Assembly: GCF_021391395.1 (NCBI RefSeq)
Contig: NZ_CP090059.1
Location: 3,085,001-3,149,000 of the forward strand
Source: Sphingomonas cannabina
GTDB lineage: Bacteria; Pseudomonadota; Alphaproteobacteria; Sphingomonadales; Sphingomonadaceae
Direction of reading: 5' to 3'
Length of the DNA stretch: 64,000 nucleotides
The notes under the pieces were generated by a model. It was not told where the DNA came from, made no database searches, and saw only the letters and a list, made by a program, of their open reading frames with translations. How positions within the stretch are numbered: the stretch's first letter is position 1; the number at the start of each line of letters is the position of its first letter. A program made the translations under genes and the position numbers. This document shows positions 1 through 64,000 of the stretch, in pieces.

Positions 1-2066
1 GCCCGATCAGCTTCACGCGCGACCCGGGCGTGCAGGGCGGCGAGGCCTACCGGCTCGAAGTCGATGCCAAGGGCATCCGCATCGCCGCCTCGGGCGACCG
101 CGGCCTGCTCTACGGCGCGATGACGCTCGCCCAGCTGCTCAGCCCCGACCGCGCGTTCGGCAAGCCGGTCAAGGTTCCCGCAGTGACCGTCACCGACAAG
201 CCGCGCTTCGGCTGGCGCGGGCTGATGATCGACCCGGCGCGGCATTTCCAGCCGATCGAGTTCCTCTATTCGGTCGTCGACCAGATGGTGTCGGTGAAGC
301 TCAACACGCTGCACATCCACCTCACCGACGATCAGGGCTGGCGTTTCGAGGTGAAGCGCTATCCCAAGCTGACCGAGATCGGCGCCTGGCGCACCGGCCC
401 CTCCACCGGCGGCCCGGCACCGACCGAGAAGGTCGGCGGCTTCTACACCCAGGAGCAGCTGAAGGCGCTGGTCGCCTATGCCACCGAGCGCGGCATCACC
501 ATCGTGCCCGAGATCGACCTGCCCGGCCACGCCCAGGCGCTGGTCGCCGCCTATCCCGAGCTCGGCGTGTTCGGCGACCGGCCCGAGGTCTCGCACGACT
601 GGGGCGTCAATCCTTATCTCATCAACCCCGGCCCCAAGGGTGTCCAGTTCGTCAAGGACGTGCTCGACGAGCTGATGACGGTGTTCCCCGGCACCTATAT
701 CCATCTGGGCGGCGACGAGGCGGTCAAGGACCAGTGGGAGCGCTCGCCGGAGGTGCAGGCGCAGATCAAGGCGCTCGGCCTCAAGGACGAGAACCAGCTC
801 CAGAGCTGGCTGATCGACGAGTTCGGCAAGTACCTCGCGAGCAAGGGCCGCCGGCTGATCGGCTGGGACGAGATCCTGGAGGGCGGGCTGCCGCCCTCCG
901 CGTCGGTGATGTCGTGGCGCGGCGAGAAGGGCGCGGTCGAGGCCGCCAACCAGAACCACGACGTGGTGCTGAGCCCCGCGCCGACGCTCTACCTCGACAG
1001 CCTGCAGAGCCGCCGCGCCGACGAGCCGCCGGGCCGGATCGCGATCCAGACGCTCGAGGACGTCTACAAATACGAGCCGATGCCGGCCGGCATCGACGCG
1101 GAGAAGGCGAAGCATGTGCTCGGCGCCCAGGCCAATGCCTGGAGCGAGTATCTGGTGACGCCCTATCAGGTCCAGCACATGCTGTTCCCGCGCGCCGCGG
1201 CGCTCGCCGAGATCACCTGGTCGGACAAGGACAAGCGCGACTTCGCGGGCTTCGTCGCCCGGCTCGACCCGCAGGTGCAGCGCTGGCGCCGCTCGGGCGT
1301 CGAGGTGGCGGACAGCGCCTTCGCGGTCGGCTTCGAGGTTCAGGGCAGCCGAGGCGACGCGCTGCGGGCGAACAAGGTCACCGTCGCCCTCTCGACCCAG
1401 GCACCCTACGGCACGATCCGCTACACGCTCGACGGCAAGGCCCCGACCGCCAAGTCGCGCGCTTACTCCGCCCCGCTGACGCTGAAGCCCGGGGCGACGA
1501 TCCGCGCCGCTGCCTTCGATGCCGTCGGCAATGCCACCGCCACGCCGCGCAGCTTCGACACCAGCCGTGCCGCGCTGCTGACCCGTACCAGCTCCGACCT
1601 CATCGCCTGCCCACGCGGCAGCCTCGGCCTCCGGGTGCCGCTGACCTCCGAAGCGACGGACAATGCACCGGCCTTCAACATCAACCTGTTCGACACCTGC
1701 AGCGCCTACCCGGCCGCGCCGCTCGACGTCGCCAAGGGCTTCACCGTCGAGGTCGCGCGCCTGGCACGCCACTACGGCCTCGCGCATGAGGCCTCGGCGC
1801 TCCGCGCGCATTACAACGTCACGCCCCATGGCGAGCTGGTGATCCAGGCGCGCTGCTTCGCCGCGGCCAAGGACAAGAGCGTCAAGCCGGTCGTGCTCGC
1901 CACCTTCCCGCTGCCCGATCCCGAGCGGTCGCCGACCCGCTTCAGCTTCAGCGGCACGCTGCCGGCGATGGCGGGGGACGAGGACCTGTGCCTCCAGTTC
2001 ACCTCGTCGCTGCTGGATCCCTATTATGCCGTGGAGCGCATGACGCTGACGGAGGCCGCCAAGTGA
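1..2066 (+). CDS. GH20 beta-N-acetylhexosaminidase, 5' end missing
   Basis: Removes terminal beta-linked GlcNAc or GalNAc from glycans, probably in the periplasm. The open frame runs from base 3 without a plausible start, so the gene begins upstream of the window. The (beta/alpha)8 GH20 domain is clear: the HIHLTDDQGWR motif, the HGH-like 'DLPGHAQAL' segment, and the catalytic Asp-Glu pair in 'HLGGDEAV' (bases 714-719), whose Asp orients the substrate acetamido group. A C-terminal chitobiase-type domain ('IRYTLDGKAPT') and about 150 unassigned residues follow. The stop overlaps the next start (GTGA), so this is the first visible gene of a four-gene glycosidase operon. Family call is firm; exact linkage is not. 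Confidence 0.93.
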   Translation, partial: PISFTRDPGVQGGEAYRLEVDAKGIRIAASGDRGLLYGAMTLAQLLSPDRAFGKPVKVPAVTVTDKPRFGWRGLMIDPARHFQPIEFLYSVVDQMVSVKLNTLHIHLTDDQGWRFEVKRYPKLTEIGAWRTGPSTGGPAPTEKVGGFYTQEQLKALVAYATERGITIVPEIDLPGHAQALVAAYPELGVFGDRPEVSHDWGVNPYLINPGPKGVQFVKDVLDELMTVFPGTYIHLGGDEAVKDQWERSPEVQAQIKALGLKDENQLQSWLIDEFGKYLASKGRRLIGWDEILEGGLPPSASVMSWRGEKGAVEAANQNHDVVLSPAPTLYLDSLQSRRADEPPGRIAIQTLEDVYKYEPMPAGIDAEKAKHVLGAQANAWSEYLVTPYQVQHMLFPRAAALAEITWSDKDKRDFAGFVARLDPQVQRWRRSGVEVADSAFAVGFEVQGSRGDALRANKVTVALSTQAPYGTIRYTLDGKAPTAKSRAYSAPLTLKPGATIRAAAFDAVGNATATPRSFDTSRAALLTRTSSDLIACPRGSLGLRVPLTSEATDNAPAFNINLFDTCSAYPAAPLDVAKGFTVEVARLARHYGLAHEASALRAHYNVTPHGELVIQARCFAAAKDKSVKPVVLATFPLPDPERSPTRFSFSGTLPAMAGDEDLCLQFTSSLLDPYYAVERMTLTEAAK

Positions 2067-4642
2067 AGCCACGGCTCGCGCTTCTGCCGTTGCTGTTCGC
2101 CACACTGCCCGCCTGGGCTGCCCCCAAGGAGACGATCCCGCTCGACGGCGTCTGGGAAGTTCGGATCGATCCCGCCGACGCCGAAGCCGCCAAGGCGCAT
2201 CCGCGCGAAACCGCTTGGTTTCCCGCGAGGGTGCCAGGCAGCGTCCAGCAGGACCTGATCGCGGCCAGGCGCGTCCCCGATCCATTCAAGGGGATCAACG
2301 AGGCGCCGATCCAATGGGCCGGCCTCACCAACTGGCAGTTCCGCCGCACGATCGCGGTGACGCCGGCGATGCTGGCGCGCGATCATGTCGAGTTCGTGTT
2401 CGACGGGCTCGACACCTTCGCAACGGTGTCGGTGAACGGCCAGGTGCTGCTCAAGGCCGACAACGCCCACCGCCGCTGGCGCGTCGATGCCAAGGCCGCA
2501 CTGAAGCCGGGCCGCAACGAGCTGATCGTAACGATCGCCTCGCCGATCAGGACGCTCCAGCCGATGGTGCTGGCCGAAGCAAATCCGCTGCCCGGCGAAT
2601 ATGATTCCGCGTTCGGCGACGAGCCCAAGGGCAAGCAGACCTCGCCCTATATCCGCAAGCCGAAGTACCACTATAGCTGGGACTGGGGCCCGCGCCTGGT
2701 GAACGTCGGCGTATGGCGCGCGGTGAAGCTCGAAGGCTGGGACGAGGCGCGGATCGACGCATTGACGATCGAGCAGGAGGCGCTGAACGACGCCGAGGCG
2801 CGGCTGGTGGCGCGCTATCGCATCGTCGCCGGGCACGACGCGACGGTGACGCTCGATACGCGGATCACCACGCCCGACGGCACTTCGCAGGCCGTGACCC
2901 GCACGGTGAAGGTCGCCGCGGGCGACAATGAGGTCAGCGTGCCCCTCAGCGTCGCCGCGCCGCAACGCTGGTGGCCGGTCGGCTACGGCGCGCAGCCGCT
3001 CTACCGCGTCGCCGGAGCGCTCGGCAGCGACGACCGCGTCGAGCACCGCATCGGCCTGCGCACCGTCGAGCTCATCCGCAAGGACGGCAGCTTCGGCTTC
3101 CGGATCAACGGCGTGCCGATCTTCGCCAAGGGCGCCAATCTGATCCCGTTCGACAATTTCCCGTCGCGCGTGACCACGGCGCAGATGCGCGACATCCTCC
3201 AGAGCGCGCGCGACGCCAACATGAACATGCTGCGCGTCTGGGGCGGCGGCTATTATCTCGACGACGATTTCTACGCGATCGCCGATGAGCTGGGCGTGAT
3301 GGTCTGGCAGGACTTCATGTTCGGCGGATCGATCACCCCGCCCGACGCCAGGTTCCGCGACAATGTCCGCATCGAGGCGGAGGAGCAGGTCGAACGGCTC
3401 CAGGCGCACCCCTCGATCGTGCTGTGGGCGGGCAACAACGAGGTGCTGTCCGGCTGGGAGAACTGGTCGGACCGCAAGGCCTTCAAGCGCCGCGTCGGCG
3501 CCGACGAGCAGGAACGGATCGGCGTCGGCATGGCGGTGCTGTTCGACCGCGTGCTGCGGGGTGCCGTGCTGACGCGCTCGCCGGGCACGCCCTATTGGCC
3601 GGGCTCGCCTTCGACCGATTACGAAGGCCCGACCGACACCGACAAGGACGGCGACCGCCATTTCTGGGACGTGTGGTCGGGATCGAAGCCGGTCGAGCGC
3701 TATCTCGACAGCTGTCCGCGCTTCATGTCCGAATATGGCTTCCAGGCGATGCCCGACCTGTCGACCATCCGCGAGTTCGCCGGAAATGGGCCGCTCACGC
3801 TCGACAGTCCGGTGCTCAAGGCGCACCAGAAATTCCTGGCCGGCGAAGGCAACGCCCGGCTCCAGCTCTATCTCGACCAGCGGCTGCGTCCGGCACGCGA
3901 TTTCGCCGACCTCGTCTACCTGACCCAGGTCAACCAGATGCAGGCGATCGACATGGCGGCGCGCCATCATCGCGGCTGTCGGCCGGTGACGATGGGATCG
4001 CTCTACTGGCAGATCAACGACACCTGGCCGGCGATCTCCTGGGCGAGCATCGACTATTACGGCCGGTGGAAGCTGCTCCATTATGCCGCCCGGCGCTTCT
4101 TCGCACCGCAGGCGGTGGTCGCCGAGCATCGCGACGGCAGCACACGGATCGCCCTCGTCTCCGACGCGACCGCGCCGGTCCAGGCGCGCTGGCAGGTGCG
4201 GGCGTTCGACATGGCCGGCAAGCCGATCGGCGAGCGAGGCGGCGAGGTGACGCTCGATCCGCTCTCGGCGAAGGACGTGGCAAACCTTACCGATGCGGAA
4301 TTGTTCGCCGGCGCCGATCCGAAGGCGAGCTATGCGGTCGCCGAACTGCAGGTCGACGGCCGCCCCGTCTCCCGCACCATCGTCGAGCGCGCCGTCCCCA
4401 AGGACATGGCCTATCCCGCTTCGGGCCTCACCGCCCGCTGGGAAGGCAAACGCGTGACGATCACCGCCAAGGCACTCGCCCGCGCGGTGATGCTCGACTT
4501 CGGCGCCCTCCCCGCCCGGCCGAGCGACGACGGCTTCGACCTGCTGCCGGGCGAGAGCGTGACGGTCGACGTGCGCTCCGACGCCTCCGCCGCGGCGCTG
4601 AAGCGCGCCCTCACCCTCCGCACACTTGGACCCCGATCGTGA
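2063..4642 (+). CDS. GH2 beta-mannosidase, exported
   Basis: Predicted exo-beta-mannosidase of 859 residues, the normal size for the family, which removes beta-1,4-mannose such as the core mannose of N-glycans. The start is the GTG overlapping the previous stop; it opens a Sec signal peptide (KPRLALLPLLFATLPAWA). A jelly-roll sugar-binding domain comes first, then Ig-like domains and a TIM barrel. The acid/base Glu is E460 in 'AGNNEV' and the nucleophile is E557 in 'MSEYGFQ', both intact. 'YHYSWDWGPR' is typical of GH2 mannosidases rather than galactosidases. The tail overlaps the GH3 gene by GTGA, implying translational coupling. Substrate is inferred from family and neighbours. Confidence 0.9.
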   Translation: MKPRLALLPLLFATLPAWAAPKETIPLDGVWEVRIDPADAEAAKAHPRETAWFPARVPGSVQQDLIAARRVPDPFKGINEAPIQWAGLTNWQFRRTIAVTPAMLARDHVEFVFDGLDTFATVSVNGQVLLKADNAHRRWRVDAKAALKPGRNELIVTIASPIRTLQPMVLAEANPLPGEYDSAFGDEPKGKQTSPYIRKPKYHYSWDWGPRLVNVGVWRAVKLEGWDEARIDALTIEQEALNDAEARLVARYRIVAGHDATVTLDTRITTPDGTSQAVTRTVKVAAGDNEVSVPLSVAAPQRWWPVGYGAQPLYRVAGALGSDDRVEHRIGLRTVELIRKDGSFGFRINGVPIFAKGANLIPFDNFPSRVTTAQMRDILQSARDANMNMLRVWGGGYYLDDDFYAIADELGVMVWQDFMFGGSITPPDARFRDNVRIEAEEQVERLQAHPSIVLWAGNNEVLSGWENWSDRKAFKRRVGADEQERIGVGMAVLFDRVLRGAVLTRSPGTPYWPGSPSTDYEGPTDTDKDGDRHFWDVWSGSKPVERYLDSCPRFMSEYGFQAMPDLSTIREFAGNGPLTLDSPVLKAHQKFLAGEGNARLQLYLDQRLRPARDFADLVYLTQVNQMQAIDMAARHHRGCRPVTMGSLYWQINDTWPAISWASIDYYGRWKLLHYAARRFFAPQAVVAEHRDGSTRIALVSDATAPVQARWQVRAFDMAGKPIGERGGEVTLDPLSAKDVANLTDAELFAGADPKASYAVAELQVDGRPVSRTIVERAVPKDMAYPASGLTARWEGKRVTITAKALARAVMLDFGALPARPSDDGFDLLPGESVTVDVRSDASAAALKRALTLRTLGPRS

Positions 4643-7197
4643 TCCCGCTCCTGCTTCTTGCCGCCGCCACCGCCGATGATCCGGTCGCCCGGTCGATCGC
4701 GACCATGACCGTCGAGGAAAAGGCCGCCCAGCTCCAGAGCACCGCGCCCGCCGACGAGGATGCCGGCCTCCCCGCCTACGACTGGTGGAACGAAGGGCTG
4801 CACGGCCTCGCGCGCAATGGCCACGCGACGGTATTCCCCCAGGCGATCGCGCTCGCCGCGACCTGGGATACCGACCTGACGCACAAGGTCGGCGATGTCG
4901 TCGCGACCGAGGCGCGCGCCAAGTTCAACGCGCGCCCCGCCAATGCCGACCGCCGCATCTATGAAGGGCTGACGATCTGGTCGCCCAACATCAACATCTT
5001 CCGCGATCCGCGCTGGGGCCGTGGGCAGGAAACCTATGGCGAGGACCCGTACCTCACCGGGCATCTCGGCGTCGCCTTCATCCAGGGATTGCAGGGACCC
5101 GACCCGGCGCACCCGAAGGTCATCGCCACGCCCAAGCATTTCGCCGTCCACAGCGGCCCTGAGGCAGGCCGCGACGGCTTCGACGTCGACCCCAGCCCGC
5201 AGGACCTGGAAGCGACCTATTTCCCCGCCTTCCGCCTCGCGATCACCGAGGGCAAGGCGCGCTCGCTGATGTGCGCCTACAACGCGATCCACGGCACCCC
5301 GGCGTGCGCTTCCTCGCCGCTGCTCAACGACCGGCTGCGCAAGGATTGGGGGTTCACCGGCTTCACCGTCTCGGATTGCGACGCGGTCGCCAACATCCAC
5401 CTGTTCCACCATTACCGCCTCGACGCCGCGGGAGCGGCGGCGGCGGCGATCAAGGGCGGCAACGACCTCAACTGCGGCAGCGCCTATGCCGCGCTCCCCC
5501 AGGCGGTCGCCAGGGGACTGGTCAGCGAAGCCGAGATCGACACCGCCCTCTCCCGCGCGCTCGACGCTCGACGCGCGCTCGGCATCGCCTTCGGCGGCGA
5601 CAGTCCGTGGAGCCGGATCAAGCCGAGCGAGATCGGCACGCCCGAGCATCGCGCCCTGGCGCTCGACGCCGCGCGCAAGTCGATCGTGCTCCTCAAGAAC
5701 GACGCCGGCCGCCTGCCGCTCAAGTCCGGCAGCCGCATCGCGGTGATCGGCGCCGACGCCGACGACCTCGGCGTGCTCGAGGCCAACTATCATGGCACCG
5801 CGATCGATCCGGTCACGCCGCTGGAGGGCATCCGCCGCCAGTTCGGTGCTGCGAACGTCAGCTACGCCCAGGGTTCCGTCCTCGCCGACGGCGCCCCGGT
5901 GGTGGTGCCCGAAACCGCCTTCGCCGCCGACGGCAAGCCCGGCCTCAAGGCCGAATATTTCGCGAGCCCGACCGTCGGCGGTACGCCGGTCGCGACGCGG
6001 CAGGACCGGCGGATCGACTTCAACTACACGCGCGCCGCTCCCCTGCCCCAGCTCGATCCCAAGGGTTTCTCGGTGCGCTGGTCGGGCGAGCTCGTGCCTC
6101 CAGGGCCGGGCCGCTACACGCTCGCGATCGACATCCCGGCCTGCTGGAAGGATTGCACCACCCATGACGCCGTCCGGCTGTGGATCGACGGCAAGCCGTT
6201 CCACGCCGGTCCGCTCGGCAAGGCGCGGGTGGAGATCCCCTTCGACAGCGACGGCGGCCGCCATGCCTTCCGCCTGGAGCTCGACCATCACGGCGAGGAC
6301 GAGGGGCTGCGGCTGATGTGGCTCCCGCCCGCTGAGCCGATGCTGGCGCAGGCGGTCGCGGCGGCGCGGAACGCGGACGTGGTGGTGGCGGTGCTCGGCC
6401 TCTCCCCCGATCTCGAGGGCGAGGCGCTCCAGGTGAGCGTACCCGGTTTCGTCGGCGGGGACCGCACCGACATCGCGCTCCCCCAGGCCCAGCAGCGGCT
6501 GCTGGCGGCGCTGCGCGGCACCGGCAAGCCGGTCGTCCTCGTCCTGACCAGCGGCAGCGCAGTCGCGGTCGATCCGGCGATGGCCGACGCGATCCTAGCC
6601 GCCTGGTATCCGGGCGAATCCGGCGGCACGGCGATCGCCGAGACGCTGGCGGGGTTCAACAACCCCTCGGGCCGCTTGCCGGTGACCTTCTACAAGAGCA
6701 CCTCCGACCTCCCCGCCTTCATCGATTACGGCATGAAGGAGCGGACCTACCGCTATTTCACCGGCACGCCGCTCTGGGGCTTCGGCCATGGTCTCAGCTA
6801 CACCAGCTTCGCCTATGATGCGGCCACGGCAAAGGCCGGCTCCACGGCAGTTCCGGTGGAGGCAAGCGTTCGCCTCCGCAACAGCGGCGGCCGTGCGGGC
6901 GAGGAGGTCGTTCAGGTCTATCTGGTCCCACCGTCCGCTAAGGGGGGCGGCTTCACGGCCCCCGTGCTCCAACGCCAGCTCGCCGGCTTCCGCCGCGTCG
7001 CGCTGACGCCGGGCAAGACCGCGACCGTCCGCTTCACGATCGACCCGCGCAACCTGAGCACGGTCGAGCGCGACGGTACGCGCCGTGTGCTGCCCGGCCG
7101 CTATCGCCTGTGGCTCGGCGGCGGCCAGCCGCAGGACGGCGCCGGCCAATGGACCGAATTCACCCTCACCGGCGAGCCGGAGACGCTGCCCAAATGA
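4639..7197 (+). CDS. GH3 beta-xylosidase/glucosidase with PA14 insert
   Basis: Exported GH3 enzyme of 852 residues. The GTG start overlaps the upstream stop and gives a short signal peptide (VIPLLLLAAATA). The N-terminal barrel carries 'WWNEGLHG' and 'TPKHFAVHSGPE', and the nucleophile is D246 in 'TVSDCDAV'; this version resembles the plant/fungal beta-xylosidase branch of GH3. A PA14 domain (about residues 430-570) interrupts the C-terminal alpha/beta domain and probably shapes substrate entry. An Fn3-like domain ends the protein. Between a mannosidase and a fucosidase, a good guess is removal of the core beta-1,2-xylose of plant N-glycans, but beta-glucosidase activity cannot be excluded. 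Confidence 0.88.
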   Translation: MIPLLLLAAATADDPVARSIATMTVEEKAAQLQSTAPADEDAGLPAYDWWNEGLHGLARNGHATVFPQAIALAATWDTDLTHKVGDVVATEARAKFNARPANADRRIYEGLTIWSPNINIFRDPRWGRGQETYGEDPYLTGHLGVAFIQGLQGPDPAHPKVIATPKHFAVHSGPEAGRDGFDVDPSPQDLEATYFPAFRLAITEGKARSLMCAYNAIHGTPACASSPLLNDRLRKDWGFTGFTVSDCDAVANIHLFHHYRLDAAGAAAAAIKGGNDLNCGSAYAALPQAVARGLVSEAEIDTALSRALDARRALGIAFGGDSPWSRIKPSEIGTPEHRALALDAARKSIVLLKNDAGRLPLKSGSRIAVIGADADDLGVLEANYHGTAIDPVTPLEGIRRQFGAANVSYAQGSVLADGAPVVVPETAFAADGKPGLKAEYFASPTVGGTPVATRQDRRIDFNYTRAAPLPQLDPKGFSVRWSGELVPPGPGRYTLAIDIPACWKDCTTHDAVRLWIDGKPFHAGPLGKARVEIPFDSDGGRHAFRLELDHHGEDEGLRLMWLPPAEPMLAQAVAAARNADVVVAVLGLSPDLEGEALQVSVPGFVGGDRTDIALPQAQQRLLAALRGTGKPVVLVLTSGSAVAVDPAMADAILAAWYPGESGGTAIAETLAGFNNPSGRLPVTFYKSTSDLPAFIDYGMKERTYRYFTGTPLWGFGHGLSYTSFAYDAATAKAGSTAVPVEASVRLRNSGGRAGEEVVQVYLVPPSAKGGGFTAPVLQRQLAGFRRVALTPGKTATVRFTIDPRNLSTVERDGTRRVLPGRYRLWLGGGQPQDGAGQWTEFTLTGEPETLPK

Positions 7198-9116
7198 CCG
7201 AAATCTCGCGCCGTTCGCTGCTCGCCACCGGCCTCGCCGCCGGCACGCTGGCCACCGCGCCGGCGCTGGCCGCACCACGCACGGCTCCGCCCAAGCCTTA
7301 CGGCGCGGTGCCGAGCCCGCGGCAGTGGCGCTGGCACGGGCGCGAGCAATATGCCTTCGTGCATTTCTCGATCAACACCTTCACCGACAAGGAATGGGGT
7401 TATGGCGACGAGAGCCCCAAGCTGTTCAACCCGACCGACTTCGACGCCGACCAGATCGTCGCCGCCGCCAAGGCCGGCGGCCTGCGCGGACTGATCCTCA
7501 CCGCCAAGCATCACGACGGCTTCTGCCTGTGGCCGACGACGCTCACCGAACATTGCATCCGCAACAGCCCCTACAAGGACGGCAAGGGCGACATCGTCCG
7601 CGAAATGGCCGATGCCTGCCGCCGCGCCGGCCTGCCCTTCGGCCTCTATCTCTCCCCCTGGGACCGCAACCACGCGGACTACGGCCGACCCGCCTATGTC
7701 GACTATTACCGCGCCCAGCTGACCGAGCTCTGCACGCGCTACGGCGAGCTGTTCGAGGTGTGGTTCGACGGCGCCAACGGCGGCGACGGCTATTACGGCG
7801 GCGCGCGCGAGGCGCGGAAGATCGATGCGCCGCGCTATTACGACTGGCCGTCGATCGTCGCGCTGGTCCACCGGCTTCAGCCGAATGCCTGCACCTTCGA
7901 CCCGCTCGGCGCCGACATCCGCTGGGTCGGCAACGAGGACGGCGTCGCCGGCGACCCGTGCTGGCCGACCATGCCGAACCAGCCCTACGACCAGAAGAAC
8001 GGCAACGCCGGCGTGCGCGGCGGCGCGATCTGGTGGCCCGCCGAGACCGACGTCTCGATCCGCCCCGGCTGGTTCTACCATGCCGACGAGGATTCCAAGG
8101 TGAAGAGCCCCGAGCGCCTCATCCGCCTCTACGATGAATCGGTCGGCCGCGGCACCAACCTCAACCTCAACATTCCGCCCGACCGCCGCGGCCGGATCCC
8201 CGACCAGGACGTCAGGATCCTCAAATCCTTCGGCGACGCGATCCGCGCCACCTTCGCGCGCGATCTCGCCAAGGGCGCCGTGGCCCATGCCAGCCACAAC
8301 CGCGGCCCGGACTTCGAGCCCGCCCATGTGCTCGACGGCAATCGCGAAACCTATTGGTCGACGCCCGACGGCGTGACCGTTTCGGAGCTGATACTCGACC
8401 TGAAGCCGGGCACGAGCTTCGACGTCATTCGCCTGCGCGAATATCTGCCGCTCGGCGTGCGCGTGACCCGCTTCGCGATCGATGCCGAGATCGGCGGCGC
8501 CTGGCGCACACTCGCCGAGCATGAATGCATCTCCGCCCAGCGGATTATCCGCCTGCCCGCCCCGATCGCACCGCGCCGCGCCCGCCTGCGCATCGTCGAG
8601 GCGCCCGCGTGCCCGGCGATCAGCGAATTCGCGCTGTTCCGCTCGGTCGCGCCCGTCCCGGTCCCACCGATCATCTCCTCCGATCCCAGCGTGCTCGACA
8701 CGAGCGGATGGCGGATCGTCGAGGCGAGCGCACCCGACGCGGAGCGCCTGCTCGACAACGACGCCGCGACGATCTGGCTGCAACCTGCCCCCACGCACGA
8801 TCGACCGGCGCGCGTGACGATCGACCTCGGCAAGCCGGTCGAGCTCGCCGGCTTCAGCCTGACTCCCTCGCGCCAGGTAATGACCGGCGCGGCACCACCT
8901 AAAGGTTATGTCGCCGAAACGAGCGACGATGGGACCAATTGGAAGCCAGCGGCGAGCGGGGAATTCTCCAACATCGCCTACGCGCTCTCCACGCAGCGGA
9001 TCGCCTTCGCCACGCCCCGGCAGGCACGCTACCTCCGCCTGACCTTCGCCGAGACTGCCGTCACGGCACGGAGATTGGCCATCGCCGGAATCGGCGGGTT
9101 CACCGCAACGCGCTAG
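7194..9116 (+). CDS. GH29 alpha-L-fucosidase with C-terminal F5/8-type domains
   Basis: Alpha-L-fucosidase of 640 residues, last gene of the glycosidase operon (ATGA overlap with GH3). The N-terminus has a Tat-like signal (ISRRSLLATGLAAG), so it is probably exported folded. The GH29 barrel shows 'FVHFSINTFTD', 'AKHHDGFCLWP' and the nucleophile D192 in 'EVWFDGANGG'. After residue about 380 there are two galactose-binding-like (F5/8 type C) modules, the first around 'HVLDGNRETYWS' and the second around 'LLDNDAATIW'. The architecture fits the alpha-1,3/1,4 branch of GH29 better than the alpha-1,6 branch, which would suit the core alpha-1,3-fucose of plant N-glycans; this is inference. Confidence 0.88.
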   Translation: MTEISRRSLLATGLAAGTLATAPALAAPRTAPPKPYGAVPSPRQWRWHGREQYAFVHFSINTFTDKEWGYGDESPKLFNPTDFDADQIVAAAKAGGLRGLILTAKHHDGFCLWPTTLTEHCIRNSPYKDGKGDIVREMADACRRAGLPFGLYLSPWDRNHADYGRPAYVDYYRAQLTELCTRYGELFEVWFDGANGGDGYYGGAREARKIDAPRYYDWPSIVALVHRLQPNACTFDPLGADIRWVGNEDGVAGDPCWPTMPNQPYDQKNGNAGVRGGAIWWPAETDVSIRPGWFYHADEDSKVKSPERLIRLYDESVGRGTNLNLNIPPDRRGRIPDQDVRILKSFGDAIRATFARDLAKGAVAHASHNRGPDFEPAHVLDGNRETYWSTPDGVTVSELILDLKPGTSFDVIRLREYLPLGVRVTRFAIDAEIGGAWRTLAEHECISAQRIIRLPAPIAPRRARLRIVEAPACPAISEFALFRSVAPVPVPPIISSDPSVLDTSGWRIVEASAPDAERLLDNDAATIWLQPAPTHDRPARVTIDLGKPVELAGFSLTPSRQVMTGAAPPKGYVAETSDDGTNWKPAASGEFSNIAYALSTQRIAFATPRQARYLRLTFAETAVTARRLAIAGIGGFTATR

Positions 9117-9158
9117 GACCGAGCGACATTTGAAGCTCCGGGCCCTACTGGCCCATCC

Positions 9159-9273
9159 CCACCGTCACCCCGGACTTGTTCCGGGGTTTCACCGCCCCCC
9201 CCTGGTCGCGCTCAAGCCTCTTGTCCTGCTCTTGCCTCCCCGTGGGCCCGGAACAAGGCCGGGGTGACGGTGG
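9159..9273. repeat. Family A inverted repeat (REP/MITE-like)
   Basis: Two arms of about 27 bases (9159-9186 and 9247-9273) pair with one mismatch. The loop holds GCGCTCAAGCCTCTTGTCC (9208-9226), which recurs inverted in the loop of the repeat at 37211-37317, showing the two are copies of one element. Confidence 0.8.
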
Positions 9274-9423
9274 AGAAGGGTTGAAGCCATCCATCCCTCA
9301 AAGCCGGTCGATCGGCGGCTCCCGGCTGCGCGCCTGCATCAACCGCCAGGAAATTCCCAACGCGCATCACAACATGCCGAAGGGTGATCCTGGATAGGCG
9401 CACGATAAAACCAATTTTCTTTT

Positions 9424-9439
9424 TGGTATTGAATTGATT
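9424..9439 (+). promoter_or_regulatory. Candidate GntR/NagQ-type operator
   Basis: TGGTATTGAATTGATT in an AT-rich promoter zone, 72 bases before the glycosylasparaginase start. It matches TGGTATTGCATTGGTT at 20791-20806 in 14 of 16 positions. TGGTAT half-sites are typical of GntR/HutC-family GlcNAc regulators (NagQ, DasR). No such regulator gene is in the window. Confidence 0.4.
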
Positions 9440-9510
9440 TTTCATCTATGACAATCTTATTGCATGGGCGCGACAGAATGATAACGCTCCCATCATTGGG
9501 GAAGACATCG

Positions 9511-10527
9511 ATGGGCACGTCGCGCCGCGGCGCTTTGGCGATGGGATTGGGCGGAGCCGCCCTGGCCGGCCTGCCCCGGACGGCGGCAGCGCAGCCTCGG
9601 GCCCGCGCTCTCATCGTATCGACCTGGGATTTCGGTGCCGCCGCTAACGCCGCGGCTTATGCGCGATGGAAGGCGGGCGGATCGCTGCTCGACGCCATCG
9701 AAGCAGGCGCGCAGGTTCCCGAGGCGGATCCCGCCAATCACTCGGTCGGCCTCGGCGGCTATCCGGATCGCGACGGCCACGTGACGCTCGATGCCATCAT
9801 CATGGACGATCGCGGCAACGTCGGCGCGGTCGCGGCGCTGGAGGATATCCTCCACCCGATCTCGGTCGCGCGGCGCGTGATGGAGAAGACGCCGCACACG
9901 ATATTGGTCGGCGAAGGCGCCCGCCAGTTCGCGCTGGAACAGGGCTTCGCCACCACCCGCCTGCTCACGCCCGAGGCGGAGGCCGCCTGGCGCGAGTGGC
10001 TCAAGACCGCGAAATACAAGCCGATCGTCAACATCGAGAACCAGCGCGGCACCGCGTTCGACCACGACACGCTGGGTATCCTCGCCTGCGCGCCCGACGG
10101 ACGACTGGCGGGCGGCTGCACCACCTCGGGCATGGCGTTCAAGTTGCGTGGCCGCGTGGGCGATTCGCCCCAGTCGGGTTGCGGCCTGCTGGTCGAGCCC
10201 GGCGTCGGCGCCGCGACCGCGACGGGTGTCGGCGAGGAAGTGACGCGGATCGCCGGTTCGGCCCGGGTAGTGGCGTCGATGCGCGCCGGCCTGTCGCCGA
10301 TGGCCGCCTGCCGCGAGGCCGTCCAGCACATTGCCCGGCTGCGCGGCGACGCGGTCAAGGACGCGCAGGTCGCCTTCCTGGCGATCGACCGTCACGGCAC
10401 CGTCGGCGCCTACGCGCTTCAGCCCGGCTTCACCTACGCCGTCACCGACGAGAGCGGCGCCACCAGGGTTCAACCTGCCGACAGCCTCAACGGCGCGGCC
10501 GGGACGACATCACCACACAAAAGATGA
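9511..10527 (+). CDS. Glycosylasparaginase (N4-(beta-GlcNAc)-L-asparaginase)
   Basis: Ntn-hydrolase of 338 residues that splits the GlcNAc-asparagine bond left after glycoprotein breakdown, giving aspartate and, after loss of ammonia, GlcNAc. The start at 9511 is preferred over upstream in-frame ATGs because GGGGAAG lies nine bases ahead and it begins directly on a Tat signal (TSRRGALAMGLGG...AAAQ). The autocleavage motif 'FDHDTLGI' is present, with T187 as expected N-terminal nucleophile of the mature beta chain; 'RVGDSPQSGCG' is the usual substrate-binding segment. A TonB receptor gene follows after 16 bases. Export of this normally lysosomal-type activity fits extracytoplasmic N-glycan digestion. 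Confidence 0.9.
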   Translation: MGTSRRGALAMGLGGAALAGLPRTAAAQPRARALIVSTWDFGAAANAAAYARWKAGGSLLDAIEAGAQVPEADPANHSVGLGGYPDRDGHVTLDAIIMDDRGNVGAVAALEDILHPISVARRVMEKTPHTILVGEGARQFALEQGFATTRLLTPEAEAAWREWLKTAKYKPIVNIENQRGTAFDHDTLGILACAPDGRLAGGCTTSGMAFKLRGRVGDSPQSGCGLLVEPGVGAATATGVGEEVTRIAGSARVVASMRAGLSPMAACREAVQHIARLRGDAVKDAQVAFLAIDRHGTVGAYALQPGFTYAVTDESGATRVQPADSLNGAAGTTSPHKR

Positions 10528-10543
10528 TCAAAGGGGACAGACC

Positions 10544-13543
10544 ATGAAATCCGTACACGCGTTGCTGTTGGCCTCCACTTGCATCACCGGCCTGTCGGCG
10601 ATGCCCGCCATGGCGCAGGAGGTCGCGTCGAACGACACCGCCGATCGCGAGATCGTCGTCACCGGCTCGCGCATCAACCGGCCGAACACCACCGCCGCCG
10701 CGCCGATCCAGTCCGTCACCGCCGATTCGATCCGCGCCCAGGCCGCGGTGAACATCGAGGAAGTGATGAACCGGCTGCCGCAGATCGCGCCGGACAGCCA
10801 GCAGAACTACCAGGACTCGGACGGCCGCCAGCGCCTCAAGCTGCGCAACCTCGGCTTCGAGCGCACGCTGGTGCTGGTCGACGGCAAGCGCCTGGGCACG
10901 ATGAACGGCGAGGACGTCAACATGATCCCGACCTCGCTGATCGAGCGGGTCGACGTGCTGACCGGCGGCGCCTCGGCGGTCTACGGCTCGGACGCGGTGG
11001 CCGGCGTCGTCAACTTCATCATGAAGCCGGACTTCGAGGGCGTCCAGCTCAACGCCAACTACAATTTCTACGCGCACGAGAACAAGCCGGGCCTCGTCTC
11101 CGAGGTCGCGAGCCAATACGGCTTCACCCAGCCCGCCAGGGGGAACGCCTTCGACGGCGGCCGCGTCGACCTGTCGCTGACGGCAGGCAAGAAGCTGTTC
11201 GACGACCGCTTCCACATCTCGGGCTATGTCAACTATCGCCAGGGCGACCTGGTCCCCTACATGTCGCGCGAGACCTCGGGCTGCCAGCTGAGCCAGGCGG
11301 TCAAGGACGGTCCCCTCACCTGCACCGTCTCCACCTACACCCCGAACGGCTATATCTCGCCGCGCACCGGCGCGAACGACGGCGCGCAATATGTCAACAA
11401 TCCGGACGGCACCCGCACCTTCGTGCCCTATTCGGACGCGGTCGCGGCCAATCCCTATGACGGCTATTCCTTCCAGCGGCGGAACAAGCGCTGGAACGCC
11501 GGCGGCTTCACCTCCTTCGAGATCTCGAACGCCGTCGAGCTCTATGCCAATGTGATGTGGTTCCGCGACCGCTCGGCGAACCCCTATCCGGCGCGGGTGC
11601 TGAGCTCGACCGCCTATGGCGACGGCAGCACCCCGTATCAGGTGAACTGCGACAATCCGTTCCTGTCGGCGGCGCAGGCGTCGACGATCTGCGGCGCCGC
11701 CGCCGGCACCAGCACGATGGTGCCGATCGAGGTCCGCTACCGCTTCAACGGCGCCCCTGCGCTGGACGATCTCTATCTGAACAAAGGCACGCGCATCTCG
11801 GCGGGCGTGCGCGGCGAGTTCGCGAAGGGCTGGAACTACGATGTCGGCGGCGTCTACGCGCGCAACCGCCAGGACTGGTCCTGGGCCATGCCCGACTTCG
11901 ACCGCGTCAACAACGCGCTGAACGTCGTCAACGTCAACGGCACCCCCGCCTGCGCCTCGGGCGCCGCCGACGGCTGCCTGCCGTTCGATCCGTTCAGCGC
12001 CAATTCCCCGTACAACAACAGCGCGCTGTTCGATTATCTCGTCGAAGGCAGCTACGCCAACCAGACCACGATCAACACGCTCTACAACGTCGTCGCGACG
12101 GTGCAGGGCGATCTCGGCACCTATGGGATCAAGAGCCCCTGGGCCGAGCAGGGCCTGGCGGTCGCGTTCGGCGCCGAATATCGTGAGGACCAGCTGAAGG
12201 GCTATGCCGACGACCTCTGGCGCGAACGCTACGGCGGCACCGACCAGAGCCTCAGCCAGCATGCCTGGGAAGGCAATGTCGAGCTCCAGGCGCCGATCAT
12301 CGAGAAGAAGCCGTTCGCCGAGCTGCTTCAGTTCAACGGCGCCTACCGCCTGTCGAAGTACAGCAGCAATCCCGACACCTTCTCGACGTGGAAGGCGGAG
12401 GCGATCTGGTCGCCGGTCCGCGACATCACCTTCCGCGGCTCGATCAACCGCGCCCAGCGCGCCCCGACCGTGGTCGAGGCCTTCCAGGGCAGCAACATCA
12501 GCTATGACCGGATCGTCCCGACCTTCAACGACATCTGCGCGCCGACAATCACCGGCTATACCACCGGTCCGAACGGTCAGCAGGTGCCGATCTACGGCGC
12601 TCCGCAGGCCTCGCAGGAGGTATGCCGCGCCACCGGCCTCGCCGACAGCCTCTACGGCAGCCCGACCCTGCTCTGCCCGACCGACATCGGCTGCACCGTC
12701 CGCCGCGGCGGTTTCACGGTCAATCCGGAGACGGCCTATACCAAGACGTTCGGCGTGCTGCTGCGGCCGCGCTTCATCAAGGGCCTGACCTTCTCGGTCG
12801 ACCGCTTCCTGATCGATCTCAAGGACTCGATCGGCTACAACGACTACGACTATTTCTCGAACGGCTGCCTTGCCACCGGTCAGGAATTCTTCTGCAGCAT
12901 GTTCGTGCGCAACCCGGACGGCACGCTGTACAGCAACCCGGGCACCAACCCCGCCACCGGCTTCCTCCGCGGCGGCACGACCAACTACTATAAGAGCAAG
13001 TCGCACGGCTGGGATTTCCAGGCCCAGTACAACCTCGGCCTCGGCGCCGCCGGCCGCCTGGACTTCGACTTCTCGGGCTCGCTGACCACTCTCGCCGGCG
13101 GCCAGGATTCGCCGATCCTGCCGAAGTACAACTGTGCCGGCTATTACGGCGGCGGCTGCGGCCAGCTGATCCCGAAGTGGACGCACAACCTGCGCGCGAC
13201 CTACACCACCGCGGACCAGTTCTTCAGCGCCTCGCTCAACTGGCGCCACCTGGGGCCGCTGACCAACGTCACCAACTCGGGCGATCCGAACCTCGGCTGG
13301 ACGCCGGAGGGCGAGCGGACGACCTTCTATCGTATCGGCGCCTACGACTATTTCGACCTGGCGCTGAACTTCCGCGTGCAGAAGAGCTTCTCGTTCCGGA
13401 TCGCGGCCAACAACATCCTCGACAAGACGCCGCCGATCCTGCCGAACTCGTACAGCTACGGCCTGTCGCGCAACAACACGCTGTCGGCGCGCTACGACTC
13501 GCTGGGCCGGCAGATCGCGGTCGGCGCCACCGTCAACTTCTGA
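10544..13543 (+). CDS. TonB-dependent outer-membrane receptor
   Basis: Outer-membrane active transporter of 999 residues: signal peptide to about residue 25, TonB-box-like 'EIVVTGSRI', plug domain ('VLVDGKRLGTMNGEDVNMIP', 'GGASAVYGSDAVAGVVNFI'), and a 22-strand barrel ending in aromatic F ('VGATVNF'). AAGGGGAC gives a good ribosome site seven bases before the ATG. It shares an operon with the glycosylasparaginase and is followed by a rho-independent terminator. Paired cysteines in the loops (for example 'CDNPF...TICG', 'CAGYYGGGCG') suggest disulphide-held extracellular loops. The cargo is probably a glycan, glycopeptide or glyco-asparagine released by the nearby enzymes; this is inferred from position only. 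Confidence 0.9.
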   Translation: MKSVHALLLASTCITGLSAMPAMAQEVASNDTADREIVVTGSRINRPNTTAAAPIQSVTADSIRAQAAVNIEEVMNRLPQIAPDSQQNYQDSDGRQRLKLRNLGFERTLVLVDGKRLGTMNGEDVNMIPTSLIERVDVLTGGASAVYGSDAVAGVVNFIMKPDFEGVQLNANYNFYAHENKPGLVSEVASQYGFTQPARGNAFDGGRVDLSLTAGKKLFDDRFHISGYVNYRQGDLVPYMSRETSGCQLSQAVKDGPLTCTVSTYTPNGYISPRTGANDGAQYVNNPDGTRTFVPYSDAVAANPYDGYSFQRRNKRWNAGGFTSFEISNAVELYANVMWFRDRSANPYPARVLSSTAYGDGSTPYQVNCDNPFLSAAQASTICGAAAGTSTMVPIEVRYRFNGAPALDDLYLNKGTRISAGVRGEFAKGWNYDVGGVYARNRQDWSWAMPDFDRVNNALNVVNVNGTPACASGAADGCLPFDPFSANSPYNNSALFDYLVEGSYANQTTINTLYNVVATVQGDLGTYGIKSPWAEQGLAVAFGAEYREDQLKGYADDLWRERYGGTDQSLSQHAWEGNVELQAPIIEKKPFAELLQFNGAYRLSKYSSNPDTFSTWKAEAIWSPVRDITFRGSINRAQRAPTVVEAFQGSNISYDRIVPTFNDICAPTITGYTTGPNGQQVPIYGAPQASQEVCRATGLADSLYGSPTLLCPTDIGCTVRRGGFTVNPETAYTKTFGVLLRPRFIKGLTFSVDRFLIDLKDSIGYNDYDYFSNGCLATGQEFFCSMFVRNPDGTLYSNPGTNPATGFLRGGTTNYYKSKSHGWDFQAQYNLGLGAAGRLDFDFSGSLTTLAGGQDSPILPKYNCAGYYGGGCGQLIPKWTHNLRATYTTADQFFSASLNWRHLGPLTNVTNSGDPNLGWTPEGERTTFYRIGAYDYFDLALNFRVQKSFSFRIAANNILDKTPPILPNSYSYGLSRNNTLSARYDSLGRQIAVGATVNF

Positions 13544-13566
13544 CCTCTGACAGTTCCTCCCCGCTC

Positions 13567-13598
13567 GGCCTGCCTCTTCGGAGGCGGGCCGTTTTTTT
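13567..13598 (+). terminator. Rho-independent terminator after TonB receptor
   Basis: GGCCTGCCTC, loop TTCG, GAGGCGGGCC (one G-T pair), then G and seven T. It separates the plus-strand receptor from the convergent nagE. Confidence 0.88.
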
Positions 13599-13646
13599 CG
13601 GAGAAGCTGCGCCGCCCAGAGTAATTTGCGGCTGTAGAGGGCTAGC

Positions 13647-15329
13647 CTAGCCTAGCAGTTGCTTCGCGAGGCTGGGGGCAGTCGGCCCGACGATCAGGTG
13701 AAGACGAGGACCACTGGCGACCGCCCGCACCCCGGCGGCCTTGAGCGCTTCGGCATCGACTGCACTGCTGTCGGCAACGTCCAGGATCAGCCGCGTGGCC
13801 TTGGCCGAAACCGATCGTATGCCCGCGGGCTGCAGCACCTTGGCGATCGCCGCGGCATCGAGCGCGGGAACAGGTACAGGTCCTGCCGGCGCCGCGGCAA
13901 GCGCATCGCGTATCTCACCCGCGACCTGATCGGCGATCGGGCCCAGGATCACCTGGAGCCCGCCATCGGCAAGTCGCACGATCCCGCGCGCGCCGAGCGC
14001 CTTGAGCGCAGCATCGTCCGCCGCAGTCTGGTCCGCGACGACCAGCCGCAGGCGTGTGGTGCAGGCTCCGACCGACCGGATGTTGGCGCCACCGCCCAAC
14101 GCCGCCACCATGTCCGCGCCGCGTCCTCGTCCAGTCGAGGCGGACGGTGTCGCAACCGCCTCGGCTTCACGGCCGGGCGTCTTCAGGTCGAAGCGGCGGA
14201 TGCACCAGCTGAAGGTGAAATAGTAGATCGCGAAATAGGCCGCGCCGACCGGCAGCAGCAGCAGCGGCCGCGTCGACAGCCCATAGTTCAGGACATAATC
14301 GAACAGCCCCGCGGAGAAGCCGAAGCCGAGCTTCACCCCCAACAGGTTCATCACCGCCATCGACACGCCGGTCAGCACGGCATGGAGGAGGTAGAGCAAC
14401 GGCGCCAGGAAGATGAAGCTGAACTCGATCGGCTCGGTCACCCCCGTCAGGAACGAGGTGAGCGCCAGGCTCAGCAGCAGGCCGCCGACCGCCTTGCGCC
14501 GTTCGGGCAGCGCATTGCGATACATGGCGAGGCAGGCGGCGGGCAGGCCGAACATCATCACCGGGAAGAAACCGGCCATGAAGGCGCCGGCGCTCGGATC
14601 GCCTGCGAAGAAGCGCTTGAGATCGCCCGTCGCGCCATGGAAGTCGCCGAGCAGGAACCAGGCGACGTTGTTGATGATGTGATGGAGGCCGGTGATCAGC
14701 AGCAGCCGGTTGAGCACGCCGAACAGGAACAGGCCGATCGGCCCTGCGCCCAGCACCCAGCGGCTCAGGCTGTCGACACCGCTCTCGAACCAGGGAAAGC
14801 CGAGCCCGAACAGCAGGGCTCCGATGAGGCCCGCGAAACCCGCCGCGATCGGCACGAAACGGCGGCCGCCGAAGAAGGCGAGATAGTCGGGCAGCTTGAT
14901 CGCATAGAAACGGTTGTAGAGCAGGCCCGCGACGATGCCCGCGGAAAGGCCCGCCGGCACGCTCAGCTTGGCGATCTCCTTGGCGCGCCAGACTCCCTGC
15001 TCCGCCGCGTTGGCCGAAACGAGGTCGGGCGGGAGCGTGAGCAGCGTCTTGGCGCCCTCGACCGCGACGAGATAGGCGACCACGCCGGCCAGCGCCGCCG
15101 CGCCATGGTTCTCGCGCGCCAGCCCCACGGCGACGCCGGCCGCGAACAGCAGCCCCAGGTTCGAGAAGATCGCATCGCCCGCCGCGGTGATGAAGGCGAT
15201 GTTCAGCACGTCGGGCTGGCCGAGGCGGAGCAGCAGCGCCGCGATCGGCAGCACCGCGATCGGCAGCATCAGCGCGCGGCCGAGCGGCTGGAGTCGGGCC
15301 AGTGCCGCGGATAGGTCGAGCTTCATCAT
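13647..15329 (-). CDS. nagE: PTS GlcNAc-specific EIICB with extra, cysteine-less EIIB domain
   Basis: Inner-membrane permease of 560 residues that phosphorylates GlcNAc during uptake. EIIC (residues 1-385) has about ten membrane segments and the signature 'GVTEPIEFSFIF' (297-308); 'LLLITGLHHIINN' fits the GlcNAc/glucose branch. The first EIIB domain (about 403-480) keeps the phosphocysteine C423 in 'SVGACTTRL'. A second EIIB-like domain (about 493-560) aligns well but has K510 in its place ('SVSAKATRL'), so it cannot carry phosphate. The start at 15329 overlaps the stop of the EI fusion gene (ATGA), with GGGAGA ahead. Together the two genes form a whole phosphorelay. Confidence 0.9.
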   Translation of the reverse strand: MMKLDLSAALARLQPLGRALMLPIAVLPIAALLLRLGQPDVLNIAFITAAGDAIFSNLGLLFAAGVAVGLARENHGAAALAGVVAYLVAVEGAKTLLTLPPDLVSANAAEQGVWRAKEIAKLSVPAGLSAGIVAGLLYNRFYAIKLPDYLAFFGGRRFVPIAAGFAGLIGALLFGLGFPWFESGVDSLSRWVLGAGPIGLFLFGVLNRLLLITGLHHIINNVAWFLLGDFHGATGDLKRFFAGDPSAGAFMAGFFPVMMFGLPAACLAMYRNALPERRKAVGGLLLSLALTSFLTGVTEPIEFSFIFLAPLLYLLHAVLTGVSMAVMNLLGVKLGFGFSAGLFDYVLNYGLSTRPLLLLPVGAAYFAIYYFTFSWCIRRFDLKTPGREAEAVATPSASTGRGRGADMVAALGGGANIRSVGACTTRLRLVVADQTAADDAALKALGARGIVRLADGGLQVILGPIADQVAGEIRDALAAAPAGPVPVPALDAAAIAKVLQPAGIRSVSAKATRLILDVADSSAVDAEALKAAGVRAVASGPRLHLIVGPTAPSLAKQLLG

Positions 15330-17815
15330 ATCGTCTCCCGCGCGATCGCGCGTACCTCGTCCGCCGACTCCGCCTCGCACGCCCGTTCGGCGAGCGCGAC
15401 GCAGCGCTCCATCGTCAGCTCGCGCACTACCGCCTTCAGCCGCGGGATCGCGGCCGGCGTGGCGGAAAGCTCGGTGATGCCGAGGCCGATAAGGATCGGC
15501 GCCGCCAGCGGATCGGATGCGAGCCCTCCGCATACCCCGGCCCAGCGGCCAGCCTCGCGCGCGCCCTTCCCCACCTCCCGGATCAGCCGCAGCACGGCGG
15601 GATGCAATGCGTCGAGCCGCTGCGAGACGCCGGCATTGCCGCGATCGGCGGCGAGTGCATATTGGGTGAGATCGTTGGTGCCGATCGAGAGGAAAGCGGC
15701 CTCCCGCGCGATCTGGCCCGCCAGCATTGCGGCCGCCGGCGTCTCGATCATCACGCCTAGCGACGGTGCGACGATGCCGAGCTCGGCCGCGACTTCCTCC
15801 AGCATCGCACGCGCGGCGCGATAGTCGCCGAGATCCGCGACCATCGGCAGCATGATCCGGCATTGCTCCCCGGGCACGGCGCGCAGGATCGCGCGATACT
15901 GGAGCCGCATGAGGTCGGGCCGCGCGAGGCTCAGCCGCACGCCGCGCACGCCGAGCGCCGGATTCTCCTCGGCCGGCATCGGCAGATAGGGCACCGGCTT
16001 GTCGCCGCCGATGTCGAGCGTGCGCACGATCAGCGGACGCTCGCCGAGCGTGGCGGCGATGCGAGCATAGCAGTCCCGCTGCTCCTCCTCGTCCGGTGCG
16101 GTCTCGCGGTCGAGGAACAGGAATTCGGTCCGGAGCAGACCGCAGCCTTCCGCGCCCGCCTTCACCGCGGCGGCGGCATCGGCGATCGATCCCAGATTGG
16201 CGAAGATCTCGATGCGCGTGCCGTCGGCCATGCGGCCTTCGCCATGCGCGGCTTCGAGCTCCGCCGCCCGACGCTCGCGCACGCGCGCCAGCCGCTCGCT
16301 CGCGGCGGCGAGCGCCGGCGCACCGGGATCGGCGGTGATCGTGGCGGCGTCGGCATCGAGGATCACGGTTGCGCCCTCGACGATGTCGAGCACCGCGGGT
16401 CCCGCAGCGACGATCATCGGAATGCCGGCTGACGCTGCAAGGATCGCAACATGGGCGGTCGGCCCGCCCGCAGCGGTGCAGATGCCGGCGAGCCGGCCCT
16501 TGTCGAGCGCGAGGAACTGCGAGGGCAGCAGGTCCTCGGCAATCAGGACCGCATCAGGCGGCAGCGCCGGGACGGCCGCCCCGTTTTCCCCGGTCAGCAC
16601 GCCGATCACCTGCCGCTCGAGATCGGCGAGGTCGGCGACACGCTCCATCAGCAGCGGATCGCCGGTCGCCCGGATCGTATCAGCCGCCTGCCGGCTCGCC
16701 ATGCGCCAGGCGAAGGCGGCGCTACGGCCCTCGGCGATCGCCTGCTCCGCCGCCGTGCCAAGCTCCGGATCGGCGAGCAGCGCGCGATGCGCCTCGGCGA
16801 CCGCGGCGGCCGTGCCCGAGCCGCCTGCCAGCGCATCCGATACCTGCCGCAACGCATCGGCAAGCGCCGCGCGCTCCTGCGCGATGCCCCTGCCATCCAC
16901 CGGCACCTCGATATCCACCGAACGAAGCTGCACCGCCTGCCCGATCGCGAGGCCCGGCGAAGCGCAGACCGGCCGCCCGGGCGGCGCAGGTGCCGCCGCA
17001 ACGATCGGCGTCGCAGCCTCCTCCTCGGCGATCCGATCGAGCAGAGCCGCAACCGCGTCGACCGCCGCCCGCGCATCGGCACCGCTGGCGGTGAGCGTGA
17101 TGGTCTCGCCCAGCGTCGCGCCGAGACCGAGCAATGCGACCGTGCTGCGCGCATTGGCGACATGCTCGCCGCGCCGGATCTCCACCTCCGCAACGAAGGG
17201 CTTGAGCGCGGCGGCGATGCGCGCGGCGGGGCGGGCATGAATGCCGTGGGGCGCGGCCACGCGCAGCTCACGTTCGTAGCGCTCGTCCGTTGCGGGCACC
17301 GCCCCCGCCACCGACGGTATTCCACCCGCGATGCGGGCCACCACCTCTCCTGCAGCCACCTCGCGGCCGGGCCGGTCGACGGCGAGCGCATAGCCTTCGT
17401 TCGCTACGACCATCGGCGTGATGAGCGCCTTGGCCATCTCGCCCACTGCGTCGAGATCGAACGCGATCAGCGGATCGCCGGCGCGAACGGATGCACCGGC
17501 CGCAACCTTGGGCGTGAAGCCCTTCCCCGCCAGCGCGACCGTCTCCAGGCCGATGTGGAGCAGCAGCTCCGCACCATTCTCCAGCCGCAGCGTCACCGCA
17601 TGGGCGCTCGCCGGAATCGACAGCACAATGCCGTCGGCCGGCGCGCAAAGCAGGCCCTCGACCGGATCGATCGCGAAGCCATCGCCCATCATGCGCTCGG
17701 CAAACACCGGGTCCGGCACCTCGTCGAGCGGCGCCAGCCAGCCTGCAAAGGGGGCGAGCAACGCGATACCGTCTCCCGCCCCCGTCACGCGACCGGCTCC
17801 GGCATTGCGCAGCAT
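15326..17815 (-). CDS. nagF: PTS EIIA-HPr-EI fusion protein
   Basis: Soluble phosphotransfer protein of 829 residues that feeds NagE. Domain order: EIIA of the glucose type (to about residue 165; active H87 in 'ELLLHIGLE' with partner H72), HPr (about 182-265; H193 in 'HGIHARPAA'), and enzyme I (about 280-829; phospho-H454 in 'GGPTAHVAIL', catalytic Cys in 'GVCGGLASD'). All three phospho-histidines are present. Pseudomonas NagF has the same order. Translation is coupled to nagE downstream. The 134-base gap upstream contains the terminator of the TonB receptor gene and no obvious promoter, so transcription may depend on read-through or a weak local promoter. Confidence 0.9.
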   Translation of the reverse strand: MLRNAGAGRVTGAGDGIALLAPFAGWLAPLDEVPDPVFAERMMGDGFAIDPVEGLLCAPADGIVLSIPASAHAVTLRLENGAELLLHIGLETVALAGKGFTPKVAAGASVRAGDPLIAFDLDAVGEMAKALITPMVVANEGYALAVDRPGREVAAGEVVARIAGGIPSVAGAVPATDERYERELRVAAPHGIHARPAARIAAALKPFVAEVEIRRGEHVANARSTVALLGLGATLGETITLTASGADARAAVDAVAALLDRIAEEEAATPIVAAAPAPPGRPVCASPGLAIGQAVQLRSVDIEVPVDGRGIAQERAALADALRQVSDALAGGSGTAAAVAEAHRALLADPELGTAAEQAIAEGRSAAFAWRMASRQAADTIRATGDPLLMERVADLADLERQVIGVLTGENGAAVPALPPDAVLIAEDLLPSQFLALDKGRLAGICTAAGGPTAHVAILAASAGIPMIVAAGPAVLDIVEGATVILDADAATITADPGAPALAAASERLARVRERRAAELEAAHGEGRMADGTRIEIFANLGSIADAAAAVKAGAEGCGLLRTEFLFLDRETAPDEEEQRDCYARIAATLGERPLIVRTLDIGGDKPVPYLPMPAEENPALGVRGVRLSLARPDLMRLQYRAILRAVPGEQCRIMLPMVADLGDYRAARAMLEEVAAELGIVAPSLGVMIETPAAAMLAGQIAREAAFLSIGTNDLTQYALAADRGNAGVSQRLDALHPAVLRLIREVGKGAREAGRWAGVCGGLASDPLAAPILIGLGITELSATPAAIPRLKAVVRELTMERCVALAERACEAESADEVRAIARETI

Positions 17816-17875
17816 CGACGGACGATCGTGGGGATTGGGAACGGCATGGACATCAACTTACGCTGCTTTCAAGGA

Positions 17876-17920
17876 CAAAAAAGAAGGGCGGCGGAAGGAG
17901 AAGGCCCCTTTCCGCCGCCC
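17876..17920 (-). terminator. Rho-independent terminator after minus-strand TonB receptor
   Basis: Read on the minus strand: GGGCGGCGG... paired with ...CCGCCGCCC (arms 17908-17920 and 17886-17898), followed by TTCTTTTTTG. It lies between the receptor (17950) and nagF (17815). Confidence 0.85.
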
Positions 17921-17949
17921 GGCGATGTGTTTCAGCTCGAACCCATAAG

Positions 17950-20643
17950 TCAGAAGTTGACGTTGACCGTGGCGAGCAGCTTGCGCCCGGTACGGTACAC
18001 GCTGCGCGGCAGGCGCGGCGTGTTGGCGTAGCCATAATATTCGCTGTCGGTCAGGTTCATGCCCGCGAGCGTCAGTCCTACGTTCGGCGTGAAATTATAA
18101 GTCGCCGACACGTCGACGTTAGCGGTGTCGCGCACGTACATCTCGTCGCCGCGGTCGATGCCGGTGAAATACTTCGACCGCCACGTATAGGTGCCGCGGA
18201 TCGCCACCGGCCCGCTTTCGAAATAGGGGCTGAGGCTCGCCTGATGGCGCGAATTGTACGGCAGGTCCCGCCCGTCCTGTCCCTCGCCGTCCGAGAAGGT
18301 GTAGTTGGCGAGGATGCCGAAGCCGAGCGGCAGATTCTGCTGATAGGCGACGGCAAAGCCCTTCACCTCGGCCGAGCCCGCATTGAACGGCCGGCTGATG
18401 TCGTAGGTCGACACCATATTCTGCGACTGGTTGAAATGCTCCTCCGGCACCGTCTGCGACAGGATGTAGTTGCTGATGTCCTTATAGAAGACCTCGGCCG
18501 ACAGGATCGCGCGCGGCGCGAAATACCATTCCAGCGACGCGTTGAAGTTGTTGGATTTGTAGGGCTTGAGGTCCGGGTTGCCGCCGGCACCGGTCAGGAC
18601 CTGGTCCGACAGCCAGAAGAAGTTGGTGAGATCGGCATAGTTCGGCCGCGCCACCACCTGCGCCGCGGCGAAGCGGAACAAGAGGTTCGGCTTCACGTCG
18701 GCGATGATGTTCACACTGGGCAGCACGTTGTCGTAGCTGCGCTTGGCGCTCTGCCAGGCCCAGTCGGCCTCGGCGGTGCAGAGCGCGCCGGGATTGCAGA
18801 CATAGCCCGCGCTGTCGAAGCCGGTGTGGACATAGCGTACGCCGAAGTTGCCACGCAGGCCGCCGACGTCGAAATTGGCCTGGCCGTAAAGGGCGTGGAT
18901 GTTCTCCTTGACCTCCCAGTTGCCGGCGGCGAACTCGGGCGCGGCGAACGGCGACGGTGTCGGCAGCGTCCGGCCCTCGAGGAAATCCACCATCGACGGG
19001 CCGCTGATGATGAAGCGGTCGCTCATCTGGTCGTTCACGCCCTTGATGCCGGACAGGTAATTGTCCTTCACCTGGCGCGGGTCGAACTGCGACGCCGGCG
19101 CCGACAGGCCGGTGAGCGAGATGCCGGCATAGGCCTGAGCGGTCTCGTGATGGCGATATTTGTAGCCGACCTGGATCCGCTTGATCGGACCATCGAGATC
19201 GAGGCCGAAATCGGCCTGGGCGTAGCGCTCCTTGTCGGAGGTCGGCTTGGCCACGGTGTTGCCGCTCCAGCCGGGATCGGTCACGAACGCCGCGGGATTG
19301 CCGAGCACGTCGGTGGTGTAGCTGATCGAGCCGGGACGCCCCGGCGCGCCGCCGATGTCCACCGTATAGTCGGCCTTGTTCAGGAACTCGAGGAACACCT
19401 GGCGCTTGGTGCCGCCGTCGGCGTCGGAGATGCCGCCCTCGACGTTCACGTCCCAGTTGCCGCCGTCCCAGCCGGCCTTGGCGTGATAGGTGTCCGAGTG
19501 CATCTCGGCTTCGCGATACTGGACGTCGAGCACGCTCAGCCCGTCGTTGAGCATCGTGCTGGTGACGATGCCGTCCTTCACCTCGATCCCGGTCAGCGCG
19601 CCGGCGCTGTTCCAGGTATTGCCCGCGAAGCTGTACATCGACTGGTTGAGGTTGTTGTATTTCGCGTCGATCTTGAGCCAGTTGAACTCGAGGGTGAGCT
19701 CGTCGACCGGCTTCCACTGCGCGGTCGCCGAATAGGTGAGGCGCTCGCGGCCCTGCTCGAAATAGGAGGTGCCGAACGCATTGGGCGCCACCGCATCGGG
19801 ATTGGCGGCCAGCGTCGTCGCGCAGGCGCCGGTGCAGTTGCCGGTGTAGGTCCGGCCCGGCACCGGATCGGCCGGCGTCGCGAGCGAACTGGTGTTCGCG
19901 TCGTTCGCGCCGTTCCAGAAATCCGCGGTGATCGACCCATAGGCCTCCAGACCGTCGCGGCGCAGGCGGTCCTTGCTGCGCTGGAAGGCAGCCAGGATGC
20001 CGAAGGTCTTGGACTCGTTATGCCAGCTGACCAACGCCGAGCCCTGGATGTCGCCCTTCTTCGAACGGTCGTTGTAGAGATAGCTGAGCGAGCCCGCGAC
20101 GGTGAGCGGCTTCAGCTCCAGCGGCTTGCGCGTCACCACGTTGACGGTGCCGCCGATCGAGCCTTCGTCGATGCGCGGCTCAGGCGACTTGTAGACGTCG
20201 ACGCGGTTGATGAGCTGCGGCGCGAGCAGCGCGTAGTTGAAAGTGCGACCCGGCGAATCGAGGATGAACCAGTCCGCCGACGCCACCGTCTGGCCGTTGA
20301 GCAGCGTGCGGTTGAGCGCCGGGTCGGTGCCGAGGATCGAGACCTTCTCGCCCTGGCCGAACTGGCGGTCGACGGTGACGCCCGGCACCAGCGTCAGCGC
20401 CTCGGCGACATTGGTGTTGGGAAACTTGCCGACATCCTCGGCATTGATCGAATCGACGATCGCATCGGCGTTACGCTTGGTGTCGAGCGCGGCCGCCAGC
20501 GAAGCGCGATAGCCGGTGACGACGATATCCTCGCCCTGCTCCTCGGCAGCCTGCGGCGCGGCATCGGTCGTCTGCGCATATGCGGCCCCCGAAAGCAGCG
20601 CGAGGCCGCTGGCGGTGCCGATCAACAAAGCCCTGAACCTCAT
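17950..20643 (-). CDS. TonB-dependent receptor, NagA/TonB-Xanth-Caul type
   Basis: Outer-membrane receptor of 897 residues of the TonB-Xanth-Caul class ('DIVVTGYRASLAAALDTKRNADAIVDSI', here abbreviated by its ends, then 'AEDVGKFPNTNVAEAL'), the class used for chito-oligosaccharide and GlcNAc uptake in Caulobacter and Xanthomonas. The start at 20643 is chosen because AAAGGGG stands six bases ahead; another ATG at 20649 would touch that site. Signal peptide ends at 'GAAYAQ'; the barrel ends 'LATVNVNF'. Its promoter region shares the space with nagB-II and carries a TGGTATGC inverted repeat. Adjacent PTS and nag genes support GlcNAc-containing sugars as cargo. Confidence 0.9.
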   Translation of the reverse strand: MRFRALLIGTASGLALLSGAAYAQTTDAAPQAAEEQGEDIVVTGYRASLAAALDTKRNADAIVDSINAEDVGKFPNTNVAEALTLVPGVTVDRQFGQGEKVSILGTDPALNRTLLNGQTVASADWFILDSPGRTFNYALLAPQLINRVDVYKSPEPRIDEGSIGGTVNVVTRKPLELKPLTVAGSLSYLYNDRSKKGDIQGSALVSWHNESKTFGILAAFQRSKDRLRRDGLEAYGSITADFWNGANDANTSSLATPADPVPGRTYTGNCTGACATTLAANPDAVAPNAFGTSYFEQGRERLTYSATAQWKPVDELTLEFNWLKIDAKYNNLNQSMYSFAGNTWNSAGALTGIEVKDGIVTSTMLNDGLSVLDVQYREAEMHSDTYHAKAGWDGGNWDVNVEGGISDADGGTKRQVFLEFLNKADYTVDIGGAPGRPGSISYTTDVLGNPAAFVTDPGWSGNTVAKPTSDKERYAQADFGLDLDGPIKRIQVGYKYRHHETAQAYAGISLTGLSAPASQFDPRQVKDNYLSGIKGVNDQMSDRFIISGPSMVDFLEGRTLPTPSPFAAPEFAAGNWEVKENIHALYGQANFDVGGLRGNFGVRYVHTGFDSAGYVCNPGALCTAEADWAWQSAKRSYDNVLPSVNIIADVKPNLLFRFAAAQVVARPNYADLTNFFWLSDQVLTGAGGNPDLKPYKSNNFNASLEWYFAPRAILSAEVFYKDISNYILSQTVPEEHFNQSQNMVSTYDISRPFNAGSAEVKGFAVAYQQNLPLGFGILANYTFSDGEGQDGRDLPYNSRHQASLSPYFESGPVAIRGTYTWRSKYFTGIDRGDEMYVRDTANVDVSATYNFTPNVGLTLAGMNLTDSEYYGYANTPRLPRSVYRTGRKLLATVNVNF

Positions 20644-20669
20644 CTCCATCCCCTTTGCAGCTATAGCTA

Positions 20670-20702
20670 TGGTATGCTTTCTCTTGTACCACTTGCATAC
20701 CA
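20670..20702. promoter_or_regulatory. Inverted repeat operator upstream of TonB receptor
   Basis: TGGTATGC (20670-20677) and GCATACCA (20695-20702) form a perfect 8-base inverted repeat with a 17-base spacer; the spacer holds GTACCA, a third half-site. Centre is about 43 bases upstream of the minus-strand ATG, a position suited to repression. Read on the minus strand, TGGTATGCAAGTGGT resembles the elements at 9424 and 20791. Confidence 0.5.
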
Positions 20703-20790
20703 ATGACCAGACCATCCGCTAGCAACGGATCGACGTCAAGTAGGATTCTTTGCAGCAATGTTACGGTGAAAGCCATTTCGTAGCTGAAAA

Positions 20791-20806
20791 TGGTATTGCA
20801 TTGGTT
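20791..20806 (+). promoter_or_regulatory. Candidate GntR/NagQ-type operator near nagB-II
   Basis: TGGTATTGCATTGGTT, 14 of 16 positions identical to the element at 9424. It lies 220 bases before nagB-II, so it may serve a promoter well upstream of that gene. Confidence 0.4.
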
Positions 20807-20809
20807 CCA

Positions 20810-20823
20810 TTGTTGCGCAACAA
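20810..20823. promoter_or_regulatory. 14-base perfect palindrome
   Basis: TTGTTGCGCAACAA is fully self-complementary and starts four bases after the TGGTATTG element. It could bind a dimeric regulator; no partner copy was noticed. Confidence 0.3.
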
Positions 20824-21027
20824 GCCTGGGCAAGCACTCGATAGTGGGGGTCCAATGCCGCTTCCGGGCCAGGGAATTGAATCGCTTGGCGAAAGTCGCC
20901 GGGGTCTGCGCGCTGCGCAGGACCGGTCGGGGATCGAACCCGGCACGCCACGGCCTTATATCGAGCGGCACAGCTTTCCCGGCGGCCACGATCTCGTCGC
21001 CGAACCCGACACCCGGATCTGAACAGA

Positions 21028-22059
21028 ATGACGCAAGCACAAGAGACCCGCATGTTCGCGGAGGCCGCCGAATCCGCCGACGCCGTCGCGCGCCAGCTCG
21101 CGGCGAACGCCGAAGCGGTCGAGGCGCTGGCGGAGACGCTCCGCACCGAGCGCCCGCGCGCCGTCGTGACCTTCGCGCGCGGCAGCTCGGATCATGCCGC
21201 CACCTTCGCCAAATATCTGATCGAGACGCGGCTCGGCCTCGTCACCACCTCTGCCGCGCCGTCAGTCGCCTCGGTCTACGGCGCGGCGCCGGATTATTCG
21301 GGGATGCTGGCGATCGGCATCTCGCAGTCGGGCAAGAGCCCCGACATCCTCGCCGCGATGCGCACCGCCAAGCAGGGCGGCGCGCGCACGCTGGCGCTGG
21401 TCAACGTGACCGATTCGCCGCTCGCCGCCGAGGCCGACACCTGCCTGCCGCTGCACGCCGGGCCGGAAGTGAGCGTGGCCGCCACCAAATCCTACATCAC
21501 CGCGCTCGCCGGCCTCCTCCATCTGGCCGCACGCTGGAGCCGGGACGACATCCTGCTGGAGGCGGTGCGGGAATCGCCTGCCCTGCTGCGCAAGGCGTGG
21601 GCAAGCAACTGGACTCCGCTGGTCAATCGGCTGGCCGAGGCGCGCGGCCTCTACGTGATCGGGCGCGGCCTCGGCTTCGGCATCGCGCAGGAGGCGGCGC
21701 TCAAGTTCAAGGAGACCTGCGGCCTCCATGCCGAGGCGTTCAGCGCCGCCGAGGTCCGCCACGGGCCGATGGCGCTGGTGGGTCCCGGCTTCCCGCTGCT
21801 GGTGTTCCGCCAGGGCGATGCGACCGGCGACGGCGTCGACGAGCTGGTCGCCGACGTCGTCGCGCGCGGCGGCGAAGTGCTGGTGAGCGGCGGCGAGGTG
21901 GCCGGCGCGATCCAGCTTCCGCACGTCGACGCCCATCCCGCGATCGAGCCGATGCTGCAGATCCAGGCCTTCTACCGCGCCGCCAACGCGCTGTCGCTGC
22001 GGCGCGGCTTCGACCCCGACCACCCGCCGCGCCTCGCCAAGGTCACCGAGACCATCTGA
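21028..22059 (+). CDS. nagB-II: SIS-domain glucosamine-6-phosphate deaminase, NagB-II type
   Basis: Cytosolic enzyme of 343 residues expected to convert GlcN-6-P to fructose-6-P and ammonia. Two SIS sugar-isomerase domains are visible: 'FARGSSDHAATFAKYLIE' with 'ISQSGKSPDIL' in the first, and 'VIGRGLGFGIAQEAALKFKE' with 'EVRHGPMAL' in the second, as in the GlmS isomerase half but without the glutaminase domain. It overlaps nagA by one base (TGATG), so the deacetylase and deaminase are made together. A GlmS-type function in the synthetic direction is unlikely given the missing amidotransferase domain. Confidence 0.88.
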   Translation: MTQAQETRMFAEAAESADAVARQLAANAEAVEALAETLRTERPRAVVTFARGSSDHAATFAKYLIETRLGLVTTSAAPSVASVYGAAPDYSGMLAIGISQSGKSPDILAAMRTAKQGGARTLALVNVTDSPLAAEADTCLPLHAGPEVSVAATKSYITALAGLLHLAARWSRDDILLEAVRESPALLRKAWASNWTPLVNRLAEARGLYVIGRGLGFGIAQEAALKFKETCGLHAEAFSAAEVRHGPMALVGPGFPLLVFRQGDATGDGVDELVADVVARGGEVLVSGGEVAGAIQLPHVDAHPAIEPMLQIQAFYRAANALSLRRGFDPDHPPRLAKVTETI

Positions 22060-23243
22060 TGCGCCAGGCCATCATTCCCGATCGCGTGCTCGTCGACGGC
22101 ACCTGGCGCGGCGGCACCGCCGTGGTGATCGACGACGGCAGTATCGCCGCGATCACGGCCACGGCCGAGCTGCCCGGCGACATCGCACGAGAGGCGCTGT
22201 CCGGCTCGCTCGTTCCCGGCTTCATCGACACGCAGGTCAACGGCGGCGGCGGCGTGCTGTTCAACGATGCGCCGACCGTCGAGGGCATCACCGCGATCGC
22301 CTCCGCGCATCGCCGCTTCGGCACCACCGGCCTGCTGCCGACGCTGATCAGCGACGACCTCGACGTGATCCGCCGTGCCGTCGCCGCGGTAAATGCCGCG
22401 ATCGAGGCAGGCGTGCCGGGAGTGCTCGGCATCCACATCGAGGGGCCCTTCCTCAACGTCGAGCGTAAGGGCATCCACGACGCTGGCAAGATCCGCCCGC
22501 TCGACGAGGAGGGCTTCGCCGTCCTCACGTCGCTGAAGCGCGGCCGCACGCTCGTTACGCTCGCGCCGGAACGGACCACGCCCACGATGGTGCGCCGGCT
22601 GGCGGAAGCGGGCGTGATCGTCGCCGCCGGCCACAGCAACGGCAGCTATGAGGAGGTGAATGCGGCGGTCGACGCAGGCCTCACCGGCATCACGCACCTG
22701 TTCAACGCCATGTCGCCGCTCGGATCGCGCCGGCCGGGCGTGGTCGGCGCGGCGCTGGAGCGCGACGAGCTGACCTGCGGCATCATCGTCGACGGCCACC
22801 ACGTCAGCCCCGCGACGCTGCGCCTCGCGCTGCGCTGCAAGCCGCGCGACAGGGTCATGCTGGTCACCGACGCGATGCCGTCAGTCGGCTCCGACGCGAC
22901 CGAGTTCCTGCTGCAGGGCCGCCGCATCCGGGTAGCGGACGACCTGCTCACCGACGAGGCGGGAACGCTCGCCGGCTCGAACCTCGACATGGCGGCGGCA
23001 GTGCGGAATGCGGTAACGATGCTGGGGCTCATGCTGCCCGAGGCTGTCGCGATGGCGAGCGCGGTGCCGGCGGCGTTCCTGGGCCTGGGGCATGTGACTG
23101 GCCGGATCGCACCGGGCTTGCGGGCCGATCTCGTCCTGATGGACGATGACCTCCGCACGGCGGCGACCTGGATCGGCGGCGTTCGCGATGCCTCTGCCGC
23201 GCCGGCGAGCGGCCGAAGGGAGACGCTCCTGTCGAGGGCATAA
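22059..23243 (+). CDS. nagA: N-acetylglucosamine-6-phosphate deacetylase
   Basis: Amidohydrolase of 394 residues that removes acetate from GlcNAc-6-P delivered by the PTS. Motifs: 'PGFIDTQVNGGGG', metal-binding Glu in 'IHIEGPFLN', 'AAGHSNGSYEEV' and 'THLFNAMSPLG', and the catalytic Asp in 'LVTDAMPSVG'. Length is normal. The start codon shares a base with the nagB-II stop. Acts between NagE and NagB-II. Confidence 0.93.
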   Translation: MRQAIIPDRVLVDGTWRGGTAVVIDDGSIAAITATAELPGDIAREALSGSLVPGFIDTQVNGGGGVLFNDAPTVEGITAIASAHRRFGTTGLLPTLISDDLDVIRRAVAAVNAAIEAGVPGVLGIHIEGPFLNVERKGIHDAGKIRPLDEEGFAVLTSLKRGRTLVTLAPERTTPTMVRRLAEAGVIVAAGHSNGSYEEVNAAVDAGLTGITHLFNAMSPLGSRRPGVVGAALERDELTCGIIVDGHHVSPATLRLALRCKPRDRVMLVTDAMPSVGSDATEFLLQGRRIRVADDLLTDEAGTLAGSNLDMAAAVRNAVTMLGLMLPEAVAMASAVPAAFLGLGHVTGRIAPGLRADLVLMDDDLRTAATWIGGVRDASAAPASGRRETLLSRA

Positions 23244-23330
23244 GCCGGCGGGAGGACCCGCGACGGATGGAAAGCGGCCGCAGCTACTCCTATGGCAGGT
23301 GTCCTTCCTGCTGCTTCGGGAGTCCGCCAA

Positions 23331-23762
23331 ATGCGCCCTGCCCTTTTCGCCTGCTTCGCTCTGGCTGCCACCGGAACGATGGCGCTCGCGCAGCGAGCGG
23401 CGCTCGATCCGCATGACGCGGTTTACGAACTACGCATCTACTATCCGGCACCCGGCAAGCTTGCTGCGCTCAACGCACGGTTTCGCGACCATACGCTCAA
23501 GCTTTTCGAGAAGCACGGCATGCGCAATGTCGCCTATTGGAACGAGCAGCCGACCAAGGACTCCCCTGAGGGACGGGTGGTCTATGTGCTCGCATATCCG
23601 AGCCGGCAGGCAAGGGACGAGGATTGGAAGGCCTTCGGCGAGGACCCCGAATGGCGCGCAGTAGTCGCCAAGTCCGAGGCCGGCGGCAAGCTGGTGACGA
23701 AGGTCGATAGCGTGTTCATGACGATGACCGACTACTCGCCCCCCATCTCACTTCCGCGTTGA
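23331..23762 (+). CDS. Secreted NIPSNAP-family protein
   Basis: Small protein of 143 residues with a Sec signal (MRPALFACFALAATGTMALAQ) and a dimeric alpha/beta-barrel NIPSNAP domain ('AVYELRIYYPAPGKLAALNARF...LFEKHGM'). The start at 23331 is preferred because GGGAG precedes it and the signal peptide begins there. NIPSNAP functions in bacteria are poorly defined. It lies 87 bases after nagA and may be co-transcribed, but nothing ties it to GlcNAc metabolism. Confidence 0.78.
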   Translation: MRPALFACFALAATGTMALAQRAALDPHDAVYELRIYYPAPGKLAALNARFRDHTLKLFEKHGMRNVAYWNEQPTKDSPEGRVVYVLAYPSRQARDEDWKAFGEDPEWRAVVAKSEAGGKLVTKVDSVFMTMTDYSPPISLPR

Positions 23763-23908
23763 TGGAAGCGGCGATCCGAAACTTGCGGACGTAAGGATCG
23801 GAGCCTCCTGACAATCAAAGCTGGAATCTTCGCTTGGCGCCGGCGGAGACTTCCGGACGGCCGCGCCTCTTGAAAGCGCCGTTGACGCGCAGCCGCCCGC
23901 CTCATAAA

Positions 23909-23924
23909 CATCATACATCTGACA
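23909..23924 (+). promoter_or_regulatory. Candidate GntR operator, site 3
   Basis: CATCATACATCTGACA, whose left half CATCATAC matches GATCATAC and CATAATAC at the two better sites (36331, 33847). It ends 15 bases before the GTG of the DUF4432 gene, so binding there would block expression. The right half is weak. Confidence 0.35.
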
Positions 23925-23939
23925 ACATCGGAGAGGCGC

Positions 23940-25118
23940 GTGGTCCAGCTCTACGGCGAAGCGATGACGCGGCGGGCGCTCGCCGAACGCACCGGCAGCC
24001 TGTCGCAGTTCGCCGGCGTCCGGCTCATGACGCTCGGCGACGGGGTCGAGCGGGGCATACGCCAACTGGAGTTCCGCACCGGCACGGGCCTGCGCTTCAC
24101 CGTGCTCGTCGACCGCGCGATGGACATCGCCGAATGCGAGCACGCCGGCCGCGCCGTCGGGTGGCATTCGCCGTCGGGGTTCCGCCATCCGGGGCTGCAC
24201 GAATATGAGGGCGAAGGCGGGTTCGCCTGGCTCCGCTCGATGTCTGGGCTCAACATCACCTGCGGGCTCGACCACATCCTGTTCATGCACGACGATCCCG
24301 CCGGCCATTACCATTACGGCCCGCGCAAGTCGGTCTCCTCGTCGCTTCACGGCCGGGTCGGCACGATCCCGGCTCGGCTCACCGGCTACGGCGAGCGCTG
24401 GGACGGCGACGAATGCGTGCTGTGGGCCGAGGGCGTGGTGCAGCAGGCGACCGTGTTCGGCGAGGACCTGCACCTCATCCGCCACATCGAGGCGAGCGTC
24501 GGCGGCGACGAGATCCGGCTGCATGACCGCGTCGTCAACCACGGCTTCTACCGGACGCCGCACATGTACTGCTACCACGTCAACGTCGGCCATCCGGTGG
24601 TCGCCGAGGGATCGCGCTACGTGGCGCCGATCCGCGAGGTGCTGTGGGCGGCCCATGCCGAGCAGTATCGCGCGCAGGGCGTCGGCTATCGTACCCTCCC
24701 CGCGCCGATCGCCAACTTCCACGAGCAGGTGTGGCAGCACGACATGGCGCCGGACGCCGACGGCCGCGTCAACGTCGCCATCGTCAACGAGGCGCTCGGC
24801 TTCGGCTTCGAGGTCGAGACGCTGAAGGCGCAGTTCCCGGCGATGTACGAGTGGCAGAACCTGCACGCCGGCCATTATGCCGTCGGCATCGAGCCCTCGA
24901 CGAACCACGTCTTCGGCAAGGAGTTCGCGCGCGAGCGGGACGAGCTCATCTGGCTCGAGCATGGCGAGGAGCGGCGCTACGACAGCGTGTTCCGCATGCT
25001 GCCCGATGCCGGGGCGGTGCAGGACGCGATCCGGCGCATCGAAAGCGTCGCGCTCCAGCCCGGCGAGGACTATCCCGCGCAGTCCGGCAACTTTCCACCG
25101 ATCGGAGGCCGAAAGTGA
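23940..25118 (+). CDS. DUF4432 (aldose 1-epimerase-like) protein
   Basis: Protein of 392 residues of the DUF4432 family, which has the galactose-mutarotase fold and is usually found next to sugar catabolism genes. Visible marks: 'GVERGIRQLEFRTGTGLRFTVLVDRAMDIAE', shortened here to its role as the family N-terminal block, 'HGRVGTIPA', and 'YCYHVNVGHPVV' near a typical metal/sugar-binding position. GTG start with GGAGAGG ahead. It has no signal peptide, so it acts in the cytoplasm, possibly as a sugar mutarotase or isomerase. First gene of a five-gene operon whose other products act on CoA esters and hydroxy or keto acids. Confidence 0.8.
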   Translation: MVQLYGEAMTRRALAERTGSLSQFAGVRLMTLGDGVERGIRQLEFRTGTGLRFTVLVDRAMDIAECEHAGRAVGWHSPSGFRHPGLHEYEGEGGFAWLRSMSGLNITCGLDHILFMHDDPAGHYHYGPRKSVSSSLHGRVGTIPARLTGYGERWDGDECVLWAEGVVQQATVFGEDLHLIRHIEASVGGDEIRLHDRVVNHGFYRTPHMYCYHVNVGHPVVAEGSRYVAPIREVLWAAHAEQYRAQGVGYRTLPAPIANFHEQVWQHDMAPDADGRVNVAIVNEALGFGFEVETLKAQFPAMYEWQNLHAGHYAVGIEPSTNHVFGKEFARERDELIWLEHGEERRYDSVFRMLPDAGAVQDAIRRIESVALQPGEDYPAQSGNFPPIGGRK

Positions 25119-25135
25119 TGGGGGTGCGGAAAGTT

Positions 25136-25240
25136 AAGCCCCTCCCCTTCAGGGGAGGGGTCGGGGTGGGGGCTATCCTCAGGCCACCCTGCCTGCCGCA
25201 CTCCCCCACCCCCAACCCCTCCCCTGAAGGGGAGGGGCTT
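25136..25240. repeat. Family B paired-palindrome repeat
   Basis: Arms 25136-25171 and 25203-25240 are near-perfect inverted copies, each with its own small palindrome (CCCCTCCCCTTCAGGGGAGG). The right end supplies GGAGGGG, eight bases before the SDR ATG, so the repeat appears to provide that gene's ribosome site. Confidence 0.85.
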
Positions 25241-25245
25241 GAGCT

Positions 25246-25992
25246 ATGAAAAACCGCACCGTCCTCTACACCGGCGCCGCGGGTGGGCTCGGTCTCGACA
25301 CCACGCTGCTGCTGATGGGACGCGGCGCGACGGTCGTGGCGGTCGACAACGATCCGGCGAAGGTCGCGAAGCTGCGGACGGCGGCCGAGAGCGTGAAGAC
25401 CGGCAGCCTGATCGTCTCGACCGCTGACCTGTCCGACCTCGCCGGCTTCCGCGCCGAGCTCGAACGGCTGCTCGACGAGGCCGGCGGCTTCGACGTCGTC
25501 ATCAACAATGCCGCCATCTACCCCGCCAAGCCGTTCGAGGAGGTCTCGATCGAGGAGCATCAGGCGGTCCAGCGCGTCAACGTCGACGCCGGCATCGTCG
25601 CGGTGCAGGCGGCGCTGCCGGGAATGCGCGAGCGCGGCTTCGGGCGGATCGTCAACATCTCCAGCATCACCATCTCGGGCGGCTGGGCGAACCTGTCGCC
25701 CTATGTCGCATCCAAAGCCGCGCTGATCGGCCTCACGCGGGCATGGGCGCGCGAGTTCGGCGGCTGGGGCGTCACCGTCAACGCGATCGCACCCGGTGCC
25801 TTCCCCACCGACGCCGAAAAGATCCATCCCGATCCCGAAGGCTACAAGCGCATGGTGCTCGACGCCCAGGCGATCAAGCGCCGCGGCACCGCCGCCGACA
25901 TCGCCCACGCGATCGCCTTCTTCGCCGCCGACGAGGCGGGCTTCATCACCGGCCAGACGCTGCACGTGAACGGCGGCTGGATCATGGCCTGA
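25246..25992 (+). CDS. SDR-family oxidoreductase
   Basis: Short-chain dehydrogenase of 248 residues. Cofactor loop 'TGAAGGLGLD' with an Asp at the end of the second strand ('VVAVDND') suggests NAD preference. 'NNAAIYP', catalytic Ser in 'NISSITISG' and Tyr-Lys in 'YVASK' are all present, and the C-terminus ('GQTLHVNGGWIMA') is standard. It follows a GC-rich repeat and is only four bases from the CoA-transferase gene. Probably oxidises a sugar, lactol or hydroxy-acyl intermediate; the substrate is unknown. Confidence 0.88.
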   Translation: MKNRTVLYTGAAGGLGLDTTLLLMGRGATVVAVDNDPAKVAKLRTAAESVKTGSLIVSTADLSDLAGFRAELERLLDEAGGFDVVINNAAIYPAKPFEEVSIEEHQAVQRVNVDAGIVAVQAALPGMRERGFGRIVNISSITISGGWANLSPYVASKAALIGLTRAWAREFGGWGVTVNAIAPGAFPTDAEKIHPDPEGYKRMVLDAQAIKRRGTAADIAHAIAFFAADEAGFITGQTLHVNGGWIMA

Positions 25993-25996
25993 GGAC

Positions 25997-27196
25997 ATGA
26001 ACGGCATGAACATCCTGAGCGGCATCCGCGTGCTCGACTGCTCGATCGCGATGGCGGGGCCCTTTGCCGCCCAGCGGCTCGGCGACCTCGGCGCGGACGT
26101 GGTCAAGGTCGAGCCGACCTCGGGCGAATGGCAGCGCCACGCCGCCGCGGGCGGGGCGACGGGGAAGCAGGTCAACGTCTCCTTCCTCTCGCTCAATCGC
26201 AACAAGCGCTCGCTGGCGATCGACCTCAAGGCGCCCGAGGGCAAGGCGACGCTGCTCGAGCTGGTGAAGACCGCCGACGTCTTTCTCCAGAACTACCGCC
26301 CCGGCGTCGCCGAGCGGCTGGGGGTCGATTATGCGACGCTCGCCGCGATCAACCCGCGCCTCGTCTACGTCTCGATCTCCGGCTATGGCGAGGACGGCCC
26401 CTATCGCCTCTATCCCGGCCAGGACCTGCTGCTCCAGGGCATGTCGGGCGCGATGCTGTCGGCCGGCGCCGAGGGACAGCCCCCCTCCCCCGCAGGCCAA
26501 TATGTCGTCGACGCCGTCACCGCCTACAGCGCCTTCGAGGGCGCGCTGGCCGCGCTCTTCCACCGCGAGCGCACGGGCGAGGGCCAGCTCGTCCAGGTCA
26601 ACATGCTCGACGCGATCACCACCATCCAGATGCAGGAGCTGTCGGTGTTCACCGTCGGCGGCAAGCCGCAGGCCCGCTCCGCCGAGCCCCATGCGCACAG
26701 CTACATCCGCGCACCCTATGGCGTGTTCGCAACCAGCGACGGCTATATCACGCTGGCGATGGCCCCCCTCGCGAAACTCGGCGAGGTGCTGGGCGAGCCG
26801 TTCTTCGCGGGCATGGACGACCAGACCGACGGATGGACGCACCGCGACGCGATCTTCGCGAAGGTGAAGGCCAGGCTGCCCACCGCGACCAGCGCCGACT
26901 GGCTCGAACGCTTCCGCGCCGCCGACATCTGGGCGGGCCCGGTCTACGGCTATGCCGAGCTGGTCGACGACCCGCAGATCCGCCACAACGGCACTTTCGT
27001 CGAGTACGACCATCCGACCGAGGGCCGGGTGAAGACGCCGGGCTTCCCGATCCGCTTTTCCAGGACGCCGTCAAAGGTGGAGCGCGGCGCGCCGCTGGTC
27101 GGCGAGCACAGCCGCGAGCTGCTCGCCGAGATCGGCCTCGACGAGGCCGCGATCGACCGGCTGGTCGAATCCGGCGTCGTGCGCCAGCACGCCTGA
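25997..27196 (+). CDS. Class III CoA-transferase (CaiB/BaiF family)
   Basis: Protein of 399 residues of the formyl-CoA transferase/CaiB family, which moves CoA between carboxylic acids. 'GIRVLDCSIAMAGPFAAQ' opens the Rossmann part, the catalytic Asp is D172 in 'YVVDAVTA' (aligned by eye with Asp169 of formyl-CoA transferase), and 'HRERTGEGQLV' follows. ATGs at 25997 and 26006 are both possible. In an operon with an enoyl-CoA hydratase it should activate an acid produced earlier in the pathway. Confidence 0.88.
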   Translation: MNGMNILSGIRVLDCSIAMAGPFAAQRLGDLGADVVKVEPTSGEWQRHAAAGGATGKQVNVSFLSLNRNKRSLAIDLKAPEGKATLLELVKTADVFLQNYRPGVAERLGVDYATLAAINPRLVYVSISGYGEDGPYRLYPGQDLLLQGMSGAMLSAGAEGQPPSPAGQYVVDAVTAYSAFEGALAALFHRERTGEGQLVQVNMLDAITTIQMQELSVFTVGGKPQARSAEPHAHSYIRAPYGVFATSDGYITLAMAPLAKLGEVLGEPFFAGMDDQTDGWTHRDAIFAKVKARLPTATSADWLERFRAADIWAGPVYGYAELVDDPQIRHNGTFVEYDHPTEGRVKTPGFPIRFSRTPSKVERGAPLVGEHSRELLAEIGLDEAAIDRLVESGVVRQHA

Positions 27197-27208
27197 CGGA
27201 GCGGAAGC

Positions 27209-27979
27209 ATGACTGGCACCCTGCGCTTCACCATCGACGATCAGGTCGCGACGATCCTGATCGACCGTCCCGACAAACTCAATGCCATGACTCCGGAGAT
27301 GGCCGACGCGCTCGTCGTGGCGGTGACCGAGTGCAACACGTCCGACGCGATCCGCTGCGTGATCGTCACCGGCGCCGGCGACCGGGCGTTCTGCGCCGGC
27401 TCCGACATCACGACGCTCGACGCCTATGCAACCGCATGGGACTTCCGCAACCGTGCCGACTATTGCGACGCGCTGCGCGCCTGCCGCAAGCCGGTGATCG
27501 CGGCGGTGAACGGCTATGCGCTGGGCGGCGGGCTGGAGACGGCGCTGGCCTGCGACATCCGCATCGCCTCCGCCACCGCGCGCTTCGCCGCGCCGGAAAT
27601 CAAGCTCGGCTGGATCGGCGGCGGCGGCATGGCGGCGGGGCTTGCGCATTCGATCGGCATGTCCAATGCGGCGATGATGCTGCTGACCGGCGACATGATC
27701 GATGCCGAGCGGGCGCTCGCCTGGGGTTTGGTGAGCGAAGTGCTCGCCCCCGACGCGCTGCTGCCCCGCGCGCAGGAGATCGCGCGCACCATCGCCTCCC
27801 GCGCGCCGATCGCGGCGGAGACCGCCAAGCTCAACCTCGCCGCCGCGTTCAGCATGCCCCACGACAAGGCGATCGAATATGAACGGGACCTCCAGGCGAT
27901 CTGCTTCGCCACCGACGACGCCCGCGAGGGCCGCGCCGCCTTCGCCGAGAAGCGCGTGCCCATCTTCCGGCGCCGCTGA
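27209..27979 (+). CDS. Enoyl-CoA hydratase/isomerase family protein
   Basis: Crotonase-fold protein of 256 residues. The oxyanion-hole segments 'FCAGSDI' and 'YALGGGLE' are intact, and both glutamates of true hydratases are present ('GGGLETALACD' and 'APEIKLGWIGGG'), so hydration of a CoA-thioester double bond is plausible, though crotonases also catalyse retro-aldol and C-C cleavage. It follows the CoA-transferase after 12 bases, which supplies the expected thioester substrate. Confidence 0.87.
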   Translation: MTGTLRFTIDDQVATILIDRPDKLNAMTPEMADALVVAVTECNTSDAIRCVIVTGAGDRAFCAGSDITTLDAYATAWDFRNRADYCDALRACRKPVIAAVNGYALGGGLETALACDIRIASATARFAAPEIKLGWIGGGGMAAGLAHSIGMSNAAMMLLTGDMIDAERALAWGLVSEVLAPDALLPRAQEIARTIASRAPIAAETAKLNLAAAFSMPHDKAIEYERDLQAICFATDDAREGRAAFAEKRVPIFRRR

Positions 27980-27991
27980 GCGGGACCGCCC

Positions 27992-28948
27992 ATGACCCGC
28001 CCCCGCATCCTGCTCACCCGCCGCTGGCCCGAGGCGGCCGAGGCGCGGCTCGCCGAGCGCTATGACCTCACCGTCAGCCCCGACAACAAGCCCCTCGGCG
28101 CCGACGCGCTCGCCGCGGCTATGCGCGACTATGACGCGCTCTGCCCCTCCGCCTCCGATCGTCTTCCCCGCGCCGTGATCGAGACGCCGGGGCGCCGGGT
28201 GCGGATCATCGCCAACTACGGCGTCGGCTACGACCATATCGACATCGACGCCGCGCGCGAGGCGGGCGTGGTCGTCACCAACACCCCCGGCGTGCTCACC
28301 GATGCGACCGCGGACATCGCGGTCATGCTGATGCTGATGACGATGCGCCGTGCGCTGGAGGGCGAGCGCGAGCTGCGTGCCGGCGCCTGGCGGGGCTGGC
28401 GCCCGACGCACCTGCTCGGCCATTCGCTGGAAGGCAAGCTGCTGGGTCTCGTCGGCTTCGGCCGCATCGCCCGCGCGACGGCGAAGCGCGCGGAGGCGTT
28501 CGGGATGCGGATCGCCTATCACAGCCGCCACGTCGCGGAGGACATGCCGGCGGAGGCTTATCACGCCAGCCTCGCCGAACTGGCGGCCAAGGCCGACGTG
28601 CTGTCGCTGCACGCGCCGGGCGGGACCGAGACGCGGCACATGATCGACGCCGCGCTGCTCGCCCGGATGCCGGCGCACGCGGTGCTCATCAACACCGCGC
28701 GCGGATCGCTGGTGGACGAGCCCGCGCTCGCCGCGACGCTCACCGACGGCGGAATCGCAGCAGCGGGCCTCGACGTCTATGCGGAGGAACCGAAGGTGCA
28801 TCCGGCGCTGTTCGATGCCCCCAACATCGTGCTGCTGCCGCACCTCGGCAGCGCGACGGTCGAGACGCGCATCGCGATGGGCATGAAGGTCGCGGACAAT
28901 CTCGACCGCTTCTTCGCAGGCGAAGCGCCGCCCGACCGGGTGGCTTGA
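27992..28948 (+). CDS. D-isomer 2-hydroxyacid dehydrogenase
   Basis: NAD(P)-dependent dehydrogenase of 318 residues of the glyoxylate/hydroxypyruvate reductase type. Nucleotide site 'GLVGFGRIARATAKRA'; catalytic Arg in 'NTARGSLVDE', Glu in 'LDVYAEEP' and His in 'LLPHLGSAT' are all present. Last gene of the DUF4432-SDR-CoA-transferase-hydratase operon, 12 bases after the hydratase. It may reduce a C2-C3 keto acid such as glyoxylate or hydroxypyruvate released at the end of the pathway; this is inference. Confidence 0.88.
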   Translation: MTRPRILLTRRWPEAAEARLAERYDLTVSPDNKPLGADALAAAMRDYDALCPSASDRLPRAVIETPGRRVRIIANYGVGYDHIDIDAAREAGVVVTNTPGVLTDATADIAVMLMLMTMRRALEGERELRAGAWRGWRPTHLLGHSLEGKLLGLVGFGRIARATAKRAEAFGMRIAYHSRHVAEDMPAEAYHASLAELAAKADVLSLHAPGGTETRHMIDAALLARMPAHAVLINTARGSLVDEPALAATLTDGGIAAAGLDVYAEEPKVHPALFDAPNIVLLPHLGSATVETRIAMGMKVADNLDRFFAGEAPPDRVA

Positions 28949-28955
28949 CCAAAAC

Positions 28956-28976
28956 CCCTCTCCCTTTGGGAGAGGG
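28956..28976. terminator. Convergent hairpin terminator
   Basis: CCCTCTCCC-TTT-GGGAGAGGG sits between two convergent genes. Read on the minus strand it is followed by GGTTTT, 11 bases past the beta-helix gene stop, so it likely ends that gene. It also resembles half of a family B repeat. Confidence 0.55.
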
Positions 28977-28987
28977 ACACTGGGGCG

Positions 28988-31018
28988 TCATTCCGGCGGA
29001 CGCCTCGCCCCGGCCCCGGCAATCACCCCCCGCGCCTCGGCCGGCCAGTCGCGATCCGGCACCAGCACGTTGTCGCGCGCTACATTCCCGATCTCCTCCA
29101 GCCAGCGGCCGCCGGTCGTCTCCGAATTGTGCCAGTTGCCGGTGGCGACGTTGTCGGTCGAGATGCGCCGGCGGTACATCTTGCCCGCGGTGTTGATGTT
29201 GAGCCACTTGCCCCGCGTCTCGACGACGTTGCCGGTCACGCGGAAATGCTTGCTGCCCTCGTCGAGGTAGATGCCGATCCGGTCGCCGATGTCGAAGATA
29301 TGGTTGCCGCGGATCACCGCGCCGGGGTTGGCGGAGAGGTTGTAGATCGCGCCGCCGTCCATGAACCACTGCTTCACGCCATGGATGCGGTTGCCCTCGA
29401 TCACCGTGTCGCGCAGCGTCGTCGGCGTCGTGTAGCGGGTGTTGTGGACATAGCCCTTCTGGTTCTCGTCGTAGTTCGGGTTGCCCCCCGCATCGTTGTA
29501 GCCCCAGCCCCAGCCGACCGCGATCCCATCATAGGGCGCATCGGAGACGTCGTTGTGGGCGATGCGCGCGCCGGTGATATAGGTCGTCAGGATCGCGGCA
29601 TTGTCCTTGTAATCCTGGCTGACGGTCGCGACGACATTGTCCTCGATCGTGAGGTCGCGGTTCACCAGCGCCGGGTCGCTCGGGTGATGGGCATCGGCCC
29701 GCACGCCCCCGGCCATGATCGCGCCGCCCGAGAGCACGCCGAAATGATTGCGCGCCACCCGGATGCCCGCGGTGGCGAGACCGGTGCCGGCGAGATTGGC
29801 ATTGGCATCGTTGCCGATGCCGAGCGCCACCTGCCCGAGCTGGGTGAAGCGATTGCCCTCGAACGTCACGTCGCGCGCCGCCGCGACCTGCACCGCGGCC
29901 GGGATCTGGTTCCAGCGCTGGCGCATCGATTCGAACTCGACGCAGCCCCAGCCGCAGCTTTGCCAGGCATCCTTCGGCCGGATCGGCGACACTTCGGCGA
30001 GGAAGGCGCCGCTCTGCTGATTGGCATAACCCGCCGGCCGCGACGGCCCGAGCCACGAGCTGTAGGAGAAACGCAGACCGCGGAAGGTCAGCCGCTCGAT
30101 CGGCGCGGCCGGCGTGCCGGCGATGGCCACCAGCGTCTCCAGCGTCGGCAGCACGACGGTCAGCTTGCCGATGTCCTCGTCCTGCCCGATCCGGAGGTAG
30201 AGCTTGCCCGCCGCGGGATCGAGGAACCACTGGCGCGGCTTGGCGTGCCAGTCGTTGGTCTTGCCGATGAACTCCAGCGCGTTGACCAGGAACAGCCGCG
30301 AATCCGCCGGGAAGATCGGCTTGGTCAGCGTGTCGTAGCCCCAGCTGTTGTTGTCCCACGCCGGCTGCTGCATCGTCACGCTACGCCCGGAAATCGCCTT
30401 CACCGGCGAGACGCGGTCGGTGAAAAAACCGGTCGCCTCGAGCTCCAGCCGCTCGGGATGCTTGACCGCCGCGACATAGCTGAGGTCGGGATTGACGATC
30501 TCGAAGCCGGTCGCGGTGAAGGCGAGGTCGGTCGGCTTGATCTCGATCCACGGGCGCTCGGCGAGCGTGTCGTTCACCCACAGCTGGCGGGACTCGAGCC
30601 CCTTCGGCACGTCGGCCACCCAGATGCGCCGCTCCTCGTCATAGGGGCGGAAGCCGGTCACGGTGATGCCGCCGGAGATGACCGGCGAAGCGCCGTCCGC
30701 CGCACGCCATTCGACGCGGTGGCCGCGCTGCCCGCCGTCCGCGGCACGGAAGACGAGCGGCTTCCGCAACCGATAGGTGCCGCCGGCCAGCACCACCGTC
30801 ACGTCGCCGCGAGCGTTGGCGGCCCGGACCAGCGCCTGCGCCCGTTCGAGCGACCGCACCGGCCGCGCCGCACTGCCGGGGGCGCGGTCGTCGCCCTGGG
30901 GCGAGACGTGGATCGTCGCATCCTGTGCCTGCGCCGCTGTGGCGAGGCACAGGCCGGCGAGAAGCGCAGCTCCGCGCCGCAAGAGGGTCAGCAACGCTTT
31001 CCGCCCCGATCGTTCCAT
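28988..31018 (-). CDS. Secreted right-handed parallel beta-helix protein, possibly GH141-like
   Basis: Exported protein of 676 residues (signal 'LLAGLCLATAAQAQ') made almost wholly of beta-helix coils. The opening 'IHVSPQGDDRAPGSAARPVRSLERAQALV', described here as the family entry block, the 'PVISGGITVTGF' segment and 'RQLWVND' resemble GH141 enzymes (alpha-fucosidase or xylanase) and related helical glycosidases; later coils repeat N-x-I/V steps ('IEDNVVATV', 'IEGNRIHGV', 'IRGNHIFDI'). Conserved acidic residues near 'YDGIAVGWGWGYND' and 'MDGGAIYN' could be catalytic. It follows the TonB receptor by 16 bases and is probably co-expressed, so it likely acts on the imported polymer. A lyase or esterase activity is also possible. 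Confidence 0.7.
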   Translation of the reverse strand: MERSGRKALLTLLRRGAALLAGLCLATAAQAQDATIHVSPQGDDRAPGSAARPVRSLERAQALVRAANARGDVTVVLAGGTYRLRKPLVFRAADGGQRGHRVEWRAADGASPVISGGITVTGFRPYDEERRIWVADVPKGLESRQLWVNDTLAERPWIEIKPTDLAFTATGFEIVNPDLSYVAAVKHPERLELEATGFFTDRVSPVKAISGRSVTMQQPAWDNNSWGYDTLTKPIFPADSRLFLVNALEFIGKTNDWHAKPRQWFLDPAAGKLYLRIGQDEDIGKLTVVLPTLETLVAIAGTPAAPIERLTFRGLRFSYSSWLGPSRPAGYANQQSGAFLAEVSPIRPKDAWQSCGWGCVEFESMRQRWNQIPAAVQVAAARDVTFEGNRFTQLGQVALGIGNDANANLAGTGLATAGIRVARNHFGVLSGGAIMAGGVRADAHHPSDPALVNRDLTIEDNVVATVSQDYKDNAAILTTYITGARIAHNDVSDAPYDGIAVGWGWGYNDAGGNPNYDENQKGYVHNTRYTTPTTLRDTVIEGNRIHGVKQWFMDGGAIYNLSANPGAVIRGNHIFDIGDRIGIYLDEGSKHFRVTGNVVETRGKWLNINTAGKMYRRRISTDNVATGNWHNSETTGGRWLEEIGNVARDNVLVPDRDWPAEARGVIAGAGARRPPE

Positions 31019-31034
31019 AGCTCCCCTCGCCGCG

Positions 31035-33782
31035 TCAGAAGCGGAAGCGCACGCCGGCGGAGATGCGCCGTCCGGTCTTGCGATACTCCTTGGTGCGGTC
31101 CTCGCTCACCGAATAGATGAATTCCTTCGCGTCGTTGAGGTTGGTGCCCTCGGCGAAGACGGTGAACTGGGGATTGACGTCGTAGGACAGGCTCGCGTCG
31201 AGCTGGCCATAGGCGTCGAAATATTCGGGCTCGCCGTTGCGGCCGGAGGCGACCTGGAGGAAATTGTCGCGCCAGGTATAGGCGACGCGCGCCTGCAGCC
31301 CGTATTTCTCATAATAGCCGACCAGGCTGTACGACCATTTCGACAGCCCCTCGAGCCCGAAGCTCACATTGGCCACCGTGTTGGTGTAGCTCGCGTTGGA
31401 GTCGGTGTAGTTGAGGCTGGTCTGCACGCCGAACCCACTGAGCGCGCCGGGCAGGAAGGTGAAGGCCTGGCGATAGCCGAGCTCGAAGCCCTTCACCGTC
31501 GCGCCCTTGCCATTGTCGGGCACCGTGACCTGGAAGGTCACCTGGTCGACGAGCTGCGGCGTCGTCACCAGCGTCACGAACGAATCGATATCCTTGTAGA
31601 AGACGGCGGCGTTGAGCAGCGCCGAAGGCGAGAAATACCATTCGAGGCCAGCCTCGACCTGCGTCGCGCGAAACGGCTGCAGGTCGGGATTGCCGCGGCG
31701 GATCGTCTCGTTGCCGGGATTGGTCTGGATCGACTGGCGCGGCGACAGGTCCGACAGCGTCGGCCGGGTCATCACCCGCGAGGCGGCGACGCGGAAGATC
31801 AGGTCGTCGGTCAGCGACAGCCGCGCGTTCAGCGACGGCAGCCAGTCCTGATAATGGCCGCGGAAGCCGACCGGGACCACGCCCGACAGGACGATGTCGT
31901 TCTGGCCGGTCGGGTTACCGTTGGCGTCGACGCGCTGCTTCGCGCTGACGATCGTCTGCGACGCGCCGTTCGAGGTGTAGATCGTGTCCTCGAACCGGAC
32001 GCCGGCGTTGATCGTCAGCGGCATGCCGGCGAGCCGCGTCTCCCAGGTGCCCATCACGAAGCCGACCTTGACGTGCTCGTCGACGACCGAGGACGCGGCC
32101 GGCGAGAAGACGGCGGGGTCGAAGGTCTTGCCGTCCTGCGCGGCATATTGGTCGATCAGTTGGACCAGCGCGCGTGGATCGTAGCTGATCCAGTCGCGGA
32201 CGATGTTGTCGCTGCCGCCGCCTGAGAAGAAATAGCGGTTGGTCGGCCCGAACAGCGACGTCGGCAGCGCGCGGTCTGATCCGCAATAGGCGCATTGCTG
32301 GCCGAACGGCATGTCGTTGCCGGTCAGCGTCTTCTTGCGGTCGGCATACATGCCGCCGACGTTCAGCGTGAGGTTGTCGAACAGCTTGTACTGCAGCTCG
32401 CTGCGATATTCGCCGATTTCGTCGTCGACGTCGGTGCCGCCGCCCCAGATATAGTAATGCGCGGTCAGCCCCTGCGGATTGGTCGCCGCGTTCGGATAAT
32501 TGGGGCTGCTGAAGCCATAGTCGTAGATCGGGCTGCCCGAGCGGCGGTCGAACCACAGGTCGACGTTCTTGCGCCGGATCGTGGTGAACAGGCTGTCGTT
32601 CCGCCCGCGTCGCCGCGCCGCCGACTGCGAGGCGTCGACGGTCAGCTTGAGCCGGTCGCTCGGTTCCCAGGCGACGTTGAGGCCGTACTGGTCGGTCGTG
32701 ACGTTGCGCACGTCGTACTGGATGATCTCGTCGACGAAGCCGCCCCGGTAGCGCTGGTAGACCGCCTCGTTGCCCTCGACCACCTGCTCGACCAGCGTGC
32801 CGCCGGAGAAGTCGTAGGCGAGGCCGGTCTGCTGCTCGGTGAAGTCGGCCTTGGCATAGAGGCCGTCGAGCGTGACGGTGAGCGTGTCGGTCGGCTTGAA
32901 CTGGATCGATCCGTTGAGGCCGAACCGCTTCAGCTGCCGCTCGAAGAAGAAGGGCGACAGGTTCGAGGGCATCGAGACGTTGGAGAAGGGCGCGACGTCC
33001 GGCCCGATGCGCCCGCCCTGCACGCCGCCGGCGGTATAGTAGGAGTCGGTGCTCGACCGCCGCACATGGCCGGCGCCGATCGTGAACTCGTCGTCGCGGA
33101 CATGCTGGTCGGTGTAGACGGCGGCGAGCGAGACGCCGAACGTCTTGCTGTCGTTGCGCCAGCTGACGACGCCCGAGACCTCGGGATTGTAGCGGTCGGC
33201 GACCTCGGCCCACTGGATGTTGGCCGATCCGGTCGCGAGCAGCCCCGCCTTCTGGTCGAGCGGGCGCAGGGTGCGCACGTCCACCGTCGCGCCGATCGAC
33301 GCGCCGTTGATGTTGGCCTGGGGCGACTTGTAGACGTCGGCGCCGCTGATCACCTCCGACGGCAGCACGTCGAACGAGAACTCGCGGCCGTTGTTGTCGG
33401 TGGCGAGCGTACGGCCGTTGACCGTCACCGCGTTGAACTTGGGTCCGAAACCGCGGACGGTGACGTAGCGGCCCTCGCCGCGGTTGCGCTCGATGGTGAC
33501 GCCGGCGATGCGCTGAAGCGATTCGGCGACGTTCTGGTCGGGCAGCTTGCCGAGATCCTGCGCGACGATCGAGTCGACGACGTTGACCGCGTCCCGCTTC
33601 AGGTCGATCGCCGCGCGCTCGCTTGCGCGGATGCCGGTGACGACGATATCCGCCTCGGATTGCGCCGTTTCCTCGTCCGTCGCCTGCGCCTGCTGCGCCG
33701 CGGCCACACCACTCCACAGCAGCGCACCCGCCGCCGTCGCCGCGAGCAACGCCCTGCGCGCGCGCCCATCCAAATACGCCAT
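31035..33782 (-). CDS. TonB-dependent receptor (TonB-Xanth-Caul type)
   Basis: Outer-membrane receptor of 915 residues. Signal peptide to 'GVAAAQ', TonB box 'DIVVTGIRAS', plug with 'QDLGKLPDQNVAESLQRIAG' and 'VRGFGPKFNAVTVNGR', barrel ending 'ISAGVRFRF'. GGGGAGG lies six bases before the ATG. It heads a two-gene unit with the beta-helix protein, and a GntR-type site lies 65 bases upstream. The cargo is probably the oligosaccharide whose breakdown this locus encodes. Confidence 0.9.
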   Translation of the reverse strand: MAYLDGRARRALLAATAAGALLWSGVAAAQQAQATDEETAQSEADIVVTGIRASERAAIDLKRDAVNVVDSIVAQDLGKLPDQNVAESLQRIAGVTIERNRGEGRYVTVRGFGPKFNAVTVNGRTLATDNNGREFSFDVLPSEVISGADVYKSPQANINGASIGATVDVRTLRPLDQKAGLLATGSANIQWAEVADRYNPEVSGVVSWRNDSKTFGVSLAAVYTDQHVRDDEFTIGAGHVRRSSTDSYYTAGGVQGGRIGPDVAPFSNVSMPSNLSPFFFERQLKRFGLNGSIQFKPTDTLTVTLDGLYAKADFTEQQTGLAYDFSGGTLVEQVVEGNEAVYQRYRGGFVDEIIQYDVRNVTTDQYGLNVAWEPSDRLKLTVDASQSAARRRGRNDSLFTTIRRKNVDLWFDRRSGSPIYDYGFSSPNYPNAATNPQGLTAHYYIWGGGTDVDDEIGEYRSELQYKLFDNLTLNVGGMYADRKKTLTGNDMPFGQQCAYCGSDRALPTSLFGPTNRYFFSGGGSDNIVRDWISYDPRALVQLIDQYAAQDGKTFDPAVFSPAASSVVDEHVKVGFVMGTWETRLAGMPLTINAGVRFEDTIYTSNGASQTIVSAKQRVDANGNPTGQNDIVLSGVVPVGFRGHYQDWLPSLNARLSLTDDLIFRVAASRVMTRPTLSDLSPRQSIQTNPGNETIRRGNPDLQPFRATQVEAGLEWYFSPSALLNAAVFYKDIDSFVTLVTTPQLVDQVTFQVTVPDNGKGATVKGFELGYRQAFTFLPGALSGFGVQTSLNYTDSNASYTNTVANVSFGLEGLSKWSYSLVGYYEKYGLQARVAYTWRDNFLQVASGRNGEPEYFDAYGQLDASLSYDVNPQFTVFAEGTNLNDAKEFIYSVSEDRTKEYRKTGRRISAGVRFRF

Positions 33783-33846
33783 GCAGACCTCCCCGTGCTT
33801 GTTTGAGAAGCATCCTGCACTCAGGCGAGTTCGTATGTCAAATGAT

Positions 33847-33862
33847 CATAATACGTAATATG
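33847..33862. promoter_or_regulatory. Candidate GntR operator, site 2
   Basis: CATAATACGTAATATG, an imperfect palindrome in which only two symmetric positions fail. It lies between the MFS stop and the TonB receptor start, in a short AT-rich stretch, and closely matches site 1 (36331). Confidence 0.55.
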
Positions 33863-33863
33863 T

Positions 33864-35108
33864 CTAACGGACCGACCGGATCGGCAGAACGCACAGCGCC
33901 GAGGCGAAGACGAAGGCCAGCGCCGCCCACAGGATCGCGCGATAGTTCCCGTCGAAGATGCCGAGCAGCACCGCCGCCATCACCGGGCTGATGATCTGCG
34001 GGATGTTGACCGCGGTGGTGAGGACGCCGAGGTCCCTGCCCTCGTCGCCCAGCGCGCTCTTGGGCAGCACCTGCGTCATCAGGGCGATGTCGATCGACAT
34101 GAACATGCCGTAGCCGACCCCGATCACCGCGGCGTAGACCCACATCCCCGCCATCGACGGCGCGATCAGCGGCGCGGCCATCGCGCAGCCCATGATCAGG
34201 CTGCCGGCGACCACGAAGGGCTTGCGGCGCTGGATGCGATCGGACCACCAGCCCGAGACCAGCGACGCGATGATCAACGTAACCAGCGTCACGATCGCCA
34301 TGTTGGCGATGGCGATGTTCGACTCCCCGTCGCCGAGGCCGATATAGTCGCGCAGGATGTAGAGCAGATAGGCCGCGACCGCCTGATAGCCCATGTAGAT
34401 GGTGAAGCGGCTGAGGAACGCCCAGGCGAAGTCGGGATGCTCCCGCGGGCTGATCCAGAAGCCGCGCACGAACTCCCCCCAGACGAAACGCCGCGCCGGC
34501 ATCTGAGCGCTCGACGGCTCGCGGTTCACGGCGATGAAGGCGAGGCACGAGGCGGCGATCGCGGCGGCGAACAGGCCGTAGGCGACCGTCGGCGTGCTCG
34601 CGAGATAGCCGGCGACCACGGTGCCCGCGGTCAGGCCGGCCGTCATTCCTGCCCCCACGATCCCCGACACGCCGCCCCGCGTCTCCGGCGCGAAACGGTC
34701 GGCGATCAGCGTGGTCATCGCCGGCTGCATGGAATTGTAGGCGATCGCCGCCATCACCCACAGCACCATCACCGACCAGAAGCTGGTCATCCACGACACG
34801 CCGAACAGGCACAGCGATCCGACCAGCGATCCGACCGCGATCCACGGTGCCCGCCGCCCCCAGCGGCTGCGCGTCCGGTCCGACAGCGCCCCCGCGACGG
34901 GCGTCGCCAGCGTGGAGAAGACCGAGGTCACCGCGAACAGCAGCGCGAGGTTGTTCGCCTTGTCGCCGGGATCGAGCTTCGCGATCTGGTTGGGCAGCAG
35001 CACACCGAGCACGCCGCTGTAGAGCGCCATCAGCAGGAAGAAATTGACCATCAGCGAGAACTGCAGCCGCGTCCGCTGCCGGCCGAGCACCCAGGCGTGC
35101 GTGGTCAT
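33864..35108 (-). CDS. MFS sugar transporter (GPH/SLC45-like)
   Basis: Inner-membrane transporter of 414 residues with about 12 membrane segments. The loop 2-3 motif 'SDRTRSRWGRRAPWI' is typical of glycoside/hexuronide cation symporters and SLC45-like sugar carriers. The ATG overlaps the stop of the enolase-superfamily gene (ATGA), so the two are coupled. It would carry the sugar product from the periplasm to the cytoplasm after TonB uptake. Substrate unknown. Confidence 0.88.
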   Translation of the reverse strand: MTTHAWVLGRQRTRLQFSLMVNFFLLMALYSGVLGVLLPNQIAKLDPGDKANNLALLFAVTSVFSTLATPVAGALSDRTRSRWGRRAPWIAVGSLVGSLCLFGVSWMTSFWSVMVLWVMAAIAYNSMQPAMTTLIADRFAPETRGGVSGIVGAGMTAGLTAGTVVAGYLASTPTVAYGLFAAAIAASCLAFIAVNREPSSAQMPARRFVWGEFVRGFWISPREHPDFAWAFLSRFTIYMGYQAVAAYLLYILRDYIGLGDGESNIAIANMAIVTLVTLIIASLVSGWWSDRIQRRKPFVVAGSLIMGCAMAAPLIAPSMAGMWVYAAVIGVGYGMFMSIDIALMTQVLPKSALGDEGRDLGVLTTAVNIPQIISPVMAAVLLGIFDGNYRAILWAALAFVFASALCVLPIRSVR

Positions 35109-36271
35109 CCGCGCTGGTCCGCGCCGGCCCGCCGGTCGGGGACGAGGCGCAGCCCCGCCTCGCGCGGCCGCCGGTGCGGCCCGCCGCTCGCCTCCCAGCT
35201 CCCCTCGACCCGCTCGCGCGCGATCATCCCCTCGTCGACGACGATGCCGAGCCCCGGCCGATCGCCGAGCACGATCCCGCCGTCGGCGATCTCTTGGTCG
35301 ACATCGAGCCCGAGCGGCCACTCGAAATCCTGCACCTCGATGCCGATCATGTTCGGCACCGCCGCAGCGGCGTGCGCGACCGGATTGCCGTCATAGGCGA
35401 CCGGCGAGACCGGCAGGTCGCGCGCATGTGCGGCGATGGCAACCCGGTTGAAATGGGTGATCCCCCACACGCTGCCCGTCTGCACGACATCGACCGCATC
35501 CGCGTCGAACAGCGGCGCGAATTGCTCCAGCCCCGTCAGATTCTCGCCCGTAGCCACCGCCGCGCGCGTCGCCCGCGACACCGCGGCATGGCCCGCCGCG
35601 TCCCAGCGCCGCACCGGCTCCTCGATCCAGGTGAGGTCGATCCCCGCCGCCTCGATCGCGGCGAGATGGCGGATCGCCTGCTTGCGGTTCCAGCTCTCGT
35701 TGACGTCGAGCATCAGCGCGGGCTCTGCGCTGTTGGCCGCCAATATCTCCCGCGCCCGCTTCAGTCGGACGATATCGCGCGCGATATCCTTGCCGCCCTT
35801 GATCTTGGCCGAGGTGAAGCCGCGCTCCGCCCAGCGCGCATAGAGTACCGCAAACGCATCGTCGTCGAGCCCGAAGCACAATCCCGAGGCATAGCCCGGA
35901 ACGAACCGGTCTGCCGCCCCCAGCGTCCGCCACAGCGGCTCGTCCGCCATCTTCGCCTTGAGATCCCACAGCGCCATGTCGACCGCCGCGATCGCGCCAT
36001 AGGTGGCGCCGCCATGGCCGCTCTTGAAGACATGCGACAACATGCTGTCGTAAAGCGCTGCGACGGCACGCGGATCCTGCCCTTCCACCGCCGGAAAGAC
36101 GCGGTCGATATCGACATGCTGACCGAGCCCGATGCCTTCCAGCCCGGCGTCGGTCTCGAGGATCAGGATCGGCACCTCGGTGATGCCCGACGTCACCACG
36201 CCGTTCACGTCACCGACCGGGCGCCCCCAATCATGCGAGGTGACGAGGCTTCGGTAGCCGGTGACTTTCAT
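35105..36271 (-). CDS. Mandelate racemase/muconate lactonizing (enolase superfamily) protein
   Basis: Protein of 388 residues that should abstract a proton next to a carboxylate, as sugar-acid dehydratases do. Metal ligands are visible: Asp in 'MLDVNESW', Glu in 'WIEEPV' and Glu in 'ATGENLT', and the K-x-K base in 'SAKIKGG'. The usual His-Asp dyad of the MR/galactarate/fuconate branch appears to be absent: the 'QPD...GGIT' region reads 'QTGSVWGIT' and the 'PHAGG' region reads 'SPVAYDGNP' (alignment by eye). AAGGATG precedes the ATG. Coupled to the MFS gene and divergent from the GntR regulator. Confidence 0.82.
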   Translation of the reverse strand: MKVTGYRSLVTSHDWGRPVGDVNGVVTSGITEVPILILETDAGLEGIGLGQHVDIDRVFPAVEGQDPRAVAALYDSMLSHVFKSGHGGATYGAIAAVDMALWDLKAKMADEPLWRTLGAADRFVPGYASGLCFGLDDDAFAVLYARWAERGFTSAKIKGGKDIARDIVRLKRAREILAANSAEPALMLDVNESWNRKQAIRHLAAIEAAGIDLTWIEEPVRRWDAAGHAAVSRATRAAVATGENLTGLEQFAPLFDADAVDVVQTGSVWGITHFNRVAIAAHARDLPVSPVAYDGNPVAHAAAAVPNMIGIEVQDFEWPLGLDVDQEIADGGIVLGDRPGLGIVVDEGMIARERVEGSWEASGGPHRRPREAGLRLVPDRRAGADQRG

Positions 36272-36330
36272 GCAACATCCTTGCTTAAGTGCCGAGACGA
36301 CACCGACCAGGCTACCCCCGCCGACGATAA

Positions 36331-36346
36331 CATATTATGTATGATC
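36331..36346. promoter_or_regulatory. Candidate GntR operator, site 1
   Basis: CATATTATGTATGATC in the divergent enolase/gntR promoter region. Its reverse complement GATCATACATAATATG matches site 2 in 13 of 16 positions. It is placed 60 bases before the enolase-gene start, within an AT-rich stretch. Confidence 0.55.
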
Positions 36347-36442
36347 TTTCGCCGATGGCAAGCATTGACCGACGGGCGGCAATCGGCTCATCACCTCCCA
36401 CCGCCGGAGCGGCGGCAGACACGGGGCGCAACGAGCAAGGCC

Positions 36443-37183
36443 ATGACCCATTCTCCTCCCACCCCCGAAGCCGCCCGCGTCCGCCGGCGCCCCCGCCTGG
36501 CCGAGGCGGTGGTCGAGGATCTGGTCAAGGCGATCGTGACCGAGACCTATCCCGCCGGCACCGCGCTGCCGCCCGAGGGGATGCTCGGTGACATGTACGG
36601 CGTCAGCCGCACGGTGGTGCGCGAGGCGACGATGGCGTTGACGGAGAAGGGCCTGGTCGTCTCTCAGCAGGGCCGCGGCACGATCGTCCGGGAATCGAGC
36701 GCCTGGGACATGCTCGACCCCATGATCCTCGGCGCATTGTTCCAGCGGGAGGACGGCCTCGCCTATCTCGACAATCTCTCCGAGATCCGCTCGCTGCTCG
36801 AAGGGGCGATGGCGGCGAAGGCGGCCGAGCGCCGCACGCCGGAGATGGTCGACGCGCTCACCCGCCAGATCGACAAGCTGGAGACGCTGATCCCCGTCCC
36901 CGCCGCCTATGTCCATGAGGACGTGATGTTCCACGACATCATCATGCGCATGTCGGGCGACCGGCTGAGCAAGGCGGTGATCGACGGCGTGCAATCGGAG
37001 GCGCTGCGCACCCACGAATATAGCGGCAAGCTCAACATCGAGCACATCAAGGACACCCACGCCGCGCACCGGCGCATCTACGAGGCCATCGTCGCCGGCG
37101 ACGCCGAGGCGGCGTCGCGCGCGATGCGCAGCCACATCGAGGAATCCTGGGCCCGCCGCCGAGCGGAACGCCGCGCGCGATAG
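36443..37183 (+). CDS. GntR-family regulator, FadR/FCD subfamily
   Basis: DNA-binding regulator of 246 residues. Winged helix (about residues 15-85): 'ETYPAGTALPPEGMLGDMYGVSRTVVREATMALTEKGL', noted for its 'PPEG...SRTVVREA' core. The C-terminal all-helical FCD domain (about 95-235) has the Asp/His pattern ('HDIIMRMSGD', 'THAAHRRIYEAI') that binds a metal and an organic acid ligand. Divergent from the enolase and transporter genes; it is the natural candidate to bind the three similar sites near 23909, 33847 and 36331, with a sugar acid or pathway intermediate as inducer. Confidence 0.88.
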   Translation: MTHSPPTPEAARVRRRPRLAEAVVEDLVKAIVTETYPAGTALPPEGMLGDMYGVSRTVVREATMALTEKGLVVSQQGRGTIVRESSAWDMLDPMILGALFQREDGLAYLDNLSEIRSLLEGAMAAKAAERRTPEMVDALTRQIDKLETLIPVPAAYVHEDVMFHDIIMRMSGDRLSKAVIDGVQSEALRTHEYSGKLNIEHIKDTHAAHRRIYEAIVAGDAEAASRAMRSHIEESWARRRAERRAR

Positions 37184-37210
37184 CCACCCCCGTTACCCCA
37201 TAGCCACCCC

Positions 37211-37317
37211 CGTCACCCCGGCCTTGGGCCGGGGTCCACTGGGATGCAAGGACTGGACAAGAGGCTTGAGCGCAGCCCGCGAGGCCCAGTGGACCCCGGC
37301 CCAAGGCCGGGGTGACG
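37211..37317. repeat. Family A inverted repeat, second copy
   Basis: Perfect 33-base inverted repeat (arms 37211-37243 and 37285-37317) with a 41-base loop. The loop contains the inverse of the 19-base segment found in the repeat at 9159-9273. It fills the gap between convergent gntR and esterase genes and may also end transcription. Confidence 0.88.
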
Positions 37318-37363
37318 GCTGGGAACCGGCTACGGAAGATCCCAATACCGATGCCGATCCGCC

Positions 37364-38356
37364 TTAGGCGCCCGATTCCGCGAACACCCCATGCCGCGCA
37401 GCAAAGGCCGCGAACAGCGACGGCCAGACGGACGCCGGCATCGTCGCGGGCAGGCGCACCCCGAAGCCGTGGCCGCCTTCCTCGAACACATGCATCGCCA
37501 CCGGCCGCTTGGCGGCCTGCATCGCCTGGAACATGGCGATACTGTTGGCGACCGGCACCACATCGTCGTCGACGGTGTGGAGGAGGAAGACGGGCGGCGT
37601 CTCAGCATCCACCCGGAGCTCGACCGACCGCGCGCGCCGCTGCGCCGGCGACGCATCGGGACCGAGCAGATTGTCGCGCGATCCGCCATGGGCGAACGGC
37701 GCATCGAGGCTGACGACCGGATAGATCAGCCCGGCGACGTCAGGCCGGGCGGCGAGGCGATCCGCCTCGTCGACCGGCTCGTAGACGCGCTCGGCATGGC
37801 GTGTCGCCAGCGATCCGGCGAGGTGCCCGCCCGCCGAAAAGCCCAGCACCGCCACCCGGTCCGGCCGGATCGCGAACCGGTCCGCCCGGGCGCGGACCAG
37901 CCGCATCGCGCGCTGGGCATCCTGCAGCGGCACATCCTCACGGCGGCTCCAGCCCTCGCCCGGCAGGCGGTAGAGCAGGATGAAGGCGGTGATCCCGCGC
38001 GCGTTGAGCCAGTCCGCCTGGCTGATCCCTTCATTGTCATAGGAGAGAAAGCCATAGCCGCCGCCCGGCACCACCAGCACGGCCGAACCGTTCGGCCGCG
38101 CGGGTCGCCGCACCACTAGCACCGGACGATCGATGCCGGTGACCCAGCGGTCGGGCTTGGCAGGATCATGTGACTGGTCATCGATCTTGCGGACGATGCG
38201 TGCATCGGTCTTGCCTGGCGGATCGCCCGGCCACAGCTCGATCACCTCGTCGCCGGGCTGGATCTGCGCGAACGCCGCGCCGGGTACGGACGCCAGCACC
38301 GCGGCGGCGCCCAGCATCGTGCGGCGCGTCAGCCGCGTTTCGATGTGCCCTTCCAT
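37364..38356 (-). CDS. Exported alpha/beta-hydrolase (carbohydrate-esterase-like)
   Basis: Protein of 330 residues with a Tat-like signal ('LTRRTMLGAAAVLASVPGAAFA'). The oxyanion segment 'VVPGGGYGFLSYDNEG' and the nucleophile elbow 'LGFSAGGHLAG' mark the BD-FAE/acetyl-esterase branch; Asp in 'HTVDDDVVPV' and His in 'EEGGHGFG' complete the triad. The start at 38356 has GAGAGGA ahead. It may deacylate polysaccharides before uptake by nearby receptors, but it is separated from the neighbouring locus by a repeat and may be independent. Confidence 0.83.
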   Translation of the reverse strand: MEGHIETRLTRRTMLGAAAVLASVPGAAFAQIQPGDEVIELWPGDPPGKTDARIVRKIDDQSHDPAKPDRWVTGIDRPVLVVRRPARPNGSAVLVVPGGGYGFLSYDNEGISQADWLNARGITAFILLYRLPGEGWSRREDVPLQDAQRAMRLVRARADRFAIRPDRVAVLGFSAGGHLAGSLATRHAERVYEPVDEADRLAARPDVAGLIYPVVSLDAPFAHGGSRDNLLGPDASPAQRRARSVELRVDAETPPVFLLHTVDDDVVPVANSIAMFQAMQAAKRPVAMHVFEEGGHGFGVRLPATMPASVWPSLFAAFAARHGVFAESGA

Positions 38357-38445
38357 TCGTCCTCTCAGCAGCGAATCCGTCACACCGGATGGCGTGTCAG
38401 GCAGCTTAGCCGCGGCTCACCGGAGAGATCAATTTGGCCAATGCT

Positions 38446-38575
38446 CAATCCTCCCCCGCCAGGGGGAGGTGGCGCCGAAGGCGACGGAGGGGGAGGACGG
38501 CGACAAACTATCGATGTGTTTCCGCCCCCTCCGTCACGCTTCGCGTGCCACCTCCCCCTGGCGGGGGAGGATTTG
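38446..38575. repeat. Family B paired-palindrome repeat
   Basis: Outer arms are inverted copies built on CCTCCCCCGCCAGGGGGAGG; the interior repeats CCCCCTCCGTC in opposite orientation. Very similar to the copy at 53462-53592. Confidence 0.88.
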
Positions 38576-38585
38576 AGTGTCGATC

Positions 38586-39221
38586 TTAACGCAAAAAGCT
38601 GAGCGTCGAGACGTGCATCAGCTTGGCGACCGGCTTCCCCGCTACCGTTCCCGCCTTGGTTTCCCCATGCGTGACGCCCAGGATATAGCGGCCGGCGCCC
38701 ATGTCGGGCACGTCAACGCGGCCGTCGCCATCCGCCTTGAACGCCTTCTGCCAGCGCCCCGGCGTGATCACGTTGACGGTCGCGCCGGGTAGCGGCTGGC
38801 CGCGGAAGCGGACGGTGAACCGGTCGGCGCCGGGCGTGACCGGCACCAGCTCGAGGTCGAGCCTGGCCTCGGTCTCGCTACGGCCCGCGCGGGCGTAGAA
38901 GATCGCCCCTTGCTGCACGCCGTCCGATGCCCAGGGCTCGAACACATTGTCGTCGCGGGCGCGCACGTCTCCCACGCCGCCCGGCGCCGCCTCGAGATGA
39001 TCGGTGCGGCGGGTGGTGGCGAGCGGCCGCGCCGGATCGGCGAGGAAGACCAGCGGCGCCTTGAGCCGATGGAATTCCGGGTCGCCGCCATCCGGAACCG
39101 GCTGGGCCGGCTCGCCGAGGTAGATGCGTGCCGGGCCGGTGGCGTCGCGCTCGATCCACACCTCATGCGCGGCGGCGGGCGCCGCGACGGCGGCAAGCAG
39201 GAACGGCAGCAGTCTGCGCAT
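38586..39221 (-). CDS. Periplasmic DUF4198 protein
   Basis: Protein of 211 residues with a signal peptide ('LLPFLLAAVAAPAAA') beginning its mature part with 'HEVWIE', the hallmark of DUF4198 proteins, whose N-terminal His may bind metal. The C-terminal half ('FRGQPLPGATVNVITPG...ADGDGRVDVPDMGAGRYIL') is an Ig-like module. Of two adjacent ATGs, 39221 has better spacing to GGAG. It is 16 bases after the DUF3325 gene and forms the last gene of an iron-linked operon. Confidence 0.8.
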   Translation of the reverse strand: MRRLLPFLLAAVAAPAAAHEVWIERDATGPARIYLGEPAQPVPDGGDPEFHRLKAPLVFLADPARPLATTRRTDHLEAAPGGVGDVRARDDNVFEPWASDGVQQGAIFYARAGRSETEARLDLELVPVTPGADRFTVRFRGQPLPGATVNVITPGRWQKAFKADGDGRVDVPDMGAGRYILGVTHGETKAGTVAGKPVAKLMHVSTLSFLR

Positions 39222-39237
39222 CATCTCTCTCCAATCG

Positions 39238-39525
39238 TTACCGGGAACGGGCACGGCGGCTCACGCGCCAACAGAGCCATGCGACGGTGACCCACGCGCC
39301 GATGCTCAGATGGCCGCACCAGATGATCGCGCCGCGCGCCGGGCCGAGCGCGAGCATGTCGGCCAGCAACGACGCCACCAGCAGAAGCCCTCCGATCCCA
39401 CGCGCGGCACGCGCTTCGCGCGGATCGAGCCTGCGGCCGATCATGTCCTGCTGGTGCCGGCTCATCGACCCGGCGACCGCGGCGAAACCCGCCAGCGCGA
39501 GCAGGACGGCGAGAAGCTGGATCAT
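39238..39525 (-). CDS. Small membrane protein, DUF3325 family
   Basis: Protein of 95 residues with three membrane segments, recognised as DUF3325 from size, 'GSMSRHQQDM' after the first helix and position directly after a PepSY gene. The ATG overlaps the PepSY stop (ATGA). Function unknown; the family sits in siderophore-uptake loci. Confidence 0.75.
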   Translation of the reverse strand: MIQLLAVLLALAGFAAVAGSMSRHQQDMIGRRLDPREARAARGIGGLLLVASLLADMLALGPARGAIIWCGHLSIGAWVTVAWLCWRVSRRARSR

Positions 39526-41084
39526 GCCGCCGCCATCGCCTCGGCGACCGCCGGCTCGCTGCGGCGGGTCCGGTCCGAACGGACGCGGCCGGCCTTGCGC
39601 GCCGCCCAGCCGAAGCCGGCAGCGAGCACCAGCATCACGCAATCGAAACCGACGAACAGCCAGTCGCCCGCGGCGAGGCTGGCGACGAGATTGCGCGGCG
39701 TCGTCAGCGCGTTCACCACCGGCACCGCGGCGAACAGCAGCGCCGCTGCCGACAGCCCTTCCACCCACGCCCGCCGCGTCGGCCGCACGATCGCCCAGGC
39801 CAGCATCGCGCCCCAGGCGATGAACAGGCAGTGGATCTCCCAGTCCGCCCGCCCCTCCATGCGCAGCGGCAGCAGCCGGTTGGCGAGGAAATAGGCGGCA
39901 AGTCCGGCGCTCAGCCCCGCGATCGCCGCGACGTTCAGCCGCTCGACCAGCCGAAAGCCGAAATGCGGCCGTTCGGGATCGGCGAGGCGCGCGCGCCGCT
40001 TGACGGTCCACAGCACCAGTCCGCTGCCCACCATGATCGTCCCGCCGACGCCCGACAGGAAATAGAGCCCCCGGAGGCCCCACTCGGCGAAGCGGCCGGT
40101 GTGCAGGCCGATCATCACGCTCTCCGTCGCGAGCGCCGCGCCCTTGGACGCGCCGGCGCCAACCTGGCGACCGGTGGTGCCGTCGACGATCACCGCCTCG
40201 CCGCGCGCGCCGATCGCGGCCTCCGGCGCGCGGGTCAGGACTACCTTCGCAGTAGCGTCGCCGGGATTGGTCACGCGTACCGCGCCCACCCTCGCGCCAT
40301 GCCACTCCGCCGACGCCAGCCGCATCATCGAGCCGACCGGTGCCAGCGCGGCCGGCTTGCCGCTGCGCTCCACCGCCGCCGGCTCGGCGAAGACGGCGTC
40401 GTAGAACTTGGCCTCATCCGAATAATTGGCCGCGATTCCCCACGGCATGTAGAGCGTCGCCAGCGTGACCAGCCCGGTGAAGGTGATCATCAGGTGGAAC
40501 GGCAGCGCGATCACCGCCGTCACATTGTGCGCGTCGAGCCAGCTGCGCTGCCCCTTGCCGAAGCGCAGCATGAAGAAATCGGCGAAGATCTTCTTGTGCG
40601 TGACGATTCCCGACAGGATCGCGACGAGCATGAACATCGCCGCGATGCCGACCAGGTACCGCGCCCAGATCACCGGCATGTAGTGGAGGTCGAAATGGAA
40701 GCGGTAGAGGAAATAGCCGCCCTGCGTCTCCCGCGCCTCGATCCGGTTGCCGCTGCCGTCGAGCGTCGCGCTGGTGTCGCCACGGCGGCCGCGCCGCTCG
40801 CCGTCGGGCTGCCAGAAGACCTTGGTGGTCGCGCTGCGGCTGTTGGGGGGTGAGATGAACCATGCCCTGGCATCGGGCGCGACGGTCTGGAGGTAGCGCA
40901 CCGCGCCTTCGGTCGCGGAAACCGGATCGACGGTGCCGGCGATCTCCGGCTCCATCCAGCGGGTGATCTCGTCCTGGAAATAGGCGGCAGTGCCGGTCGC
41001 GAACATCGCGAACAGCAGCCAGCCGAGCAGCAGTCCCGCCCAGGTATGGAGCCAGGCCATCGACTGGCGGAGGCCCTCCTTCAC
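39522..41084 (-). CDS. PepSY-domain inner-membrane protein
   Basis: Protein of 520 residues with the iron-linked PepSY-TM plan: membrane helix 'HTWAGLLLGWLLFAMFATGT', a periplasmic section, 'LHYMPVIWARYLVGIAAMFMLVAILSGIV' region, a second periplasmic section and C-terminal helices. Conserved His in 'MAWLHTWAG', 'FHFDLHYM' and 'GLHTGRF' may bind haem or assist ferric reduction. The GTG start overlaps the preceding stop (GTGA). Such proteins are thought to reduce ferric siderophores; a direct assay is lacking for most. Confidence 0.85.
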   Translation of the reverse strand: MKEGLRQSMAWLHTWAGLLLGWLLFAMFATGTAAYFQDEITRWMEPEIAGTVDPVSATEGAVRYLQTVAPDARAWFISPPNSRSATTKVFWQPDGERRGRRGDTSATLDGSGNRIEARETQGGYFLYRFHFDLHYMPVIWARYLVGIAAMFMLVAILSGIVTHKKIFADFFMLRFGKGQRSWLDAHNVTAVIALPFHLMITFTGLVTLATLYMPWGIAANYSDEAKFYDAVFAEPAAVERSGKPAALAPVGSMMRLASAEWHGARVGAVRVTNPGDATAKVVLTRAPEAAIGARGEAVIVDGTTGRQVGAGASKGAALATESVMIGLHTGRFAEWGLRGLYFLSGVGGTIMVGSGLVLWTVKRRARLADPERPHFGFRLVERLNVAAIAGLSAGLAAYFLANRLLPLRMEGRADWEIHCLFIAWGAMLAWAIVRPTRRAWVEGLSAAALLFAAVPVVNALTTPRNLVASLAAGDWLFVGFDCVMLVLAAGFGWAARKAGRVRSDRTRRSEPAVAEAMAAA

Positions 41085-41401
41085 AGCCGCCCTCCGCTCG
41101 CCAGCGACAGCCACAGCAGCGCGCCGAGGATCGCTCCCGCGGCCGCCATCGCGAACCACAGCCGGCCGATCGAGCGGACGGCGAAGGCGGTCAGCACCAG
41201 CGTCGCGAACAGCGCGAAGGCGATCAGCGTCGCCGCGACGCTCGCTTCATGGCGCGGCCCCGGCAGCACGCGCGCGAGCCAGGCGGTGGCGAGCGAGGTC
41301 AGCAGGTAATTCGCTGGAATCGCCGCCACGACACGCGCGGCGACGCTCCACCGGCTCGGCCGGCGGCCCGTTTTACGGCGCAGAAGCGCGTTCGTCGCCA
41401 T
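41081..41401 (-). CDS. Small membrane protein, DUF3649-like
   Basis: Protein of 106 residues with three predicted membrane helices ('IPANYLLTSLATAWLA', 'ATLIAFALFATLVLTAFAV', 'LWFAMAAAGAILGALLW'). Size, helix pattern and place at the head of a PepSY-DUF3325 operon fit DUF3649. A Fur-box-like sequence lies about 45 bases upstream. Function unknown, presumably iron uptake. Confidence 0.72.
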   Translation of the reverse strand: MATNALLRRKTGRRPSRWSVAARVVAAIPANYLLTSLATAWLARVLPGPRHEASVAATLIAFALFATLVLTAFAVRSIGRLWFAMAAAGAILGALLWLSLASGGRL

Positions 41402-41446
41402 TGCCGGACCTGCTTTCCCCTTCTCGCGATTCGCGCCTGCCGTATC

Positions 41447-41467
41447 GCTAATGAGAATAGATCGCAA
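41447..41467. promoter_or_regulatory. Fur-box-like site
   Basis: GCTAATGAGAATAGATCGCA plus one base, close to the Fur pattern (AATGAGAAT followed by an inverted TCGCA/TTATC half). Upstream of the DUF3649-PepSY-DUF3325-DUF4198 operon, it suggests repression under iron-replete conditions. Confidence 0.55.
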
Positions 41468-41589
41468 CATAGTTCGGAACCGACGGACAAAACAGCAAAG
41501 GGCTGCATCCACCATTTGGTGGACGCGCAGCGCGACGAACTCGGGCAACGACTCGGTCGCACGACATTCGCGTCCAGGGAGATGAAGCG

Positions 41590-42447
41590 ATGCGTCAGTA
41601 TCTCAAGGCCGTCGCGGTCGCCGCCGCGTTGGTGTCCGGCACCCCGGCCTCGGCCGGTGAAGCGGACTGGTCCAGCCCCGTCGTGGGCGGCCGCGGCGGC
41701 ACGTCTGCCGCGCTGAGATGTCCGGCGGGCAGTTATCTCGCTGGCGTAGTTGCACGCATCGGCGACGACATGGACGCTATCGGCCCGATCTGTGCGCAGG
41801 CGCTGACGACCGGCGGGATCTACCCCGCCGGCCGGCCCGGAACGCTCGGAGGCACGGGGGGAAGGCTGCGCGAATTCGCCTGCCCGGCCTCGGCGCCCTT
41901 TGTCCGCAAGGCGACGATCGGTGCCGAAGGGTCCCGGACCATCGTCGTCAACAGCATAGAAATCCGTTGCGGTCCGCTGTCGGGGCCGATGCCTCAGCCC
42001 GTCCTCGAATATAATTACGTGCTCCTCAGCGGTCCGAATTATTATTCGAGCTCGCTTCTACCGGGGACCGGCGGCAATTCCCTGAGCTACTCCAACCTGG
42101 CCGAATGCCCGTCGCACATGGCGCCGGTCGGCCTGCATGGACGGGCCGGCGCAATGGTGGACGCGCTGGGTATCATCTGCGGCGAGATCGCGCTCGTGAA
42201 GCCCAAGGCGCTCGGCAAGGTACGGCCGGCGGAAAAGCCCCCGCTGGTCAACGCGACTCCCGGCCTGACGCGGCAGGAGGCGATCCGCGTCCCGACCGCC
42301 AAGCCGCTCGGGAAGGTGCGCCCCGCCTCGCCGGCCGGAGACCCACCGATCTGCCAGCGCGCCCGCAGCGCACGCGGCCATTTCAACGCGGCGACCCAGG
42401 CGGCGCTCGACGCGCAATGCCGCAACGCGGGGGGCAACCCAAACTAG
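41590..42447 (+). CDS. Secreted protein with cysteine-bounded repeats, function unknown
   Basis: Protein of 285 residues with a clear Sec signal (to 'GTPASAG'). Two segments look repeated: C44-C68 ('CPAGSYLAGVVARIGDDMD...IC') and C173-C197 ('CPSHMAPVGLHGRAGAMVD...IC'), each with exactly 24 residues from Cys to Cys and the pattern G-x-x-x-R-x-G-x-x-x-D-A-[IL]-x-x-IC. A third pair, C98-C127, lies between. 'LGKVRPA' occurs twice in the Pro-rich tail. Possibly a lectin-like or matrix protein; no known domain was recognised. AGGGAG precedes the ATG. Confidence 0.78.
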   Translation: MRQYLKAVAVAAALVSGTPASAGEADWSSPVVGGRGGTSAALRCPAGSYLAGVVARIGDDMDAIGPICAQALTTGGIYPAGRPGTLGGTGGRLREFACPASAPFVRKATIGAEGSRTIVVNSIEIRCGPLSGPMPQPVLEYNYVLLSGPNYYSSSLLPGTGGNSLSYSNLAECPSHMAPVGLHGRAGAMVDALGIICGEIALVKPKALGKVRPAEKPPLVNATPGLTRQEAIRVPTAKPLGKVRPASPAGDPPICQRARSARGHFNAATQAALDAQCRNAGGNPN

Positions 42448-44435
42448 ACCGACATCTCGATCGTGCAGGTGACGCCTTCGGGCGGAAACTCGATCCGGGC
42501 ATCCCCGCGCTCGCTCCGCAGCGCCCGTTCCAGCATCCGCGACCCGAAGCCGGCGCGCGTGGGCGGCTCCACCCGCGGCCCGTCATGCTCGCGCCAGCTG
42601 AGCCGCAGGCGGGTCTTGCCCTCGACCTCGGTGACCTCCCAGCGGAGGTCGACCTTGCCCTTCTCGTCGGACAGCGCGCCATATTTGACCGCGTTGGTGC
42701 CGAGCTCGTGCAACGCCATCGCGATCAGCAGCGCCTTGGCCGCAGGAAGGCGCACCTCCGGCCCCGCGAAGACGATGCGCCTCCCGTCGCGGTCGAGGAA
42801 CGGCTGGAGCGCCCGCTCCACCGTCTCGCCGGCCGAGATCGTGTCCCAGTTCTTCTGCGTGAGCAGGTCATGCGCCTCCGACAGTGCCCGCAGCCGCGCG
42901 ATGAACGCATCGCGCTCCGCCACAGGCGTGCTGCGGAAGGTCTGCATCGCGATCGCCTGGACCATCGCCAGCGTATTCTTGACGCGATGACGGATCTCGT
43001 TGAGGAGCAGTTCCATCCCTGCTTCGGCGCGCTTGCGCTGTTCGATCTCGACCTTGGCGGCTTCATGGAGCCGGGCGTTGTCCATCGCCACCGCCGCCTG
43101 GGCCGCGATCCCCGCGACCAGCGCCTCGGCATCCTCGTCGAACATGCCCGGCTCGTCATGGCCGAAGAACAGACCCCCATGCACCTCGCCCGACGAGGAG
43201 ACCACCGGCACGGCAAGATAGCTGACCACCGGAAGGTGCCCCTCCGGCATACCCTGGTACGGCGGATTGTGCCCGTAGCGGGGGTCCTTGCGGATGTCGT
43301 CAGAGCGGATGATCCCATGTCCACGGAAGGTGGGATCGAACACCGCGGTGTTGCGCGGCATGGCGAAGCGTTCGAACGCCTCGCGCGCGACGCCGGACAG
43401 GGTGTAGAGGAGATAACTCTCCCCAGCCTCGTCGGTGACATTGTAGAAGAAGGCGCCGAAACGGGCCCCGCTGAGCTCGGTGGCGATGTCGGTCACCGAC
43501 TGGACGACCCGGTCGAGGTCGAGGTCGCGCGAGATTTCGCGCGCGGCGCGGTTGAGCTGCTCCAGCCGGGCCGCCTGCCTCGCGAGCATCGACTCGGCGC
43601 GCCTGCGCTCCGAAATGTCGCGCGCGATCTTCGATGCGCCGACGATCATCCCGTCATTGCGCCTTATCGGCGAGACCGTCAGCGAGACCTCGACCAGGCT
43701 GCCGTCCTTGCACCGGCGGACGGTTTCGAAATGTTCGATCCGCTCGCCCCTGCGGATCCGTTCCAGGATTCGCTGTTCCTCATCATGCCGGTCGGGCGGG
43801 ATGATCGTCAGGATCGACTTGCCGACGATCTCCTCCGCAGCATAGCCGAAGAGGTGCTCGGCGCCTTCGTTCCATGTCCTGACGTTCCCGTTCAGATCCT
43901 TGCTGACGATCGCGTCGTTCGACGAGGTCACGATTGCCGCCAGATGCTGGGCAGCCTCCTCACTCTTCCTGCGGGCGGTGATGTCGACCAAAATGTTGAC
44001 AGCGCCGACCAGCTCGCCGGCCTCGTCGAACAACGGCGTCGGATAGGGAACGAAAGGAAAACGACTGCCGTCGGGCCGCTCGGCGATCGCCTCGGCGCCT
44101 CTCACCGGTTTTCCGGTCCTGAGCGTCTCCGCCATTGGGCATTCGTCGTGCGCCATCGGCCTGCCGTCGGGCCAGTAGAGCCGCCACGAGCCACACCACC
44201 AGTCCTCGCCGATCTTCGGACGACGCCCCCACAGCTCGGCAGCCGCGGTGTTGTAGAAAGTGATCCGGCCGTCGGCATCGGTCGTATAGAGCGCGGTCGG
44301 CAGCGCCTCAACGATCCGGCGAAAATGTCCGTCCCCGATCCTCTCCGCGAACCCCGCTTCGCCTACCAGGCGCACCACAGCTTCAACCGACCGTTCGGCG
44401 GAACCCTCGAGCGCCCTCCCGCGCTCACCGTTCAT
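42444..44435 (-). CDS. HWE-family sensor histidine kinase (PAS-PAS-GAF)
   Basis: Soluble kinase of 663 residues with no membrane helix. PAS 1 (about 38-150), PAS 2 (162-275), GAF (305-455), then the HWE kinase core: phospho-acceptor H483 in 'NEIRHRVKNTLA', 'ALHELGTNAVKYGALS' in the N-box and 'LSWREHDGP', the W-x-E of the family. HWE kinases in alphaproteobacteria often feed the PhyR-EcfG general stress response. The convergent neighbour on plus is the secreted repeat protein, with stops overlapping by four bases; the response regulator is divergent. Confidence 0.9.
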   Translation of the reverse strand: MNGERGRALEGSAERSVEAVVRLVGEAGFAERIGDGHFRRIVEALPTALYTTDADGRITFYNTAAAELWGRRPKIGEDWWCGSWRLYWPDGRPMAHDECPMAETLRTGKPVRGAEAIAERPDGSRFPFVPYPTPLFDEAGELVGAVNILVDITARRKSEEAAQHLAAIVTSSNDAIVSKDLNGNVRTWNEGAEHLFGYAAEEIVGKSILTIIPPDRHDEEQRILERIRRGERIEHFETVRRCKDGSLVEVSLTVSPIRRNDGMIVGASKIARDISERRRAESMLARQAARLEQLNRAAREISRDLDLDRVVQSVTDIATELSGARFGAFFYNVTDEAGESYLLYTLSGVAREAFERFAMPRNTAVFDPTFRGHGIIRSDDIRKDPRYGHNPPYQGMPEGHLPVVSYLAVPVVSSSGEVHGGLFFGHDEPGMFDEDAEALVAGIAAQAAVAMDNARLHEAAKVEIEQRKRAEAGMELLLNEIRHRVKNTLAMVQAIAMQTFRSTPVAERDAFIARLRALSEAHDLLTQKNWDTISAGETVERALQPFLDRDGRRIVFAGPEVRLPAAKALLIAMALHELGTNAVKYGALSDEKGKVDLRWEVTEVEGKTRLRLSWREHDGPRVEPPTRAGFGSRMLERALRSERGDARIEFPPEGVTCTIEMSV

Positions 44436-44494
44436 CGTCGGCAGCTTTCGGTACCGCCCATCAGGGACATTTGCATAAACCGCTCCTCTTCAAA

Positions 44495-44522
44495 GGAAAC
44501 CCTTGGTGGCGAAGAGCGTTCC
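44495..44522. promoter_or_regulatory. EcfG-type promoter elements on both strands
   Basis: Plus strand: GGAAAC (44495-44500), 16-base spacer, CGTT (44517-44520), toward the response regulator. Minus strand: GGAAC (44522-44518), 17-base spacer, GTT, toward the HWE kinase. Both fit the GGAAC-N16/17-CGTT pattern of the general-stress sigma factor EcfG in alphaproteobacteria. Confidence 0.55.
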
Positions 44523-44622
44523 TTGACGCGGCAAATGTGCAGCATCGCCGCAACGAAACGAGAAACGATGACCGGGGAAGCAGGCAGGAATTGGTCTCGA
44601 AATCTCGTTCGCGCAGTCGGGA

Positions 44623-45030
44623 GTGCTCGCCTTGAATGACGGCGAGGGCCAACGATGCGTCGCGCTCATCGTCGAGGACGAATGGCTGATCCGGATGGAG
44701 CTGGCCGACGCGCTGGCCGCGGCGGGTGTCACGGTATTCGAGGCGAGCGCCGGCGAGGATGCGCTGACCTATCTCCAGGGTGATCACCCGATCCATGTGC
44801 TGATCACCGACATCCGCCTGGTCGGCACGCTCAGCGGCTGGGATATCGCCGAAGCCTTCCGCACCGCACGGCCCGATATCGCCGTGATCTATGCGTCGGC
44901 CAATCCGCCGCAGGAGGCGCGCCAGGTGCCGGGCAGCGTCTTCTTCGCCAAGCCGGCGCCGATGCAGCAGCTCGTTCAGACCTGCTATCAGCTCTGCCCG
45001 CTGATGCGCGGCCCTTCGATCGGCGGCTGA
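44623..45030 (+). CDS. Single-domain response regulator
   Basis: Receiver-only protein of 135 residues: acidic pocket 'VEDEWLI', phospho-acceptor D63 in 'ITDIRLVG', and Lys in 'FFAKPAP'. No output domain. The frame opens with GTG at 44623; TTG at 44632 with GGGAG eight bases ahead is an equally good start. Divergent from the HWE kinase and probably its partner, as with other small receivers near HWE kinases. Confidence 0.85.
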   Translation: MLALNDGEGQRCVALIVEDEWLIRMELADALAAAGVTVFEASAGEDALTYLQGDHPIHVLITDIRLVGTLSGWDIAEAFRTARPDIAVIYASANPPQEARQVPGSVFFAKPAPMQQLVQTCYQLCPLMRGPSIGG

Positions 45031-45036
45031 CGCTCT

Positions 45037-45561
45037 TCAGACGTGACGCTTCTCGAGCTTCCGCGCGAGCGTGCGGCGGTGCATCCCCAGCCGGCGCGCG
45101 GTTTCGGAGATGTTGAAGCCCGTCTCCGCCAGCGTCTGGTGGATACGCTCCCATTCCAGCGTCTTGATCGAGGTCGGGCGCGCATCGAGGCTCGCGTCGG
45201 GATCGCCCTCGACCCTGGCGAAGGCGGCCTCGATCTCGTCGGTGTTGGCGGGCTTGGTGAGATAGTTGGTGGCGCCGAGCTTGATCGCCTCCACCGCCGT
45301 CGCGATGCTGGCATAGCCGGTCAGCACGACGATGCGCATGTCGGGATCGAAGGCATGGAGCGCCTGGATGCCGGTGAGCCCCGACGCGCCTTCGAGGCGG
45401 AGGTCGACCACGGCATAACCGGGCGCGAAGTCGGCGAGCAGCGCGTCCAGCTCGGCCGGAGCGCTCGCGGTCCGCACCTCGTAGCCGCGGCGCTCGAACG
45501 AGCGGCGGAGGGTCCGGGCGAAGGCTTCGTCATCCTCCAGGATCAGCAGGCGTCCGGTCAT
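45037..45561 (-). CDS. regA: RegA/ActR/PrrA-type redox response regulator
   Basis: Response regulator of 174 residues: receiver domain with D53 in 'AVVDLRLEGASG', then a Fis-type helix-turn-helix 'NISETARRLGMHRRTLARKL', almost invariant in RegA/ActR/PrrA. It overlaps the sensor gene by ATGA. Such regulators control respiratory and redox genes in response to the quinone pool; here the adjacent quinol oxidase is the obvious target. Confidence 0.9.
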   Translation of the reverse strand: MTGRLLILEDDEAFARTLRRSFERRGYEVRTASAPAELDALLADFAPGYAVVDLRLEGASGLTGIQALHAFDPDMRIVVLTGYASIATAVEAIKLGATNYLTKPANTDEIEAAFARVEGDPDASLDARPTSIKTLEWERIHQTLAETGFNISETARRLGMHRRTLARKLEKRHV

Positions 45562-46901
45562 TGCTCCGTCTCCACGGCGAGCGAGGCGAGCGGGATGGTG
45601 AGCGTCACCGTCGCCCCGCCCTCGTCGCGCCCACCTCTTTCACGCCCACCTCTTTCACGATTGCGCGCCGTCACCGTCCCGCCGAGCTTGCGCAGCACGT
45701 TCACCGCCAGGAACAGGCCGAGCCCGTGGCCGCGCTTGCCCTTGCTCGACTGATAGGGCTTGCCCAGCGTCTCCAGCATCTCGACCGGGAAGCCGGTGCC
45801 GTCGTCCTCCAGCGTCAGCACCATCGCCTCGGGCGATCGCTCGGCGGTGAGCGTGATCGCCGTCGCCTCGGCCTCCAGTGCATTGTCGAGGACATTGGCG
45901 ATCACCTGCGCCAGCGCGCGGTCGCCGACGATCGGCAGGTCGGGCCCGAGCAGATCGGTGAAGCGCAGCATGTCGGGATGCAGCGCGTCCCAGCCGGCCG
46001 CCACCTCGCGGATGAAGCTGCGCAAGGTGGTGCGCATCGGCGCATCGCCCAGCACCTCGCCGGAGGCGAGCAGGATGCCCTTCACGATCTCCTTGCAGCG
46101 CGCGACTTCGCCCTGCATCTCGGCGACTTCCTCGGCGAGCCGCGGGTCGGCGGCGATCGGCGCGGACGTCTTCCAGTCGGCGAGGATCACCGCGAGCGAC
46201 GACAGCGGCGTGCCGAGCTCATGCGCCGCGCCCGAGGCGAGCAGGCCCATGCGCACGATATGATCCTCCTCCGCGGCGCGCTGTCGCATCTCGGCAAGAT
46301 AGGCGTCGCGGCTCCTGAGGTTCCGGTTGATGCGCGCCAGGAACAGCACCAGCAGCACCGCCGACAGGACGAAATTGCCCCAATAGGCGGCGACGTACGG
46401 CACCGGCAGCCGGATCGCCAGCGCGGGCGGCAGCGGCAGCGGCGGCGCGGTGGCGGCGACGAGGGCGAACAGCGCAGCGGCGATGACGACCAGCGCCCAG
46501 CTCGACCACGCCTCCAGCAGCAGCGCGCCGAGCACGATCTGGAGCAGATAGAGCGAGACGAACGGATTGGCCGCGCCGCCGCTGAGGTAGAGCTGCACCG
46601 ACAGCGCGGCGACGTCGAACAGCAGCGACAGGAAGATGGTGCGGTTGCCGGTCTCGCGCCGCCGCAGCGCGCCCAGCGTCACCAGGTTGAGCAGCACCAG
46701 CGCCGCGAGCACCGCGATCATGCCGGCGAGCGGCAGGCGGATGCCGAAGCCGAGATGCGCGACCGCGATGGTGACCGCCTGGCCCGCCACCGCCAGCCAG
46801 CGCAGGTGGGTGAGCAGCAGCAGGTTGCGCCGCCCGGCGGCGTCGGCGCCGCGGAAGGGCGACCGGTCGATGCTGGTTGGGAACCAGGAGGTCATGTTCA
46901 T
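45558..46901 (-). CDS. regB: RegB/ActS/PrrB-type redox sensor kinase
   Basis: Membrane histidine kinase of 447 residues with six predicted helices. The quinone-sensing motif 'GGAANPF' (108-114), H227 in 'SGAAHELGTPLSSLAV' and C269 in 'EVARCKEIVKG', a position equivalent by eye to the redox-sensitive Cys of RegB, are present. The C-terminal part has two exact 15-base tandem copies (45629-45643, 45644-45658) coding RERGG twice, in a variable loop. The gene starts four bases after surf1 ends, tying it to the cyo operon. Confidence 0.9.
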   Translation of the reverse strand: MNMTSWFPTSIDRSPFRGADAAGRRNLLLLTHLRWLAVAGQAVTIAVAHLGFGIRLPLAGMIAVLAALVLLNLVTLGALRRRETGNRTIFLSLLFDVAALSVQLYLSGGAANPFVSLYLLQIVLGALLLEAWSSWALVVIAAALFALVAATAPPLPLPPALAIRLPVPYVAAYWGNFVLSAVLLVLFLARINRNLRSRDAYLAEMRQRAAEEDHIVRMGLLASGAAHELGTPLSSLAVILADWKTSAPIAADPRLAEEVAEMQGEVARCKEIVKGILLASGEVLGDAPMRTTLRSFIREVAAGWDALHPDMLRFTDLLGPDLPIVGDRALAQVIANVLDNALEAEATAITLTAERSPEAMVLTLEDDGTGFPVEMLETLGKPYQSSKGKRGHGLGLFLAVNVLRKLGGTVTARNRERGGRERGGRDEGGATVTLTIPLASLAVETEQ

Positions 46902-46905
46902 AGTG

Positions 46906-47760
46906 TTAGCGCGGTTCGCCCTTCAGGTCCTCCCCGGCACGGGGAGGGGGACCATGCGAAGCATGGTGGAGGGGGAGCTCCGCAGGCGATGTCGCTTGCG
47001 GCGAGCCCCCTCCACCGCTGCGCGGTCCCCCTCCCCGTGCCGGGGAGGACCTGAGTGTTGGCTCACCACGCCGCCCCCGCCACGCCAGCCCAATGAGCGC
47101 GCTGCCCAGCAGCGCGGCCATCGCGAACCAGGTGAGCGCATAGACGAGGTGGTTGTTGGGGAAGCGCACCACCGTGAGGCCGCCCCGCGGCCAGCCCGGA
47201 CTCGACGTCGCGTCGGCGTCGACGAAATAGGGCGCGACCGGCCCCAGCCGCTTCGCCGCGGCGATGGCGGCGACGTCGCGCGAATACCAGCGGCCGCCTG
47301 CCGGATCGTTGGCGCGCAGGAAGCCGCCACCCGGTTCGCTGACGCGCAGCAGGCCCGCTACCTCCACGACACCTTCGGGCCGATCATGCGCCTGACGCCG
47401 CTCCGGCGGAACGAAGCCGCGGTTGATCAGCACGGTGAAGCCGCGCTCGCTCCTGAGCGGCGTCATCACCCAATAGCCGCCGCCGAGCTCGGTCGCCGCC
47501 TGCACCAGCGTCTCGCGATCGTGAAGGAAGCTGCCGCGCAGCCGGACGCGGAGATAAGCGTCGTCGCGCCCGATCCGGGGCCAGCTGTCCGGCCCCGGCG
47601 CGGCGACCGGCGCGGCGGCGAGGCGGTGCTCGACCTGGGCGATCAGCGCCAGCTTCCAGGTGCGGCGATGGAGCTGCCACACCCCGAGCGCGATCAGCCC
47701 GGCGATCGCCGCAAGCAGCGCCAGCGCGACCGCGGCGCGCGCGGCCGGGTGCCTGGTCAC
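46906..47760 (-). CDS. SURF1-family oxidase assembly protein with repeat-derived tail
   Basis: Membrane protein of 284 residues that helps assemble haem-copper oxidases. Two helices: 'AAVALALLAAIAGLIALGVWQLHRR' region at the start and 'VYALTWFAMAALLGSALIGLAW' near residue 225; between them 'GYWVMTPL', 'INRGFVP' and 'PYFVDAD' are family marks. GTG start overlaps cyoD (GTGA). Normal SURF1 proteins stop soon after the second helix; here about 50 extra residues, rich in Gly, Pro and Arg, are encoded by a family B repeat (46924-47053). Confidence 0.85.
   Translation of the reverse strand: MTRHPAARAAVALALLAAIAGLIALGVWQLHRRTWKLALIAQVEHRLAAAPVAAPGPDSWPRIGRDDAYLRVRLRGSFLHDRETLVQAATELGGGYWVMTPLRSERGFTVLINRGFVPPERRQAHDRPEGVVEVAGLLRVSEPGGGFLRANDPAGGRWYSRDVAAIAAAKRLGPVAPYFVDADATSSPGWPRGGLTVVRFPNNHLVYALTWFAMAALLGSALIGLAWRGRRGEPTLRSSPARGGGPRSGGGGSPQATSPAELPLHHASHGPPPRAGEDLKGEPR
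46924..47053. repeat. Family B paired-palindrome repeat within surf1 3' end
   Basis: Arms built on CCTCCCCGGCACGGGGAGG in inverted orientation, with an inner CCATGCGAAGCATGG palindrome. It is read through in frame by surf1. Same subtype as 56434-56570. Confidence 0.88.
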
Positions 47761-48155
47761 ATCCCGCTCATCTCGCTCTGGCCGCTCATCTCGCCCTGGG
47801 TCATCGACGGCATCATGTTCGCGTTCATGTGGTACATGACCCACAGCGACCCGGCGAGCGTGATCACCACCAGCACGATGGTGAAGATCGCCGCGAGCAG
47901 GTTCCATCCGCCTTCCGACTTGGTGTCGAGGTGGAGGAAGAAGATCATGTGGACGAGGATCTGCACCACGGCGAAGGCGATGACGAGCGCCGCGGTGGCG
48001 CCGGGCGACAGCACTCCCCCCATCACCAGCCAGAACGGAATGGCGGTGAGGACGACCGACAGGCCGAAGCCGATCACATAGCCCTTGAGCGAGCCGTGCG
48101 GCGCATGGACGTCGTGGTCCTCATGGCCGTGGTCGGCGGTGTGGTCGGCGCTCAT
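47757..48155 (-). CDS. cyoD: Cytochrome o ubiquinol oxidase subunit IV
   Basis: Membrane subunit of 132 residues with three helices ('GYVIGFGLSVVLTAIPFWLV', 'LVIAFAVVQILVHMIFFLHL', 'AIFTIVLVVITLAGSLWVMYHMN' region). It begins with a His-rich stretch and ends in a Met-rich tail. The ATG overlaps cyoC (ATGA). Confidence 0.92.
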   Translation of the reverse strand: MSADHTADHGHEDHDVHAPHGSLKGYVIGFGLSVVLTAIPFWLVMGGVLSPGATAALVIAFAVVQILVHMIFFLHLDTKSEGGWNLLAAIFTIVLVVITLAGSLWVMYHMNANMMPSMTQGEMSGQSEMSGM

Positions 48156-48784
48156 CTCAGGACCCCAAGCAGATAGACGAAGGTGAAGACGCCGATCCAG
48201 ACGACGTCCAGGAAGTGCCAGAACATGCTGAGGCACATCAGCCGCCGCTTGTTGGCCTGGATCAGCCCGCGCCGCCCGACCTGTACCATCAGCGTCACCA
48301 GCCAGATGATGCCGAAGGTGACATGCAGCCCGTGCGTCCCCACCAAAGTGAAGAAGGACGACAGGAAGGCGCTGCGCCATGGCCCAGCGCCTTCGTGGAT
48401 CAGATTGGCGAACTCGTAGAGCTCGATGCCGAGGAAGGCGGCGCCGAACAGCCCGGTGATCGCCAGCCACAGCTGGGTCTGCCCTACCCTGCCCCGCTCC
48501 ATCGCCAGCATGGCGAAGCCGTAGGTGATCGACGACATCAGCAGCATGGTGGTGTTGAGCGCCACCAGCGGCAGCTCGAAGATCTCGCGCGCGGTCGGCC
48601 CGCCGGCATAGGACGTCCCGTAGACGCCGTAGCAGGCGAACAGCACCGCGAAGATGAGGCAGTCGCTCATCAGGTAGAGCCAGAAGCCCAGCAGCGTGCT
48701 GCCGCCCGGCGCATGGTCGTGCTCGTCGGCGAGGTAGAAGACCGGCGGCTTGCCCTCGGCCTGGTCGATCGTGGTCGTGCTCAT
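48152..48784 (-). CDS. cyoC: Cytochrome o ubiquinol oxidase subunit III
   Basis: Subunit III of 210 residues with five membrane helices. 'LGFWLYLMSDCLIFAVLFA', 'GIELYEF' and 'GTHGLHVTFGIIWL' are the usual subunit III motifs. It starts four bases after cyoB stops and overlaps cyoD. Confidence 0.94.
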   Translation of the reverse strand: MSTTTIDQAEGKPPVFYLADEHDHAPGGSTLLGFWLYLMSDCLIFAVLFACYGVYGTSYAGGPTAREIFELPLVALNTTMLLMSSITYGFAMLAMERGRVGQTQLWLAITGLFGAAFLGIELYEFANLIHEGAGPWRSAFLSSFFTLVGTHGLHVTFGIIWLVTLMVQVGRRGLIQANKRRLMCLSMFWHFLDVVWIGVFTFVYLLGVLR

Positions 48785-48788
48785 CGCG

Positions 48789-50789
48789 TCAGGCCTCCGC
48801 GCTCGCGAGCAGCCTGGTGCGCGCGTCCTCGGTCTCGATCACCGTCTCCACCGGGATGTGGTAGTCGCGGTCGTAGTTGAAGGTGTGGATGATCGCCGTC
48901 GCGACCAGCCCCAAGAAGGCGATCGCCGCCAGCCACCACATGTACCAGATCATGCCGAAGCCGAACACGACGCTGAATCCCGCCAGGATGATGCCGGCGC
49001 CGGTGTTCTTCGGCATGTGGATCGGCCGGAAGCCGGAGGTCGGCCGCTGGTAGTTGCGGCTCTTCATATCGTACCAGGCGTCGAGGTCGTGGACGACCGG
49101 CGTGAAGGCGAAGTTGTAGTCGGGCGGCGGCGACGAGGTCGCCCATTCGAGCGTGCGCCCGCCCCACGGATCGCCGGTGGTGTCGGCCAGTTCCTCGCGC
49201 TTCATGAAGCTGACGACGAGCTGGATGATGAAGGCGGCGATGCCGACCGCGATGATCGCGGCGCCGATCGCGGCGATCACGAACCAGATCTGCAGGCTCG
49301 GGTCCTCGAAGTGGCGGAGGCGCCGCGTCACGCCCATCAGCCCCAGGATGTAGAGCGGCATGAACGCCACCCAGAAGCCGATCACCCAGCACCAGAAGGA
49401 CACCAGGCCCCACTTCCTGTCGAGCTTGAACCCGAACGCCTTGGGGAACCAGTAGTTGATCCCCGCGAACAGCCCGAACAGCACGCCGCCGATGATGACG
49501 TTGTGGAAATGCGCCACCAGGAACAGCGAGTTGTGCAGCACGAAGTCCGCCGGCGGCACCGCGAGCAGCACGCCGGTCATGCCGCCGATCACGAAGGTCA
49601 GCATGAACGCGACCGTCCACATCATCGGCAGCTCGAAGCGGATGCGCCCGCGGTACATGGTGAACAGCCAGTTGAAGATCTTCGCCCCCGTCGGGATCGA
49701 GATGATCATCGTCGTGATGCCGAAGAAGCTGTTGACGCTCGCCCCCGACCCCATGGTGAAGAAATGGTGCAGCCACACCAGGTACGACAGGATGGTGATG
49801 ACCACCGTCGCATAGACCATCGAGGTGTAGCCGAAGAGCCGCTTGCCGCAGAAGGTCGAGGTCACTTCGGAGAAGATGCCGAACGCAGGCAGGATCAGGA
49901 TGTAGACCTCGGGGTGGCCCCAGATCCAGATCAGGTTCACGTACATCATGGGGTTGCCGCCCATGGTGTTGGTGAAGAAGTTGGTGCCGAGATAGCGGTC
50001 GAGGCTGAGCAGCGCGAGCACGGCGGTCAGCACCGGGAAGGCGGCGACGATCAGCACGTTGGTGCACAGCGACGTCCAGGTGAAGATCGGCATCTTCATC
50101 ATCGACATGCCCGGCGCGCGCATCTTGACGATGGTCGCCAGCAGGTTGACGCCGGATAAGAGCGTCCCGACGCCCGCGATCTGCAGCGACCATATGTAAT
50201 AGTCGACCCCGACGTCGGGCGAGTAGTCGAGCCCTGACAAGGGCGCCATCGCCAGCCAGCCGGTCCGCGCGAACTCGCCGATGAACAGCGACGCCATCAC
50301 CAGCACCGCGCCCGCCGTCGTCATCCAGAAGCTGAAGTTGTTGAGGAACGGAAAGGCGACGTCCCGCGCGCCGATCTGCAGCGGCACGATGTAGTTCATG
50401 AGGCCGGTGACCAGCGGCATCGCCACGAAGAAGATCATGATCACGCCATGCGCGGTGAACACTTGGTCGTAATGGTGCGCCGGCAGATAGCCCTCGTTCG
50501 GTCCGAACGCGATCGCCTGCTGCGCGCGCATCATGATCGCGTCGGAAAAGCCGCGCAGCAGCATGATGATGCCCAGGATCATGTACATGATCCCGATCTT
50601 CTTGTGGTCGATGCTGGTGAACCACTCCTTCCAGAGATAGCCCCAGAGGCGATACTTGGTGATCACGCCCAGCAGCGCGACGCCGCCCAGCGCGACGCCG
50701 ATGAAGGTCGCGACCAGGATCGGCTCGTGGATCGGCAGGGACTCGAGCGAGAGCCGCCCGAAGATCGTCTTGAGGAAAGTCTCGTTCAT
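48789..50789 (-). CDS. cyoB: Cytochrome o ubiquinol oxidase subunit I
   Basis: Catalytic subunit of 666 residues, normal for CyoB with about 15 helices. Low-spin haem His in '[10 protein letters not shown]' and '[11 protein letters not shown]', Cu-B site His in '[12 protein letters not shown]' and 'WLHHFFTMG' are present; the Tyr of HPEVY gives the cross-linked His-Tyr. Reduces oxygen to water with ubiquinol and pumps protons. Twelve bases separate it from cyoA. Confidence 0.96.
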
Positions 50790-50800
50790 CGCGTCTCGCC

Positions 50801-51955
50801 TCAGGCCGCGGTGGCGGGCGTGGCGCCCGGCCGGGCCGGAATGTCGTTCCGGGTCATGTTCTCGTTGCTCTGATGGCCGGGCGCGTGTCCGCCCGGCGCA
50901 GCCTCGGGATGATGCGGCGCCGACTGGTGCGGCGTGGTCTTATGCTCCTCCGGCGACTGCAGCAGGCCGCCCTCAGGCTCGCCCGGCTTCTGCGGCGCAT
51001 CGTTGACCGGTGCATGCCCGCCGCCACCGCGCATCATGTCGTGGTGCATCGTCTCGGCCATGCAGGTCTGGCCCGGCCGCACGCACATCTGCACCGCGCG
51101 GTCGAACAGCCCGCTCTCGACCGCGGCGTAGCGGATCACCGGCACCTTCTCGCTCGGCCTCTCGAGCTTCAGATACTCCGCCGCGTCCAGCCTGCCGCCG
51201 CCGCCGCGCAGCCCCGCCGCCCAGCGCTCGAACGCGCCCTCGTCCATCCCCGCCACCGCAAAGCGCATGTCGGAGAAGCCGGCGCCGCTGTAGTTGGACG
51301 AGATGCCCTCGAACTGCCCGGCCTTGTTGAGCACCGCGTGGAGCTTCGTCTCCATCCCCGGCATGGTGTAGATCATGCCGGCGAGCTCGGGCACGTAGAA
51401 GGCGTTCATCACGCTGCTCGACGTCAGCCGGAAGCGCACCGGCCGGTCGACCGGCAGTGCCAGCAGGTTCACGGTGGCGATGCCCTGCTCGGGATAGATG
51501 AACAGCCACTTCCAGTCGAGCGAGACCACCTGGATCTCCAGCGGCTTCACATGGCCCGCGACCGGCTTGCCCGGCGCGGTCCGCTCGATCGGCCGATAGG
51601 GATCGAGCAGATGCGTGCTCGTCCAGGTCAGCGCGCCCAATGCGATGATGATCATCAGCGGCGCCGCCCAGATCGCCAGCTCGAGCTGGGTCGAATGGTC
51701 CCATTCGGGATCATAGTCGGCATCGCGGTTCGACTGGCGGTACTTCCAGGCGAAGAAGATGGTCAGCGCCATCACCGGCACGATGATCAGCAGCATCAGC
51801 CCGGTCGAGATCATGACGAGCTGGCCCTGCTGGCGGGCGACGTCGCCGGCGGGATCGAGCACCGTCATGCCGCAACCGCCGAGCAGCAGCGGAAGCATGG
51901 CGAACGCGGAAACCGCCTTCAGGCGCGGTGGACGGAGGGCCGGTACGGGACTCAT
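50801..51955 (-). CDS. cyoA: Cytochrome o ubiquinol oxidase subunit II
   Basis: Lipoprotein subunit of 384 residues from the ATG at 51955, which gives a clean lipoprotein signal ending 'LPLLLGGC'; another ATG at 52015 has a better ribosome site (GGAGAG) but adds 20 residues before the signal. Two helices, then the cupredoxin-like domain, which lacks the Cu-A Cys/His ligands ('[12 protein letters not shown]' as in quinol oxidases). A long His/Pro-rich tail follows residue 320. First gene of cyoABCD-surf1-regBA. No cyoE was found in the window. Confidence 0.93.
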
Positions 51956-52081
51956 GCCGCCGCCGCTATCGCTGCGCTGCAACACGGACCATTGGACATT
52001 TTGTCCTATCCCCATGACCGCTCTCCATGGGCTAGACGTTCGCAGGCGCAGCACGCCACCTTCAATCGATTCGAACGTTTA

Positions 52082-52108
52082 CGGAAGACGGTGTATCATA
52101 GTCTTCCG
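52082..52108. promoter_or_regulatory. Inverted repeat before MFS gene
   Basis: CGGAAGAC (52082-52089) and GTCTTCCG (52101-52108), a perfect 8-base inverted repeat with an 11-base spacer, ending 18 bases before the MFS ATG in the divergent cyoA/MFS gap. Could be an operator or an mRNA leader hairpin. Confidence 0.4.
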
Positions 52109-52126
52109 GTGTTACGGGAACCCAGC

Positions 52127-53455
52127 ATGTCCGCACAGGCCGCCTCCTCCACGCCGCTCGAGCGCGATGCTCGCGCCCTCAACACACGCGGAAGCCATGA
52201 GGTCCGCCCGAGCGAGATCGCGGTCGGCGTGATCATCGGCCGCACGTCGGAATTCTTCGACTTCTTCGTCTACGCGATCGCCTCGGTGATCGTGTTCCCG
52301 CAGATCGTCTTCCCCTATCTCGACCGGCTGGCCGGCACCTTGTGGTCGTTCGCGATCTTCGCGCTCGCCTTCATCGCGCGTCCGATCGGCTCGCTGATCT
52401 TCATGGCGATCGACCGCCGCCACGGCCGCGGCACCAAGCTGACCATCGCGCTGTTCCTGCTCGGCAGCTCGACCGTCGCGGTCGCCTTCCTGCCCGGCTA
52501 CGAGCAGGTCGGCATCATCGCCGCGATCCTGCTCGCGCTGCTCCGCTTCGGCCAGGGCATCGCGCTCGGCGGCACCTGGGACGGCCTCGCCTCGCTGCTC
52601 GCCGTCAACGTGCAGGAGGGCAAGCGCGGCTGGTATGCGATGATCCCCCAGCTGGGCGCGCCGCTCGGCCTGATCGTCGCGAGCGCGCTGTTCGCCTTCT
52701 TCCTCGCCACCCTCTCGCAGGAGGATTTCCTGAGCTGGGGCTGGCGCTATCCCTTCTTCGTCGCCTTCGCGCTCAACGTCGTCGCGCTGTTCGCGCGGCT
52801 GCGCATGGTGGTGACGCCCGAATACGAACGGCTGTTCGAGAACCGCGAGCTCCAGCCGACCCCGGTGGTCCGCACCGTGCGCTCGCAGTGGCTCAACATC
52901 ATCATCGGCGCCTTCGCCCCGCTGGCGAGCTTCGCGCTGTTCCACATGGTGACGGTGTTCCCGCTGTCGTGGATCTTCCTCTACACCAAGGAAGGGCTGG
53001 TCCGCTTCCTCACCATCGAGATCGTCGCCGCCTTCTGCGGGCTCGCGGCGATCGTGGTGTCGGGGCTGCTCGCCGACCGCATCGGACGACGCTCGCTGCT
53101 CGGCTACACCGCCGCGGCGATCGCGGTGTTCAGCGGCTTCGCCCCGCAGCTTCTGGCTGCCGGCCCCGGCGGCGAGACGGTGTTCATGGTGCTCGGCTTC
53201 GTGCTGCTCGGCCTGTCGTTCGGCCAATCGTCGGGCGCGGTGTCGGCCAATTTCGACAAGGGCGAGCGCTACACCAGCTCCGCCGTCACCTCGGACCTCG
53301 CCTGGCTGTTCGGCGCCGGCTTCGCCCCGCTGGCGGCGCTGGTGCTGGCAAGCTCGTTCGGCCTGATCGCGGCGGGCGCGTACCTGCTGTCGGGTGCGCT
53401 CGGCACGCTGGCGGCGCTGGCGCTCAACAAGGAACTGGCGAGCCGGCTGGATTAA
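52127..53455 (+). CDS. MFS transporter, metabolite:H+ symporter (MHS) type
   Basis: Inner-membrane carrier of 442 residues with about 12 helices. 'SEFFDFFVYAIASVIVFPQIVFP' start region, 'ARPIGSLIFMAIDRRHGRGTKL' and 'LRFGQGIALGGTWDG' match the MHS branch (KgtP, ProP, ShiA), which moves organic acids, osmolytes or aromatic acids with protons. Divergent from cyoA. Substrate unknown. Confidence 0.88.
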   Translation: MSAQAASSTPLERDARALNTRGSHEVRPSEIAVGVIIGRTSEFFDFFVYAIASVIVFPQIVFPYLDRLAGTLWSFAIFALAFIARPIGSLIFMAIDRRHGRGTKLTIALFLLGSSTVAVAFLPGYEQVGIIAAILLALLRFGQGIALGGTWDGLASLLAVNVQEGKRGWYAMIPQLGAPLGLIVASALFAFFLATLSQEDFLSWGWRYPFFVAFALNVVALFARLRMVVTPEYERLFENRELQPTPVVRTVRSQWLNIIIGAFAPLASFALFHMVTVFPLSWIFLYTKEGLVRFLTIEIVAAFCGLAAIVVSGLLADRIGRRSLLGYTAAAIAVFSGFAPQLLAAGPGGETVFMVLGFVLLGLSFGQSSGAVSANFDKGERYTSSAVTSDLAWLFGAGFAPLAALVLASSFGLIAAGAYLLSGALGTLAALALNKELASRLD

Positions 53456-53461
53456 CCCCCT

Positions 53462-53592
53462 CAATCCTCCCCCGCCAGGGGGAGGTGGCACGCGAAGCGT
53501 GACGGAGGGGGAGGACGGCGATTTGCTACCGGCGTGCTTCCTCCCCCTCCGTCAGCCTTCGGCTGACACCTCCCCCTGGCGGGGGAGGATTG
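53462..53592. repeat. Family B paired-palindrome repeat
   Basis: Inverted arms of 26 bases, identical, built on CCTCCCCCGCCAGGGGGAGG; closely related to 38446-38575. It lies seven bases after the MFS stop, between convergent genes, and may stop transcription. Confidence 0.9.
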
Positions 53593-53628
53593 AAAAGGGG
53601 CCGCGCGATTTCCGCCCGGCGCGCGGGA

Positions 53629-54159
53629 TCAGGCGGGAACGTACCTCAACCGGATCACATCCTCGCCGATCCGATCGCTGGCGATCAGGCGGAGCGGCGG
53701 CCGCGGTCCCGCGAAATATGGCGTGCCGCGGCCGAGCACGACGGGATGCAGGTAGATGCGATACTCGTCGATCAGGCCAAGGTCGGTGAGGCTTCGCGCC
53801 AGGGTCGGGCCGGCGACTTCGATCTCCCCGTCGCGTCCGGCCTTCAGCTCGCGGATCGCGCCCTCGAGATCATCTCCGACCAGCGTGGCGTTGGGGCCGA
53901 CCGAGGTCAACGACCGCGAGACGACCCATTTCGGCTGCTTCCGCCACGCCGCCGCGAAGGCGTGTTCGTCTGCGCCCCATTCGGGATGATCGTCGTCCCA
54001 GTAGCGCATGAGCTCATATAGCCGACGACCGTACACGCTGCCCGCCTGCCCCTCGGCTTCCTCGACGAAGTGGCGGAAGAGCGTAGGATCCGGCGCGAAC
54101 TCCGTATGATCGACGTAGCCGTCGAGGGACTGGTTCATTCCGAACACGAGCTTGGCCAT
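53629..54159 (-). CDS. Dihydrofolate reductase/RibD C-terminal family protein
   Basis: Cytosolic protein of 176 residues of the RibD_C (DHFR-like) fold: 'NQSLDGYVD', 'VYGRRLYELM' and 'GGPTLARSL'-like 'VAGPTLARSLTDLGLIDEYRIYLHPVVLGRG', noted here by its 'HPVVLGRG' end. Such stand-alone proteins are NADPH-dependent reductases of uncertain substrate. The start at 54159 has GGGAAG ahead. Confidence 0.85.
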   Translation of the reverse strand: MAKLVFGMNQSLDGYVDHTEFAPDPTLFRHFVEEAEGQAGSVYGRRLYELMRYWDDDHPEWGADEHAFAAAWRKQPKWVVSRSLTSVGPNATLVGDDLEGAIRELKAGRDGEIEVAGPTLARSLTDLGLIDEYRIYLHPVVLGRGTPYFAGPRPPLRLIASDRIGEDVIRLRYVPA

Positions 54160-54284
54160 GTCCACTTCCCTTCTCGCGCGGCGCGTCCGCGTGACTCCAA
54201 TTGCATGACACGATCGGTTCAAGCTAACTCGACTGGTTTTATTTCGCAATCGGTTTTAGGAGCGCGCATGAATGAGATGGAATC

Positions 54285-54360
54285 GTGCTCCTGCGAAAGC
54301 AGGAGCCCTGGATCATGGGCGCTCCGCCTGCGGCCACGGCTCCTGCTTTCGCAGGAGCAC
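54285..54360. repeat. Family C inverted repeat
   Basis: Perfect 23-base inverted repeat (54285-54307 and 54338-54360), each arm itself containing the palindrome GCTCCTGCGAAAGCAGGAGC. Located in the 230-base gap between the RibD-like gene and hutC; nothing else seen there. Confidence 0.88.
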
Positions 54361-54389
54361 CGACTCTGCACTCTGAGGCAGGACCGGCT

Positions 54390-55073
54390 CTAAGGCCGGA
54401 ACTCCGCCACCAGGTCATACCGGCTGCCGGGAAACAGCTGCCGCACGTAAGTCACCGGCTCGCTCGCGCGCCAGGTCCAGCGTTCGAGCTGGAGGCACGC
54501 CGCATGGCTGCGGATGCCGAGCAGCCCGCTCTCCTCCGGCGAGGCCTCGACCGCCTGGATGCGGTGGCGGGCCTCGGTCCACGGCACGTGCGCGAGCAGC
54601 CAGCTCCCCGGCGCGATCTCCTCGAAGGATTCATGTTCGGCCTGCGGCACCGCCGACAGCGACAGCGTGCGCTGCTCCCATGCCAGTGGAAGGTCGCCGC
54701 TATGATGGACGCCGGCCAGGTGCAGCACCGGCCCCACGATCCCGCTTTCCGCGCCGCGCCGCTCATCGCCCCGGCGCCGCATCCGCAATTCCCAGCGATG
54801 GACCTCGCCCCGCGCCCGGACGGCTTCGGCGAGGTCGGGCACCTCGAGCACCGCCGACTCGATATGCGGCCGCGCCACGAACGATCCGGCCTTGCGCCGC
54901 CGTTCGATCAGCCCGTCATGGGCGAGCCGCTGCAGCGCCTTGCTGACGGTCGCGCGCGAGCAGCCGTAATGCGTGACCAGCTCATGCTCGAAGGGAATCC
55001 GAGTCCCCGGCGGCCAGTCGCCGGAGTGGATGCGCGCCTCGATGTCGCAGCGGATGCGCTGGTCGAGCGTCAA
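54390..55073 (-). CDS. hutC: HutC-type GntR regulator of histidine use
   Basis: Regulator of 227 residues: winged helix with 'PPGTRIPFEHELVTHYGCSRATVSKALQRLAHDGL' core, and a UTRA ligand domain (about 85-225) that in HutC proteins binds urocanate. The start is a TTG that overlaps the hutF stop (TTGA), the same coupling style as elsewhere here; no ATG lies at a suitable place. Likely represses the hut genes through the palindrome before hutI. Confidence 0.87.
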   Translation of the reverse strand: MTLDQRIRCDIEARIHSGDWPPGTRIPFEHELVTHYGCSRATVSKALQRLAHDGLIERRRKAGSFVARPHIESAVLEVPDLAEAVRARGEVHRWELRMRRRGDERRGAESGIVGPVLHLAGVHHSGDLPLAWEQRTLSLSAVPQAEHESFEEIAPGSWLLAHVPWTEARHRIQAVEASPEESGLLGIRSHAACLQLERWTWRASEPVTYVRQLFPGSRYDLVAEFRP

Positions 55074-56416
55074 GCGAGCACCCGCCGCATCGCCTGGGCG
55101 TAGCGCACCGCCACAGCTTCCGCCGCGACATGGCGGCCGCCCTCCACGCAAAGCCGCCCCGCCCGCCACACGCGATCGATCAGGCCCGCCCGGCCGGCGA
55201 AGACCCAGCGGTCGAGGATCGTCGCAGGATCGGCCGCGGCGAAGCAGGGATGCGACATGGCGAAGCTCACGATATCCGCCGCCGCGCCGACGACCAGCCC
55301 GCCCCGCACGCCCAGCGCCTGCGCGCCGCCCGCCAGCGCGTCGCGGAACAGCCGGGTGCCGGCCGAGGGCGCCGCCTCGTCCGCGGTCAGCACCCGCCGC
55401 CGGTCGCGCAGCCGCTGCGAATATTCGAGCGCGCGCAGCTCGCCGGCCGCATCGACGCAGATGTTGGAATCGGTGCCGGTCGCGATCCGCCCGCCCCGCG
55501 CGAGATAATGCGTCGCCGGAAAGATGCCGTCGCCGAGATTGGCCTCGGTGACCGGGCACAGGCCGGCGACCACGCCGCTGGTGGCCAGGCGGTCGCACTC
55601 GCCATCGGTGAGATGCGTCGCGTGGATCAGGCACCAGCGCGGGTCGAGCGGCGCATGATCGAGCAGCCACTCCACCGGCCGCGCACCGCTCCAGGCGAGG
55701 CACGCCTCGACCTCGCGCTGCTGCTCGGCGGCGTGGATATGGATCGGGCCGCCGCCTGCCACCGGCAGGATCGCGTCGAGTTCCTCGGGCGTCACCGCGC
55801 GCAGCGAATGCGGCGCGATGCCGAGATTAGCGTCGCCTTTGAGGTGCGCTCGGCTCGCCTCCACCAGCTCCGCGAAGCCGTCGACGTCGCTGACGAAGCG
55901 TCGCTGTCCCGGCACCGGCGCAACTCCGCCGAAATCCGAATGGGCGTAGAACACCGGCAGCAGCGTGAGCCCGATCCCCGCCGCCTCCGCCGCCGCGACG
56001 ATCGCGCCCGCCATCTCGGCCGGATCGGCGTAACGTTCGCCCGAGATGTCGTTGTGGAGGTAATGGAACTCGCCGACCCGCGTGTAGCCGGTCTCCAGCA
56101 TCTCGACATAAGCCTGGGCGGTGATCGCGGCGACGTCCTCGGGGGTCAGCCGGTCGAGGAAGCGGTACATCACCTCGCGCCAGCTCCAGAAGTCGTCCTC
56201 GGGCTGGCCGCGCGTCTCCGACAGCCCCGCCATGCCGCGCTGGAAGCCGTGGCTGTGGACGTTGCCGAGGCCGGGGATGGCGGCGCCGTGCCGCTCGGCG
56301 TCGCCGGGCTCGGCGCCGGGTTCGACCGAGGCGATACGGCCGTCGGCAACGGTCACCAGCACCGATCGCGCCCAGCCGTCCGGAAGCCATGCCTGTTCAA
56401 ACCAAAGCCGCTGCAT
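55070..56416 (-). CDS. hutF: Formimidoylglutamate deiminase
   Basis: Amidohydrolase of 448 residues that turns N-formimidoyl-glutamate into N-formyl-glutamate and ammonia. Metal-binding 'NVHSHGFQRG', 'IHIHAAEQ', 'IHATHL' and Asp in 'GTDSNICVD' are intact. GGTGGAGG precedes the ATG. Minus-strand operon with hutC. Its product is the substrate of HutG. Confidence 0.93.
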   Translation of the reverse strand: MQRLWFEQAWLPDGWARSVLVTVADGRIASVEPGAEPGDAERHGAAIPGLGNVHSHGFQRGMAGLSETRGQPEDDFWSWREVMYRFLDRLTPEDVAAITAQAYVEMLETGYTRVGEFHYLHNDISGERYADPAEMAGAIVAAAEAAGIGLTLLPVFYAHSDFGGVAPVPGQRRFVSDVDGFAELVEASRAHLKGDANLGIAPHSLRAVTPEELDAILPVAGGGPIHIHAAEQQREVEACLAWSGARPVEWLLDHAPLDPRWCLIHATHLTDGECDRLATSGVVAGLCPVTEANLGDGIFPATHYLARGGRIATGTDSNICVDAAGELRALEYSQRLRDRRRVLTADEAAPSAGTRLFRDALAGGAQALGVRGGLVVGAAADIVSFAMSHPCFAAADPATILDRWVFAGRAGLIDRVWRAGRLCVEGGRHVAAEAVAVRYAQAMRRVLA

Positions 56417-56433
56417 CGCCGCCTCCACCTTAG

Positions 56434-56570
56434 CTCCTCCCCGGCACGGGGAGGGGGACCATTTGCGGAGCAAATGGTGGAGGGGGCCCTCGGCACCGGA
56501 ATCCGTAGCGGCCCACCCCCTCCACCACCGACCTTCGCTCGGCGGTCCCCCTCCCCGTGCCGGGGAGGAT
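56434..56570. repeat. Family B paired-palindrome repeat
   Basis: Inverted arms of 27 bases built on CTCCCCGGCACGGGGAGG, same subtype as the surf1 copy. Fills most of the hutF/hutI divergent gap and stops eight bases before the putative HutC operator. Confidence 0.88.
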
Positions 56571-56577
56571 TTGCATT

Positions 56578-56595
56578 ATTATGACTAGACATAAT
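56578..56595. promoter_or_regulatory. Candidate HutC operator
   Basis: ATTATGACTAGACATAAT, palindromic in eight of nine base pairs, 25 bases before the hutI ATG. The CTAGAC-type centre resembles GntR/HutC-family operators. Confidence 0.5.
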
Positions 56596-56620
56596 CCTTC
56601 CAACCAGCAAGGATCGGCTC

Positions 56621-57820
56621 ATGGACCGGCTCTGGATCAATGCCCGTCTGGCGACCATGGCGGGCGATGGGCTCGGCATCGTCGAAGACGGCGCGGTCGC
56701 CTGTACGGCCGGCCGGATCGCCTATGCCGGCCCCCGCGCCGACGCACCGGCGACCGCGGCGGAGGTGATCGACTGCGGAGGTCGCTGGATCACGCCGGGG
56801 CTGATCGATTGCCACACGCACCTGGTCTACGCCGGCGACCGCGCGGGCGAATGGGCGATGCGGCTGGCCGGCGCGAGCTATGAGGAGATCGCACGCGCTG
56901 GCGGCGGCATCCTGTCGACGATGCGCGCGACGCGGGCAGCGGACGAGGCGGCGCTGGTCGCCGCCGCCCTCCCCCGGCTCGATGCGCTGCTCGCCGAGGG
57001 CGTGACCACGGTCGAGGTCAAGTCCGGCTACGGCCTCACGCTTGCGGACGAACGCAAGATGCTCGTTGCCGCGCGGGCGCTGGGGCGCGAACGGCCGGTG
57101 CGGGTCGCGACGACCTTCCTCGGCGCCCATGCCGTGCCGCCCGAATATGCCGGCCGTCCCGATGCCTATGTCGACCTCGTCTGCGACGAGATGATCCCGG
57201 CCGTCGCGGAGCTGGCGGATGCGGTCGACGCCTTCTGCGAGGGGATCGGCTTCACTCCGGAACAGACCGCACGCGTGTTCGACGCGGCGGCGCGCCACGG
57301 CCTGCCGGTCAAGCTCCACGCCGAGCAGCTCTCCAACCAGCACGGCGCGGCCCTTGCCGCGCGCCACGGAGCGCTGTCGGCCGACCATCTCGAGCATCTC
57401 GACGCCGAGGGCATCGCGGCGATGGCGGCGGCGGGGACGGTGGCGGTGCTGCTCCCCGGCGCCTTCTACTTCACGCGGGAGACGCGCCTGCCGCCGGTGT
57501 CCGCGCTGCGCGCCGCCGATGTCCCCATCGCGCTCGCGACCGACTGCAACCCGGGGACATCGCCTCTGACGTCCGTCCTCCTCGCGATGAACTTCGGAGC
57601 CACCTTGTTCCACCTGACCGTGGAGGAATGTCTCAAGGGCGTCACCCGCCACGCCGCCCGGGCACTGGGCCGGCTGGACCATCTCGGCACGATCGAGACC
57701 GGCAAGCACTGCGACCTCGCGATCTGGGACATCGATCGGCCCGAGGAGCTCGTCTACCGCATCGGGTTCAACCCGCTGCACACCCGCGTGTGGAACGGCC
57801 AATGCACGACATCATCCTGA
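56621..57820 (+). CDS. hutI: Imidazolonepropionase
   Basis: Third enzyme of histidine breakdown, 399 residues; opens imidazolone propionate to formimidoylglutamate. '[16 protein letters not shown]' (HxH metal site), 'KLHAEQLSN' and Asp in 'ATDCNPGT' are present. AAGGA stands seven bases before the ATG. Its 3' end overlaps hutH by 19 bases. Confidence 0.95.
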
Positions 57821-59334
57821 CCCCCGGCGCGGTCCCCCTCGCCGACTGGCGCGCCATCTACCGCGGCGCGGGCCTCCGCCTCTCCCCCGACTGCGCCTCC
57901 CGCATCGCCGAGAGCGCCACGGCGGTCGACCGCATCCTGGGGAAGAGCGCGCCGGTTTACGGCATCAACACCGGCTTCGGTAAGCTGGCGAGCGTCCGCA
58001 TCGCCGACGCCGACCTCGCCACCCTCCAGCGCAACATCGTGCTCAGCCACGCCGCCGGCGTCGGCGAGCCCACCCCCGCGCCCGTCGTTCGCCTGATGCT
58101 GGCGCTCAAGCTCGCCAGCCTCGCCCAGGGCGCCTCCGGCGTGCGGCCGGAGACGGTGGCGCTGCTCGAAGCGATGCTCGCCCGCGACCTGCTACCGGTG
58201 GTCCCGTGCCAGGGATCAGTGGGCGCCAGCGGCGACCTCGCCCCGCTGGCGCACATGGCTGCAGCGATGATCGGCGTCGGCGATATGCTGGTGGCCGGGG
58301 AACGCCGGCCCGCCACGGAAGCGCTACAGGCCGCCGGCCTCAAGCCGCTGGAGCTCGGCCCCAAGGAGGGGCTGGCGCTGCTCAACGGCACGCAATTCTC
58401 TTGCAGCTATGCCCTCGCCGGCCTGTTCGAGGCGGAGACGCTGTTCCAGGCCGCGCTCGTCACCGGCGCACTCTCGACCGAGGCGGCCAAGGGCACCGAC
58501 ACCCCCTTCGACCCGCGTATCCATGCGCTCCGCCGCCACGCCGGCCAGATCTCGGTCGCCGAGGCGCTGCGGGCGCTGATGGCCGGATCGGCGATCCGCG
58601 CCTCGCACGTCGAGAACGACCCGCGTGTGCAGGACCCCTATTGCCTGCGCTGCCAGCCGCAGGTGATGGGCGCGGCGCTCGATGTGCTGCGTCAGGCGGC
58701 GGCGACGCTCGCGATCGAGGCGAACGGCGTCTCCGACAACCCGCTGATCTTCCCCGAGAGCGACGAGGCGCTGTCGGGCGGCAATTTCCATGCCGAGCCC
58801 GTCGCCTTCGCCGCCGACATGATCGCGCTGGCGATCTGCGAGATCGGATCGATCGCGGAGCGGCGCATCGCGATGCTGGTCGATCCCGCGCTGTCGGGCC
58901 TCCCCGCGTTCCTGACGCCGCGGCCGGGGCTCAACTCGGGCTTCATGATTCCGCAGGTGACGGCGGCGGCGCTGGTCTCCGAGAACAAACAGCGCGCCCA
59001 TCCGGCCAGCGTCGATTCGATCCCGACCTCGGCCAATCAGGAGGATCATGTCTCGATGGCCGCGCACGGTGCGCGCCGGCTGTTGGCGATGGCGGCGAAT
59101 GCGCAGGCGGTGATCGGCATCGAGCTACTCGCGGCGGCGCAGGCGTGCGATTTCCACCAGGGTCTCGCCTCCTCGACGATGCTGGAGGCGGCGCGGGCGC
59201 TGGTGCGGTGCGAGGTGCCGCACCTGGAGGACGACCGCTACTTCCATCCGGAGATCGAACACGCGACCGCGTTGGTGCGCGGTGGAGCATTGGCCGAGGC
59301 GGTGGGGCTGCCCCTGCCGGGACTGGTAGCATGA
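57802..59334 (+). CDS. hutH: Histidine ammonia-lyase
   Basis: First enzyme of the pathway, 510 residues; removes ammonia from histidine to give urocanate. The MIO prosthetic group forms from Ala-Ser-Gly in '[15 protein letters not shown]'. '[11 protein letters not shown]', '[11 protein letters not shown]' and '[11 protein letters not shown]' are diagnostic. The ATG at 57802 lies within the end of hutI; the stop overlaps hutG (ATGA). Confidence 0.96.
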
Positions 59335-60152
59335 CCGACTGGCTGGAGGTGACGCGTGGCGAGGCGCCGCTGTTGGTCGGCCTCCCGCATACCGGCATCG
59401 AGCTGCCGGACGGTCTGGCCGACAGGTTCGCCTCGCCATGGCTGGCTCGGCGCGATGCCGACTGGTGGATCGAGCGCCTCTACGACTTCACGGCCGATCT
59501 AGGCGCGACCGTCGTGCGGACGCGCGTTTCGCGCAGCGTGATCGACGTCAACCGCGATCCGAGCGGCGTGTCGCTCTACCCGGGACAGGCGACGACCGAG
59601 CTTTGCCCGACGACTACGTTCGATGGCGAGCCGCTCTATGTCGATGCTCTCCCGGATGCGGATGAGATCGCCCGGCGCCGCGCGACATGGTTCGATCCCT
59701 ATCATGCCGCACTCTCCGTCGAGATCGAGCGCCTGCACGAACGGCATCCGCATGTCGTGCTCTATGACGCCCATTCGATCCGCAGCCGCATTCCGCGTCT
59801 GTTCGAAGGCGAGCTGCCGCAGTTCAACATCGGCACCAATGGTGGCATCACCTGCGATCCCGCCCTGGCCGACGCGGTGCTGGCGATCTGCGCCGCGACC
59901 GGCCTCACGCACGTTCGCAATGGCCGGTTTCGCGGCGGCTGGACCACGCGGCATTACGGCCGGCCGGATCGCGGCGTCCATGCGATCCAGATGGAGCTGG
60001 CTTGCCGCGGCTACATGGGCGAGCCCGACCGGCCCGACGAAACCAACTGGCCTTCCCCCTACGACCCCACCCTCGCCGCGCCGATGCGCGCCACACTTAC
60101 CGACATCCTGAAGGCCTGCCTCGCCTTCGCCAGCAGCAGGAGCCGCCGATGA
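59331..60152 (+). CDS. hutG: N-formylglutamate deformylase
   Basis: Protein of 273 residues of the N-formylglutamate amidohydrolase family; releases glutamate and formate in the last step. '[12 protein letters not shown]', '[12 protein letters not shown]' and '[11 protein letters not shown]' are visible. Overlaps at both ends with hutH and hutU (ATGA each). With HutF it forms the two-step route that bypasses formiminoglutamase. Confidence 0.93.
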
Positions 60153-61816
60153 CCCGCCTCGACAACAGCCGCACCATCCGCCCCGCCACCGGCCCCGAAC
60201 GATCGGCGAAGAGCTGGCTGACCGAAGCGCCGCTCCGGATGCTGATGAACAACCTCCACCCCGACGTCGCCGAGCGGCCGGAGGAGCTGGTCGTCTACGG
60301 TGGCATCGGCCGCGCCGCACGCGACTGGGAGAGCTTCGACCGCATCGTCGAGGTACTGCGCCGGCTGGAGGATAACGAGACCCTGCTCGTCCAGTCGGGC
60401 AAGCCGGTCGGCGTGTTCCGCACGCACGAGGACGCGCCGCGCGTGCTGATCGCCAATTCCAACCTGGTGCCGCACTGGGCGACCTGGGAGCATTTCCACG
60501 AGCTCGATCGCGCCGGGCTCGCTATGTACGGCCAGATGACCGCGGGGTCGTGGATCTACATCGGCACGCAGGGCATCGTTCAGGGCACCTACGAGACCTT
60601 CGTCGAGATGGGGCGGCAGCATTATGGCGGCGACCTGTCGGGCCGCTGGCTGCTGACCGCCGGCCTCGGCGGCATGGGCGGCGCGCAGCCGCTCGCGGCG
60701 GTGATGGCCGGCGCCTCCTGCCTCGCGATCGAATGCCAGCCGAGCCGTATCGAGATGCGCCTGCGCACCGGCTATCTCGACCGGCGCGCCGATACGATCG
60801 ACGAGGCGTTGGCGATCATCGAGGAGTCCTGCGCGGCGAAGCGCCCGACGTCGGTCGGCCTGCTCGGCAACGCCGCCGAGATCCTGCCCGAGCTCTACCG
60901 CCGCGGCGTCCGGCCCGACCTGCTCACCGACCAGACCTCCGCGCACGATCCGGTCAACGGCTATCTCCCCGCCGGCTGGACCGTCGCCGAATGGACCGAG
61001 AAGCGCGAACGCGAGCCCGATGCGGTGGCGAAGGCGGCCAAGGCATCGATGGCGACCCACGTCCGCGCGATGCTCGACTTCCAGGCGGCGGGCGTGCCCA
61101 CGGTCGACTATGGCAACAACATCCGCCAGGTCGCCAAGGACGAGGGCGTCGCCGACGCCTTCGCCTTCCCCGGCTTCGTGCCCGCTTATATCCGCCCGCT
61201 GTTCTGCCGCGGCGTCGGCCCGTTCCGCTGGGCGGCGCTCTCAGGCGATCCCGAGGACATCTACCGCACCGATGCCAGGGTGAAGGAGCTGCTCCCCGAC
61301 AACGCCCATCTCCACCGCTGGCTCGACATGGCGAAGGAGCGGATCAGGTTCCAGGGCCTGCCCGCGCGCATCTGCTGGGTGGGCCTGGGCGACCGCCACC
61401 GACTCGGCCTCGCCTTCAACGATATGGTCGCGAAGGGCGAGCTCAAGGCGCCGGTGGTGATCGGCCGCGATCACCTCGATTCCGGCTCGGTCGCCAGCCC
61501 CAACCGCGAGACCGAGGCGATGCGCGACGGATCGGACGCGGTCAGCGACTGGCCGCTGCTCAACGCCCTCCTCAACACCGCCAGCGGCGCAACCTGGGTG
61601 TCGCTCCACCACGGCGGCGGCGTCGGCATGGGCTATTCGCAGCACGCCGGCATGGTGATCGTCGCAGACGGGACCGAGGCGGCCGCGCGCCGGCTGGAGC
61701 GGGTGCTGTGGAACGACCCGGCCAGCGGCGTGATGCGCCACGCCGACGCCGGCTACGAGGCCGCGATCGCCTGCGCACGCGAGAAGGGGCTCGACCTGCC
61801 GTCACTGTCCGGCTGA
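60149..61816 (+). CDS. hutU: Urocanate hydratase
   Basis: Second enzyme of the pathway, 555 residues; converts urocanate to imidazolone propionate using tightly bound NAD+. '[27 protein letters not shown]' is the family entry block, noted by its '[12 protein letters not shown]' end; '[12 protein letters not shown]' is the nucleotide site, and 'DQTSAHDP' and '[13 protein letters not shown]' are conserved. Last gene of hutIHGU. Confidence 0.96.
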
Positions 61817-61834
61817 TCTTTTTGCGATTGCGTG

Positions 61835-61854
61835 TGCGAGTCACTCTCAATAAG
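61835..61854. promoter_or_regulatory. Fur-box-like site
   Basis: TGCGAGTCACTCTCAATAAG, resembling the alphaproteobacterial Fur pattern (TGCGA-x-T-x-A-TTCTCATTA), 28 bases before the TonB receptor ATG. Weaker than the site at 41447. Confidence 0.4.
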
Positions 61855-61881
61855 AGCCCCTGACAATCAAAAAGGGGGCTG

Positions 61882-63939
61882 ATGGTGATTCTGCGCGTGG
61901 CAATGCTGGCCGGGGCAAGTGTGTCCGTTCTCGCCGGATCGGCTCATGCGCAGCAGCTGGAGGACGCCGAGGACATCGTGGTGACTGGCGACCGCACCGA
62001 CCGCACCTTGCGGCAGACCGCGTCGAGCGTCTCGGTCGCGACCGGGGCGGACGTCGACCGGATGGGCGGCGCCTACAGCACTGACGACGTGATCGGCCGC
62101 ATCCCCAACGTCGTCACGGCGCGGCCGTCGAGCAGCGCGCCGGCGATCCGCGGCATCGACGGCACCGGACCGGCGGTGGGCGGCGACGCCTTCTTCGGCG
62201 GCACCCGCCCCCGCGTGAACTTCCAGGTCGACAACCGCACGTTGACCTTCAACGAGACCATCTATCTCGACGGCCTGTTGTGGGACATCCAGCAGATCGA
62301 GGTCTACCGCGGACCGCAATCGACGCTGCAGGGGCGTAACGCGATCGGCGGCGTCGTCGCGGTGAAGACGGTCGATCCCGGCTTCGCCTGGAGCGGCAAG
62401 GCACGCGCGGTGGTCGGCGAGGACCGGGTCCGCCAATATTCGGGCGCGCTAGGCGGCCCGATCGTGCCGGACGTGCTCGCCTTCCGCGTCGCGGCCGACT
62501 GGCGGACCGAGCGGTCGTTCGTCGACTTCGAGCCCTATACGGCCCGTCGCGAAGGAATCTCGACGGAGACCAGGGAGATCGACGATCCCGAGCGCAGCCG
62601 CTCGCTGATGCTGCGCGGCAAGCTGCTGTTCACGCCCTCGCCCGACGTGCGGGCGCTCATCACCGTCTCGCACACCGATGCCTATGCGCCCCAGGCGATG
62701 GACGTCCTCCGGCCGTTCGACCGGCATGAGGCGTCCTACCCGGCGATGCCGCGGTTCCGCACGCGCGCCGACGTGCTGGTCGCCGATACCGACTTCCGCA
62801 TCGCCGACGGCCTGTCCTTCGCATTCCTCGGAACCGCGACCGATTTCCGCGTCCAGCGCCTCGCCGCGCTGAACGACGGCAATGCGCTGATCGACGGTCG
62901 CGAATATACCGCGGAGCCGCGGCTGCGCTTCGGCTCCGCGGAGGATCGCCTCTCCGGCTTCATCGCCGGGCTGGTCTATCGCACCCATCAGGACGAGGCG
63001 ATCGACCTGTTCGCAGGCGGCATCTTCCACGACCGTACCCACACCAACGCGGTGTTCGGCGAACTGGTGTTCAAGGCGACGCCGAAGATCGACCTGACGC
63101 TCGGCGCCCGCTACGAGGCCGAGGAGCGCGACCGCATTGGCGGCGCGGGCATCTTCGCGATCGATTTCCATCGCACCTTCAAGGCTTTCCTGCCCCGCGC
63201 CACGGTAGCGGTGCGCGCGAGCGACAATGTCACGATCGGCGCGACGGTCGGGCGTGGCTACAACGCCGGCGGCGCCGGCTTCAGCTACGAGCCGCCGTTC
63301 CAGCCCTATGTCTACGACAAGGAGACGGTGACCAATTACGAAGGTTTCGTCCGCAGCACGCTGGCCGGCGGGCGTCTGGACCTGCGCGCGAACGTCTTCT
63401 TCAACGACTATCGCGGGCTGCAGCTGCCGTTCGATCTCAATCCGGACCCGGCGATCTTCTCCTACGTCATCCGCAATGCCGGGCGCGCCACCACCTACGG
63501 CGCGGAAGTGGAATCGCGCTACCGGGCGCTCGACGGCCTGACGCTGTTCGCCAACGCCGGCCTCCTCAAGACCAAGGTCAACCGCTACGACGACCCCGCG
63601 ATCCAGGGGAACGAGCTGCCGCGCGCGCCAGCCTTCTCGCTCAACGCGGGGGTGCTGGCGCAGCCGGTCGCGCCGCTCGAGCTGTCGTTCGACATCCGCT
63701 ACACTGACGCCTATTTCTCCGACGCGATCAACGACGCCCGCGGCAAGACCAGGCCCTACACCATCGCCAATGCGCAGATCGGCTGGCGGACCGGGCCGAC
63801 GCGACTGTTCGTCGCGGCCTCCAACCTGTTCGACACCACCGACGTGGTGCGGCTGTCGCCGGGCTCGACCTATGCCCAGGACGTCGCGACCATCTCCCGC
63901 CCCCGCCGCGTGACCGCCGGCGTCGAGCTGGCCTTCTGA
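61882..63939 (+). CDS. TonB-dependent receptor, siderophore/iron type
   Basis: Outer-membrane receptor of 685 residues, shorter than the three sugar-type receptors here. Signal peptide to 'GSAHAQ', TonB box 'DIVVTGDRT', plug with 'IRGIDGTGPAVGG' and 'IEVYRGPQSTLQGRNAIGG', the standard siderophore-receptor plug motif; barrel ends 'VTAGVELAF'. AAAGGGGG precedes the ATG. A Fur-like site upstream and a PepSY gene six bases downstream point to iron uptake. Confidence 0.88.
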   Translation: MVILRVAMLAGASVSVLAGSAHAQQLEDAEDIVVTGDRTDRTLRQTASSVSVATGADVDRMGGAYSTDDVIGRIPNVVTARPSSSAPAIRGIDGTGPAVGGDAFFGGTRPRVNFQVDNRTLTFNETIYLDGLLWDIQQIEVYRGPQSTLQGRNAIGGVVAVKTVDPGFAWSGKARAVVGEDRVRQYSGALGGPIVPDVLAFRVAADWRTERSFVDFEPYTARREGISTETREIDDPERSRSLMLRGKLLFTPSPDVRALITVSHTDAYAPQAMDVLRPFDRHEASYPAMPRFRTRADVLVADTDFRIADGLSFAFLGTATDFRVQRLAALNDGNALIDGREYTAEPRLRFGSAEDRLSGFIAGLVYRTHQDEAIDLFAGGIFHDRTHTNAVFGELVFKATPKIDLTLGARYEAEERDRIGGAGIFAIDFHRTFKAFLPRATVAVRASDNVTIGATVGRGYNAGGAGFSYEPPFQPYVYDKETVTNYEGFVRSTLAGGRLDLRANVFFNDYRGLQLPFDLNPDPAIFSYVIRNAGRATTYGAEVESRYRALDGLTLFANAGLLKTKVNRYDDPAIQGNELPRAPAFSLNAGVLAQPVAPLELSFDIRYTDAYFSDAINDARGKTRPYTIANAQIGWRTGPTRLFVAASNLFDTTDVVRLSPGSTYAQDVATISRPRRVTAGVELAF

Positions 63940-63944
63940 CCGCC

Positions 63945-64000
63945 ATGACCCGCAACGCCACCCGCCGCTGGTATCTGGTCCACAAATGGACCAGCATCGT
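63945..64000 (+). CDS. PepSY-type membrane protein, 3' end missing
   Basis: Only the first 18 codons are present: MTRNATRRWYLVHKWTSI. 'RRWYLVHKWTS' is the usual opening of iron-linked PepSY-TM proteins, just before the first helix. It starts five bases after the TonB receptor stop. Confidence 0.7.
   Translation, partial: MTRNATRRWYLVHKWTSI

Follow-up and report, generated by a model that had tools for sequence, protein, structure and literature searches.

A conserved CoA-transferase operon in Sphingomonas cannabina looks like part of an undescribed route for plant-wall sugar acids

A gene set in Sphingomonas cannabina looks like an undescribed pathway that breaks down a plant-wall sugar by way of a CoA-loaded acid. 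We established its gene content, its conservation and the catalytic residues that its enzymes keep, and from these we infer that its CaiB-type CoA-transferase acts on a sugar acid, which sugar that may be and in what order the steps might run. A CoA-ester route for a sugar acid in general seems to us somewhat probable, and the best reading would be that the catabolism of a pectin sugar has a branch through CoA esters, from which a 2-oxo acid passes to a reductase. Five co-oriented genes, all intact by open reading frame calls and a Pfam scan, occupy positions 23940-28948 of the window (the whole 64-kb stretch of DNA analysed), and an opposite arm with a regulator lies beyond them:

23940..25118, plus strand: DUF4432, aldose-1-epimerase-like (mutarotase-like) protein (PF14486, 311 bits)
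25246..25992, plus strand: short-chain dehydrogenase (SDR), presumed sugar or sugar-acid dehydrogenase (PF13561, 174 bits)
25997..27196, plus strand: CaiB/BaiF class III CoA-transferase (CaiB; PF02515, CoA_transf_3, 361 bits)
27209..27979, plus strand: crotonase-fold protein (ECH) with one of the two hydratase Glu (PF00378, ECH_1, 206 bits)
27992..28948, plus strand: D-2-hydroxyacid dehydrogenase (D2HDH), glyoxylate/hydroxypyruvate-reductase-like (PF02826, 2-Hacid_dh, 189 bits)
28988..31018, minus strand: right-handed beta-helix protein, GH141-like, with a signal peptide recognised by eye (PDB 5mqp, BT_1002, E 1e-35)
31035..33782, minus strand: TonB-dependent receptor (PF00593, 139 bits; Plug, 64 bits)
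33864..35108, minus strand: MFS sugar or acid carrier (MFS_1, 161 bits; MFS_2, 48 bits)
35105..36271, minus strand: enolase-superfamily (MR/MLE) protein (ENO; PF13378, 145 bits)
36443..37183, plus strand: GntR/FCD regulator, divergent from the enolase gene (FCD, 84.5 bits; GntR, 57 bits; start picked by eye, protein scanned as 36509-37183)

The gaps between the five operon genes, from DUF4432 to D2HDH, are 127, 4, 12 and 12 bp. Coordinates and Pfam scores bear out the closely spaced mutarotase-like, SDR, CoA-transferase, crotonase and dehydrogenase genes seen in the earlier note. That note also listed an enolase-superfamily protein, a TonB receptor and a beta-helix protein on the opposite strand, all of which are present with profile or structure matches, and a GPH-like carrier: an MFS carrier is indeed there, its gene overlapping the enolase gene by 4 bp, but the GPH assignment is weak, since the model TIGR00792, with a cut-off of 231 bits, gives a score of 37. 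Structure searches with transporters named no ligand. The only PDB relative of the DUF4432 protein at E values up to 1 is 3ty1, a 'Hypothetical aldose 1-epimerase' (E 6e-31), and a literature search on DUF4432, judged by title, returned nothing related. The top NCBIfam model for D2HDH is glyoxylate reductase (290 bits, under the cut-off of 455). Two neighbouring genes were left out of the unit: a NIPSNAP gene (23292-23762), which had no kept match in ten relatives, and a PaeX-like esterase gene (37364-38383), whose query, at the threshold used, matched 1 of 90 sources, the S. cannabina window itself.

Among 397 Sphingomonadaceae genomes, CaiB occurs in 10, DUF4432 in 11 (all 10 CaiB genomes and one more), ENO in 10 (nine CaiB genomes and one with a copy of 39% identity) and the beta-helix protein in 17 (all 10 CaiB genomes and seven others, including G356, which has a copy at 54% identity and lacks CaiB). 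The association of ENO (at least 72% identity) with CaiB has a hypergeometric probability of 1.6e-17 over these genomes, a value that ignores kinship. These distributions support the view that, within Sphingomonadaceae, the CoA operon and the arm facing it form one set. Of 328 confirmed CaiB loci, 80 named loci of 75-90% identity were kept, and neighbours were counted in 90 sources, with a coverage of 50% or more and an identity threshold set gene by gene between 33% and 60%. In these counts, for which some queries came from the counted loci and four stretches (L058, L071, L081, L104) are short, DUF4432 is present in 71 sources, SDR in 72, ECH in 87 and a gene for a protein like a solute-binding protein (SBP-like) in 63; the counts for the others are a long FAH-type gene 39, RhaM 32, the kinase GlyK 31, D2HDH 30, the beta-helix protein 23 and GH28 21 (the GH28 profile scan covered the L019 protein). 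Since the genes co-occur both among the 397 genomes and across the 90 sources, the finding that would have spoken against a common pathway in the earlier note, that they never occur together elsewhere, does not apply.

The core (DUF4432, SDR, CaiB and crotonase, usually with the SBP-like gene, which is absent at the S. cannabina locus) turns up again in further Alphaproteobacteria, in Variovorax and in Streptomyces, in many cases next to sugar importers, glycosidases or sugar-acid enzymes, and with 4-bp gene overlaps from Sphingomonas (L052) to Streptomyces (L129). In the latter, the 7 kb or so around the core also include an L-rhamnose-mutarotase gene and a beta-helix gene with weak similarity to that of S. 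cannabina, and in L009, L011, L012 and L014 a GntR/FCD regulator adjoins the DUF4432 gene. DUF4432 was not seen in the stretch for 19 of the 90 sources, and when 80 of the 90 were grouped by order according to record titles (L060 and nine plasmid loci being left out), the 39 rhizobial loci gave no beta-helix, GH28, D2HDH or GlyK match, suggesting that the full unit of S. cannabina is lineage-limited and that the endings of the pathway differ. CaiB and crotonase families serve mostly fatty, aromatic or carnitine-like acids, and ECH accompanies CaiB also where DUF4432 was not seen; an operon for such a non-sugar acid, with sugar genes as chance neighbours, is nevertheless very unlikely, because in several orders the core keeps company with DUF4432, glycosidases, sugar importers or mutarotases, and across the 397 genomes CaiB does so with ENO and the beta-helix protein.

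Catalytic residues were counted in rows within set lengths, taken from open reading frame calls. CaiB has the PF02515 domain and keeps Asp172, which we take to be the catalytic Asp of class III CoA-transferases, in 66/66 rows of 380-420 residues; in a separate comparison it aligns with the Asp of solved relatives. Ser140, Tyr153 and Lys157 of the SDR are kept in 42/42 rows and Asn88 in 37/42, and Arg237, Glu266 and His284 of D2HDH in 21/21. Canonical enoyl-CoA hydratases have two catalytic Glu (Glu144 and Glu164 of the rat enzyme). In the crotonase of the operon Glu130, equivalent to rat Glu144, is invariant (43/43), whereas position 156, the site of the second Glu, holds Leu, Met, Ile or Arg and never Glu (0/43; separate alignments agree), which contradicts the hydratase with both Glu described in the earlier note and sets the protein apart from canonical enoyl-CoA hydratases; that note's observations as a whole are partly confirmed. 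Acid-sugar dehydratases of the MR group carry a KxK motif, three metal ligands and the His of a His-Asp dyad. The enolase-superfamily protein has the first two (Lys156, Lys158, Asp189, Glu217 and Glu243 in 8/8 rows) but lacks the His, with Val291 there in 8/8 rows and no His in the corresponding column of the alignment with 2ovl. Because the crotonase lacks its second Glu and the enolase-superfamily protein its His, textbook hydration and textbook dehydration are uncertain alike.

We propose that two divergent gene arms and the GntR/FCD regulator may form one unit for the uptake and burning of one pectin-derived sugar. The secreted GH141-like beta-helix enzyme would release the sugar, the TonB receptor and the MFS carrier would import it, DUF4432 might accelerate its ring interconversion, and dehydrogenases would oxidise it to a sugar acid that could then be handled by the enolase-superfamily enzyme and the CoA branch. 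There CaiB would swap CoA onto the sugar acid, the one-Glu crotonase might eliminate water from the ester or split it, and D2HDH would reduce a resulting 2-oxo acid such as hydroxypyruvate, which in relatives a putative glycerate kinase could pass on to glycolysis. That a fragment resembling glyoxylate or hydroxypyruvate is reduced, as the earlier note suggested, is plausible: GlyK, a P-loop kinase found in 31/90 sources, mostly adjoins a 2-hydroxyacid dehydrogenase, and we read it as a probable glycerate kinase from a PRK-family Pfam match, with no NCBIfam match. A search of the S. cannabina genome, run without a positive control, gave no GlyK-type match. That note's interpretation as a whole is in part supported.

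The one-Glu crotonase may cleave a C-C bond of a CoA-bound keto sugar acid (by retro-Claisen or retro-aldol chemistry), giving a C3 acid for D2HDH and GlyK and another acid, for example L-lactate or glycolate. D2HDH, GlyK and LldD genes are contiguous in L070 and L074, and LldD of L019 exceeds the NCBIfam cut-off for L-lactate dehydrogenase (660 vs 550 bits), but cleavage leaves the long FAH unexplained, and short-FAH diketo-hydrolase genes (9/90 sources; L069 with 446 vs a cut-off of 500) could supply L-lactate instead, so that we regard it as rather unlikely. The long FAH of L129 matches the FAH-family protein 9kkt with 421 bits and 2-keto-3-deoxy-D-arabinonate dehydratase with 56 bits, and in L106 a long FAH gene is followed by that of an aldehyde dehydrogenase that scores best with the model for alpha-ketoglutaric semialdehyde dehydrogenase (539 bits vs a cut-off of 770), so that the CoA module appears to supply endings already known from sugar-acid pathways. 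Such an ending would suit a catalytic CoA cycle of the carnitine type, in which CaiB would move CoA off the product and onto the substrate, the crotonase would carry out the dehydration, and the pair would act as a sugar-acid dehydratase; the product, a 2-keto-3-deoxy acid, would be converted by the long FAH and the aldehyde dehydrogenase to 2-oxoglutarate. Azospirillum locus L097 has the row CaiB, SBP-like, ECH, long FAH and aldehyde dehydrogenase and, in that stretch, no match to the enolase queries (the only aldonate dehydratase type looked for), and 2-keto-3-deoxypentonate dehydratases of the FAH type are known (PMC6336799). However, the second hydratase Glu is gone, D2HDH and GlyK would be left unexplained and the aldehyde dehydrogenase of Azospirillum L098 reaches 100 bits, to a different model; we consider the cycle possible although not probable.

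The carnitine cai system itself pairs a class III CoA-transferase with a crotonase, as does the S. cannabina operon, which differs in having no CoA ligase among its five genes, a crotonase minus one Glu and a sugar-gene setting. An unlikely further reading is that a new kind of sugar-acid dehydratase or lyase, running on catalytic CoA, is built from CaiB, the one-Glu crotonase and the cytoplasmic SBP-like protein; the SBP-like fold would then be an enzyme subunit rather than a transport protein, and the enzyme might take acids that ordinary aldonate dehydratases cannot, e.g., branched, deoxy or 2-O-methylated ones from rhamnogalacturonan II (RG-II). The statement in the earlier note that known sugar-acid routes avoid CoA esters is not supported, as a CoA-ester route was proposed for deoxyribonate in Klebsiella michiganensis (Price et al. 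2019, PMC6365646). According to the available text of that paper, this route also carries a sugar acid as CoA esters and its cluster includes a CoA-transferase and a glycerate kinase, but it uses a CoA-synthetase, a hydroxyacyl-CoA dehydrogenase and a thiolase, and a crotonase, DUF4432 and an enolase-superfamily gene are not among the genes described there. The Weimberg and diketo-hydrolase routes (Routes II and III) share a dehydratase, an SDR and FAH-type enzymes with the systems considered here (PMC6336799, a paper in whose text the string 'coa' is absent), and what looks like such a set lies at 4.19 Mb in S. cannabina; the operon, in contrast, has no FAH gene, none of the ten proteins of the locus scanned with Pfam being of this type and the three PF01557 matches of the genome lying outside the 64-kb window. 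Should the proposal be true, bacteria would have a widespread way of using plant-wall sugars that has escaped notice since its enzymes resemble fatty-acid and transport proteins. It would provide a concrete gene set for studying the use of rare pectin sugars and possibly a new CoA-driven dehydration or splitting of sugar acids. Because rhizobia, Azospirillum, sphingomonads and Streptomyces include carriers of the core, this could be tested in easily grown strains.

Regarding the substrate, the beta-helix protein is related by sequence to the RG-II enzyme BT_1002 of GH141, although the alignment is partial (two stretches covering 390/676 residues). All 16 rows compared keep Asp554 and Asp586; these residues lie outside the aligned stretch, and their match to the catalytic pair D523 and D564 of BT_1002 (PMC10154630, PMC12786026) is guessed from motifs. 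The same sources, in the parts available, place a xylanase and endo-fucanases in GH141, and with several activities in the family the beta-helix protein does not fix the sugar. A paralogous CoA module elsewhere in the genome adjoins GH106 and an apiosidase-domain protein, and together with the likeness to BT_1002 this gives indirect support for a pectin or RG-II link. Aceric acid, the guess of the earlier note, could draw on both observations, but the homology points to RG-II in general, nothing favours aceric acid over L-fucose, xylose derivatives, apiose or L-galactose, and rhizobia carry the module as well, together with sugar ABC importers, making this acid highly improbable; no single sugar would at present deserve more than a low probability. 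L-rhamnose was set aside as the obvious substrate, while still possible, given the diketo-hydrolase-like set at 4.19 Mb, where a short FAH and LldD are 60% and 65% identical to the genes of relatives (several names given by eye); RhaA was not found in the genome, and its two RhaM genes both lie outside the window. D-xylose was set aside too, as it likely has its own Weimberg set with a long FAH at 3.18 Mb (names partly by eye).

Within the Sphingomonadaceae, the genes of the CoA operon and the genes facing it belong together. The unit and its surroundings in the window, part of a genome of 4.39 Mb in one contig, are as follows:

23940-28948, plus strand: DUF4432, short-chain dehydrogenase (SDR), class III CoA-transferase (CaiB), crotonase (ECH) and D-2-hydroxyacid dehydrogenase (D2HDH)
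facing the operon, minus strand: beta-helix protein, TonB receptor, MFS carrier and enolase-superfamily protein, followed by a GntR/FCD regulator on the plus strand
3-23243: separate amino-sugar/glycan region with GH20, GH2, GH3, alpha-L-fucosidase (PF01120), SIS and NagA-like proteins, and PTS genes read by eye

The closely spaced CoA operon described in the earlier note is present as five intact, co-oriented reading frames in the ORF listing, the family scan returned all five families that it named, and the opposite arm has the four genes listed above. In one draw of 397 Sphingomonadaceae genomes, searched with matching handles for CaiB, DUF4432, enolase and beta-helix, CaiB occurred in ten genomes. 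All ten also had DUF4432 (found besides in one genome, G256) and the beta-helix protein (in seven more), and nine had the enolase (also in G119, at 39% identity); the earlier note's refuting case, no co-occurrence in other genomes, therefore does not hold. By coordinates, eight of the nine genomes have CaiB and enolase 3 to 12 kb apart; in the remaining one the two share a contig at a distance of about 56 kb. Since the ten genomes represent just six genera of 96, kinship is accounted for in part only.

In a wider search, 328 CaiB relatives were confirmed, and the best 80 loci of these (75-90% identity) were kept; 79 are labelled Alphaproteobacteria and one (L060) Proteobacteria only. CaiB relatives were also found in 45 plasmid records, Streptomyces and Variovorax among them, nine of which were examined, eight with annotated genes. 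Seven of these eight have DUF4432 (as 'aldose 1-epimerase family'), SDR, CaiB and ECH in one stretch, with an importer and other genes separating SDR and CaiB in Variovorax and Pararhizobium; the eighth combines CaiB with FAH, MaoC and aldehyde dehydrogenase and has no ECH. Over a stretch of the window, the 80 loci and the nine plasmid loci (90 sources), the core comprises DUF4432 (71), SDR (72), a solute-binding-protein-like (SBP-like) gene (63) and ECH (87), accompanied by long FAH (39), D2HDH (30), a putative glycerate kinase (GlyK, 31), L-lactate dehydrogenase (LldD, 19), L-rhamnose mutarotase (RhaM, 32), beta-helix (23), GH28 (21) and GH78 (8). In our own grouping by order, D2HDH and GlyK were seen in sphingomonads, caulobacters and Rhodospirillales, and neither these two nor beta-helix or GH28 was found in any of 39 rhizobial loci. 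At the relatives' loci adjacent genes commonly overlap by 4 bp, stop codon over start codon, as DUF4432 and SDR do in L052, L056 and L070; the corresponding 127-bp gap of the window (25119-25245) holds a strong hairpin at 25139-25160. MaoC-like genes inside the CaiB locus of nine of the 90 sources (L077, L082, L086, L094, L108, L112, L118, L131, L135) hint at linked substrates.

We prefer a reading in which a CoA-ester branch would end in a 2-oxo acid, to be reduced by D2HDH. Two chemical versions of it, dehydration and carbon-carbon cleavage, stand as rivals. CaiB retains its catalytic Asp over the relatives; the crotonase, said earlier to have both catalytic Glu, retains one of the two, and its many invariant polar residues at positions 65 to 87 may fit a polar substrate. 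The enolase-superfamily protein keeps the KxK motif and metal ligands and is without the expected His in the structure alignment and residue counts. Points of comparison are a proposed deoxyribonate route (PMC6365646) and FAH-type 2-keto-3-deoxypentonate dehydratases (PMC6336799); a description of the CoA operon was not found in the literature searched, a body without most subscription papers.

In a PDB search the beta-helix protein matches BT_1002, which acts on RG-II chain A; xylanase and endo-fucanase members are also reported in its family (PMC10154630 and PMC12786026), so the match does not fix specificity. The GH28 of locus L019, the only GH28 of these loci scanned, exceeds the NCBIfam rhamnogalacturonidase cut-off (535 vs 500 bits), as do two GH28 elsewhere in the window's genome, which also encodes one GH88-family protein. 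At 4.32 Mb of this genome a fuconolactonase-like protein, whose 149 bits fall short of the model's cut-off of 400, is grouped with RhaM and with a gene read by eye as an AKR; L073 and L078 have genes of these types adjoining their CoA operon. From these matches and the second CoA module described below, a pectin sugar is favoured as substrate, and a fucose-type L-sugar is one possibility; aceric acid, the earlier guess, is not singled out. A pectin-acetylesterase-like protein adjoins the regulator (37364-38383; 295 bits with the PaeX model, whose cut-off is 550); its conservation with the unit was not found at the chosen threshold over the 90 sources. The same genome holds two further loci:

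G000:C1:4172000-4191900 (L028): paralogous CoA module with two CaiB, SBP-like, MaoC, sugar ABC genes (by eye), Gfo/Idh and SDR
G000:C1:4190000-4205900 (L155): LldD, short FAH and GH78, a likely diketo-hydrolase set

The first adjoins an apiosidase-domain protein (373 bits), GH106 (719 bits) and GH42 (395 bits) and is a candidate apiose or RG-II locus; the second likely serves L-rhamnose via the diketo-hydrolase route.

In six of the eight annotated plasmid loci, the gene immediately after CaiB is named as a solute-binding protein. In the relatives, the SBP-like protein begins just a few residues before a conserved motif; as read from the sequence itself, this suggests that it is cytoplasmic. 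The window locus lacks the gene and has 12 bp between CaiB and ECH, and by coordinates it is also missing in L023 and L025; its sole match in the window's genome is a 44% identical gene in the other CoA module.
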